Source of the DNA: Clostridia bacterium
GTDB lineage: Bacteria; Bacillota; Clostridia; Oscillospirales; Acutalibacteraceae
Direction of reading: 5' to 3'
DNA: 37,761 bases
Assembly (NCBI GenBank): GCA_017430145.1
Contig: JAFRNP010000134.1
Location: 1 to 37,761, forward strand
Shown here piece by piece: positions 1 through 37,761 of the stretch. The number at the start of each line of letters is the position of its first letter. Position 1 is the stretch's first letter. A model generated the notes under the pieces. It did not search any database. It was given only the letters and a program-made list of their open reading frames with translations, and was not told the DNA's origin. A program made the position numbers and the translations under genes.

Positions 1-462
1 GATAACAGCACCGTGACCGCGACGCGCACCTGCAAGAACGGGAACCATCCCGAAACCGAGACCGTGAGCACCGACTACACGGTTGTGACGCCCGCGCAGT
101 GCGGCGCTGCCGGTACGGGCAAATACACCACGCAGGCGTTTAATAACAGCGCGTTCACCGAGCAGACGAAGGAAGTGGAGATCACCGCCCTGACGCACGA
201 CTGGAACGAGCCGACCTACGTCTGGTCCGCCGATAACAGCACCGTGACCGCCACCCGTACCTGCAAGAACGGCGACCATCCCGAGACCGAGACCGTCGGC
301 ACTGATTACGCGGTCGTGACCCCGGCTGCCTGCGGCGTTGCCGGTACGGGCAAATACACCACGCAGGTGTTCTCTAACGGCGCGTTCACCGAGCAGACGA
401 AGGAAGTTGAGATCACGGCTTTGACGCACGTCTGGAGCACGCCGAGCTACACCTGGGGCGCC
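1..462 (+). repeat. 231-bp tandem coding repeat, two copies
   Basis: The 20-base word starting at base 1 recurs at 232, giving a period of 231 bp (77 codons). The two copies are nearly identical apart from scattered changes. A third, diverged copy follows from about 433 (WSTPSYTWGANNATC). The first copy may begin before the window. Confidence 0.85.
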
Positions 463-2196
463 AATAACGCCACCTGCACGGCAGAACGCCACTGCACGCG
501 CGACGGCTGCACGGCCGCGGAGACCGAAGAGGCGACTGTAACTTTCGAAGAGACTTTAGCGCCGAAATGCGGCGTGGCAGGCGAGACCACATACACGGCT
601 ACCTTCACAAATGAAGCGTTTGAAGATCAAACCGCAATTGTTCCGATCGCGGCACTGGAACATAACTGGTCTGTCGCATTCACCTGGACCGCAAAGGCGG
701 AGGGCGGCTATACCGTATCCGCCGTCCGTACCTGCAGCCTCGGCGACCATCCCGAGACGGCTGACCGCGTGGAGGTAAGCAGCGAGATCACCGTGCCCGC
801 CACCAGCGATCACGCGGGGGAGATCAAGTATACGGCGACCGCGTACTTCGGCGATGAGACCGCCGTCGATACGAAGACCGATGCGATCGAACAGCTGAAC
901 CCCGATTACGTATTCGTCCGCTTTGACTGGAACGCCGGTAACACTGCCGCCGACGTCGTCGTTTTGGATCAGAACAACGGCAACGCGGAGGTCCGGTTTG
1001 CCGCGGCCATGTCCGAAGACGCCCACACCGCCACCTGCACGGCAAACGCCTATACGGTGTATACCGCCACCTACGGTGAGCACAGCGACAGCAAGACCGT
1101 CACGGTCGAAGACTCCAAACTGCCGCACAGCTACGCGTTTGATTCCTTCATCTGGGCTGCGGACAACACTTCCGCCGATGTGAAGCTCGTCTGCGCGAAC
1201 TGCCCGGCTGAAACCACGGTGGAAGCGTCCATGTCCGAAGACGCCCACACCGCCACCTGCACGGCCGACGCCTACACGGTCTACACCGCGACTTACGGCG
1301 AGCACAGCGACAGCAAGACCGTCACCGTTGAAAACTCCAAACTGCCGCACAGCTACGCGTTTGATTCTTTCATCTGGGCAGCGGACAACACCTCCGCTGA
1401 TGTGAAGCTCGTCTGCGCGAACTGCCCGGCGGAGACCACGGCCGAAGCGACTATGTCCGAAGACGCGCATACCGCCACCTGCACGGCCGACGCCTATACG
1501 GTGTATACCGCCACCTACGGCGAGCACAGCGACAGCAAGACCGTCACCGTCGCCGGTACGGCGGGGCACACCCCGGCGGCCGCCGTGACGGAGCACGAGA
1601 CGCCTGCCACCTGCACCACGGCGGGCAGCTACGAGACCGTCGTCTACTGTACGGCCTGCGGAGAAGAGATCAGCCGCGAGACCCACACGGTCCCCGCCAA
1701 GGGCCACACCTGGGGCGCGTGGGAGACCGTGACGCCCGCGACCGAGGATGAAACCGGCCTTGAAAAGCGCGTCTGTACCGCCTGCGGCGAAGAGGAGACA
1801 AGGGTCCTGCCTGCGCTGGGCGAGATCGTGACGAAAACCGTCCGGTTTATAAACATCGCCCGTATGCACTACGAGATCGGCGACGAGGGCGGCGAGCCGT
1901 TCTACGTCTATGATTCCTCCGCGGTCACCTGGACCTCCGGCCGCCCGCTGCGCTTCAAAGCGGTCTGTTACTCGAACTTCGCCTATGACGAGATCGTGAT
2001 CTACGCCAACGGCACGGAGCTGACGCCGGACGAAGAGGGCTGGTACACGCTGCCGAAGAATAGTGAATTCGTCACCGTTACGGCGGTGGGCGCCATGACG
2101 GACGAGAGCGCGCCGAAGGGCAGGCTGACGTTCTGGGAGATGCTGCTGCGTCTCATCCGGCGGATCATTTCCTTCTTCACCTCCATCGGCAGATAA
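1..2196 (+). CDS. Repeat-rich surface/secreted protein, 3' part (5' end outside window)
   Basis: The reading frame is open from base 1, so the true start lies upstream; the GTG at 13 is an internal valine codon. The visible 731 codons are built of tandem modules. Two 77-residue units (231-bp period) carry a CKNG..HPETET core, and 74-residue units (222-bp period) carry DAHTATC, YGEHSDSK and CANCPAE. A cysteine-pair region follows (YCTACGEE, VCTACGEE). The last 21 residues or so form a basic, hydrophobic amphipathic helix (FWEMLLRLIRRIISFF...). Such modular proteins in Clostridia are normally extracellular; adhesion or a wall-associated stalk is inference. No catalytic motif is visible. The C-terminal helix resembles the tail of the convergent phosphoesterase downstream. 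A strong terminator follows the TAA. Confidence 0.85.
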   Translation, partial: DNSTVTATRTCKNGNHPETETVSTDYTVVTPAQCGAAGTGKYTTQAFNNSAFTEQTKEVEITALTHDWNEPTYVWSADNSTVTATRTCKNGDHPETETVGTDYAVVTPAACGVAGTGKYTTQVFSNGAFTEQTKEVEITALTHVWSTPSYTWGANNATCTAERHCTRDGCTAAETEEATVTFEETLAPKCGVAGETTYTATFTNEAFEDQTAIVPIAALEHNWSVAFTWTAKAEGGYTVSAVRTCSLGDHPETADRVEVSSEITVPATSDHAGEIKYTATAYFGDETAVDTKTDAIEQLNPDYVFVRFDWNAGNTAADVVVLDQNNGNAEVRFAAAMSEDAHTATCTANAYTVYTATYGEHSDSKTVTVEDSKLPHSYAFDSFIWAADNTSADVKLVCANCPAETTVEASMSEDAHTATCTADAYTVYTATYGEHSDSKTVTVENSKLPHSYAFDSFIWAADNTSADVKLVCANCPAETTAEATMSEDAHTATCTADAYTVYTATYGEHSDSKTVTVAGTAGHTPAAAVTEHETPATCTTAGSYETVVYCTACGEEISRETHTVPAKGHTWGAWETVTPATEDETGLEKRVCTACGEEETRVLPALGEIVTKTVRFINIARMHYEIGDEGGEPFYVYDSSAVTWTSGRPLRFKAVCYSNFAYDEIVIYANGTELTPDEEGWYTLPKNSEFVTVTAVGAMTDESAPKGRLTFWEMLLRLIRRIISFFTSIGR
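1009..1556 (+). repeat. 222-bp tandem coding repeat, two full copies and a part
   Basis: The word ATGTCCGAAGACGC recurs at 1009, 1231 and 1453, an exact 222-bp (74-codon) period. The third copy is cut at about 1550, where the sequence changes to a different cysteine-rich module. Near-identity at the DNA level points to recent expansion or homogenisation by recombination. Confidence 0.88.
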
Positions 2197-2246
2197 AAGC
2201 GCCGAGCCTCCGAAAGACGCCGACTTTATCCGGCTACATAAACAAT

Positions 2247-2290
2247 GCGCCCCCGGCAGGTCAAAACCTGCCGGGGGCGCTGTTTCTTTT
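2247..2290 (+). terminator. Rho-independent terminator of the surface-protein gene
   Basis: A perfect 15-bp inverted repeat (2247-2261 with 2266-2280, loop CAAA) is followed by TGTTTCTTTT. It sits between two convergent genes and may also stop transcription from the minus-strand phosphoesterase, though the T-run on that side is poor. Confidence 0.9.
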
Positions 2291-2358
2291 GAATGATCAC
2301 ACGTGTACCATGTACACCGGCGATACCGATCAGACCGGATCGACCGGAGGAAGAAACT

Positions 2359-3747
2359 TTAGAACAGACCTTTGATCAGATCGATCAACTGCCGGAAAAG
2401 ATAAGCGATCCGGGCGAAAAAGCTTGCGGCGTTTGCTTCTCCATCCACGGTCAGATCTGCCGACAGCGCCTCAGACTGCATCCCGTAGGCGTTTTCCGCC
2501 ACAACGGTGACGGTGTAATCGCCGGGCGTCAGGCCCTCCAGCGTCAGCTCGGCCTCGGTCACTTCCCCTGCGGTATAATACAGCGGCAGCGTCCAGGTCT
2601 TTGCGGCGGTGCAGCCGTGGCTGTCCTTTGCAAATGCGCGGTAAAGCACGACGGGCATCCCGTCGAGCGATTTCGCGGCAGGCGCGGTAACGATGCAGCC
2701 GTCGGCTGTGGGCAGCACTTCCAGTTCGGAGCCCTCCGTGAACGCAGGCGCTTTGGCGGCAGCCTCCCGTTTTGCGGGGGTATATTCACGGTTCGCAGGG
2801 TCAGCGGGATTGTCAAGGACGTATTCGCACAGGCATTCGTTCGCGTTCACGTCCATGCCGCGCAGGCGCAGACGGTTGTTTGCGTCGAGCTCCACGATCC
2901 AGCAGGTGGCGACGTCCGTGCATCCCGGCGGGTCATAGGAGCGCGTCCTGTCAATGGTGAACTCCGCATAATAGATCGCGCCGGTACCGATCGCGGTGAA
3001 TTTTCCCTGCCAGACGGAGCGGGGATCGTTGAGTGGGAAATGGGAATGCCCGGAAAAGTCCACGACCTGCGGGTAACGGTTGAGGATGCTTGTAAAATAC
3101 GGGACGCCCCAGCCGTCAAACTGCGAGCTGCCGTAAACGGTCCCTCTGACGTGTTCGTGGTGCGTCACAAATACGGGCTTATCCGGATCGTCGGCCACGG
3201 CCGCGTCCAGCTGCTGTTTCAGCCAGTTCAGCTGCTTTAAGTCGTAATGCATCGTATCGTTCGGGGAGGCGGAGACGCCGATAAAGTGGTATCCGCCGAT
3301 CACGACGTGGAAATCGGCGTCATTTCCGGTAAGCGACGTATAATACTGCCGCAGCTCCTTCCGATTCATTTTGTAACCGTCATGGTTCTTTGCGACCACG
3401 CCCAAAAACTGCGTGTCGTCCTTCAGCGCGCCGTCAACGGCTGCCCAGAATTTGTCAAACTCCGTTTTTGTGCCGTCGTTGGTCAGATCGCCCGCGATCA
3501 GCAGCGCGTCGATCCCGGGATACGCGTCGCAGCTCTGTGCGTCGGCGTACGCCAGCGCCATCATTTTGCCGATCCGTTCGGCGGTGACGTCGCTGTCGTC
3601 TTTGACGTGCGTGTCGCTTGCGGCGACGAACCGTAAAACCGGCACAAATGCGTCGTCGGCGTCTGCCGCCGCCGTGTTTACCGCCCAGACGGGCAGGCAG
3701 AAAACGAGAGCAAGGCACAGTGCGGTCAGTTTTTTCCTGATTGACAT
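2359..3747 (-). CDS. Secreted calcineurin-like metallophosphoesterase
   Basis: A 462-residue exported phosphoesterase. Residues 1-28 are a signal peptide (basic MSIRKK, hydrophobic core, AxA-like end). The binuclear-metal motifs of the calcineurin-like fold are in order: SDTH (D45, H47), GDLTND (D87), NHD (121-123, preceded by K rather than the usual G), THHEH, and SGHSH. From about residue 325 the protein changes to an FN3-like beta domain, and it ends in an amphipathic helix (FFARIAYLFRQLIDLI...). It therefore probably acts at the cell surface on a phosphoester; the substrate cannot be told. An AGGAGG at 3754-3759 fixes the start. A small hairpin (3763-3777) lies just upstream of it in the leader. 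Confidence 0.88.
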   Translation of the reverse strand: MSIRKKLTALCLALVFCLPVWAVNTAAADADDAFVPVLRFVAASDTHVKDDSDVTAERIGKMMALAYADAQSCDAYPGIDALLIAGDLTNDGTKTEFDKFWAAVDGALKDDTQFLGVVAKNHDGYKMNRKELRQYYTSLTGNDADFHVVIGGYHFIGVSASPNDTMHYDLKQLNWLKQQLDAAVADDPDKPVFVTHHEHVRGTVYGSSQFDGWGVPYFTSILNRYPQVVDFSGHSHFPLNDPRSVWQGKFTAIGTGAIYYAEFTIDRTRSYDPPGCTDVATCWIVELDANNRLRLRGMDVNANECLCEYVLDNPADPANREYTPAKREAAAKAPAFTEGSELEVLPTADGCIVTAPAAKSLDGMPVVLYRAFAKDSHGCTAAKTWTLPLYYTAGEVTEAELTLEGLTPGDYTVTVVAENAYGMQSEALSADLTVDGEANAASFFARIAYLFRQLIDLIKGLF

Positions 3748-3846
3748 AAAGGTCCTCCTTTTGTCCCGAAAAGGGACGTTTTATATAATGTTAAAAAGAA
3801 CGATTATATAAAAGAATGATTATATTATGTACCGGCAAACAGCCGG
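3748..3846. promoter_or_regulatory. AT-rich leader/promoter region of the secreted phosphoesterase
   Basis: It holds the ribosome binding site (3754-3759, minus), a 5-bp hairpin GTCCC/GGGAC (3763-3777), and an AT-rich tract with an imperfect direct repeat of GATTATAT. Several -10-like hexamers occur on the minus strand, but no -35 box at good spacing convinces me. A second hairpin, ACCGGC/GCCGGT (3831-3847), overlaps the stop codon of the DUF4037 gene and lacks a T-run. Confidence 0.45.
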
Positions 3847-4776
3847 TCAGATCTCACCGTCCATAATGTGCATGGCGCGAAGGCCCGGGTCGGCGATCCG
3901 GTTTTGCAGTTCGTAGGCGTGGGGTTCAAGAAACGGGGTGGACAGTTCCGACAGGCCCTGCCGGTTCAGTTCAGAAGCAATATCTGAAGAGATCTCTTCG
4001 ATCAGGGCGGCAGGGTCGCCGCCGGGACCTGCCATCAGCAGCGTTTCGATTTTTGTTGTCGTTTCGGACAGGCGCGGCAGCTTTTTCGCGGCGCGGAACA
4101 TCCATTTGTAAAACGGGGCGAAGCTGTCGTTGAGCAAAAAGACCGCCTGCAGCGCATAGCGCGCAAATTCCGCCAGCGCCAGCGCCGCCGCCGCCCGTTC
4201 GCCGTGTTTGAGGCAGCGGGCGTAGTTGTACTGTCCGCTTTGCGCCGCAAACACCAGCGCTGCGGCAAGTTTTTTGTATTTTACGTCCTGCGGCATGGCG
4301 GAAAGGGCGGCTCTGAAACGCGTCACCGTGCCGGGCCCGTCGTAAAAGATCTCGCCGTTGAGGGCCGTTGCCAACCGGAAAGAGGGGATCGCCATCCATT
4401 GCATGGGCGATTCGGGGACCACGCCGTCAAGCCCGGTAAAGCCGGCAAAAAACGACTCGGTCTCCCTGACCCCGTGGCGGGCGTTCTCGTAAGCGCTCAT
4501 GCCGATGAGCCCCACGCCTTCGAATGTACGGGGCAGCCGGTCGTAGACACGGGAGACGCGGAATTCCATGTCCCGGTAGTGCGCCCTGTCCAGCCAGATG
4601 AAAAAGCCGGGGTCAAAATCGTGGTCGCGGGAGGTCTCGTCGTCAAACCCGAAGCATTCGCTGCCCTGGCCGCAGACGCCGCACGCCAGATACGCAAAAT
4701 CACCGCCGAACGCTTCTTTCAGCGCCGGGCGGCCGTATTCTTCAAAATAAGCGCGTGACAGCTCCAGTCCCCGCAT
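3847..4776 (-). CDS. DUF4037 domain protein (nucleotidyltransferase-like)
   Basis: 309 residues. The N-terminal part has the pattern I associate with DUF4037: GVCGQGSECFGFDDETSRDH followed by DFDPGFFIWL. The paired aspartates after SxDHD resemble the metal-binding acids of nucleotidyltransferase folds, so nucleotidyl transfer is a family-level suggestion and not shown. The rest is helical with many aromatic residues. Its GGAGGG lies just upstream of the start. It is the last gene of a minus-strand group, 58 bp after a TPR gene; from memory, DUF4037 and TPR genes are often neighbours in Firmicutes. I cannot name its substrate. Confidence 0.8.
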   Translation of the reverse strand: MRGLELSRAYFEEYGRPALKEAFGGDFAYLACGVCGQGSECFGFDDETSRDHDFDPGFFIWLDRAHYRDMEFRVSRVYDRLPRTFEGVGLIGMSAYENARHGVRETESFFAGFTGLDGVVPESPMQWMAIPSFRLATALNGEIFYDGPGTVTRFRAALSAMPQDVKYKKLAAALVFAAQSGQYNYARCLKHGERAAAALALAEFARYALQAVFLLNDSFAPFYKWMFRAAKKLPRLSETTTKIETLLMAGPGGDPAALIEEISSDIASELNRQGLSELSTPFLEPHAYELQNRIADPGLRAMHIMDGEI

Positions 4777-4834
4777 CGGTACCCTCCGGTGGTTCGTTTC
4801 GTGATACAGGTAAACACTTTGTGGATGTTTCCGT

Positions 4835-5527
4835 TTATTGTTCTTTTATCATTCCCTCAAATCCCAGCTCCCTGCAGGCGGCGGCGCATTTGCGGCAGGT
4901 ATAGCGGTAATACGCGTCCTGTTTTTCAGGGGGAACGTCCAGAACGGCGGCTGCCGTCAGGATCGCGGCGCGGGCGCTTTCGTCCTTTCCCTGCCGCCGG
5001 TAAAGACCGGCAAGGTTACAGTATGTTACGGCAAGGTCGCAGACGTCCCGGTACCGCCGCAAAAGCCCCGCGGCGCGCTCGTAATAGTATTCCGCCTTTT
5101 TGTCGTCGCCCTTTGCCGCATACGCGCCGGCCATATTGTTGTAAAGCCCAGCAAAGGCCCTGTCGCCCGCAGGGTAATACCGGTCGAACAAAACCTGCGC
5201 CCGGGCGTAAAGCTCGAGCGCGCGGTCCGTTTTTCCCGCGGCGCTGAATACGGTGGCGGCGTTCAGAACGATCATTGCCCCGGCGGCGTTTTTGATCTCC
5301 AGCTTATAAAGCAGGCCCAGCGCGTTTTCTGCTGCGGCCGTTGCCGCCGCAGGGGTCCCGTATTGCCGTTCAAAGCCCATCAGTTCATTGTATACGCTGA
5401 GCGCGCCGGCGTCGTCCGAAAGCGCCTTGTACCTGTTAAGCGCGTCTTCCAGCAGTGCCCGGGCGGAAGGGTAGTCCTGCCGGTCAAGAAGTTCGTCAAG
5501 GTCAGCGATCAGTTTTTCGATCTCCAT
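4835..5527 (-). CDS. Tetratricopeptide-repeat protein
   Basis: 230 residues, almost all helical, with TPR-like pairs: ALSVYNELMGFERQYG, RALELYARAQVLFDRYY, GLYNNMAGAYAAKGDDKKAE and TYCNLAGLYRRQGKDESA. There is no signal peptide or membrane segment, so it is cytosolic and probably a protein-binding scaffold. It starts 30 bp after the flavodiiron stop and ends 58 bp before the DUF4037 gene, suggesting one transcript. The upstream ribosome binding site is weak, consistent with dependence on upstream translation. Partnership with the DUF4037 protein is inferred from gene order. Confidence 0.8.
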   Translation of the reverse strand: MEIEKLIADLDELLDRQDYPSARALLEDALNRYKALSDDAGALSVYNELMGFERQYGTPAAATAAAENALGLLYKLEIKNAAGAMIVLNAATVFSAAGKTDRALELYARAQVLFDRYYPAGDRAFAGLYNNMAGAYAAKGDDKKAEYYYERAAGLLRRYRDVCDLAVTYCNLAGLYRRQGKDESARAAILTAAAVLDVPPEKQDAYYRYTCRKCAAACRELGFEGMIKEQ

Positions 5528-5557
5528 GGGGATCCGGCTGTTCCGGTTTTGCCGGCG

Positions 5558-7348
5558 TCACTTGATCGGCTCAAAATCCGCGGCGCCGTGCTTGCACAGC
5601 GGGCAGATGAAGTCCTCGGGCAGTTCGTCGCCCTCATACACGTAGCCGCAGACCTTGCATACGAAGCCCTTCTTTTCCGCCGTTTCGGGCTTGGGTTTGA
5701 CGTTTGCCTGATAGTAGGTGTAGGTCATGGTCTCCATGTGCGACAGAACCTGCGCCTCGGTCACGGAGCAGATGAACATGCCGTGGGTATCCAGATCCAC
5801 GTACTGCTCCACCTTCAGGGACATGAAGGCGTTGATATACTGCGGTAAAAAGGCGAGCCCGTTCGCCGCGCGCAGGGGCGCGATATCCCTGAACTTATCG
5901 GCGGTGCGCCCGCTCTGGAAGCCGAAGTTCTGGAACACGCTGAAGGGCGCGTCCACCGACAGGCAGTTGACGTTCATCACGCCCGTCTGCTGAATGACGT
6001 GGTGGGAGTAATTCTGCTTGTTGACCGTGACCGCCACCCGGTTCGGGGTGTTGGTGACCTGCGTCACGGTGTTGACGATCAGGCCGTTGTCTTTTTTGCC
6101 GTCGTTGGTGGTGACCACGTACAGGCCGTAGCCGATCTTGAACAGCGCCGTGAAGTCGGTTTTGACCTCCTCCTGCGGCTTTTCGGCGATATACCCGGCG
6201 CACAGCTCCGCCGCCAGGTCTTCGATTTGCTGCCGGCTCTCGTCGTTCAGCGCGGATCTGATATGGACCGTCGTTTCGGTGAAGTTGATGTTTTTGGAGC
6301 CTTCAAGCATGGCGCGCATGGTCTTTGCCGCCAACGGCGCCCAGCTGCCGTTTTCGATCAGGCCGACGGTGCGGTTTTTATAGCCGCGCTCTGTCAGCGC
6401 TTCGATAAAGGTGCGCATGAACGGGAAGATATCGGCGTTGTAGGTCGTGGTGGCGAGCACCAGCTTGCCGTAACGGAAGGCGTCCTCCACGGCCTCCGCC
6501 ATGTCGCAGCGGGCGAGGTCGTTAACGGCGACTTTCGGGCAGCCGTTCGCTTTGCACTTTTCCGCAAGGAGCTCGGCGGCCTTTTTTGTGTTGCCGTATA
6601 CGGATGTGTAGCAGATGCAGATCCCGTCGGTCTCCACATCGTAGGAGGACCAGGTGTTGTACAGCCCCAGATAATACCCGAGGTTTTCGTTGAGGACGGG
6701 GCCGTGCAGCGGGCAGATGGTCTCGATATCCAGCGCCGCCGCTTTTTTCAGGACAGCCTGGACCTGCGCGCCGTATTTGCCGACGATGCCGAAATAATAG
6801 CGCCTCGCCTCGCACGCCCAGTCCTCGTCCGTGTCCAGCGCGCCGAATTTGCCGAAGCCGTCGGCGGAGAAAAGGACCTTGTCCGCGTCGTCGTAGGTCA
6901 TCAGGACCTCCGGCCAGTGGACCATGGGCGCCGCGATGAAGTGCAGCGTGTGTTTGCCCAGCGGCAGCCGGTCGCCTTCGCCCACCACGATCTTTCTGCC
7001 CTCAAAATCGGTGCCGAAAAAGTTTTGCATCATTGCGAACGCCTTTGCGGACGCCACCACCATCGCCTTCGGGTACACCTTCATGAAGTTCATGATGTTG
7101 GCGGAGTGGTCCGGTTCCATATGCTGTACCACCAGGTAGTCGGGCGTTCTGCCGTCCAGCGCGGCGGCAATGTTATCGAGCCACGCATGGGTGAAGCGGA
7201 TGTCAACGGTATCCATGATCGCGATCTCTTTGTCGATGACGGCGTAGGAATTGTACGCCATGCCGTTTTCCACAACGTACTGTCCCTCGAACAGATCAAT
7301 CTCCCGGTCGTTGACGCCGATATAACGGATGTCTTTTGAAATTCTCAT
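5558..7348 (-). CDS. Multidomain flavodiiron protein (FprA core + flavin reductase + rubredoxin)
   Basis: 596 residues. Residues 1-240 are the metallo-beta-lactamase-like diiron domain, with ligands H76, E78, D80, H81 (HMEPDH), H144, D163 and H215, so the iron site is complete. Residues 243-390 are an FMN-binding flavodoxin domain (YTSVYGNTKKAAE). Residues 398-550 resemble a flavin-reductase/Hrb-like FMN domain (YGLYVVTTNDGKKDNGLIVN). Residues 562-596 are a short rubredoxin with C564, C567, C582 and C585; the 14-residue gap is shorter than in classical rubredoxin. The family reduces O2 to water or NO to N2O. The fusion supplies its own electron-transfer modules, so it may accept electrons directly from NAD(P)H. 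It has its own promoter and leads the TPR/DUF4037 group. Confidence 0.93.
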   Translation of the reverse strand: MRISKDIRYIGVNDREIDLFEGQYVVENGMAYNSYAVIDKEIAIMDTVDIRFTHAWLDNIAAALDGRTPDYLVVQHMEPDHSANIMNFMKVYPKAMVVASAKAFAMMQNFFGTDFEGRKIVVGEGDRLPLGKHTLHFIAAPMVHWPEVLMTYDDADKVLFSADGFGKFGALDTDEDWACEARRYYFGIVGKYGAQVQAVLKKAAALDIETICPLHGPVLNENLGYYLGLYNTWSSYDVETDGICICYTSVYGNTKKAAELLAEKCKANGCPKVAVNDLARCDMAEAVEDAFRYGKLVLATTTYNADIFPFMRTFIEALTERGYKNRTVGLIENGSWAPLAAKTMRAMLEGSKNINFTETTVHIRSALNDESRQQIEDLAAELCAGYIAEKPQEEVKTDFTALFKIGYGLYVVTTNDGKKDNGLIVNTVTQVTNTPNRVAVTVNKQNYSHHVIQQTGVMNVNCLSVDAPFSVFQNFGFQSGRTADKFRDIAPLRAANGLAFLPQYINAFMSLKVEQYVDLDTHGMFICSVTEAQVLSHMETMTYTYYQANVKPKPETAEKKGFVCKVCGYVYEGDELPEDFICPLCKHGAADFEPIK

Positions 7349-7377
7349 ATGCTTCCCTCCGATTTATGTATAGTCTT

Positions 7378-7406
7378 ATTGTACAGAAAAAGAGAGGCGT
7401 TGTCAA
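7378..7406 (-). promoter_or_regulatory. Sigma-A promoter of the flavodiiron operon
   Basis: On the minus strand TTGACA (7401-7406) and TACAAT (7378-7383) are separated by exactly 17 bp. The leader is short, with GGAGGG six bases before the ATG at 7348. Confidence 0.85.
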
Positions 7407-7421
7407 CAAAGAAGAAAAGAA

Positions 7422-7464
7422 TAAAAAGAAAAACGCTCCCGAAAGCCTTTCGCTTTCGGGAGCG
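7422..7464 (-). terminator. Rho-independent terminator of rny
   Basis: A 12-bp perfect stem (7434-7445 with 7453-7464) follows the rny stop on the minus strand and runs into a T-rich stretch (complement of the A-rich 7410-7433). It insulates rny from the flavodiiron promoter. Confidence 0.88.
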
Positions 7465-7471
7465 CAGCGGA

Positions 7472-9025
7472 TCATTTCGCGTAATCGAAGACGCGGTTTT
7501 CCCGGATGATATGTACCTTGATCTGTCCGGGGTACTCCAGTTCTTCTTCGATCTTTTTGGCGATGTCGTGCGCCAGGATCACCATCTTGTCGTCGGTGAT
7601 GATCTCGGGCTTGACGATGATGCGGACCTCTCTGCCCGCCTGGATCGCGAAGGAGCGTTCCACGCCCGCGAAGGAGGTGGAGATCTCTTCAAGCTGCTCC
7701 AGACGCTTGATGTAGTTCTGCAGGTTCTCGCGCCGCGCGCCGGGACGCGCCGCCGAGATGGCGTCCGCCGCCTGAACGAGGACCGCGACCACGGTCTTCG
7801 CCTCCACGTCGCCGTGGTGCGCTTCGATCGCGTGTACGACCTCTTCCTTTTCCTTATACTTTCTGGCGTACTCTACGCCGAGGGAGATATGCGTGCCCTC
7901 CAGCTCGTGGTCCAGCGCCTTGCCGATATCGTGCAGCAGGCCCGCGCGTTTCGCCGTTTTGACGTCTGCGCCCAGTTCGCTTGCCATGAGCCCCGCAAGG
8001 TAGGAGACCTCCAGCGAATGGTTCAGCACGTTCTGCCCGTAGCTGGTACGGTATTTCAGACGGCCGAGGAGCTTCACAAGCTCGCCGTTGATGCCGTTGA
8101 CGCCCGCCTCGATGACGGCGCGTTCACCCGCCTGCTTGATGGCGACGTCCACCTCGCGCTTTGCCTTTTCGTACATTTCTTCGATGCGCGCGGGATGGAT
8201 GCGCCCGTCGGTGATCAGTTTTTCAAGCGTCAGCCGCGCCACCTCGCGCCGCACCGGGTCAAAGCTCGACACCGTGATGGTTTCGGGCGTGTCGTCGATG
8301 ATCAGGTCGACGCCGGTCACGCTTTCAAGCGTACGGATGTTGCGGCCCTCGCGCCCGATGATCCTGCCCTTCATCTCGTCGTTGGGCAGGTCGACGACCG
8401 ACACGGTCGCCTCAGCGGCGTGGTCCGCCGCGCAGCGCTGGATCGCCGTTGCAATGATCTCCTTTGCAAGCGTGTCCGCCTCGTCCTTTGTTTTCTTTTC
8501 AAACTCCATGATCTTCAGGGCGCTCTCGTGTTCAAGCGTTCCCTCAAGATTCTTCAGAAGGATCTCCCGCGCCTGCGTCTGCGTCAGCCCGGAGATCTTC
8601 TCCAGCATCTCAAACTCGCTCTTTTTCAGGGATTCGACTTCAGCCAGCCGATCCTCCGCGGTTTTTAATTTCTTTGCGATGGCATCTTCTTTTTTCTCAA
8701 GCGCCTCCGTCCGCTTATCCAGAGATTCCTCTCTCTGGCTGATGCGGCGCTCCTGGCGCTGGACTTCCGACCGTCTCTCTTTTAATTCCTTTTCGTTCTC
8801 GCTGCGCGCTTTATGAATCTCGTCCTTCGCTTCCAGTACGGCTTCGCGCTTTTTCTGTTCCGCCGTTGTCAAAGCGTTGCTGACGATCCTTTTGGCCTCT
8901 TCCGTTGCGTCGCCGATGGCCTTTTCCGCCACCCGTTTGCGGTGGATGCCGCCGCCGATAAATCCGACGACGCCGCAAACGACCGCTGCGATCACGATCA
9001 GGAGAATCCAGATCCAAGTATCCAT
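7472..9025 (-). CDS. rny: Ribonuclease Y
   Basis: 517 residues, the usual length. Residues 4-26 are the single N-terminal membrane anchor ([19 protein letters not shown]). A long charged coiled coil follows to about residue 190, then a KH RNA-binding domain ([15 protein letters not shown], 220-234) and an HD phosphohydrolase domain with the catalytic pair H365-D366 ([14 protein letters not shown]). RNase Y is a membrane-bound endoribonuclease that starts mRNA decay in Firmicutes. An AGGAGGTG lies upstream at a rather long spacing (about 13 bases) from the ATG. It is monocistronic, with a promoter far upstream giving a leader of about 160 bases. Confidence 0.97.
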
Positions 9026-9191
9026 GAAGACCCTGTTGCACCTCCTGTATTCGTAATGTCATATTCTCAAACGCGGGACTTATTAAGATCCGCGATGATA
9101 AGAATCAATAATGCTTCCATAAACACGATATTTTATATATAAAAGCATACAATGTATACTCAACATAAACTATTTCAGCATTATCTTTCAT

Positions 9192-9220
9192 ATTTTATAT
9201 GTTTTTTTTGAAAAAGTCAA
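9192..9220 (-). promoter_or_regulatory. Likely sigma-A promoter of rny
   Basis: Minus strand TTGACT (9215-9220), a 17-bp spacer containing an A8 tract, then TAAAAT (9192-9197). Transcription would start near 9185, leaving an AU-rich leader of roughly 160 bases before rny. A closer start cannot be excluded in this AT-rich stretch. 9026-9260 contains no gene. Confidence 0.65.
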
Positions 9221-9260
9221 GTACTAAAGCTTTACATTTTCAGTTTTTTTTCAACTTCAG

Positions 9261-9884
9261 TTAGGACAATAAGTCCAGGACAGTTTCATACAGCGTCCGG
9301 TATCCGTCCGCCCGGCGGGTCTCTCCGATATCCCCGTAACGGGCCTCCGTGTCAAACAGCAGCGTGCCCACGCCGGCGTTGATCCCGGCAAGGATGTCGA
9401 TATCCCGGTCGCCGCACATAAAAACGGACGCCTTATTGAGACCGTGCCTGCGGCACAGGTCCTCGATCGCGTCGGGGGCGGGCTTGTTCGGAAAGCCCTG
9501 TTCTCTCGTGACGCAGTCCGTAAAGCAGTCGGTGAGCCCGAAATTTTCAAGGTAAACGAGCGCGACCCGGTCTCTGTGGGTGTACAGAAAATTCCTGCCG
9601 CCGCTTTTCTTCACGAGCCGCAGGGTCTCGGGGACCATCGGGAAGGGCTTGCCGTGGGGAGGGAAGGACAGGTCGTTTTCGATGCCGTAGAATTCCTCCA
9701 CCATCGCCTCCGTGAAGCCGTATTGCCGGAAGGCGTGCCACAGGGTCACCTTCGCGTATTCGTAGACCTCCCCCGGGTCAAGGGAAAGCCCGTGGCGGCG
9801 GGCAGTTTCGCAAAACGCCGCCATGGTGTGCGGGTAGGTGTCAAACAGCATCCCGTCAAAATCCCAGATAAAGTCTGTGATCAT
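9261..9884 (-). CDS. HAD-superfamily phosphatase
   Basis: 207 residues from the ATG at 9884. The frame is open further upstream but has no usable start there. Motif I is DFDGMLFDT (nucleophile D8, acid D10). Motif II is the YTHRD region, motif III the lysine in NKPAPDAI, and motif IV GDRDIDI. The layout matches phosphoglycolate phosphatase/beta-phosphoglucomutase-type HADs with a helical cap at about residues 17-85 (AAFCETARRHGLSLDPGEVY...). The substrate is unknown. GGAG sits only two bases from the ATG, while a better AAAGGAG lies 50 bases upstream, separated by a stable hairpin. It is divergent from the DUF2975 operon. Confidence 0.85.
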   Translation of the reverse strand: MITDFIWDFDGMLFDTYPHTMAAFCETARRHGLSLDPGEVYEYAKVTLWHAFRQYGFTEAMVEEFYGIENDLSFPPHGKPFPMVPETLRLVKKSGGRNFLYTHRDRVALVYLENFGLTDCFTDCVTREQGFPNKPAPDAIEDLCRRHGLNKASVFMCGDRDIDILAGINAGVGTLLFDTEARYGDIGETRRADGYRTLYETVLDLLS

Positions 9885-9922
9885 ATCTCCGTTCGGGCCG
9901 TATGCCCGGAAAAAACCTGCAT
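9882..9922 (-). CDS. Possible 13-codon leader ORF before the HAD gene
   Basis: An ATG at 9922 (minus) follows AAAGGAG by about 11-12 bases and encodes MQVFSGHTARTEI. Its TGA overlaps the HAD start codon as ATGA, the usual arrangement for translational coupling. The ATG lies inside the stem of the leader hairpin. Whether it is translated is unknown; it is too short to judge by codon use. Confidence 0.35.
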
Positions 9923-9932
9923 AGCCGGCCCG
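9894..9932 (-). other. Leader hairpin of the HAD gene
   Basis: CGGGCCG plus TATGC (9894-9905) pair with GCATA (9919-9923) and CGGCCCG (9926-9932), leaving a two-base bulge: about 12 bp of stem. It lies between a strong AAAGGAG (minus, about 9934-9940) and the HAD start. If folded, it brings that ribosome binding site to about 9-10 bases from the ATG. Confidence 0.6.
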
Positions 9933-9957
9933 TCTCCTTTTTTTTGATCTGCTGTCT

Positions 9958-9986
9958 ATAATACTCCATTCCGGCGGAGAATGCAA
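9958..9986 (-). promoter_or_regulatory. Sigma-A promoter of the HAD gene
   Basis: Minus strand TTGCAT (9981-9986) and TATTAT (9958-9963) with a 17-bp spacer. It is divergent from the promoter of the DUF2975 operon, about 60 bp away. Confidence 0.65.
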
Positions 9987-10042
9987 GAGGCAATTGAAAA
10001 CTGAAAAACAGAAAAAATTATCGAAAAACAATAAATAACATA

Positions 10043-10071
10043 TTGACAAACGATAAAAACGGTGATATAGT
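10043..10071 (+). promoter_or_regulatory. Extended -10 promoter of the DUF2975/XRE/DUF4173 operon
   Basis: TTGACA (10043-10048), 17-bp spacer, TATAGT (10066-10071), with a TGA extended -10 triplet directly before it. This is close to consensus. The leader that follows holds two hairpins, including CGGACG/CGTCCG (about 10084-10110). The encoded XRE protein may bind here, but I see no clear operator. Confidence 0.85.
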
Positions 10072-10113
10072 ATGATCGAAAACCGGACGGCGGGATATTT
10101 CCGGCGTCCGTTG

Positions 10114-10160
10114 AAAGGAGAGCCGCCGCCTTTTTTGGCAGGCGGCAAAACAGAAGAAAA
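10114..10160 (+). promoter_or_regulatory. Ribosome binding site separated from its start by a hairpin
   Basis: AAAGGAG (10114-10120) is the only good Shine-Dalgarno for the DUF2975 gene, yet it lies 40 bases before the ATG at 10161. A hairpin fills the gap: GCCGCCGCC (10122-10130) pairs with GGC-A-GGCGGC (10137-10146) with one bulged A and a TTTTTT loop. Folding would cut the effective spacing to about 15 bases. The only nearer site is a weak AGAAGAA. Confidence 0.5.
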
Positions 10161-10628
10161 ATGCTGAGCAGAAAAACGTCCGCAAAACTCTCTCTCGGGA
10201 TCTGTATCGCGTCCGCGGCGGCGCTGGCAGCGCTTTTGATATGCTTCCCGCGGTTCTTTTCCTGGTTTTATATGGACTACCATGGGATCCCCGAAGCCAC
10301 CGAGGCGGTCACGCGTATTTTCCGGATCGTCGTCACCTCATTTTATCTTTGCGCGCCCTTCGCGGCGGCTGCGCTTTATATGCTGATCCGTCTGCTTAAG
10401 AACCTGCTGGACGACCGGGTGTTCATCCATACGAACGTGGTGTACCTCCGGGGGATCTCCTGGTGCTGTTACGCCGTCTTCCTTGTGACCTTCGCAGGTG
10501 GGTTCCTCTACGTGCCGCTGTTTATCATCGCCTTTGCGACCGGCGTAGTGGGGACGCTGCTGCGCGTGGTCAAAAACGTGATGCACGCCGCCGAGGAGCT
10601 CAGGGAAGAAAATGATCTGACCATTTAA
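10161..10628 (+). CDS. DUF2975 family membrane protein
   Basis: 155 residues with four hydrophobic segments (about 11-31, 55-77, 94-112 and 115-134). The layout, and the small XRE regulator 20 bp downstream, match the widespread DUF2975/HTH pair of Firmicutes (compare B. subtilis YoaS/YozG). Function is unknown; such pairs are thought to be membrane protein-linked regulators. The start at 10161 lacks a close ribosome binding site (see the hairpin entry). It is the first gene of a three-gene operon behind a near-consensus promoter. Confidence 0.85.
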   Translation: MLSRKTSAKLSLGICIASAAALAALLICFPRFFSWFYMDYHGIPEATEAVTRIFRIVVTSFYLCAPFAAAALYMLIRLLKNLLDDRVFIHTNVVYLRGISWCCYAVFLVTFAGGFLYVPLFIIAFATGVVGTLLRVVKNVMHAAEELREENDLTI

Positions 10629-10648
10629 GGCGAGGGGGCGTCGGGCGT

Positions 10649-10858
10649 ATGATCGTTGTCAATCTGGATGTGATGCTTGCGAAACGAAAAATGACCTCGG
10701 GCGAGCTTGCCGAAAAGGTCGGGATCACGCAGGCGAATTTATCGGTCTTAAAGACCGGCAAAGCGAAAGCTGTGCGGTTTTCGACGCTGGAAGCGATCTG
10801 CCGCGCGCTGCGCTGTCAGCCGGGCGATATTTTGGAATATACGGAGGATGAAAGATGA
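10649..10858 (+). CDS. Small XRE/Cro-type HTH regulator
   Basis: 69 residues, essentially one helix-turn-helix domain: MTSGELAEKVGITQANLSVL (helices 2 and 3 at about residues 15-34), then FSTLEAICRALRCQPGDIL. It is the YozG-like partner of the DUF2975 protein. It probably autoregulates the operon. A GAGGGGG precedes the ATG. Its TGA overlaps the next start (ATGA at 10855-10858), so the third gene is probably translationally coupled. Confidence 0.9.
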   Translation: MIVVNLDVMLAKRKMTSGELAEKVGITQANLSVLKTGKAKAVRFSTLEAICRALRCQPGDILEYTEDER

Positions 10859-13140
10859 ACGATTTTTTTGATACCGAAAACAAAACGCCGGATCCCGACG
10901 TGGGGACCCGGGCGGCAGGGGACGGCGGCGCAGACGCAGCCGGCGGCGCCCCTTACACGGAAAACGGCGCGGCCCCGTCGCAGGCAGGCGGCGCGGCGGA
11001 CGGCGGACAGGCGCCTGCGGGGCAGTCGGACGGCAGGCCTTTCGGGCAGAACGCCGGACAGCCAAACAGACAGCCGGCGGGGACGCCGGGCGCGGACCGT
11101 ACCGGCAACTGCCCGCCCGGGAGCAATTACCCGCAAAACGGCGGCGCCCGCCGCGGCGGATACAATGCTCCCGGCGGAAATTACCCGCCGAACGGCAGTT
11201 ACCCCCCGAACGGGAATTACCCGCCGAACGGCGGCGCGTACCCGCCCGGGTATTATCCGCCCAATCCCAATATGTACCCGCCCGGAGGGAACGCCCCGTG
11301 GTACGGCGCGCGTTCTGCTGAAAAACCGCGTCTGCGGCTGACGAGCGGCGACAAGATTCTGGCGCCCGTGATGCTGGCGCTCTCCATTCTGACAGTAGCG
11401 ATCGGTGTATTTGAAGAAATGCGCCTGGGCTTTTCGATCGGCTTTGCGCTGCTGTTCCTGTGCGCTTCCGCCTATCTTGCAGGGGGCGAAAAACGCAGGC
11501 ACGCAGGGCCTTTCGGCTATGTGTGCGGCATACTGGGCCTTCTGTCCGGCGGTGTGTATGCGATTTGCTCCAACGTTTTGGTGCGCCTGTGCGCGTTTCC
11601 GCTGATGATCGTCCTGTCGGTGATATGGCTCTATTCGCTTTCGGGCAGACAGACGGACGGCGGCGACCTGGGGCTTGTGTCCTCCGTTTGGCGGTATGGG
11701 ATCGCAAAACCGCTGGGCGGGATCCCCGCCGCGCTTGCCGCGCTTGTCGCGGGCAACGGCAAAAAGGACCGCAAGACCGGTAAGATTCTGATCGGTCTGC
11801 TGTGCGCCGTGCCGGTGCTGTGCGTTCTGATCCCGCTGCTTTCCCACGCGGACGCAGCCTTTGAGGGCCTATTGGAGAACTTTACCGATCATTTCGGCGA
11901 GCGTCTGGCGCAGGTCGTGATCGGACTGGTCCTTACGCCCTTCCTTCTGTCTTTCTGCTATAACCTCAAACGCAGGCCGGCGGCTCCCCCGCGGGAGCGG
12001 CAGCTCGGCAAGGTGGACGGCGCGTTTTCCGGCGCGTTTCTGGCGGTGATCGCGGGGATTTACCTTATCTACCTGTTTTCACAGCTCGCGTATTTCACCA
12101 ACGCCTTCAAAGGCTTTTTGCCTGCAGATTTTTCATACGCCGAATATGCGCGCCGCGGCTTTTTTGAGCTGTGCCTGATCGCGCTGATCAACCTGGCTCT
12201 GATCTTTTTGACGCTGATCCTGACCCGCAGAAACAACGACCGCCTGCCGGCGTTCGTGACCGCCGCCTGCGTGTTCATCGCGTTGTTCACCCTTTTGCTT
12301 GTGTGCGTGGATATCGCAAAAATGTGCATGTATATCGGCGAGTACGGCATGACCGCGCCGCGGCTGATGTCCTCCGCCTTTATGGTGTTTATCGCGATCG
12401 TTTTCTTTGCGGTGATGCTTCGGATGTTCCGTCCGCGCGTCAAGGTGCTGCAGACCGCCGTGGTCACGGCGGGCGTGATTGTGCTGGCGCTGGGTTTCGT
12501 CAACGTCAACCGTGTGGCAGCCCGTTATAATTATGAAGCCTATATGGACGGGCGGCTGAAGGAGATCGACGTCAACGCGCTCGGCTACGATTTCGACGAC
12601 GAGGGGATCCCGTATCTGGAGATGCTCGTAAAGAACGCGGAGGAGGAGAGCGTACGCCTTCAGGCGGCCGATGTGCTGTACAGCTGCGGCGACCGGTATT
12701 ACGAGGATTGGTGGCGCAGCATGGATGAAGATTGCTCCACAGACCGGACGTACTCGTTCTTTGAAAGCAACCTGCCGATCCTGCAGGCGTACCGAATCTA
12801 TGAGCAGTATTTCACGGATACGTTTCCCATGAAGTATGCGTTCACGGAGCAGTTCCGCCGCGGCGGACGCACGGCGGAAGAGCCGACGACGGAACCTGTG
12901 ACCGCAGAGGAACCCACAACGGAAGTGCCGACGACACAAGCGCCGGCAACGGAAGCGCCGACAGAGGCGGCGACGCAGGCGCCCGCCGCTCAGGCGCCGG
13001 CGACGACACAGCCTGCCGCCGAAACGCCCGCCGGCGGGACGACCGGGCCTGCGGCCACGCCCGAAACGACGGTTCCGGCAACGCAGCCGTCCGGCGCGCC
13101 TTCGGTCTCCATGGCGCCCACGCCCACGTCTCCCGTGTGA
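10855..13140 (+). CDS. DUF4173/DUF4153-like polytopic membrane protein with low-complexity ends
   Basis: 761 residues in three parts. Residues 1-150 are low-complexity and rich in G, N, P and Y, with NYPPNGS/NYPPNGG-type repeats, presumably cytosolic. Residues about 165-560 hold around ten membrane helices with short polar links. Then comes a soluble stretch (YLEMLVKNAEEE, LPILQAYRIYEQYF), and residues 670-761 are a Thr/Glu/Pro/Ala-rich tail. The core resembles DUF4173-type proteins, whose function is unknown; I am moderately sure of the family. Coupling to the XRE gene through ATGA suggests a shared role, perhaps envelope sensing. Confidence 0.75.
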   Translation: MNDFFDTENKTPDPDVGTRAAGDGGADAAGGAPYTENGAAPSQAGGAADGGQAPAGQSDGRPFGQNAGQPNRQPAGTPGADRTGNCPPGSNYPQNGGARRGGYNAPGGNYPPNGSYPPNGNYPPNGGAYPPGYYPPNPNMYPPGGNAPWYGARSAEKPRLRLTSGDKILAPVMLALSILTVAIGVFEEMRLGFSIGFALLFLCASAYLAGGEKRRHAGPFGYVCGILGLLSGGVYAICSNVLVRLCAFPLMIVLSVIWLYSLSGRQTDGGDLGLVSSVWRYGIAKPLGGIPAALAALVAGNGKKDRKTGKILIGLLCAVPVLCVLIPLLSHADAAFEGLLENFTDHFGERLAQVVIGLVLTPFLLSFCYNLKRRPAAPPRERQLGKVDGAFSGAFLAVIAGIYLIYLFSQLAYFTNAFKGFLPADFSYAEYARRGFFELCLIALINLALIFLTLILTRRNNDRLPAFVTAACVFIALFTLLLVCVDIAKMCMYIGEYGMTAPRLMSSAFMVFIAIVFFAVMLRMFRPRVKVLQTAVVTAGVIVLALGFVNVNRVAARYNYEAYMDGRLKEIDVNALGYDFDDEGIPYLEMLVKNAEEESVRLQAADVLYSCGDRYYEDWWRSMDEDCSTDRTYSFFESNLPILQAYRIYEQYFTDTFPMKYAFTEQFRRGGRTAEEPTTEPVTAEEPTTEVPTTQAPATEAPTEAATQAPAAQAPATTQPAAETPAGGTTGPAATPETTVPATQPSGAPSVSMAPTPTSPV

Positions 13141-13207
13141 TCGGGACGCCGTGTGCATAAATCTTCATAAGCATGGCTGAAAACGCTTTATCAGCCGGAC
13201 AGAAAAA

Positions 13208-13241
13208 ACCCGTTGACTTTTTCGGAGCCAACGGGTAAAAT
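13208..13241 (+). promoter_or_regulatory. Promoter of the GH16 gene with an overlapping inverted repeat
   Basis: TTGACT (13213-13218), 17-bp spacer, TAAAAT (13236-13241). An 8-bp inverted repeat, ACCCGTTG (13208-13215) with CAACGGGT (13229-13236), overlaps both boxes, as an operator would. Alternatively the hairpin is a minus-strand terminator, since a T6 run follows it on that strand, but no minus-strand gene ends here. Confidence 0.6.
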
Positions 13242-13274
13242 AATATAAAAGACAAAAAAGGAGCGTATGAGATC

Positions 13275-14099
13275 ATGTCGTCATCCTCTGCATTCAATAA
13301 AATCTATTATTTCTTCATCGGGATCATCATGTCGATCTGCCTTGCGCTGGATATCCCCATGCGGGCGATCGGCAGGCCTCTGAGCCTGGCAGGCTACCAT
13401 CTGGTATGGAGCGACGAGTTTGACGGGGATTCCCTGGATACCTCAAAGTGGAGCGTGCGCGTACATGCCGACGGCAGCCCTGTTCAGGAATATTCGGACG
13501 GTTTCTACACCGACCGCTGCGTGGAGGTCAAAGACGGCAACCTGATCCTGTCCATCAAAAAGTTTGACGGCAGCGAAGAAGGCTATCCGGCAGGCTGGTA
13601 TTACGCCTCGATCAATTCCATGCCCGGCTTCTTTGATTCCTACGGCTATTTCGAGTGCCGTGCGAAGCTGGCGAAGGCGGTCGCGGGCAACTGCGCGTTC
13701 TGGCTCAACAGCCCCGTGGCGTACGATACCTCCGTTCCTCTGGAGGAGGGCAACGAGATCGACATTATGGAGAGTATGCGCTACGGCGTTGCCCACGAGG
13801 GCAGCATTGAGAACAACATCCACTATTTCGATTCCACCGGCCACCAGCGTCTGCACGCCAGATGGGTTATCGTGGGCGGCAACCCGTATGAAGAATACAA
13901 TACCTACGGCCTGAAATGGGATAAAACCGGCTATACCTTCTACGTCAACGGAAAGGAGTGCCGCCAGACCGATTTCGGCCTTGCTTCCGGCCCCGAATAC
14001 ATCGTGCTTTCCAACGCCATGCGTAATTTCAAAACACAGAGCATCGTCGGGGATTCCGCGGACTTTATCGTGGACTACGTCCGCGTGTATCAGAAGTGA
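13275..14099 (+). CDS. Glycoside hydrolase family 16 enzyme, membrane-anchored
   Basis: 274 residues. The GH16 signature is NEIDIMES, with nucleophile E161, D163 and acid/base E166. Upstream motifs fit the fold (LVWSDEFDGDSLDTSKW, GYFECRAKL, CAFWLNSP). Family members cut beta-1,3/1,4-glucans, agarose or carrageenan; the exact glycan cannot be read here, though beta-glucan is the likeliest in a gut bacterium. Residues 9-28 are hydrophobic with no clear cleavage site, so it is probably an outward-facing anchored enzyme. AAGGAG at 13258-13263 sets the start. It is monocistronic. Confidence 0.92.
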   Translation: MSSSSAFNKIYYFFIGIIMSICLALDIPMRAIGRPLSLAGYHLVWSDEFDGDSLDTSKWSVRVHADGSPVQEYSDGFYTDRCVEVKDGNLILSIKKFDGSEEGYPAGWYYASINSMPGFFDSYGYFECRAKLAKAVAGNCAFWLNSPVAYDTSVPLEEGNEIDIMESMRYGVAHEGSIENNIHYFDSTGHQRLHARWVIVGGNPYEEYNTYGLKWDKTGYTFYVNGKECRQTDFGLASGPEYIVLSNAMRNFKTQSIVGDSADFIVDYVRVYQK

Positions 14100-14122
14100 C
14101 CTGCATACCTCTTTTCTGAAAA

Positions 14123-14165
14123 CCCCGGGAGGGCACGTGATCGTTCGTGCCCTCCCGGGGCTTTT
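14123..14165. terminator. Bidirectional terminator after GH16
   Basis: A perfect 15-bp stem, 14123-14137 with 14146-14160 and an 8-base loop, followed by CTTTTG on the plus strand and TTTTC on the minus strand. It separates GH16 from the convergent zinc-ribbon gene. Confidence 0.85.
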
Positions 14166-14203
14166 GCGCGGCGCATTGCGGCGCCGGCGGTTCCTGCCGG
14201 TTT

Positions 14204-15547
14204 TTACCGGAAAAAGTATGCATGGTTGTCGGTTACGTAATCGAACGACGAACCGCCGGCGGAGACCAGGTACATGCCGAACCCGTAATAATCGAAGGAG
14301 CAGGCGCTGATCTCCCGGTACGCCCGGTACTGCGCCGGGGTCGCCTCCCGGTATTCGATCGTCAGGGTTTTGGCGTATTCGGAACCGGCGTCGGTATCGG
14401 TGATCTTTATCAGGTTCCCGCTGCCGTCATATTCCAGCGCGAATTCGTTTGTCGAATTGCCCAGCTGCGCGCTCTTCTCAGAAAGGGTGATCCCCGAGAC
14501 CCGGCCATCGCCGTCGTAGGTATAGGTCAGCGCCTTCCGGTCGCCGTCGCTGCCGTCCTTGGGCGCGACGGTACAGCCGGTCCGTCTGCCGTCGGCGTCG
14601 TAGGTGAAGCGGAATTCTGGAGACGTGACCATCCGCTGATGAAAGATCCGGCTGTATCTGCCGGCGTCGTCGTATTCCGCCGAAAGCCCGTTACCGCCGT
14701 TTGTGTTCTCTATTTCGCACGTGATGCCGATCAGCCGGCCCTCTTCGTCAAAGGTGCACCATTTGCGGCGCAGCTGCCGCTGACCGGTCATCAGATCGGT
14801 TTTGACAAGTTCACAAGAGGCGCCTGTCAGCCGGTCGTCTCTGTAATCGAAACTGAAAACGCCGGTCTCTTCGGCTTCGTCCGAGTAGTACGTCGTATTG
14901 TTTCCGCCGGTCAGTCTGCCCTCTTCGTCAAAGGTGAGCGTGATCTCGCGTCCGCCGGACATGCCGCCGCGGGTGGAGACGGACTGCCCGGTCCACGTCA
15001 GCGGGAAAGTGTTTTCTTCAAATTCGAAGCCGTCGGCGCTGATGGTATACGTAAACTTCGACGGGACGTAAAGGACCTGCCCGGTCTGAGCCGTCACGTC
15101 CGCCGGCGCGGCGTCCGGCGTCTGCCGGTTTTTAAGGATCAGGACCGTTGTGACGACGGCAGCCGTGATCAGTACCGCCGCAAGGATCAGTACGAGCACA
15201 AGGGGAAAACGGCGGCGGATAAACGGCGGCGGCCCGTAGACCGTCTGGACCCGCATGTCCGGCGGCGGGCCGTAAACATACTGCATCGGTCTGTTCGGGT
15301 CCCCGGCGGCCCAGTTGTTTCTGCCGCCGGGGATCCCGTTATTGCTGCCGCCGGGGATCCCGTTATTGCTGCCGCCGGGGATCCCGTTATTGCTGTTGCC
15401 GGGGATCCCGTTATTGCTGTTGCCGGGGGTCCCGTTATTACTGTTGCCGGGGGTCCCGTTATTGCTGTTGCCGGGGGTCCCGCAGACGGGGCAGACGCCG
15501 CCCGGCGGCAGCGGCGAACCGCAATTTCCGCAAAAGTGATTTTCCAT
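14204..15547 (-). CDS. Zinc-ribbon membrane protein with YD-like C-terminal repeats
   Basis: 447 residues. Residues 5-22 form a zinc ribbon (FCGNCG..CPVCG). They are followed by eight or so NSNNGTPG-type octapeptides (to about residue 95) and one transmembrane helix (about 141-163, LVLVLILAAVLITAAVVTTV). The remaining 280 residues are predicted outside the membrane and carry Rhs/YD-like beta motifs (FTYDADGRRTG, YTYDGDGRVSGI, LEYDGSGNLIKI). This matches zinc-ribbon-plus-TM proteins of Clostridia with varied extracellular domains. It may be a sensor or envelope factor, but there is no direct evidence. Its AAGGAGG is strong, and it begins 11 bp after the phosphoesterase stop, so the two are co-transcribed. 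Confidence 0.8.
   Translation of the reverse strand: MENHFCGNCGSPLPPGGVCPVCGTPGNSNNGTPGNSNNGTPGNSNNGIPGNSNNGIPGGSNNGIPGGSNNGIPGGRNNWAAGDPNRPMQYVYGPPPDMRVQTVYGPPPFIRRRFPLVLVLILAAVLITAAVVTTVLILKNRQTPDAAPADVTAQTGQVLYVPSKFTYTISADGFEFEENTFPLTWTGQSVSTRGGMSGGREITLTFDEEGRLTGGNNTTYYSDEAEETGVFSFDYRDDRLTGASCELVKTDLMTGQRQLRRKWCTFDEEGRLIGITCEIENTNGGNGLSAEYDDAGRYSRIFHQRMVTSPEFRFTYDADGRRTGCTVAPKDGSDGDRKALTYTYDGDGRVSGITLSEKSAQLGNSTNEFALEYDGSGNLIKITDTDAGSEYAKTLTIEYREATPAQYRAYREISACSFDYYGFGMYLVSAGGSSFDYVTDNHAYFFR
15315..15480 (-). repeat. 24-bp coding minisatellite
   Basis: A 24-bp unit coding for (N/G)SNNG(T/I)PG repeats at exact period: GTTATT recurs at 15338, 15362, 15386, 15410, 15434 and 15458. Unit-to-unit changes are few. 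It forms the linker between zinc ribbon and membrane helix and is likely to vary in copy number among strains. Confidence 0.88.
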
Positions 15548-15558
15548 GGTTCCTCCTT

Positions 15559-16593
15559 TCAGCCGCGGCGGATCTTATTGCCGCGCACGCCCATGATGTC
15601 TTTGACGTGCGCCATATACGTGCGTATGTTCTGCGGGTCGTTCTCGTCGAACTCGAATACGCGGCCGCCCCGGATCTCGTCCCGCTGGTAGGCGTCGTAA
15701 TCCATGCCTCCGTCGTAACAGAGCTTCACGCCGCAGTAGACGGCGGAAAAGTCGTTGATATGGTCGTGCCCGCAGCACACCGCCTTTACGTCCCCGCGTT
15801 CCAGGATCGCCTGGAAAACGCCGGAATTCATCTCGCCGCAGCCGACGTTTTCGCCCTCGCTGCCTTCAAAATCCGTTTCGTCCCGGTTGCGGCAGCAAAG
15901 CACGAATTCGGGCAGCGGGATGTGAAAGCACATCACGCCCGGCACTTTTTTGCCGCAGTATTGCTCCAGCCGGATGGAGGCGGTATAGTACCAGAGCACC
16001 TGGTTGACGTGCAGCGTGTCGTAGCCGCGGCCCTGAAAGGCGTGCTGGGGCAGGACGTAACGGGTGTCTTCCGGCAGGCCGAATTCGCGGCTGAATTCCG
16101 CCATTCCGCTGTGGGAGTCAAAGCCCCACACGGCGCCGGCGACCGCCTCTCCGGAATGGGAATAAACCGGCAGCACGTAGTTGCCCACGCCGCTCATAAA
16201 GCTTTCGCCCGCCTTGGAGACGCAGTGCGCGTAGCTTTCGTAGACCTTTTGAGCTTCGGCGTTGGATACGCCGAAATTGTCGTCGTGGTTGCCGAACACG
16301 TGGCACCACGGGATGCCGCGGGATTCCATGGGCGCCGCCGCCCGGTCCAGAAGGGCGCCCAGCTGCTCCGGCGTCTCCACGTGGATGCGTCCCGGGCCTG
16401 CGGTGTCGCCGTTGAGCAGGACCAGATCCGGCTTCACGGCGGTGACCGTCTCTTCAATGCCGGTAAACATCTGCTCGCTGCAGCCCACGCCGCCGTGCAG
16501 GTCGGAGAGCACGAGCAATCGGAATTTGCCGTCGGCGCGGCAGCGCAGCGGCAGTTTCGTTTCCATTAGGGATTCGATGGGTGTTTCAAACAT
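15559..16593 (-). CDS. Dcr2-like metallophosphoesterase, cytosolic (paralogue 1)
   Basis: 344 residues with all calcineurin-like motifs: SDLHGG (D31, H33), NGDT (D63), GNHDD (101-105), CFHIPLPE and CGHDHINDF. GHDHxND and the final GGRVFEF..NDP segment resemble the Dcr2/purple-acid-phosphatase-16-like branch. There is no signal peptide. The substrate is unknown; family members hydrolyse phosphomonoesters or diesters. An AGGAGG eight bases before the ATG sets the start. It has a consensus promoter and leads the zinc-ribbon gene. It is clearly paralogous to 17557-18573. Confidence 0.9.
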   Translation of the reverse strand: MFETPIESLMETKLPLRCRADGKFRLLVLSDLHGGVGCSEQMFTGIEETVTAVKPDLVLLNGDTAGPGRIHVETPEQLGALLDRAAAPMESRGIPWCHVFGNHDDNFGVSNAEAQKVYESYAHCVSKAGESFMSGVGNYVLPVYSHSGEAVAGAVWGFDSHSGMAEFSREFGLPEDTRYVLPQHAFQGRGYDTLHVNQVLWYYTASIRLEQYCGKKVPGVMCFHIPLPEFVLCCRNRDETDFEGSEGENVGCGEMNSGVFQAILERGDVKAVCCGHDHINDFSAVYCGVKLCYDGGMDYDAYQRDEIRGGRVFEFDENDPQNIRTYMAHVKDIMGVRGNKIRRG

Positions 16594-16634
16594 TAGGATG
16601 GCCTCCTGTTTCAGCAGATTCTGTATACGGAAGT

Positions 16635-16663
16635 ATTATAGGTGCATTTCGACGGGATGTCAA
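16635..16663 (-). promoter_or_regulatory. Consensus promoter of the phosphoesterase/zinc-ribbon operon
   Basis: Minus strand TTGACA (16658-16663), 17-bp spacer, TATAAT (16635-16640): a perfect sigma-A consensus. It predicts high constitutive expression unless repressed. Confidence 0.92.
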
Positions 16664-16725
16664 GCCTGCGCGCCACGTTTGGGGTCCCGGCAGTACAGGG
16701 GCGGAAAAAGCGCGGATCCTGACTG

Positions 16726-16754
16726 TTGACGGATCGGGGAAAGCATGGTAAACT
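16726..16754 (+). promoter_or_regulatory. Extended -10 promoter of the phosphopantetheinyl transferase gene
   Basis: TTGACG (16726-16731), 17-bp spacer, TAAACT (16749-16754), with TGG directly before the -10 box. It is divergent from the phosphoesterase promoter, 63 bp away. Confidence 0.8.
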
Positions 16755-16784
16755 GAAGGTAATAAAAACAAGGGGGCGATTACG

Positions 16785-17447
16785 GTGAGCCGGACGCAAG
16801 TCCTTTGGCTGCATTGCGGCGCATTTGCCGATCCGGCGGTTTTCGCTCAGGCGCTGGAAAAAGTGCCGGCGCAGCGGCGGCGCAAGACCGAAGTGCTGAA
16901 GTCGGCGCGGGAGCGGCGGCTTTCCCTCGGCGCGGGGCTGCTGCTGCGGTACGCGTTCGGCAATTCGGCGGATTTCGGCGCGACCGCCGCAGGCAAACCC
17001 TTTATCCGCGGGGGCGGGCCGTTTTTCAGCCTCTCCCACGGCGGGGATATTGCGATGCTGTCGGTGTCGGACTGCGCTGTCGGCTGCGATATCGAGCCCG
17101 TGCGGCCGGCGGACCTGAGGATCGCCGGGCGGTTTTTCCATCCGGCGGAGACGGCGCTGCTGGAGGCGGCGGACGAAGCCGACCGCGACGCGCTCTTTTT
17201 CAGGCTCTGGACATGTAAGGAGAGCTTTTTGAAAGCGCAGGGCAGCGGTCTTTTGCAGCCGCTTGACAGCTTCTGCGTCGGGTTCATTTATGACGTTCCC
17301 GTTTTGCTCGCAGGGCAGCCCTCCTGCCGGTTTTTTGAGCTTTCCGTCGACCCCGCCTGTTGCGCAGCGCTTTGTCTCACGCAGACGACGGAGCGGGAGA
17401 CGCCGACGGTGCGGCAGGTGACGGCGGAAGCCCTTCTGCGTTCCTGA
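16785..17447 (+). CDS. 4'-phosphopantetheinyl transferase, Sfp type
   Basis: 220 residues starting with GTG after AGGGGGCG. Family motifs are present: KPFIRGGGPFFSLSHGG, VGCDIEPV (metal ligands D102 and E104), and FFRLWTCKESFLKAQG (W142, K145, E146, K150). The enzyme moves phosphopantetheine from CoA to the serine of a carrier protein in the cytosol. No NRPS, PKS or carrier protein lies in the window, so its target is elsewhere; it could serve fatty-acid ACP. It is monocistronic between two minus-strand phosphoesterases. Confidence 0.9.
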   Translation: MSRTQVLWLHCGAFADPAVFAQALEKVPAQRRRKTEVLKSARERRLSLGAGLLLRYAFGNSADFGATAAGKPFIRGGGPFFSLSHGGDIAMLSVSDCAVGCDIEPVRPADLRIAGRFFHPAETALLEAADEADRDALFFRLWTCKESFLKAQGSGLLQPLDSFCVGFIYDVPVLLAGQPSCRFFELSVDPACCAALCLTQTTERETPTVRQVTAEALLRS

Positions 17448-17488
17448 ACGGCGGGGACGGATGGTTTCGTGCCTGAAAAGAATGAAAA

Positions 17489-17537
17489 AACGCAAAGGAA
17501 CCGATCCCGTTTTGGAGTCGGCTCCTTTTTTTGCGTT
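17489..17537. terminator. Shared convergent terminator
   Basis: AACGCAAAGGAACCGA (17489-17504) pairs imperfectly with TCGGCTCCTTTTTTTGCGTT (17518-17537). The T7 on the plus strand and the A-rich mirror arm let it serve both the phosphopantetheinyl transferase gene and the convergent phosphoesterase. Confidence 0.82.
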
Positions 17538-17556
17538 CGGTTTGGCGTTGCCCGCC

Positions 17557-18573
17557 TTATTCCGCCTTTACATAGTCTCTCGCCCGCGCCATATAGGTGA
17601 CGACCGCCGCGGGGTCGTCCGCCGACAGGTCGAAGACTCTGCCGCCGCGCAGGTCGTCGTGGCAGTAGCAGTCGTAGCTCAGGCCCGCGTCGTAGGTCAG
17701 CCTGATGCCCATAAAGGTGCCTGCGCAGTCGTTGATATGGTCGTGCCCCGCCACCACGGTCTTCACGTCGCCGCGGTCCAGCAGGGCGTTGAGCATCCCG
17801 GCGTTGAGCGGCGGGTTGCCGTTCGTCTCCCGCATGACGCCTTCATAATAGCTTTCCGCCGGGTTTTTATGGATGATCCGGTATTCGGGCAGCGGGATGT
17901 GCAGCCCCAGAAGCCCCGGGATCTTATGCCCCGCCTCCCGCTCAAATTTCCTGCTGCCGTTATAGTACCACATCACCTGGTCCACGTTCAGCGTGTTGTA
18001 GCAGGTGGCCCAGCCGTGCAGGCAGCTCGGGTAGGCGCACTGAAGGTCCCATTTGTTGGCGGGGTCGCCGAGATCGAATTCGCGCATCAGGTCCGCCAGG
18101 GAGTCGTGGGAGTCCAGCAGCCAGACGTTGAACAGGATCTTTTCGCCGTCTTCGGAACGGATGGGCAGCACGTAGTTCGTCACGCCGTGGATATCTTCCG
18201 GCCCGCGCTTGGAGATGCAGTGGCTCATCTCCTCGTACACAGCCATCTGCGAAAAGGTGCGGTGCGCTTCGCAGTCGTGGTTGCCGAAGGTATGCGCCCA
18301 GGGGATGTTCCTTGCCGCCATCACCGCGTTCAGGTCGCTGAGGTACCCGCGCAGGCTTTCGGCGCTCTCCAGCGCGTCGTGGTCCGCCACGTCCCCCAGC
18401 ACCAGCAGCAGGTCGGGCTTTACGCCGTCCAGAAGCGCCGCCAGGTCCCTTGTGAGCCGCCTGTCGTAATTGACGATCCCGTGCAGGTCGGAGATCGACA
18501 GGATCCGGAACCTGCCGTCGTGAAAACGCAGGGGCATTTTGTTTTTTATTTCATAAGAAGCTTCATGTTCCAT
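17557..18573 (-). CDS. Dcr2-like metallophosphoesterase, cytosolic (paralogue 2)
   Basis: 338 residues with SDLHG (D29, H31), LGDVADHD, FGNHDCE, LHIPLPEY and AGHDHINDC. The C-terminal part (RLTYDAGLSYD..., RGGRVFDL...) lines up with paralogue 1, so the two arose by duplication or by separate gain of one family. There is no signal peptide. GGAGG seven bases before the ATG sets the start. It follows the GH39 gene by 75 bp on the same strand, so it may be the last gene of the carbohydrate operon, perhaps acting on sugar phosphates (inference). Confidence 0.9.
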   Translation of the reverse strand: MEHEASYEIKNKMPLRFHDGRFRILSISDLHGIVNYDRRLTRDLAALLDGVKPDLLLVLGDVADHDALESAESLRGYLSDLNAVMAARNIPWAHTFGNHDCEAHRTFSQMAVYEEMSHCISKRGPEDIHGVTNYVLPIRSEDGEKILFNVWLLDSHDSLADLMREFDLGDPANKWDLQCAYPSCLHGWATCYNTLNVDQVMWYYNGSRKFEREAGHKIPGLLGLHIPLPEYRIIHKNPAESYYEGVMRETNGNPPLNAGMLNALLDRGDVKTVVAGHDHINDCAGTFMGIRLTYDAGLSYDCYCHDDLRGGRVFDLSADDPAAVVTYMARARDYVKAE

Positions 18574-18609
18574 CGTCGGTCCTCCCGTCTTTTTTCCGTC
18601 CGTTGATAT

Positions 18610-18631
18610 GCAAAAAACGGCTGCTTTGCCG
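18610..18631 (-). terminator. Weak terminator-like hairpin after GH39
   Basis: On the minus strand CGGC-AAAGCA-GCCG is followed by TTTTTT. The 4-bp stem is short, so it is probably leaky and may attenuate the downstream phosphoesterase. Confidence 0.35.
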
Positions 18632-18648
18632 GTCCCGCCGCGTGTTCG

Positions 18649-20016
18649 TTACGGGCGCGGGCGGTCCGTGAGCAGCGCCGTTTGGTTTTTCTTCAGCAGA
18701 AAACGCCCGTTTGCTATCGGTTCGGCGCTTGTCAGGTCGTGCGTCTCATCCACCGGGTAAAACCTGTCGAACGCGCCGCCCAAAAGCGTTACCGCGGTAT
18801 CTTCACCTGTGTTTGCGAGCAGAAGCGCCCGTTCGCCGTCTTCATTGGCGGCGGCAAGGGCGTACACGTTTTTGTTGTCGCTTCCCGCAAAGACCTGCGT
18901 CCCCAGCGCGTACAGTTCGCCGAAGGCTTTGAAGGCGTAATACACGGGCAAAGGCTTATAATTCAATGGGTTGAACATGCCGCCGAAGCACGATTCGCCG
19001 ATCCTTGCGTCGTAATAACACAAAAGCTCCGTGCGGGTATTCTGCATCGTGATCATCATGGCGGCGGCCGCGGCCGCCGCGTAGGCGGTGCCGCGGTGTT
19101 CCAGCTGCCAGGCGTTGTTCCACTCGTTCAGGTGCTGCTCGGCGCCGCCGTAGCCGTATTTCTGCAGCAGATGGTCCGCAACGCGGGAGAGAAGCGCCGC
19201 GTCCTCCACGTTGCGGCAGTGCCAGGCGGGGTTGTCGTCGGTGTTGATGTAGCAGTGCCAGGAAAAGAAATCCAGCGGACAATCGCGTTCGCTGATATAC
19301 CGGAAAAACTTTTCGGCGTATTGTGCGAAATAATAGCGGTAGGTTTTTCCGCGCGGAGCGATTTCGGGCAGGCCGAAGGCGGCGGGGTTCTGAAACGCGC
19401 CGTCCAGCCCGCAGGAGGCGTAGCCGCCCACCTTGACCGCGTCGCCGAAGGTCTCCTTCAGATGTTTGGATGCGACCTCGTACAGCCGGAAAAACTCCAG
19501 ATCCGTGCCGCGCCACATGCCGCTGCCGGGGCCGTCCTCCGGTTCGTTCCAGATCTCCCAGTATTCGATGCCGAAGTGAAAACCGCCGGCCCAGCCCTCG
19601 TTATAGTGCCGGATGATATGTTCGCAGATCCGCGCCCATTTGCCGTAATCCGCCGGCGGGAAGATCCGGTAGGCGCGTATCTCAAAAAAGTTTTCAATGG
19701 TCACGCCGAGCCGGTATATGGGCTTGACGCCGTTTTTGTCCAGCGCTTTCAGCAGCTCGTCCGTAAAACCGAAGTCGTAGGAAGCCGGGTCGTATTCGTT
19801 GGCGGAAAAATCCCGGAAAACGTTCGGGATATCCACGTACATGTTCCCGCCGAACATCCCGCCCACGTCGTGCAGGCGGGAATAGGGGATATGCGCCTCG
19901 GTCAGGTAGTGCAGATAATCGGGGGACATATGCGGAAAGGGCGGCTGCCCCACGGCATGCATCGCCCGGACCCTGCCGAGCCGCCTGGAAAAATCGAGTC
20001 TGACCGTCGTGTCCAT
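18649..20016 (-). CDS. GH39-like glycoside hydrolase (beta-xylosidase type)
   Basis: 455 residues, cytosolic. The clan GH-A acid/base motif is EYWEIWNEPED (E158) and the likely nucleophile E298 is in HLNEWNNAW. The N-terminal MHAVGQPPFP and LHDVGGMFGG fit GH39-like TIM barrels, and the last 80 residues or so resemble the usual beta-sandwich (YALAAANEDGERALLLANTGED). GH39 enzymes release xylose or iduronate; xylosidase is the better guess next to an esterase and a fucosidase-like domain. It starts 7 bp after the upstream stop, so the two are co-transcribed. Confidence 0.85.
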   Translation of the reverse strand: MDTTVRLDFSRRLGRVRAMHAVGQPPFPHMSPDYLHYLTEAHIPYSRLHDVGGMFGGNMYVDIPNVFRDFSANEYDPASYDFGFTDELLKALDKNGVKPIYRLGVTIENFFEIRAYRIFPPADYGKWARICEHIIRHYNEGWAGGFHFGIEYWEIWNEPEDGPGSGMWRGTDLEFFRLYEVASKHLKETFGDAVKVGGYASCGLDGAFQNPAAFGLPEIAPRGKTYRYYFAQYAEKFFRYISERDCPLDFFSWHCYINTDDNPAWHCRNVEDAALLSRVADHLLQKYGYGGAEQHLNEWNNAWQLEHRGTAYAAAAAAAMMITMQNTRTELLCYYDARIGESCFGGMFNPLNYKPLPVYYAFKAFGELYALGTQVFAGSDNKNVYALAAANEDGERALLLANTGEDTAVTLLGGAFDRFYPVDETHDLTSAEPIANGRFLLKKNQTALLTDRPRP

Positions 20017-20023
20017 TTTCTGT

Positions 20024-22336
20024 TTACGCCTCTCTTACCTTCTGCCCCACATATTTCAGCGCCTCCACCTGCGCGGGGTCGAAATTGCCGCGGTGGTCCA
20101 CAAAGATATCCACCGTGATCACCGCGCCGGCGGCGTTGTTTTTCCGGATGTAATCCGCCACGTACTCCTTGCTGCGCCTGACCCCCGTGTTGCACCAGCC
20201 CGCGCAGATATTGCCGTCCCGGTAGTCGCCCAGGGGGATCAGCAGATGGTTCTGGGCGCCGTCCGTAAAGCGGTTTTTGAACACGTAGGTAAAATCGTTG
20301 TCCTCGCCGCAGGTAAAGCCCTCGTTCTCGTACCATTTGATCGGCGTGTCGTCCCCGTCGGAATGGACGAAGGACGCCGTGCCGCTGTTGAAGGCCGCAA
20401 GCGCGTCGGGGTTCCCCTTTTTGATCGCGTTGTAGTAGATCGAAAGCAGCTCGTTGTTGTACCCGAGGGATTCGTAGCAGCCGTCTACCCACCAGCCCTT
20501 GACCAGGTCGCCGTAGCGCTCGGCGTACTCCCCGAGCACCGCCGCCCAGTTTTCCACAAAACGCCGGTCCACCTTTCCGTGGATATCCGCCTCATAGTCC
20601 TCGTACAGCCCCATGGCAGGCCCCGCCGTTTTGTCAAAATGCGGGCCGTCGCCGGTGTAGTAGAGGAACAGGTCGATATCGTAGGGCTTCAGCGCCTCTC
20701 CGATATCCCGTATCAGATCCCGGCGGCTGCAGGCCTCCCCGGGGGCAATGCCGGTGATCCTTGTGTACGCCGCGTTCGGGGCAAGCAAAAACCGCGTGCC
20801 CTGCATCACGGTGATGACATAGTAGCCGCAGCCGATCTCATGCAGGGTCCGCGCAAGCTGCTCCGCGTCAAAGGACGCTGTCTGCCGGTTCCATTCTTCC
20901 GCCATGAGGCGGATCTCCGTCCCGTTTTCGCCTCTGATATCGGTATACCCCATCTCGCTGTAATACAGATAATGGTTAAAGATCCCCCATTTCCGGTTCA
21001 TCATCCTGTCCTGTGCGATCCTGTCCCGTTCGCTCATTTTTCTTTGCTCCTCTCCGTTTTTCTGAATTGTGAATTCATAATTCTTAATTGAGTTTTCCCA
21101 GGTTTCCCTGCTGAAAACGCCGGTGGTGGCGTGCAGAACGACGTCTTCCGGCGCGCCCTCCGGTTTCCCTTCGACGCAGAAATAGAAAACCTGCGCCCCG
21201 GCGGGGATGGATATATGCGCTTTGCCGCCGCCGGCGTCCGCCGTTTTGCGCTTCCACGCCTCCCGCAGGAATTTGTCCTCGTAAAACAGGTCCTCTGTCT
21301 TGTAATACAGGCAGACTTCGGCGGTCCCGACGTCCTGCGGCAGCGAAAAGCAAAGCTCTGCGCCGTCCCCGTCCGACGAAAGCGCGTCGATCGTGATATT
21401 GCATTCTCCGCGGCCCGTCTGGGCGTCGGCAAAGCGGAACAGCTCCGGGATCGAAGACCCTTCGATCTGTCCGTGCGTGAACCCCGGCAGAAGCGTGAGC
21501 GAGCCGTCCGGGACCGCGGCGGCGGAGGCGGTGACGGCGTTCGCGTCAAAAAACGGGTCGCCGTCGCCGTTATAGAACCGGACCGGGATCTTCACGGTAT
21601 CCAGCAGAAGCTTCGCGTCCCAGAGATTTGCGATATCGTTGCCCCGGAAGGGTTCTCCCCACGCCGTTTTCGACACGTCCAAAAAACCGCAGCCGTAAAC
21701 CGGCGCCGCAAAGGCGAACCGGTCGTCGTAGCACACGGCGACACTGGCGGCGATCCCGCCCCAGGAGATCCCGGTCAGCCCGATCTGATCTGTGATGACC
21801 CGCGGGTCCGCCCGCAGCAGGTTATTCGCCAGCAGCACGTCCGCTATATAGTAGGTAAAGCCCTGCTCGCGGACCGGCTTGCCGACGCTTGCAAAGCCGT
21901 CCATCGGCAGATGGGACGCGGGATCCGGCTTCCAGAAATCAAGGGACGCCTCATAGGTATGGTCCGCGCCGGTATAGGTCTGGCCGAAACCGTCAAAAGA
22001 GATGGCGGCGTAGCCGCGGGCGACCCATGCCTGCACCCACTCGGCGTAAGCGTGGCCCCCGCCGCCGTGCACCAGCACCATGCCCGGCACTTTTCGGTCG
22101 GGCGCGGCGGTTTCCGGGAACCCGATGTACGCGAACACCGTGTTCTCCCTGCCCTCAAAAGACAGGCCGGAAAAGCGCAGCGCTTTGATCCGCGGGTCTT
22201 CCGGAAAGGGATCCCGCTCCGGGCAGAAGCGCACCGCGGGTTTCGCAGCGCGCACCCCGTCAAACAGCGCCCTGAGCGCCGCCGTTTTTTCATTCCCGCC
22301 CGGACAGCGGTACGGGGAAACATACAGTTTATTCAT
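20024..22336 (-). CDS. Esterase (alpha/beta hydrolase) fused in frame to a GH29-like fucosidase domain
   Basis: 770 residues from the ATG at 22336, which has AAGGAGG eight bases upstream; the frame runs 11 codons further but without a good site. Residues 1-420 are an alpha/beta hydrolase like acetylxylan esterases: oxyanion LVHGGGG, nucleophile S191 in GISWGG, D260 in YNGDGD, H288 in FTHG. From M434 it is GH29/alpha-L-fucosidase-like: RKWGIFNHYLYY, GCGYYVITV, and the nucleophile aspartate in KGWWVDGCY. The joint at about residues 413-433 (KNYEFTIQKNGEEQRK) is non-domain-like, and its DNA looks like an intergenic spacer with its own ribosome binding site. Both parts have no signal peptide, so they act on imported oligosaccharides. 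Confidence 0.8.
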   Translation of the reverse strand: MNKLYVSPYRCPGGNEKTAALRALFDGVRAAKPAVRFCPERDPFPEDPRIKALRFSGLSFEGRENTVFAYIGFPETAAPDRKVPGMVLVHGGGGHAYAEWVQAWVARGYAAISFDGFGQTYTGADHTYEASLDFWKPDPASHLPMDGFASVGKPVREQGFTYYIADVLLANNLLRADPRVITDQIGLTGISWGGIAASVAVCYDDRFAFAAPVYGCGFLDVSKTAWGEPFRGNDIANLWDAKLLLDTVKIPVRFYNGDGDPFFDANAVTASAAAVPDGSLTLLPGFTHGQIEGSSIPELFRFADAQTGRGECNITIDALSSDGDGAELCFSLPQDVGTAEVCLYYKTEDLFYEDKFLREAWKRKTADAGGGKAHISIPAGAQVFYFCVEGKPEGAPEDVVLHATTGVFSRETWENSIKNYEFTIQKNGEEQRKMSERDRIAQDRMMNRKWGIFNHYLYYSEMGYTDIRGENGTEIRLMAEEWNRQTASFDAEQLARTLHEIGCGYYVITVMQGTRFLLAPNAAYTRITGIAPGEACSRRDLIRDIGEALKPYDIDLFLYYTGDGPHFDKTAGPAMGLYEDYEADIHGKVDRRFVENWAAVLGEYAERYGDLVKGWWVDGCYESLGYNNELLSIYYNAIKKGNPDALAAFNSGTASFVHSDGDDTPIKWYENEGFTCGEDNDFTYVFKNRFTDGAQNHLLIPLGDYRDGNICAGWCNTGVRRSKEYVADYIRKNNAAGAVITVDIFVDHRGNFDPAQVEALKYVGQKVREA
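21035..21095 (-). promoter_or_regulatory. Spacer-like junction with internal ribosome binding site
   Basis: Between the esterase and fucosidase domains the minus strand reads an AATT-rich stretch, then GGAGAGGAG nine bases before the in-frame ATG at 21037. One alternative frame meets TAA right at the start of this stretch. It looks like a former intergenic region, so the fucosidase part (337 residues, 20024-21037) can probably be made on its own. Confidence 0.6.
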
Positions 22337-22365
22337 GCGGAAGGCCTCCTTAATAGAACGAAAAA

Positions 22366-22390
22366 GCAACCGTAAAAAGTTGCGTGTTTT
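22366..22390. terminator. Short bidirectional terminator between acylphosphatase and esterase genes
   Basis: GCAAC (22366-22370) pairs with GTTGC (22379-22383), with T-runs on both sides (TTTTT on minus, TTTTTTT on plus). It would end the acylphosphatase transcript on the minus strand. The 5-bp stem is modest. Confidence 0.45.
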
Positions 22391-22433
22391 TTTACGTGTT
22401 TTTTCGTGTCATACAGATTTGTTTTTTGATCCG

Positions 22434-22721
22434 TTATCCGTCGTCCCTGACCGTGAACCCGCGCTCGTGTTCCACTGCAGGGACCGTCCTCACGCGCATA
22501 TCCTCGATCTGTACGTACCGCCCTGCCGAAACGGCGAGGATCACGCCGTCGATCTGTTCTTCGGCGCCCTGCAGCTCCATACGGACGGAGCCGTCATATT
22601 CGTTTCGTACCCAGCCGGTGACGCCGAAATGCTCCGCCGCGTTTTTCGCCCGCCAGCGGAACCCCACGCCCTGCACCCAGCCGGTAAAGCGGAAGGCTTT
22701 CCGGATCACGTTGTTTTCCAT
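22434..22721 (-). CDS. Acylphosphatase
   Basis: 95 residues, the family's usual size. The active-site loop is GWVQGVGFRWRA with catalytic R22, and the second motif is GWVRNEYDGSV with N40. It hydrolyses acyl phosphates such as acetyl phosphate or 1,3-bisphosphoglycerate in the cytosol. A GGAG precedes the start. It is divergent from the GH43-like gene and has its own promoter. Usually called acyP, but the symbol is by family only. Confidence 0.95.
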   Translation of the reverse strand: MENNVIRKAFRFTGWVQGVGFRWRAKNAAEHFGVTGWVRNEYDGSVRMELQGAEEQIDGVILAVSAGRYVQIEDMRVRTVPAVEHERGFTVRDDG

Positions 22722-22765
22722 TCTTATTTCTCCGATCCGTCCGATCTTTGCGTTGAAAACGGTAT

Positions 22766-22794
22766 TTTTTAAAAGGATAGCACATCCTTGTCAA
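22766..22794 (-). promoter_or_regulatory. Promoter of the acylphosphatase gene
   Basis: Minus strand TTGACA (22789-22794), 17-bp spacer, TAAAAA (22766-22771). Confidence 0.7.
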
Positions 22795-22883
22795 AATAGC
22801 AATAATCCATATAAAAATGATAAAAAAAGTCCCCCGTTTTTCCGAACTGCGCAAAGACGCTTCAAAATAAAGGGCGATCCGTA

Positions 22884-22912
22884 TTGAAATCAAGCGCTTC
22901 ACATGGTAAAAT
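22884..22912 (+). promoter_or_regulatory. Extended -10 promoter of the GH43-like/tex unit
   Basis: TTGAAA (22884-22889), 17-bp spacer, TAAAAT (22907-22912) with TGG directly before it. AAGGAG lies six bases before the ATG at 22950. Confidence 0.78.
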
Positions 22913-22949
22913 AACAAAATGAAAGCCAAAAGCCGGTAAAGGAGCAGCC

Positions 22950-23900
22950 ATGAAAGAAATCAATTTAACCGGACGCAGCCGTATGCGCGCGTTCCCCGAA
23001 CTGAAAAAAAACGGCGCTATCTCCCGGGAAGGCGGCGAGTGTACGCCGTTCGTATTCCGTGGCAACCTGATGCTGCTGGAAAACATCTGGGGGGAGGGCG
23101 ACCCTACGGCCGCGGTGCGCGAATACTTTTCGGACGCGTATTTTCCGTCCTTCGGCGGCGACGGGCCCCGCTTTTACTCCGCCTACTGCGAAAACGACCG
23201 GGTCTGCGTGTTTGCCACGAAGGACAACGTGGTTTACCGCTATGTTTCATCCGACCTTCTGACGTGGGAAAAGCAGACGGCGTTTGCGTTCCCCGATACC
23301 TTCGAGCTGTTCAACACCTCCGTGTGCAAGGGGCCGGACCGGTACGTGATGGCGGTGGAATGCGCCTGGCGCGGGCAATCTCGGGGTGAAAGCAACGACC
23401 CGGTCATAAACCCGTACGTCGGGGTGTGTTTCACGGCGTTTTTCGCGTCTTCCCCGGACCTTGAAACCTGGGAGCTGATGCCGTTTGAAACCGCCTATAC
23501 CCCCGAGCGGTACTGCGCCTGCCCCGCGCTGCGTTACAGCGAAGGGTATTATTATATGATCTGCCTGGAATCGCTCCCGCTGGGGCGCTACGCCCCGTAC
23601 ATCTACCGCACGGCGGATTTTGACGCGTGGGAGATCGGGCTGTATAACCCCATCCTTATGCCGGACGAAAACGACCGCCGGGTCAAGGCGGGCGTCAATA
23701 TCCCGGCGGAACTTGCAAAAGAGAATGAGACCCACGTGGACGTCAACAATTCCGACGTGGACCTGTGCGAATACGAGGGAAAAACCTACGTCGTCTACTG
23801 CGCGGGGCATCAGGCGCAGGCAAAGGGGATGAACGGGCTGGTGTGCGAAGCCGTTTTCGACGGCCCGATGAAGGATTTCCTGCAGGCGTATTTTGAATAA
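22950..23900 (+). CDS. GH43/GH32-like five-bladed beta-propeller enzyme
   Basis: 316 residues. It has the repeating blade pattern of five-bladed propeller glycosidases: YRYVSSDLLTWEKQTAF, FASSPDLETWELMPF and YIYRTADFDAWEIGLYN, each with an S/TxDxxxWE-type motif. HVDVNNSDVDLCEYEGKTYVVY resembles a late blade carrying an acidic residue. The exact family (GH43, GH32, GH130 or an unassigned relative) and substrate cannot be settled by eye, and the catalytic acids are not certain. There is no signal peptide. It is followed by tex after 27 bp and may be co-transcribed. Confidence 0.65.
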   Translation: MKEINLTGRSRMRAFPELKKNGAISREGGECTPFVFRGNLMLLENIWGEGDPTAAVREYFSDAYFPSFGGDGPRFYSAYCENDRVCVFATKDNVVYRYVSSDLLTWEKQTAFAFPDTFELFNTSVCKGPDRYVMAVECAWRGQSRGESNDPVINPYVGVCFTAFFASSPDLETWELMPFETAYTPERYCACPALRYSEGYYYMICLESLPLGRYAPYIYRTADFDAWEIGLYNPILMPDENDRRVKAGVNIPAELAKENETHVDVNNSDVDLCEYEGKTYVVYCAGHQAQAKGMNGLVCEAVFDGPMKDFLQAYFE

Positions 23901-23927
23901 AACGGCAGACAGAAAGCGAGCATACAG

Positions 23928-26093
23928 ATGGATATCATAAAAACACTTGCCGGGGAGCTCGGCCGCGAGCCGAAGCAGATCGAAAACGTGATCCGGCTAT
24001 TGGACGAGGGGAACACCGTCCCCTTTATCGCCCGCTACCGCAAGGAGCTGCACGGCTCCATGGACGATACGCTGCTGCGCACGCTGCAGACGCGGCTGCA
24101 GTATCTGCGGTCGCTGGAAGAGCGGCGGCAGACGGTCGAAAAAGCGATAGATGCGCAGGGAAAGCTGACGCCGGAGCTGCTGGAAGCGCTGGAACGCTGC
24201 CTGACGCTCGCGGAGCTGGAGGATCTCTACCGCCCTTATAAGCAGAAACGCCGCACGCGGGCGACCGTTGCAAAGGAAAAAGGGCTGGAACCGCTGGCGC
24301 TGCTGCTTTTTGCCCAGCGGCGGGACTGCCCCCGGCCGGAAGAAGCCGCCCGCGCGTATATCGCCCCGGAAAAGGGCGTGGATACCGTTGCCGACGCCCT
24401 GGCGGGGGCCTCGGATATCATCGCCGAGATGGTCTCGGACGACGCGGACCTCAGAAAGGCGCTCCGGCGGCTGCTGCATGAAAAAGCGGCGCTGCATACC
24501 GAAGCCGCATCCGAAGAGGACTCCGTTTACAGCCTCTATTACGGTTTTACCCGGAAGGTCCCGCAATTGCAGGGGTATCAGATCCTTGCGATCAACCGGG
24601 GAGAAAAAGAAAAGTATTTGAAAGTATCGGTGGAATTGGACGAAGATCTTGCCATGGGCGCCGTGCGCCGCGCCTGCGTGGTCCCCGGCTCCGCGGCGAC
24701 CGCTTTTGTGGAAGCAGCCGCCCGGGATTCCTACGACAGGCTGATCTTTCCCTCGATCGAGCGCGAACTGCGCAGCGACTTGACGGAAAAAGCAAACGAA
24801 GGCGCCATCGGCCAGTTCGCGCAGAACCTCCGCCCGCTGCTGATGCAGCCGCCGGTCAAGGGCAAGGTCACCATGGGGCTTGACCCCGGCTACCGTATGG
24901 GCTGCAAGGTGGCGGTGGTGGACGCCACCGGCAAGGTGCTGGATACCGCCGTGGTATACCCGACTTACGGCGAACGGCAGAAGCAGGAGGCGATCGGAAC
25001 GCTCTCCCGCCTTGTACGCCGCCACCACGTGGAGCACGTCGCCATCGGCAACGGCACCGCCAGCCGGGAGACCGAGCAGATGGCGGCCCAGCTGATCCGC
25101 AAAGAGCGGGAGGCCGGGAACACGCTCAGCTATATGATCGTGTCCGAGGCAGGGGCGTCGGTCTATTCCGCCTCCGAGCTGGCAGCGAAGGAGTTCCCGC
25201 AGTACGACGTGAACCTGCGCTCGGCGGTATCCATCGCGAGACGTTTGCAGGACCCGCTGGCGGAGCTTGTGAAGATCGAGCCCAAAGCCATCGGCGTGGG
25301 CCAGTACCAGCACGATATGCCGCCCAGACAGCTGGATGCGGCGCTGGACGCGGTCGTGGAGGACTGCGTCAACGCGGTGGGCGTGGATCTGAATACCGCC
25401 TCCCCGTCGCTGCTGCAGCGGGTGGCGGGCATCAACGCCGCCACCGCCAGAAACATCGTCGTCTACCGGGAAGAAAACGGCGCGTTTTCCGCCCGTGCCG
25501 AGCTCAAAAAGGTCCCGAAGCTGGGCCCGAAAGCGTATGAACAGTGCGCGGGCTTCCTCCGGGTGCCCGAAAGCCGGAACGTCCTCGACAACACCGCCGT
25601 GCATCCGGAATCCTACGACGCGGCGAAGGGGCTGCTGGCGCTGCTCGGGCACAGCCTTCAGGACGTGAAGGCGGGAAAGCTGACGAAGCTTGCCGACGAG
25701 GTGAAGGCGTACGGCGAAAGCAAGGCGGCAAACACGCTCGGCGTCGGCGTGCCCACCCTGCGGGACGTGGCGGCCGAGCTGCAGAAGCCCGGGCGGGACC
25801 TGCGCGACAGCCTGCCGCAGCCGATCCTGCGCACGGACGTGATGGACCTCAAAGACCTGCAGCCCGGCATGGTGCTGACCGGCACGGTGCGAAACGTCAT
25901 CGATTTCGGCGCGTTCGTGGATATCGGCATCCATCTCGACGGCCTCGTCCACATCTCGGAGATCGCGGACCGCTATATCAGACACCCGTCGGAGGCGCTG
26001 CGCGTCGGCGACGTGGTCAAGGTGGTCGTTCTTTCGGTGGATGAGAAGAAAAAACGGATCAGCCTGTCCATCAAACAGGCAAATTGCCCGTGA
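23928..26093 (+). CDS. tex: Tex family RNA-binding transcription accessory protein
   Basis: 721 residues, normal for Tex. In order: an N-terminal helical region (GNTVPFIARYRKELHGSMDD), a YqgF/RNase H-like domain (MGLDPGYRMGCKVAVVDATG, about 320-450), helix-hairpin-helix motifs (DLNTASPSLLQRVAGINAAT; VPKLGPKAYEQCAGFLRV), and an S1 RNA-binding domain (about 640-715, GTVRNVIDFGAFVDIG). Tex binds nucleic acid and affects gene expression and stress tolerance in several bacteria. The ribosome binding site is weak. Its location next to carbohydrate genes is probably incidental. Confidence 0.96.
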   Translation: MDIIKTLAGELGREPKQIENVIRLLDEGNTVPFIARYRKELHGSMDDTLLRTLQTRLQYLRSLEERRQTVEKAIDAQGKLTPELLEALERCLTLAELEDLYRPYKQKRRTRATVAKEKGLEPLALLLFAQRRDCPRPEEAARAYIAPEKGVDTVADALAGASDIIAEMVSDDADLRKALRRLLHEKAALHTEAASEEDSVYSLYYGFTRKVPQLQGYQILAINRGEKEKYLKVSVELDEDLAMGAVRRACVVPGSAATAFVEAAARDSYDRLIFPSIERELRSDLTEKANEGAIGQFAQNLRPLLMQPPVKGKVTMGLDPGYRMGCKVAVVDATGKVLDTAVVYPTYGERQKQEAIGTLSRLVRRHHVEHVAIGNGTASRETEQMAAQLIRKEREAGNTLSYMIVSEAGASVYSASELAAKEFPQYDVNLRSAVSIARRLQDPLAELVKIEPKAIGVGQYQHDMPPRQLDAALDAVVEDCVNAVGVDLNTASPSLLQRVAGINAATARNIVVYREENGAFSARAELKKVPKLGPKAYEQCAGFLRVPESRNVLDNTAVHPESYDAAKGLLALLGHSLQDVKAGKLTKLADEVKAYGESKAANTLGVGVPTLRDVAAELQKPGRDLRDSLPQPILRTDVMDLKDLQPGMVLTGTVRNVIDFGAFVDIGIHLDGLVHISEIADRYIRHPSEALRVGDVVKVVVLSVDEKKKRISLSIKQANCP

Positions 26094-26114
26094 ACGAACA
26101 GAGAGGAAAAACCG

Positions 26115-26204
26115 ATGCCGTTTGATTTCAAAAAGGAATACAAAGAATTTTACCTGCCGAAGAAGTGGAAAACGGTGATCCGGCATCCGATCAGACGAAA
26201 CTGA
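26115..26204 (+). pseudogene. Stub of a GyrI-like domain protein
   Basis: A 29-codon frame begins MPFDFKKEYKEFYLPKK, the characteristic start of Firmicute GyrI-like small-molecule-binding proteins (typical form, from memory, FDYKKEYKEFYxPK). After residue 17 it turns to unrelated sequence and stops. The rest of that roughly 200-residue protein is missing. GAGAGG sits upstream. I read this as an internal deletion remnant; a real micropeptide is less likely. Confidence 0.6.
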
Positions 26205-26257
26205 CGTGCAAAGATGCCGAAAGCCGCATTCTCCCGCAAAAAAAGAGATAAAAACAA

Positions 26258-26272
26258 GAGGTGGGAACCATA
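26258..26272 (+). promoter_or_regulatory. Ribosome binding site pointing to an ATA start
   Basis: GAGGTG (26258-26263), six-base spacer, then ATA (26270-26272), which is where an ATG would be expected for the acetyltransferase. Either the start mutated from ATG to ATA, or the in-frame GTG at 26261 is used with only a poor AAGAG further upstream. Confidence 0.5.
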
Positions 26273-26929
26273 AAAAACGGAAAGCTTCCGGATCCGGACG
26301 TGATCCATCCGATCCCCGGATACGAAAAGGAGATCTACGTCAGACCGACGGTCACGAACCCGAATATCGTCGTGGGGGATTTTACCTATATCGCCGATTC
26401 GGCGTTTGAAAGCCACGTCACCCACCATTACGAATGGCTCGGCGACAAACTGGTCATCGGCAGGTTCTGTCAGATCGCTTCCGGCGTGGAGTTTATCATG
26501 AACGGCGCGAACCATCAGATGAACGCCGTATCCACGTACCCCTTTTATACGCTGGAGGGGTGGGATATGGAGCCTCCCGCGCATTGTGATCTTCCGTTTA
26601 AAGGGGACACGGTGATCGGGAACGACGTGTGGATCGGGCAAAACGCCGTCATTTTGCCGGGCGTCCGTATCGGCGACGGCGCGATCGTCGGCGCCGAAAG
26701 TGTCGTCGGCAGCGACGTGGATCCGTATACGGTCGTCGCCGGAAACCCGGCGCGGGTCCTCAGGAAACGGTTCGACGACGAGCTGATCTGCCTGTTGCTG
26801 GCGTTCCGCTGGTGGGAGAAAAGTACGGTAGAGATCAACAGCCTGATCCCGCTTTTGACCTGCAGCGATCAGGAAACGGTCCGGCGGGAATTGAAGAAAA
26901 GGCTTACCGGATTGGGACCGGTATTGTGA
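26270..26929 (+). CDS. CatB/Vat-like left-handed beta-helix O-acetyltransferase
   Basis: About 219 residues with hexapeptide repeats ([33 protein letters not shown]) and the xenobiotic-acetyltransferase features [14 protein letters not shown] and the catalytic-type His in [15 protein letters not shown]. Family members use acetyl-CoA to acetylate chloramphenicol, streptogramins or sugars; resistance is not implied by sequence alone. The start is unclear. A GTG at 26261 is in frame but lies inside the GAGGTG ribosome binding site (26258-26263). The position where family members begin reads ATA (26270), six bases after it. DUF554 follows after 12 bp. Confidence 0.82.
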
Positions 26930-26941
26930 GGTGTAAAGAAA

Positions 26942-27667
26942 ATGATAGGACTCGGAACGATCATAAACAGCGCCGCGATCTTGTCGGGCGGGGTGCTCGG
27001 GCTTTTTTCCGGCAGGCTCATCCGGCAGGAACAGCAGGACGCGCTCATGAAAGTATGCGGGATCAGCGTCATGTTTATCGCCATTGCCGGCGCGATGCAG
27101 GGGATGCTGCGCCTTGACGGCGACAGGCTTGTCGGCGTGAAATCGATGCTCGTTGTGCTTTGCCTTGCGCTCGGAACGATCGCGGGAGAACTGGCCGGCA
27201 TTGAAAAGGGCTTTGAACGGTTCGGCGAATGGCTGAAACGGAAAACGGGAAACAGCGGGGACAAAACGTTCGTCAACGCGTTCGTGACCGCTTCTTTAAC
27301 GGTATGCATCGGCGCAATGGCGATCGTCGGCGCGATCCGGGACGGCCTGACTGGCGACTTTTCCACCCTTGCCGTAAAATCCGTGCTGGATCTTATCATC
27401 ATCGCGGTCATGACGTCGACGCTCGGGAAAGGCTGCATCTTTTCCGCGATCCCCGTGTTCGTGTTTGAGGGCGCCGTCACGCTGCTTGCCCGGCTGATCT
27501 CTCCCGTCATGACGGAGACGGCGACCGCGTATCTATCGCTGATCGGGTCGATCCTGATTTTTTGCGTCGGCGTGAATCTGGTGTGGGAGAAGAAGCTGCG
27601 GGTCGCGAATATGCTGCCGGCGGTGCTGCTTGCGGTCGGCGCGGCGTATATCCCGTGGGAGTTCTGA
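26942..27667 (+). CDS. DUF554 family membrane protein
   Basis: 241 residues with six or seven hydrophobic segments and the DUF554 start MIGLGTIINSAAILSGGVLG. A Gly-rich NAFVTASLTVCIGAMAIVGA segment follows near the middle. It is a polytopic inner-membrane protein, possibly a transporter, with no known substrate. It begins 12 bp after the acetyltransferase, so the two are probably co-transcribed. Confidence 0.9.
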   Translation: MIGLGTIINSAAILSGGVLGLFSGRLIRQEQQDALMKVCGISVMFIAIAGAMQGMLRLDGDRLVGVKSMLVVLCLALGTIAGELAGIEKGFERFGEWLKRKTGNSGDKTFVNAFVTASLTVCIGAMAIVGAIRDGLTGDFSTLAVKSVLDLIIIAVMTSTLGKGCIFSAIPVFVFEGAVTLLARLISPVMTETATAYLSLIGSILIFCVGVNLVWEKKLRVANMLPAVLLAVGAAYIPWEF

Positions 27668-27705
27668 ACGCCCCGACGTTTGCGGGCTTTGCACAAAGGG
27701 ATGCA

Positions 27706-27804
27706 CGCGATATGTCCCAACGGGACGCGTTATGCCCCTGCGGGACGCGATATGTTCCTACGGGATGCGATATGTCCCAATGGGACGCGATATGCCTGCG
27801 GGAC
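27706..27804 (+). repeat. 20-bp tandem repeat array (4 full copies plus a short one)
   Basis: Units CGCGATATGTCCCAACGGGA-like start at 27706, 27726, 27746, 27766 and 27786; the last has 18 bp. Each contains a small inverted repeat (TCCC..GGGA). The varied loop bases with kept stems (TCCCAACGGGA, CCCCTGCGGGA, TTCCTACGGGA) show some pairing-preserving change. Confidence 0.85.
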
Positions 27805-27844
27805 GCGAGGATTCAACCATTCACGCGTAAACGTTTGTGAACGC

Positions 27845-27960
27845 ATATCACATTGCGCAAAGCGCAATATATCGCATCTGCGAAGCAGATATATCGCATC
27901 TGCAGAGCAGATATATCACATTTGCGAAGCAAATATATCACATCGCCGCAAGGCGATATA
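27845..27960 (+). repeat. 22-bp hairpin repeat array before the SRAP gene
   Basis: Units of the form ATATATCGCATCTGCGAAGCAG lie at 27867, 27889 and 27911, flanked by variant units at 27845 and 27933. Each has an inverted repeat at its centre that differs between units but keeps pairing: TTGCGC/GCGCAA, CTGC/GCAG, TTGC/GCAA, TCGCC/GGCGA. I recall similar ATATATCGCAT/GCGAAGC strings between genes in gut Clostridia. There are no spacers, so it is not a CRISPR. Confidence 0.85.
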
Positions 27961-27975
27961 AAAGGGGTGACGGCC

Positions 27976-28548
27976 ATGTGCTGCAGATACAGCTTCGGCG
28001 GCGATTCTTCCGATACGCGCGTGCAGAAGATCGTGTCGCTGATGGAGCGGGACTATCCGGGAGAATACAAGACCGGCGAGATCTTTCCCGGGGATACCGC
28101 CGCGGCGGTCCTCGGGGAGAACAGGCGGCTGCGGCACGCGCCGGCGACGTTCGGGTTTCCCGGCTTCAAAGACGGAAAGCTGATCCTCAACGCCCGCGCG
28201 GAGACGGCGGCGCAAAAACCGACGTTTGCCGAAAGCCTGCGCGAGCGGCGCGTGATCTTACCGGCCGACGGCTTTTACGAGTGGAGCCGCGACGAAAAGA
28301 AAACGAAGTACCTGTTCACGCTCGAGGGGGAGCGCACGCTCTATCTCTGCGGGCTGTATAAGATAATCGACGGAAAGGTCCGTTTCGTGATCCTCACGCG
28401 CCCCGCAAACGCCTCCATGGCAGACGTCCACGACCGGATGCCGGTGATCGTGGGCGCCGGGGCGGTACGGCCGTATTTGACGGACCGGGCGGCCGCCATG
28501 CAGCTCATATCCGCCGCGGATCCGGTTTTGCAGCGGCGGGAGGCATAA
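27976..28548 (+). CDS. SRAP/HMCES family protein (abasic-site processing, YedK-like)
   Basis: 190 residues from the ATG at 27976, preceded by AAAGGGGTG. Cys2 in MCCRYSF is the catalytic residue that forms a thiazolidine with abasic DNA after Met removal. Other family motifs are LILNARAE, ILPADGFYEW and HDRMPVIV. The family shields abasic sites in single-stranded DNA. The frame is open upstream through the repeat array, but the Cys2 rule fixes the start. The only candidate regulatory sequence upstream is the repeat array. Confidence 0.93.
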   Translation: MCCRYSFGGDSSDTRVQKIVSLMERDYPGEYKTGEIFPGDTAAAVLGENRRLRHAPATFGFPGFKDGKLILNARAETAAQKPTFAESLRERRVILPADGFYEWSRDEKKTKYLFTLEGERTLYLCGLYKIIDGKVRFVILTRPANASMADVHDRMPVIVGAGAVRPYLTDRAAAMQLISAADPVLQRREA

Positions 28549-28569
28549 AGAAAGAAGGGCAGAATCAGG

Positions 28570-29414
28570 ATGCGGCAAAAAGCGTTGTCCTTTGCGGCGG
28601 GTTTCACTGCGGCGGCGGCCTCCGCACTGTATTTCGGCAGCTTTGAAAACCCGCTGGCGACGGTTGAAAAGGCGCGCGACCTTGTCCGGGCAACGACCAT
28701 GTGATCGAGTACAACGTGATCCACGACGTGTGCCTTCTGTCCGACGACGCCGGCGCCATCTATTCCGGCAGGCGCTGGGACTGGTACGGCAACGTGATCC
28801 GCTATAACGCGGTGTTCAACGTGGGCGCAGACGGACACGAGCCCACCGGCATCTATATGGACGACGCGCTCTCCGGCCAGACGATCTACGGCAATCTGGT
28901 GGTCAACGCGCCGGACGTGGGCATATCGCTTTGCGGCGGACGGGACCACGACGTGCGCAACAATATCGTCATCATCACCAATCAGGAGCCCTTTACCTAC
29001 GACCAGCGCGCCAGAGACGTGGCGCTGGCAGGCAAGGATTACGACGACGGCATGTGGAACGAGCTGAAAAGCTCCCCGTGGAAAACGGAGATCTGGCAAA
29101 AGGCCTATCCGCAGATGACGCGCTTTTCCGACGACTTCAGCCGGATCGACGACCCGGATTTCGTGCCGAACCCCGCCTGCAGCGTGGTCTCCGGCAACCT
29201 GACCGTCAACTTTGCGGGGGACCTGGGCAGTTTCAGCGAGGGGGCGCAGAAATACAGCGATATATCCGGCAACGCCTGCTTCCGGTTAAAGCAGATGCAG
29301 GATATCTTTACCGATTACAAAAACGGCGACTATTCGCTGCCGGAGACCTCCCTTGTGTTCGACGTGCTGCCGGATTTCGAGCCCCTGCCGATCGGCGAGA
29401 TGGGACGGTATTGA
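28570..29414 (+). pseudogene. Deletion-scarred beta-helix gene, paralogue of the next gene
   Basis: The first part (28570-28704) encodes a signal-like segment and FENPLATVEKARDLVRA, matching FDSPVATMEKARELVRA of the intact paralogue. It then runs out of frame and stops. From about 28690 a different frame (to 29414) encodes DHVIEYNVIHDVCLLSDDAG... through to PLPIGEMGRY, matching the paralogue's C-terminal 240 residues. Around 420 codons between the two are missing. Both joined regions share CGG/GGC at the joint, which fits a microhomology deletion. The C-terminal frame has no credible start of its own. Confidence 0.85.
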
Positions 29415-29423
29415 GCGGTTTTG

Positions 29424-29440
29424 ACGATGCATCGTTTTTT
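29424..29440 (+). terminator. Palindrome with T-run after the pseudogene
   Basis: ACGATGCATCGT (29424-29435) is a 12-bp palindrome running into TTTTTT. With no loop bases the hairpin would be tight, so this is a weak terminator candidate. 29441-29526 shows nothing else convincing. Confidence 0.35.
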
Positions 29441-29526
29441 GTAAAAAGGAAAACAGAAAGGAAAACAGCGGGTATGCAAAGGCGGGTCGCCGTCTTTCCG
29501 GCAAATCCCGCTTAAGGGTGTGCGCA

Positions 29527-32136
29527 ATGGAGAAAAACAGGCGATTCTGGTTGTTGGGCCTTTTGCTGCTTCTGCTGTCTGCGGTAACGGCAGGGATCTA
29601 CAGCGTCGGGTATCTGAAATGGATCCTGCCGATCTACGCGGCGTCAATGGCGGCGATCTTTTTGGACGGCGCGCTGATGGGCGCGCTGCTGGCGGCGGCT
29701 GCAGACAAACCGAAAAAGCGGGTGCTGCTCGGGGCGCTGCTCGGCGGCGGGGTGGTGATCGGCGGCGTGTTTGTGATCTCGTATGTGATCAATATTCTAA
29801 TCTACCACGAGCGGGGCGCGGAACAATCGACGGTCGCGACGGCCTTGTTCGGCTTTGCCGCCGCGCTGTTCGGCACGCTGCGCCTGAAAAAGCTGACCGG
29901 CGCGAAATTTGTATGGAAGCCGCTTTTGGGCGTTCTTCTGAGCGTCTGTCTTCTTTGCTGCGGCATGATCAGCCTTTACCCGAAGACAAAGGACTACGTC
30001 TGTTCCCGCAGCAAGCGGATGGAAGCCGTTCCCACCGGGCTCAGTTCGTATACGGAAAAAGCGCCCGCGGCCATCCGGGAGGCGGACGTGTGGATCGCGC
30101 CGGACGGCAGCGACGGTAACGACGGCGCCTTTGACAGCCCGGTCGCGACGATGGAAAAAGCCCGCGAGCTTGTGCGGGCGATGGATAAAACGGATAAAAA
30201 AGAGATCACCGTAGCCGTGAAGGCGGGCGAATACCGGATCGGTGAACAGGTGTTTACGGAGGAGGACAGCGGCACGCCGGAATGCCCCGTGACCTGGTGC
30301 GCCGCCGGCAACGGCGAGGTGGTCTTAAACGGCGGCGTCACGCTGGACCCCGCGCTCTTCAAGACGGTGACGGACGAAAAGGCGCTCTCGCGGCTTTCGG
30401 AGAGCGCAAAACAGAACGTGGTGTGCCTCGATCTCGGCGGCCTCGGCGTGAGCGCCTCAGACTACGGCGAGCTGTACGCCATCGGCACCTACAACACCGC
30501 CCGGTATTACGACGGCGATTACGAGGGACCTATGTACTGCGAGCTGTTCGTCAACGACGCCCGCTGCGCCCTTGCCCGCTATCCGGACGCCGGGTGGCTC
30601 AAAACGAGCGAGCCGCTGCAGATCGGCAGGGAAGTGCCCGGCAATATCGAAAACGGCGATTTCGTGCGTAACCCTGCGGCGGAAATCTACAGCGTGGACA
30701 AAAAACTTGCCGACCGGATCAACGGCTGGGAGACGCTGGACGGCGTGTGGATGTTCGGCTTTTTCCAGACGAGCTGGGCGGACGCCTCCACCCCGATCGG
30801 CAGCTTTGATTATGAAAAACGGACGCTCGCCCCCAAATTCATCAGCGAATTCGGCGCGGTCAAGGACGCCCCCTACTATTTTTTCAACGTATTTGAAGAG
30901 CTGGACGCGCCCGGCGAGTGGTATCTGGACCGGGAGGCAGGGACCCTTTACCTGTACCCGCCCGAAGAACTTTCCGGCGCCGTGATCGACCTGACGCTGA
31001 CCACCGATCCCATCATCAACTGTAAAAACGTACACGACCTGACCTTTTCGGGCTTTACGGTCAAGGGGACCCGCGGGGACGCGATCACGGTCACCGGCGA
31101 GCGCTGTACGGTCTCGCACTGTCTCATTAAAAACGTGGGCGGCTCGGCGCTGACTATGAACGGCTACGACAACCTCGCCAGCGAAAACGAGATCACGCAC
31201 ACCGGCAAGGCCGGCATCACGGTCACCGGCGGCGACAGCGAAACGCTTACGCCCGGGAACTCCAGAGCGGACAACAACCTGATCCACGACTGGAGCGAGA
31301 TCTACTATACCTACCAGCCGGCGGTCACGCTCGGGGGCGTTGGCAACGTCTGTTCCCACAACGAGATCTATAACTGCCCGCATGAGGCGATCACCTACGG
31401 CGGCAACGACCATATCGTGGAATACAATCTGATCCACGACGTCTGCCTGCTTTCGGACGACGCGGGCGCGATCTATACCGGCCGAAGCTGGAGCATGTAC
31501 GGCAATACCGTGCGGTACAACGCGATCTATAACCTCGGCACCCCGGGCGAACACAACCCGCAGGGCATCTATATGGACGACGCGCTTGCCGGCCAGACGA
31601 TCTACGGGAACCTTTTGGTCAATATGCCCTGCTACGGACTGGAACTGGGCGGCGGCAGAGACCTGATCGTGCAGAACAACGTCCTGATCAATACGAAAGG
31701 CCACGCCGTCCATTACGACCAGCGCGCCATCGACTATATCCTGAACAACGGCTGGTTCTCACACAGCCCCGTTCTGTGGGAGCAGCTGGAGGCAAGCCCC
31801 TGGCGCAGCGACGTCTGGCAGAACGCCTACCCGCAGATGAACGGCCTGCACTATGATCCGGACCGCACGGACGATCCCATGTTCGCCCCGAACGCCGCAA
31901 ACGGCAAGGTCACCGGCAACCTGCTTGTGAACCAGAGAAACGAGCTCGGGCAGATCGACGAGAACCCGGCCCGCTTCAGCGAGATCTCCGGCAACGCGGT
32001 GTACACGTTCAGCGCGATGAAAAAGCTCTTTGTCGATCCCGAAAACGGCGACTATACGCTCAGAGACGACGCGCCGGTGTTTGACGAGATCCCGGACTTC
32101 GAGCCCCTGCCGCTCGGTGAGATCGGAAGATATTGA
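29527..32136 (+). CDS. Membrane-anchored right-handed beta-helix protein (pectate-lyase-like fold)
   Basis: 869 residues from the ATG at 29527; a GTG at 29518 is in frame but sits on the AAGGGTG ribosome binding site. Residues 5-160 hold about five hydrophobic segments. A long exported region follows: WIAPDGSDGNDGAFDSPVAT and MEKARELVRAM, the usual opening of parallel beta-helix glycan enzymes, a beta domain, then beta-helix coils rich in N (ITHTGKAGITVTGG, GNVCSHNEIYNCPHEAI, HIVEYNLIHD). The YMDDALAGQTIYGN segment is shared with the pseudogene upstream. It resembles uncharacterised GH-type helices such as GH141-like proteins; I cannot assign activity. Its last 39 codons are repeated at 33676. 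Confidence 0.82.
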   Translation: MEKNRRFWLLGLLLLLLSAVTAGIYSVGYLKWILPIYAASMAAIFLDGALMGALLAAAADKPKKRVLLGALLGGGVVIGGVFVISYVINILIYHERGAEQSTVATALFGFAAALFGTLRLKKLTGAKFVWKPLLGVLLSVCLLCCGMISLYPKTKDYVCSRSKRMEAVPTGLSSYTEKAPAAIREADVWIAPDGSDGNDGAFDSPVATMEKARELVRAMDKTDKKEITVAVKAGEYRIGEQVFTEEDSGTPECPVTWCAAGNGEVVLNGGVTLDPALFKTVTDEKALSRLSESAKQNVVCLDLGGLGVSASDYGELYAIGTYNTARYYDGDYEGPMYCELFVNDARCALARYPDAGWLKTSEPLQIGREVPGNIENGDFVRNPAAEIYSVDKKLADRINGWETLDGVWMFGFFQTSWADASTPIGSFDYEKRTLAPKFISEFGAVKDAPYYFFNVFEELDAPGEWYLDREAGTLYLYPPEELSGAVIDLTLTTDPIINCKNVHDLTFSGFTVKGTRGDAITVTGERCTVSHCLIKNVGGSALTMNGYDNLASENEITHTGKAGITVTGGDSETLTPGNSRADNNLIHDWSEIYYTYQPAVTLGGVGNVCSHNEIYNCPHEAITYGGNDHIVEYNLIHDVCLLSDDAGAIYTGRSWSMYGNTVRYNAIYNLGTPGEHNPQGIYMDDALAGQTIYGNLLVNMPCYGLELGGGRDLIVQNNVLINTKGHAVHYDQRAIDYILNNGWFSHSPVLWEQLEASPWRSDVWQNAYPQMNGLHYDPDRTDDPMFAPNAANGKVTGNLLVNQRNELGQIDENPARFSEISGNAVYTFSAMKKLFVDPENGDYTLRDDAPVFDEIPDFEPLPLGEIGRY

Positions 32137-32141
32137 TGTTT
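32017..32141 (+). repeat. 125-bp direct repeat, left copy (3' end of the beta-helix gene)
   Basis: Identical to 33676-33800 except at 32026 (C vs T) and 32037 (T vs C); the last 104 bases match perfectly. It covers the final 39 codons, the stop and five bases beyond. Homology stops abruptly at both ends. Confidence 0.97.
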
Positions 32142-32281
32142 TATTATTATTGATTGCGACACTTTCTAAAGAAATGATTTAGCAAAATTTAAAAATCTTT
32201 TCTTTTTTTACACAGAGAGATTGAGCAGTGTTTTTTCAAAAAATCAGTTTTAATAAGTATCTATAAAAATGGAGAGGAATA

Positions 32282-33043
32282 ATGAGAAAGCGTATTTATC
32301 AAATAATTGAAACCACAAAAGAAGACGATAAACTTAGCAAAATATATGATGTCTTGATGATGTTAGTTATTATTGCAAGTTTGATTCCTTTGGCGTTTAA
32401 ATCAGAAAATGCAGTTTTCTATTGGATTGATAAGGTAGCAGTTGTTATATTTATCCTTGATTATCTGCTTCGGCTTATTACTGCAGATTATAAATTGGAC
32501 AGAAAAGCTGTAGCTTTTATCCTTTATCCGTTTACTCCGATGGCAATTATCGATCTGATTTGCATTCTTCCTTCTCTACATATCATTCAGAGCGGTTTTA
32601 GAATTCTTAAAATATTCCGATTTTTCCGTACGCTACGGTTTTTCCGCATATTTAAGGCGATTCGTTATTCAAAAAGTATTAAATTAATAAGAAATGTTTT
32701 TATCCAGCAAAAGAAAACATTGTTAACTGTTGGATTGATAGCACTTTTTTATGTATTGATTTCTGCACTCGTTGTTTTTAATGTAGAACCTGACTCTTTT
32801 GAAAACATCTTTGATGCAATTTATTGGGCTACCGTTTCTTTAACTACAGTGGGTTATGGTGATATCTATCCGGTTACTACAATCGGCAGAATAGTGACGA
32901 TGGTATCTTCCATCTTTGGAATTGCCATTATCGCATTACCATCTGGTATTATTACAGCTGGTATTTTGGAAGAACTGAATAAGGATAAAGAAAAAACCAA
33001 AATGGAGGGCAATATCAGCAAGGATACATTTTCCGAAAGCTAA
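32282..33043 (+). CDS. Voltage-gated potassium-type ion channel
   Basis: 253 residues with six membrane helices. S4 (107-128) is a textbook voltage sensor with a basic residue at every third position: R107, K110, R113, R116, R119, R122, K125, R128. The pore loop has the K+ filter TTVGYGD (188-194), then the S6 helix (about 203-228, ending GIITAGILEEL). It is a plasma-membrane Kv-type channel. The short charged C-terminus has no ligand-binding domain. GGAGAGG precedes the ATG. It is AT-rich, unlike its neighbours, and stands 33 bp before the FtsK-like gene, with which it probably shares a transcript. Confidence 0.92.
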   Translation: MRKRIYQIIETTKEDDKLSKIYDVLMMLVIIASLIPLAFKSENAVFYWIDKVAVVIFILDYLLRLITADYKLDRKAVAFILYPFTPMAIIDLICILPSLHIIQSGFRILKIFRFFRTLRFFRIFKAIRYSKSIKLIRNVFIQQKKTLLTVGLIALFYVLISALVVFNVEPDSFENIFDAIYWATVSLTTVGYGDIYPVTTIGRIVTMVSSIFGIAIIALPSGIITAGILEELNKDKEKTKMEGNISKDTFSES

Positions 33044-33076
33044 CGGAATTTGTAGCATATTGATTGCACGTTTATT

Positions 33077-33664
33077 ATGATTGTAAAAACAGATTCGCAA
33101 TTAAAAAGCATTCTCCTAAAATCATACAAGACAGCTTCAGAACCCATTGATCATGAAGATCTTTATAAAAAAACTAAAAGAGAAATTGTTGATTCTTTTG
33201 CGTCATTTGGCGTTAACATCCGGTTGATAGATGCAAACTTATCTGATAATCGAATGACATTTTTTATAAGACCGGAAGCGGGCGTCAGAATATCACAAAT
33301 CAAACAAAGGCTTAATGATGTGTCCTTACTGCTCTGTATTGAACGTTTTAAAATGGAGATTCGAACAAACGAGGGCGTAATCGTATTAACTTCTGTTTTT
33401 TCGCAAGATAAAGATAAAAAAGAATCGTCTGATGATTTGTTGATTCGAGCAATTGAATTATTTGTTGAAAATCCGGAAAATGCTTCAATTAGCACTTTAC
33501 AGCGTTATCTGGGACTTGATTTTGCGAAAGCAGGACTACTAATGGATTCGCTTGAAGAACTTGGTATTGTGGGGCCATCAAATGGGAGCAGACCTCGGAC
33601 GGTTTTGATTTCCAACAAACAGTGGTATAGTATTAGATCCTGTGTGAATCAAAACGAAAAATGA
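33077..33664 (+). CDS. Motor-less FtsK-like protein (alpha-like plus gamma-like domains)
   Basis: 195 residues. Residues 37-106 resemble the FtsK/SpoIIIE alpha domain: FASFGVNIRLIDA, then PEAGVRISQIKQRLNDVSLLL. Residues 119-178 match the gamma winged helix: LLIRAIELFVENPENASIST, LQRYLGLDFAKAGLLMDSLE, GIVGPSNGSRPRTVL. The beta RecA ATPase that should lie between them is absent; there is no Walker A or B, and the joint is a charged linker (QDKDKKESSDD). In FtsK, gamma reads KOPS DNA, so this could be a DNA-binding regulator rather than a pump. No ribosome binding site is obvious. Its stop overlaps the ATG of the duplicated tail. Confidence 0.7.
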   Translation: MIVKTDSQLKSILLKSYKTASEPIDHEDLYKKTKREIVDSFASFGVNIRLIDANLSDNRMTFFIRPEAGVRISQIKQRLNDVSLLLCIERFKMEIRTNEGVIVLTSVFSQDKDKKESSDDLLIRAIELFVENPENASISTLQRYLGLDFAKAGLLMDSLEELGIVGPSNGSRPRTVLISNKQWYSIRSCVNQNEK

Positions 33665-33795
33665 ATCTGAATAACATGAAAAAGTTCTTTGTCGACCCCG
33701 AAAACGGCGACTATACGCTCAGAGACGACGCGCCGGTGTTTGACGAGATCCCGGACTTCGAGCCCCTGCCGCTCGGTGAGATCGGAAGATATTGA
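33661..33795 (+). pseudogene. Duplicated tail of the beta-helix gene
   Basis: A 44-codon frame starting at an ATGA overlap with the FtsK-like stop. After five novel codons (MNLNN) it reproduces the last 39 codons of the beta-helix protein (MKKFFVDPENGDY to PLPLGEIGRY), with one amino-acid change (L to F). It is presumably the original 3' end left behind by the island. Confidence 0.85.
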
Positions 33796-33800
33796 TGTTT
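33676..33800 (+). repeat. 125-bp direct repeat, right copy
   Basis: Matches 32017-32141 at 123 of 125 positions, offset 1,659 bp. The genuine downstream terminators of the beta-helix gene follow this copy. Confidence 0.97.
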
Positions 33801-33813
33801 ACGAACGCAAAAA

Positions 33814-33880
33814 GGCGGCGCCCGGAAGGGTGCCGCCCTTTGCATGCGTTTTACGGGATCCGGGCCGGATCCTTTTTTTT
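33814..33880 (+). terminator. Tandem terminators
   Basis: First a GGCGGC/GCCGCC hairpin (33814-33837) followed by CTTTG. Then GGATCC (33856-33861) pairs with GGATCC (33867-33872) and runs into T8 (33873-33880). The second is a textbook rho-independent terminator. Confidence 0.85.
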
Positions 33881-34054
33881 AGTCCGGATATCTGACCGTT
33901 CTGCCCGTGAAGACCTTAACGAATACGGCGCAAAACGCCTTGAAATATTTGCAGAACGTACCGAAAAAGCGGATCCCTGCTTTTTCGTTTTAACCGTATC
34001 TGAAATATACCGCATCCTGTGGAAAAAAACAATAAAAAATTATAAAGAATCCGG
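33881..34054. other. Gene-free spacer with a further hairpin
   Basis: No credible gene. GAAAAAGC (33963-33970) pairs with GCTTTTTC (33979-33986), followed by GTTTT, another weak terminator. The remainder shows nothing I recognise. Confidence 0.5.
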
Positions 34055-34083
34055 TTGATGGACGGGGTTTTGAATGTTATAAT
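34055..34083 (+). promoter_or_regulatory. Extended -10 promoter of the MBL-fold gene
   Basis: TTGATG (34055-34060), 17-bp spacer, TATAAT (34078-34083) with TGT directly before it. Confidence 0.85.
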
Positions 34084-34108
34084 AAAAAAAGAAAGAAGGC
34101 AGATACAT

Positions 34109-34837
34109 ATGCGGATCATTTTTTACGGCACCTCCCACGGCGTGCCGGAGCACCACCGCCGCTGTTCCTCTTATATCCTTTCGGTCGGCGGCAGATATTA
34201 CCTGATCGACATGGGCACGCAGGCGATCGAGGAACTGCGGCGCCGGGGGATCCCGATCGAAGCGGTGCGGCTTGTGATCTGTACCCACCCGCACGGCGAC
34301 CATACCGACGGCGTGATCTCGTTTGCCGATCTGGTCAACTGGTATTTCAGGAAAGCGGATCCGGAGATCCTGCTGCCGGACGAGCGGCTGCTGGCACCGC
34401 TGAAAACGTGGCTGACGGTCAACGATAACGGAAAACCGCCGCGGGAGGACCTGCGGATCGGCGCCTTCAGCGCGGGCGTCGCATATGCGGATGCGCACTT
34501 GCGGCTGACGGCGATCCCGACGCAGCACTGCGTCAACGCCTACGCGTTTCTGGTTGAAGCGGAGGGAAAACGCATCCTGTTCACCGGCGACCTCAAGCAT
34601 CCGTCGGTGGATTTTCCGGCGGCAGCGTTTGAAACGGAACTTGACCTGATCGTCTGCGAGCTGGCGCACTTTTCCCCTGACGACTGCATTCCGGTCTTTG
34701 ACAAAACGAAGGCGAAGCGGATCCTGCATACGCATATCAACGACGCGCGCTGGGCGGCGGCGCTGTCCCGGCAGGAAAATGAGCCGCACCCATATGAATA
34801 CGGCGCGGCGTTCGACGGTCTGGAGATAGAGCTGTGA
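34109..34837 (+). CDS. MBL-fold metal-dependent hydrolase (RNase Z-like branch)
   Basis: 242 residues from the ATG at 34109, which has GAAGG nine bases upstream; the longer frame from 34055 would begin inside the promoter. It has the metal motif THPHGDHTD, a later IPTQHC histidine, GDLKHPS (metal aspartate) and a final HTHIND. FYGTSHGVPEHHRRCSSYIL is typical of RNase Z/Pqs/phosphodiesterase-like members, which hydrolyse phosphodiesters or lactones. The substrate is unknown. The next small gene starts inside its stop codon (GTGA). Confidence 0.88.
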   Translation: MRIIFYGTSHGVPEHHRRCSSYILSVGGRYYLIDMGTQAIEELRRRGIPIEAVRLVICTHPHGDHTDGVISFADLVNWYFRKADPEILLPDERLLAPLKTWLTVNDNGKPPREDLRIGAFSAGVAYADAHLRLTAIPTQHCVNAYAFLVEAEGKRILFTGDLKHPSVDFPAAAFETELDLIVCELAHFSPDDCIPVFDKTKAKRILHTHINDARWAAALSRQENEPHPYEYGAAFDGLEIEL

Positions 34838-35031
34838 CCCACGAAGAACTGCGGGCCGTCTGGAAAAAGGAAGAGGACTGCGCCCGGATCATCGAATGGG
34901 AATTCCCCGGGTTTTCCGTCGACGGCTGTTTCGACCGGCTTTTGAAGATGCAGGAGACGATCGAACGGGAAGGCAGAGTTTCCGGCACGGTACACAGATA
35001 TTTGATCGTTGCCAAAAAGCCGGAAGGCTGA
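34834..35031 (+). pseudogene. Small frame, probable internal-deletion remnant of a SAM methyltransferase
   Basis: 65 residues, GTG start overlapping the upstream TGA. The first part (MTHEELRAVWKKEEDCARII) looks like the N-terminus of class I SAM methyltransferases. The last part (VDGCFDRLLKMQETIEREG, then HRYLIVAKKPEG) looks like their C-terminal end. The SAM-binding core (DxGxGxG region) is absent, so I think the middle was deleted in frame. This comes from memory of the family and not from a search. It may still be expressed as a small protein through coupling. Confidence 0.5.
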
Positions 35032-35061
35032 GGCAGTTATGCAGAGAAAGGAAAAACAAAA

Positions 35062-35520
35062 ATGAAATTCGGCTGGATCAACGGATTCGGCGCGGGCGTC
35101 GTTATTCTGATGCTGATACCGAATATCGTGTATGCGGTCAAAAACAAAGGGGAACAAAACCTCTGTACGAACCGGGCCATGAATATTCTGGAACAGATCG
35201 GGCGCTACGCCTGCATCATTTTAATGTGGCTGCCCGTCCTTGTTTGGGAATTCGGCTTCCGGAGCGTCTTTGAGACGGTCCTGTATTTCGCGGGCAACGG
35301 CGCGCTGCTTCTTGCGTACCGGATCATTTTTATGCGGCACCTGAAGCATAAGACCGCCGGGCGCGCGCTGGCGCTTGCCGTATTGCCGGCGTGTATCTTT
35401 CTTTTGAGCGGGCTATTACTGCGGCACTGGCTCCTCGTCGGGTTCGCGGTCCTGTTCGCGGCGGGGCATATCTACGTTACGAAAAAGAACGCTGCCGGCA
35501 TGGATGGGGGTGCAAAATGA
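35062..35520 (+). CDS. Small polytopic membrane protein of unknown function
   Basis: 152 residues with four or five hydrophobic segments (about 7-26, 46-66, 72-91, 100-122 and 125-140) and short basic loops (FMRHLKHKTAGR). I do not recognise a family. AAAGG precedes the start. The stop overlaps the next start (ATGA at 35517-35520), so it is probably translated with the hydrolase that follows. Confidence 0.75.
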   Translation: MKFGWINGFGAGVVILMLIPNIVYAVKNKGEQNLCTNRAMNILEQIGRYACIILMWLPVLVWEFGFRSVFETVLYFAGNGALLLAYRIIFMRHLKHKTAGRALALAVLPACIFLLSGLLLRHWLLVGFAVLFAAGHIYVTKKNAAGMDGGAK

Positions 35521-36230
35521 AGAAACGATACAAAGTACTGATCTTTTTTGTCGGGACGCTGGCTGCCGTTTTCGCCGCATTTCTGATCTACACGGGCGTT
35601 TACTACCATGCGGAGGATATCGCCCTTGCGGCAATGGGAACCGAGGACGGCGTTGCCGTTTCGCAGACCGGTTACGGGTGGTTCCTTGACGGGCCGTCCG
35701 AAGAAAACCTGTTTGTTTTTTACCCGGGCGCAAAGGTGGAAGAAACCGCCTATATGCCGCTGCTGCGTCAGCTTGCAGGGCAGGGGATGGACGTCTGTCT
35801 GGTGAAAATGCCGTTTCGCCTTGCGTTTTTCGGCGCAGACAAAGCGACGGAGGTCTTTCCCTTATACCAACATGAAAACCGCTACGTCGGCGGACATTCG
35901 CTGGGCGGCGCGATGGCGGCGTCGTACGCCGCAAAGCACACGAAGACCTTACGCGGCGTGATCCTTTTTGCCGCCTATCCCACAAAGACGCTGAATGATC
36001 CCCTTATGCTGCTCAGCATTTACGGGTCCGAAGACGGCGTTCTGGATATGGAAAAGGTGGCAAACGGCAGGCAGTACGCCCCGCAGCGCTATACGGAGCA
36101 GGTCATAGCGGGCGGGAACCATGCGCAGTTCGGGAATTACGGGGTACAAAAGGGGGACGGCAGCGCGTCGGTTTCCGCTGAAGAGCAGCAGAAGCAGACG
36201 GTCGAGCTGATCCTGCAGAGCATCCGATAA
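35517..36230 (+). CDS. Membrane-anchored alpha/beta hydrolase
   Basis: 237 residues. Residues 7-27 are a signal anchor (VLIFFVGTLAAVFAAFLIYTG). The exported domain has the nucleophile elbow GGHSLGGAMA, a likely acid in IYGSEDGVLD and a histidine in AGGNHAQFGNYG, giving a Ser-Asp-His triad. Its FVFYPGAKVEETAYMP..L segment fits small alpha/beta hydrolases of Firmicutes with unknown lipid or ester substrates. It starts in the ATGA overlap with the upstream membrane protein, so the frame's longer upstream extension is not used. Confidence 0.85.
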   Translation: MKKRYKVLIFFVGTLAAVFAAFLIYTGVYYHAEDIALAAMGTEDGVAVSQTGYGWFLDGPSEENLFVFYPGAKVEETAYMPLLRQLAGQGMDVCLVKMPFRLAFFGADKATEVFPLYQHENRYVGGHSLGGAMAASYAAKHTKTLRGVILFAAYPTKTLNDPLMLLSIYGSEDGVLDMEKVANGRQYAPQRYTEQVIAGGNHAQFGNYGVQKGDGSASVSAEEQQKQTVELILQSIR

Positions 36231-36231
36231 A

Positions 36232-36340
36232 CAGAAAAAGCGTCCGGCGGGCGGATGCCGTATCTGAGAAGCAGAAAAAGCGTCCGGCGGGCGGATGCCG
36301 TATCGGAAAAACAGTAAAAAATCCGGCGGACAAATGAAAC
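36232..36340 (+). repeat. 40-bp tandem repeat between genes
   Basis: A 33-bp block starting CAGAAAAAGCGTCCGG occurs at 36232-36264 and again at 36272-36304 (period 40). A degenerate third copy follows at about 36311-36340. It begins right after the hydrolase stop. No hairpin terminator is evident; purpose unknown. Confidence 0.85.
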
Positions 36341-36385
36341 AGCCGGTGAAAAGAAACAGTCAGTAATAAAAAAGGAGGCACTGTT

Positions 36386-37366
36386 ATGTGTACAAAAATG
36401 ATCGGGGTAATCGTTGCGTTGGTATGCTTTTTGTTCCCGCATCTGGTGACCCTGCGCGTTGTCGGCAGCTCCGCTCTGCCGCCGGCGCCTGCGGGGGAGA
36501 CCGGTACGGACCGGATCCATTTCCTGAAAACCGGCACCTCCGACGCGATCCTGCTGGAAAGCGACGGCCGCTTCGCGCTGGTGGACGCTGGCGAGGATAC
36601 GGATAACCCCCGCGGCTTTGACTGGCTGCAGCTTGCCGGGTATGAGGAAGCGGTGGTCTCCTATCTGAAGACGCACGCGGCAGATGAGACCGGCAAGGTG
36701 CATCTGGAATTCATCGTCGGCACGCACGCCCACTCCGACCATATCGGCGGGTTCGATACCGTTATCCTCGACCCCGATATCACGGTGGGCCGCGCCTATC
36801 TGAAACCGTACGACAGCAGTACGGTCAATGAATACGAGATCGAGCAGTGGGACAACCAGGAGGTCTACGACCAGATGGTCGCGGCGCTGGCGGCGAGAGA
36901 CGTGCCGGTCGTCGTCCCCGACGGCGAACCGTTTGCCTTCGGCAATTTTACCGTTACCCTTCTGAATACCGACGACCCCGAAACCACGGAGAGAGTGGGC
37001 GAAAACGATCACTCCCTCGGCGTGCTGCTGGAAAAGAACGGCACAAAGGTGTTCCTTGCCGGGGATATCGACGACTACACCGGCGACGAAACGCGGCTGG
37101 CGCCCGTGATCGACAGGGTGGACCTACTCAAGGTCGGGCACCACAGCTATTCCGGCTCCAGCTCGAAGGGGTTCATCAAAACGCTGCGCCCGAAGGCGGC
37201 GGTCATCACGAACAACAAAGAGAGCGCGGACCGCAACACGATCGCGAAGATCGTGCAGATCTGCCGGCATAAAAACGTGTATATCACCGGCGCCGAAAAC
37301 GGCGTGCTGGCAGTCGTCGGCGACAACGGCGAGATCTCCTATTTCGGCAATATCTGCGATTCCTGA
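36386..37366 (+). CDS. Secreted ComEC-like MBL-fold hydrolase
   Basis: 326 residues. Residues 4-24 form a signal peptide or anchor (MIGVIVALVCFLFPHLVTL). The domain resembles the extracellular MBL part of ComEC/Rec2 without its channel: FLKTGTSDAILLESDGRFAL, metal motif THAHSDHIGG, NDHSLGVLLEKNGTKVFLAG (with the metal aspartate in GDID), and KVGHHSYSGSSS. In ComEC this domain is proposed to degrade the non-transforming strand; stand-alone versions may act on other phosphodiesters. AGGAGG eight bases before the ATG sets the start. Confidence 0.9.
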   Translation: MCTKMIGVIVALVCFLFPHLVTLRVVGSSALPPAPAGETGTDRIHFLKTGTSDAILLESDGRFALVDAGEDTDNPRGFDWLQLAGYEEAVVSYLKTHAADETGKVHLEFIVGTHAHSDHIGGFDTVILDPDITVGRAYLKPYDSSTVNEYEIEQWDNQEVYDQMVAALAARDVPVVVPDGEPFAFGNFTVTLLNTDDPETTERVGENDHSLGVLLEKNGTKVFLAGDIDDYTGDETRLAPVIDRVDLLKVGHHSYSGSSSKGFIKTLRPKAAVITNNKESADRNTIAKIVQICRHKNVYITGAENGVLAVVGDNGEISYFGNICDS

Positions 37367-37536
37367 CAGACCGGACGAACGCGCAGGTCGATCTTATCTG
37401 GACCGCCGAAACGGTGACGGTGACCGTAACCTCCGACAAGGCGCAGACCGTCCGCGTCGGCGTACACGGCGGCGAAACGAAGACCGTGGCATTCGCCGCC
37501 GGCGAAACGAAAACGGTCGTGCTGCAGCGCGGATGA
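37367..37536 (+). pseudogene. Start-less C-terminal beta-sandwich remnant
   Basis: Directly after the previous stop, another frame ending in TGA at 37534 encodes NAQVDLIWTAETVTVTVTSD, then KAQTVRVGVHGGETKTVAF and AAGETKTVVLQRG. This looks like the last strand-rich domain of glycoside hydrolases (for example GH95-type C-termini). No start or ribosome binding site exists, so it is a fragment of a lost gene. Family assignment is tentative. Confidence 0.45.
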
Positions 37537-37645
37537 GCGCGCGGGGTCCGCGATCCCGGATCCTGCGCCGCTGCCTCTGTCCGGGACCGCAGGCGCGAAG
37601 ACCGTTAAACGGCATACGATTAAGCATTCCTATGATACGTGAAAT
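37537..37645. other. Gene-free spacer with interleaved inverted repeats
   Basis: TCCCGGA (37554-37560) pairs with TCCGGGA (37580-37586). CCTGCG (37562-37567) pairs with CGCAGG (37588-37593). The order is interleaved (A, B, A', B'). Nothing else is recognised. Confidence 0.45.
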
Positions 37646-37675
37646 TTGACAAAAAAATAATCTCCCAGTTATGAT
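37646..37675 (+). promoter_or_regulatory. Promoter of the terminal partial gene
   Basis: TTGACA (37646-37651), 18-bp spacer, TATGAT (37670-37675). The spacer contains AATAATCTCC (37656-37665), the exact complement of GGAGATTATT (37710-37719) that holds the gene's ribosome binding site. Confidence 0.8.
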
Positions 37676-37723
37676 GTAAGTGAAAGAAAAGAAAAACATC
37701 AAAAACGAAGGAGATTATTCACA

Positions 37724-37761
37724 ATGAAAAGAGAAAGCCGGATCGACAAGAACCTGAAAGC
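37724..37761 (+). CDS. Start of an unidentified gene (cut by window end)
   Basis: An ATG at 37724 follows AAGGAG (37708-37713) by ten bases and a good promoter. The 12 visible codons read MKRESRIDKNLK, a highly basic start. Too little is present to name it; the arrangement of promoter and complementary ribosome binding site is reminiscent of transposase genes. Confidence 0.7.
   Translation, partial: MKRESRIDKNLK

What the first reader, a model, noticed from the sequence alone, without database searches (positions are those of the whole stretch)
32017..33800. AT-rich two-gene island bracketed by a duplicated 3' gene end
Seen: 125-bp direct repeats (123 identical) bound 1,534 bp of strikingly AT-rich DNA. 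Both repeats encode the last 39 codons and stop of the beta-helix gene, and the GC-type terminators follow only the right copy. Known: integrative elements often target a gene's 3' end and carry a replacement of it. Inference: this is a compact mobile cargo, or a remnant without an integrase, that entered while keeping the host gene intact. It could excise by recombination between the repeats.
Basis: partly seen in the sequence, partly recalled or inferred. Interest (0 to 1): 0.85.

Follow-up and report, generated by a model that had tools for sequence, protein, structure and literature searches.

The report
Foreign channel cassette duplicating gene's end
A small piece of foreign, phage-style DNA carrying an ion-channel gene and a motorless relative of the DNA pump FtsK has inserted at the end of a gut-type bacterium's gene and left that gene's end doubled, which may mark a little-known kind of infection-sensing pair.

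Summary
In detail: 125-bp direct repeats (123 identical) bracket 1,534 bp at 33% GC in a 59% GC contig. The repeat is 39 codons, a stop and 5 bp; a strong terminator hairpin follows only the right copy. The last 104 bp are exact; both mismatches lie in the first 21 bp. The island holds a Kv-type K+ channel and a 195-aa protein with FtsK alpha and gamma domains but no motor.

The channel family is horizontally mobile and phage-borne: relatives lie on 61 IMG/VR contigs, often directly after a cI-like repressor or before a recombinase, and its tree crosses families and orders. Two other channel loci are bracketed by a duplicated host-gene piece (comM; tRNA-Ser); relatives have one copy. For the window itself no empty site was found, and there is no integrase.

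A channel overlapping an FtsK-gamma gene recurs in a Prevotella contig behind a cI-like repressor. I read the pair as RexAB-like in logic, not in homology. Foreign insertion is well supported; how the gene end was duplicated, excision, and a defence role are inferred or untested. New variant of a known kind.

The parts
29518..32136 (+). Host gene: 872-aa right-handed beta-helix protein; its 3' end is the left repeat copy
   Evidence: ORF; PF13229 Beta_helix E 4e-13, GH141_M below cut-off
32017..32141 (+). Left direct repeat: last 39 codons, stop, 5 bp; in frame with the complete gene
32142..33675 (.). AT-rich island, 1,534 bp, GC 0.332
32282..33043 (+). K+ channel, 253 aa, voltage-sensor plus pore (TTVGYGD filter, regularly spaced arginines before the pore)
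   Evidence: PF00520 E 8e-30, PF07885 E 1e-16; alignment A1 of 12; best solved-structure match KCNQ2 4.5e-24
33077..33664 (+). ORF2, 195 aa: FtsK_alpha (13-94) + FtsK_gamma (117-178), no motor; starts 33 bp after the channel's stop codon
   Evidence: gamma 70% identical to own genome's FtsK, alpha 24% over 49 residues
33661..33795 (+). Short ORF starting in an ATGA overlap with the ORF2 stop and running in frame into the displaced gene end; possibly the start of a donor ORF fused to the host tail (inference)
33676..33800 (+). Right direct repeat: displaced 3' end of the beta-helix gene (33676-33696 with 2 mismatches, 33697-33800 exact)
33814..33837 (+). Terminator-like hairpin that follows only the right copy
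   Evidence: -30.7 kcal/mol for 33800-33850, z -4.4

Best explanation
A single, recent insertion of foreign phage-type DNA at the 3' end of the beta-helix gene. SHOWN: foreign composition; a channel gene of a family that moves between orders and is common in phage lysogeny regions; a 104-bp exact second copy of the host gene end on the far side; the coding sequence left complete but cut off from its terminator. INFERRED: the copy was made when the DNA went in, by recombination or break repair that used the gene end on one side and a short near-match (ATGAAAAAG.TCTTTGTCGA) on the other, rather than by a resident integrase. INFERRED: the two genes work as a pair, ORF2 being a DNA-binding cytoplasmic partner (it keeps the FtsK DNA-reading domain and a ring domain but no motor) and the channel the membrane effector, in the manner of lambda RexA/RexB: a DNA or FtsK-related signal during infection or damage opens the channel and halts the cell.
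For: Repeat, GC, frame, terminator. Channel mobility: found in 7 of 26 genus genomes at E<=1e-3, 53 of 394 order genomes at E<=1e-30, 33 of 391 class genomes at E<=1e-60, own included in each; the window's channel groups 100/100 with one of the same genus, two of other families of the order and one of another order; 61 viral contigs at E<=1e-3. Of 138 distinct channels at 42% identity or more, 19 have directly upstream an ORF of one BLASTP cluster of cI/LexA-like repressors (6 of the 19 checked with Pfam) and 11 a recombinase-like ORF directly downstream (1 checked with Pfam), 6 both. Bracketing: of 72 channel loci three (window, comM locus L135, tRNA-Ser locus L186) are bracketed; single comM in the 6 congeners fetched (of 10 searched), single tRNA-Ser in both congeners of L186. 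Pairing: a gamma-domain ORF appears in 2 of 213 channel loci, both times the channel's direct neighbour (window; Prevotella L302, ATGA overlap, PF09397 E 7e-17, behind an S24 repressor). Against a ready-made 3' end: no other genus match over 60 bp exceeds 79%; both mismatches in the first 21 of 125 positions, chance 0.027, noticed after the fact.
Against: No empty site for this locus; no donor found; no full-length ORF2 relative in 300 family, 394 order or 26 genus genomes apart from the window's own, nor in pattern-based scans of genome contigs and viral contigs. Bracketing is rare: 0 of 141 further channel loci (some of them repeats of earlier loci or distant channels); counting their other repeats, the chance of the two unascertained cases is 0.09. 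The tRNA-Ser case looks like ordinary integrase attachment, and in a congener (G705, L185) the related cassette also lies behind a tRNA 3'-half remnant. Channels in general are not near tRNAs (2 of 141 within 400 bp, control 0.96%). Nearly all channel loci have no gamma partner. The gamma profile was built with ORF2 and the L302 stretch among its rows. Nothing here tests defence; PADLOC gives no hit for either gene. In P. putida, RexB activation did not depolarise the membrane (PMC12894663, passages). ORF2 lacks an arginine that most FtsKs have, though 4 genus members lack it too.
Confidence: 0.4

Rival explanations
1. Remnant of an integrative element or prophage that used a site-specific integrase at the gene's 3' end. 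The repeats are attL/attR, the left copy being the element's replacement of the gene end; the integrase and the rest were deleted, or the integrase acts in trans.
For: A complete gene on one side and a displaced end with terminator on the other is the usual layout (recalled); 11 of 138 channels lie directly before a recombinase-like ORF; L186 has a channel beside a 53-bp duplicated tRNA-Ser 3' half, congeners have the unbroken tRNA, and congener G705 has the related cassette behind another tRNA 3'-half remnant (L185).
Against: No integrase in 1.5 kb; the target belongs to a fast-diverging paralogue family (no match over 60 bp above 79% elsewhere in the genus), an unlikely integrase target with a 104-bp exact core; mismatches clustered at one edge.
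Confidence: 0.36
2. Single-crossover (Campbell-type) integration of a circle that already carried a 104-125-bp piece of this gene.
For: Gives exactly a direct repeat around cargo; HFIR, circularisation and single crossing-over are described for small non-replicative DNA (PMC3240628, abstract); the comM case duplicates several hundred bp.
Against: Needs a circle joined earlier to this species' own gene end; none was found.
Confidence: 0.12
3. Assembly or binning artefact: AT-rich DNA of another organism joined through the repeat.
For: Fragmented assembly (180 contigs, 86.6% complete); no reads available.
Against: Joins through a repeat still need real DNA in which AT-rich sequence touches this gene end on both sides (argument); ORF2's gamma falls with FtsK of this genus, on a long branch, and the channel's closest relative found is in the genus (78%).
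Confidence: 0.08
4. The channel is a K+ homeostasis or host-fitness gene and the FtsK-like gene an unrelated neighbour; the two do not work together (compatible with any way of insertion).
For: In 211 of 213 channel loci no gamma ORF is found.
Against: 33-bp spacing here, ATGA overlap in Prevotella; both gamma ORFs found are direct neighbours of the channel.
Confidence: 0.4

Closest known systems
Lambda RexA/RexB and RexAB-type pairs (Sbash gp30/gp31, P. putida RexABpp)
   Same: Adjacent genes for a DNA-binding soluble protein and a membrane ion channel, in lysogeny context beside a cI-like repressor (true of L302 and of part of the channel family; PMC12894663 and PMC6426596, passages only)
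   Different: Channel is Kv-type, not RexB-like; partner has FtsK gamma, not DUF4747; no phage exclusion shown; the window island lacks the repressor
FtsK/SpoIIIE DNA translocase
   Same: ORF2 has alpha and gamma domains; gamma 70% identical to the own genome's FtsK
   Different: No motor match; alpha strongly diverged; AT-rich
Phage proteins with FtsK gamma away from the translocase (Gordonia phage Kiko gp52; Bacillus phages Sam46/Sam112)
   Same: Gamma domain used in mobile DNA (PMC8190038, one passage)
   Different: No channel neighbour annotated beside Kiko gp52; alpha part not matched there
Integrative elements and genomic islands in gene 3' ends or tRNA genes (recalled)
   Same: Direct repeat of a gene end brackets foreign cargo and leaves a complete gene
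   Different: No integrase, very small, long exact repeat in a poorly conserved gene
Homology-facilitated illegitimate recombination
   Same: Insertion of small DNA by homology at one end and illegitimate joining at the other (PMC3240628, abstract)
   Different: Not demonstrated here; donor unknown

Membership tests
Integrase-borne element in a gene 3' end | Direct repeat of the gene end flanking the insert, gene kept whole | tested here: met
Integrase-borne element in a gene 3' end | Integrase/recombinase gene inside the repeats | tested here: not met
   Only channel and ORF2 give family matches in 1,534 bp
Integrase-borne element in a gene 3' end | Empty site with one copy in relatives | tested here: inconclusive
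   No orthologous locus recognised in 25 other genus genomes; met for the other two bracketed loci
Integrase-borne element in a gene 3' end | Excision or circular form | not testable with these tools
   No reads, no DNA
RexAB-type exclusion system | RexA/DUF4747-type partner | tested here: not met
   ORF2 passes cut-offs only for FtsK_alpha and FtsK_gamma
RexAB-type exclusion system | Membrane ion channel encoded next to a DNA-binding protein | tested here: met
   DNA binding of ORF2 is inferred from the gamma domain
RexAB-type exclusion system | Location beside the cI repressor of a prophage | tested here: not met
   Not in the window; met in L302 and for 19 of 138 channel relatives, one of which is a LexA
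RexAB-type exclusion system | Phage exclusion phenotype | not testable with these tools
   needs the bench
FtsK/SpoIIIE translocase | RecA-type motor domain | tested here: not met
   no such match in ORF2
FtsK/SpoIIIE translocase | Gamma winged-helix domain | tested here: met
   PF09397 E 1.7e-17; PDB FtsK gamma matches
Voltage-gated K+ channel | Ion_trans fold with TVGYGD filter and charged S4 | tested here: met
   conduction and gating not tested

The most novel reading that the evidence does not exclude
The island is a minimal, integrase-free form of a new two-part abortive system: a motorless FtsK alpha-gamma protein that reads the host's FtsK/chromosome-terminus signals (or joins and poisons the FtsK ring) gates a Kv-type channel, and such channel cassettes spread by insertions that duplicate the end of a host gene.
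Probability: 0.12. Interest if true: 0.82.

Novelty: new variant of a known kind. Interest (0 to 1): 0.5.

Why it matters
A Kv-type channel family turns out to be a recurrent passenger of phage lysogeny regions, often directly behind the repressor, the place where lambda keeps rexAB; what it does there is open and directly testable. The pairing with FtsK gamma in two phyla gives a concrete sensor-effector hypothesis. The locus is also a clean case of foreign DNA entering a gene end without an integrase while leaving the coding sequence whole. In the paper library held, no paper has 'FtsK gamma' together with 'potassium channel', and none has 'potassium channel', 'prophage' and 'superinfection' together; a looser search listed only unrelated papers among its best 10 of 2,126. 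These are narrow word searches.

Tried and rejected
ORF2 relatives: pattern scans of viral contigs and genome contigs found none; plasmid and phage protein searches found no place covering 80% of it. Of the phage hits to the gamma domain that I opened, L083 and L085 are full-length FtsK-size frames, L084 starts at a contig end, and the Gordonia protein (L086) matches in the gamma part only. Transposon: no inverted repeats at the island ends. tRNA in the window: none. Empty site from MBL-gene orthologues (G008, G009, G011, G015): the neighbouring genes show no match to the helix gene, so not informative. Loss of the gamma arginine as a sign of lost binding: dropped, because 4 genus FtsKs also lack it. 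Enrichment of bracketing repeats: 0.027 from the first 72 loci, 0.09 once repeats of the 141 later loci are counted, so no significance is claimed. Nearness of channels to tRNAs: not enriched. Relatives of the Prevotella gamma-HIRAN protein: none in viral contigs, none covering 80% in plasmids or phages. Its HIRAN match is just below the cut-off (24.0 against 24.7).
Full report
WHAT IS THERE. The window is a whole contig (C120, 37,761 bp) of a fragmented assembly of 3.03 Mb. A family-mate stretch (L141, G122) is identical to a public record of 'Candidatus Ruminococcus equi' (L275), placed in Clostridia, Oscillospiraceae by NCBI; that the host is a clostridial gut-type bacterium is inference from this. 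Direct repeats 32017-32141 and 33676-33800 match at 123 of 125 positions. The repeat is the last 39 codons and stop of a beta-helix gene (29518-32136) plus 5 bp. Between them lie 1,534 bp with GC 0.332; none of 665 other windows of that size falls below 0.509. A strong hairpin follows only the right copy.

FINER ANATOMY. Both mismatches lie in the first 21 bp of the repeat; the following 104 bp are exact (chance of that clustering 0.027, computed after seeing it). In front of the right copy the ORF2 stop overlaps an ATG (ATGA), giving a reading MNLNNMKKFFVDPENG..., an operon-like ORF start that runs in frame into the displaced gene tail. I infer that the first bases of the 'right copy' may be incoming DNA with a chance near-match, and that the true duplication is about 104 bp. 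In the 26 genus genomes no other match longer than 60 bp exceeds 79% (95 bp, the neighbouring paralogue); shorter ones reach 88% over 56 bp and 92% over 26 bp. The exact duplication is thus recent and specific to this locus.

THE GENES. The first is a complete K+ channel (Ion_trans E 8e-30; TTVGYGD filter and arginines shared by 12 aligned relatives). The second, ORF2, matches FtsK_alpha (29.1 bits) and FtsK_gamma (63.3 bits) and no motor domain. Its gamma domain is 70% identical to that of the own genome's FtsK and falls in the larger FtsK clade of this genus (92/87, on a long branch, one other-genus row inside), although its third-position GC is 0.29. No other genome gave a full-length match: of 300 family genomes 280 match at E<=1e-3, but the best outside the own genome is 1e-24 and the listed rows cover the FtsK gamma part (capped list); of 26 genus genomes 21 match, again gamma only outside the own; of 394 order genomes only the own passes 1e-27.

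THE CHANNEL MOVES. It is found in 7 of 26 genus genomes, 53 of 394 in the order (E<=1e-30) and 33 of 391 in the class (E<=1e-60), own included. The window's channel groups with 100/100 support with a congener, two genomes of other families and one of another order. A scan found 61 viral contigs with relatives, 40 of them distinct at 42% identity or more with a complete 3' end, and Dulem virus 33 carries one behind an HTH gene, with an integrase a few genes downstream. Among 138 distinct channels (97 from genomes, 40 from IMG/VR, one phage record), 91 have some ORF directly upstream and 86 directly downstream; 19 of the upstream ORFs form one BLASTP cluster of HTH/S24 repressors, and 11 of the downstream ORFs are recombinase-like (8 in a tyrosine-integrase cluster, 3 named serine recombinases by eye); 6 channels have both. 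Pfam was run on 6 of the 19 (all repressor-type HTH, one of them LexA) and 1 of the 11. The channel is therefore a recurrent passenger of phage lysogeny regions.

BRACKETING BY HOST-GENE PIECES. In 72 channel loci (733 kb counted; 59 with 1.5 kb or more on both sides) four direct-repeat pairs of at least 50 bp, 94% identity and 0.7-4 kb gap exist, and three bracket the channel: the window; L135, where the channel and a 4Fe-4S protein gene sit between a truncated, internally deleted 5' copy of a comM-type Mg-chelatase gene and a full-length copy; and L186, where the channel with DUF3791/DUF3990 genes sits between a tRNA-Ser(CGA) and a 53-bp copy of its 3' half. The full-length comM copy of L135 is itself split by one in-frame stop, unlike five relatives. 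In 6 congeners fetched, of 10 searched, comM is single (0.36 to 1.9 kb of upstream DNA seen), and the tRNA is single in both congeners of L186. In one of these, G705, the related cassette lies elsewhere, behind another tRNA 3'-half remnant (L185 about 5307-5384). Among 141 further loci, partly repeats of earlier ones or distant channels, none is bracketed. With all loci the chance of the two unascertained cases is 0.09. So insertion with a duplicated gene piece is well supported at these loci, but I cannot claim that the channel is specially prone to it.

HOW IT GOT IN. Two readings remain close. (a) Duplication made at insertion, by homology-facilitated or other illegitimate recombination, or repair of a staggered break: favoured by the lack of any integrase, by the exactness of the copy in a fast-diverging gene, and by the edge-clustered mismatches. 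(b) A decayed integrase element attached at the gene end: favoured by the layout, by the usual company of this channel, and by the tRNA-Ser cases. Without an empty site or donor I put (a) slightly ahead; the G705 remnant, seen on re-checking, moved the odds from 0.42/0.33 to 0.40/0.36. An assembly artefact is unlikely, since joining through the repeat still needs AT-rich DNA next to this gene end in some real molecule, but reads were not available.

WHAT IT MAY DO. The main clue is a Prevotella contig (L302, JAFLSF010000020.1): S24 repressor, then a 202-aa protein with FtsK_gamma (E 7e-17) and a HIRAN-like part just under the cut-off, overlapping by ATGA a channel of the same kind. In 213 channel loci a gamma profile hits twice, both times the immediate neighbour of the channel; the profile included these two sequences, but tblastn with ORF2 alone also found L302, and nothing else, among the 141 loci of that search (E 1.7e-5). 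Lambda has cI-rexA-rexB in this order; RexA is taken to be a DNA-binding sensor and RexB an ion channel (PMC12894663, passages; the similar Sbash gp30/gp31 in PMC6426596, passages). I therefore propose that channel plus gamma-domain protein work like RexAB. They are not members of that family: the partner is not DUF4747 and the channel is Kv-like. In P. putida the RexB effector harmed the membrane without measurable depolarisation, so even the model system is not settled. That gamma domains read KOPS/SRS octamers and touch XerD is recalled; that the alpha domain lets ORF2 enter FtsK rings is speculation. None of this is tested here, and 211 of 213 channel loci show no such partner.

VERDICT. 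Observation confirmed; interpretation partly supported. A foreign phage-type cargo inserted at a gene end, with an exact duplication of that end; new variant of a known kind, with an interesting and testable two-gene pairing.

Noticed in passing
window 28570-29414: A second beta-helix paralogue directly upstream of the target gene looks like a relic: a short start resembling the family's N-terminal helix region is followed at once by the C-terminal part, as after a large internal deletion (by eye); its end is 71% identical to the repeat.
   Followed up: partly
window 27705-27944: Tandem arrays (20/40-bp unit ACGCGATATGTCCCAACGGG, then a 22-bp unit ATATATCACATCTGCGAAGCAG).
   Followed up: no
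window 1-1668: Long tandem repeats of 231 and 222 bp at the contig start, as in a repetitive surface protein.
   Followed up: no
window 15279-15506: About seven 24-bp units (GTTATTGCTGCCGCCGGGGATCCC).
   Followed up: no
L302 4486-6714 (Prevotella sp. HAN020): S24 repressor, FtsK-gamma/HIRAN-like protein with a hydrophobic start, and Kv channel in a row, a cI-rexA-rexB-like order.
   Followed up: partly
L135 5824-9744: comM-type gene duplicated around a channel plus 4Fe-4S protein cargo; the left copy has an internal deletion and the right copy an in-frame stop.
   Followed up: partly
L186 2609-4575; L185 about 5307-5384: tRNA-Ser(CGA) 3' half duplicated around a channel + DUF3791 + DUF3990 cargo with no integrase; in a congener a related channel cassette lies behind a tRNA 3'-half remnant.
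   Followed up: partly
L191, L195, L200, L203, L217, L290 and others: In one subgroup the channel's neighbour ORFs on either side are related to each other and look like membrane proteins (cluster of 16 ORFs); all are genome loci, none viral.
   Followed up: no
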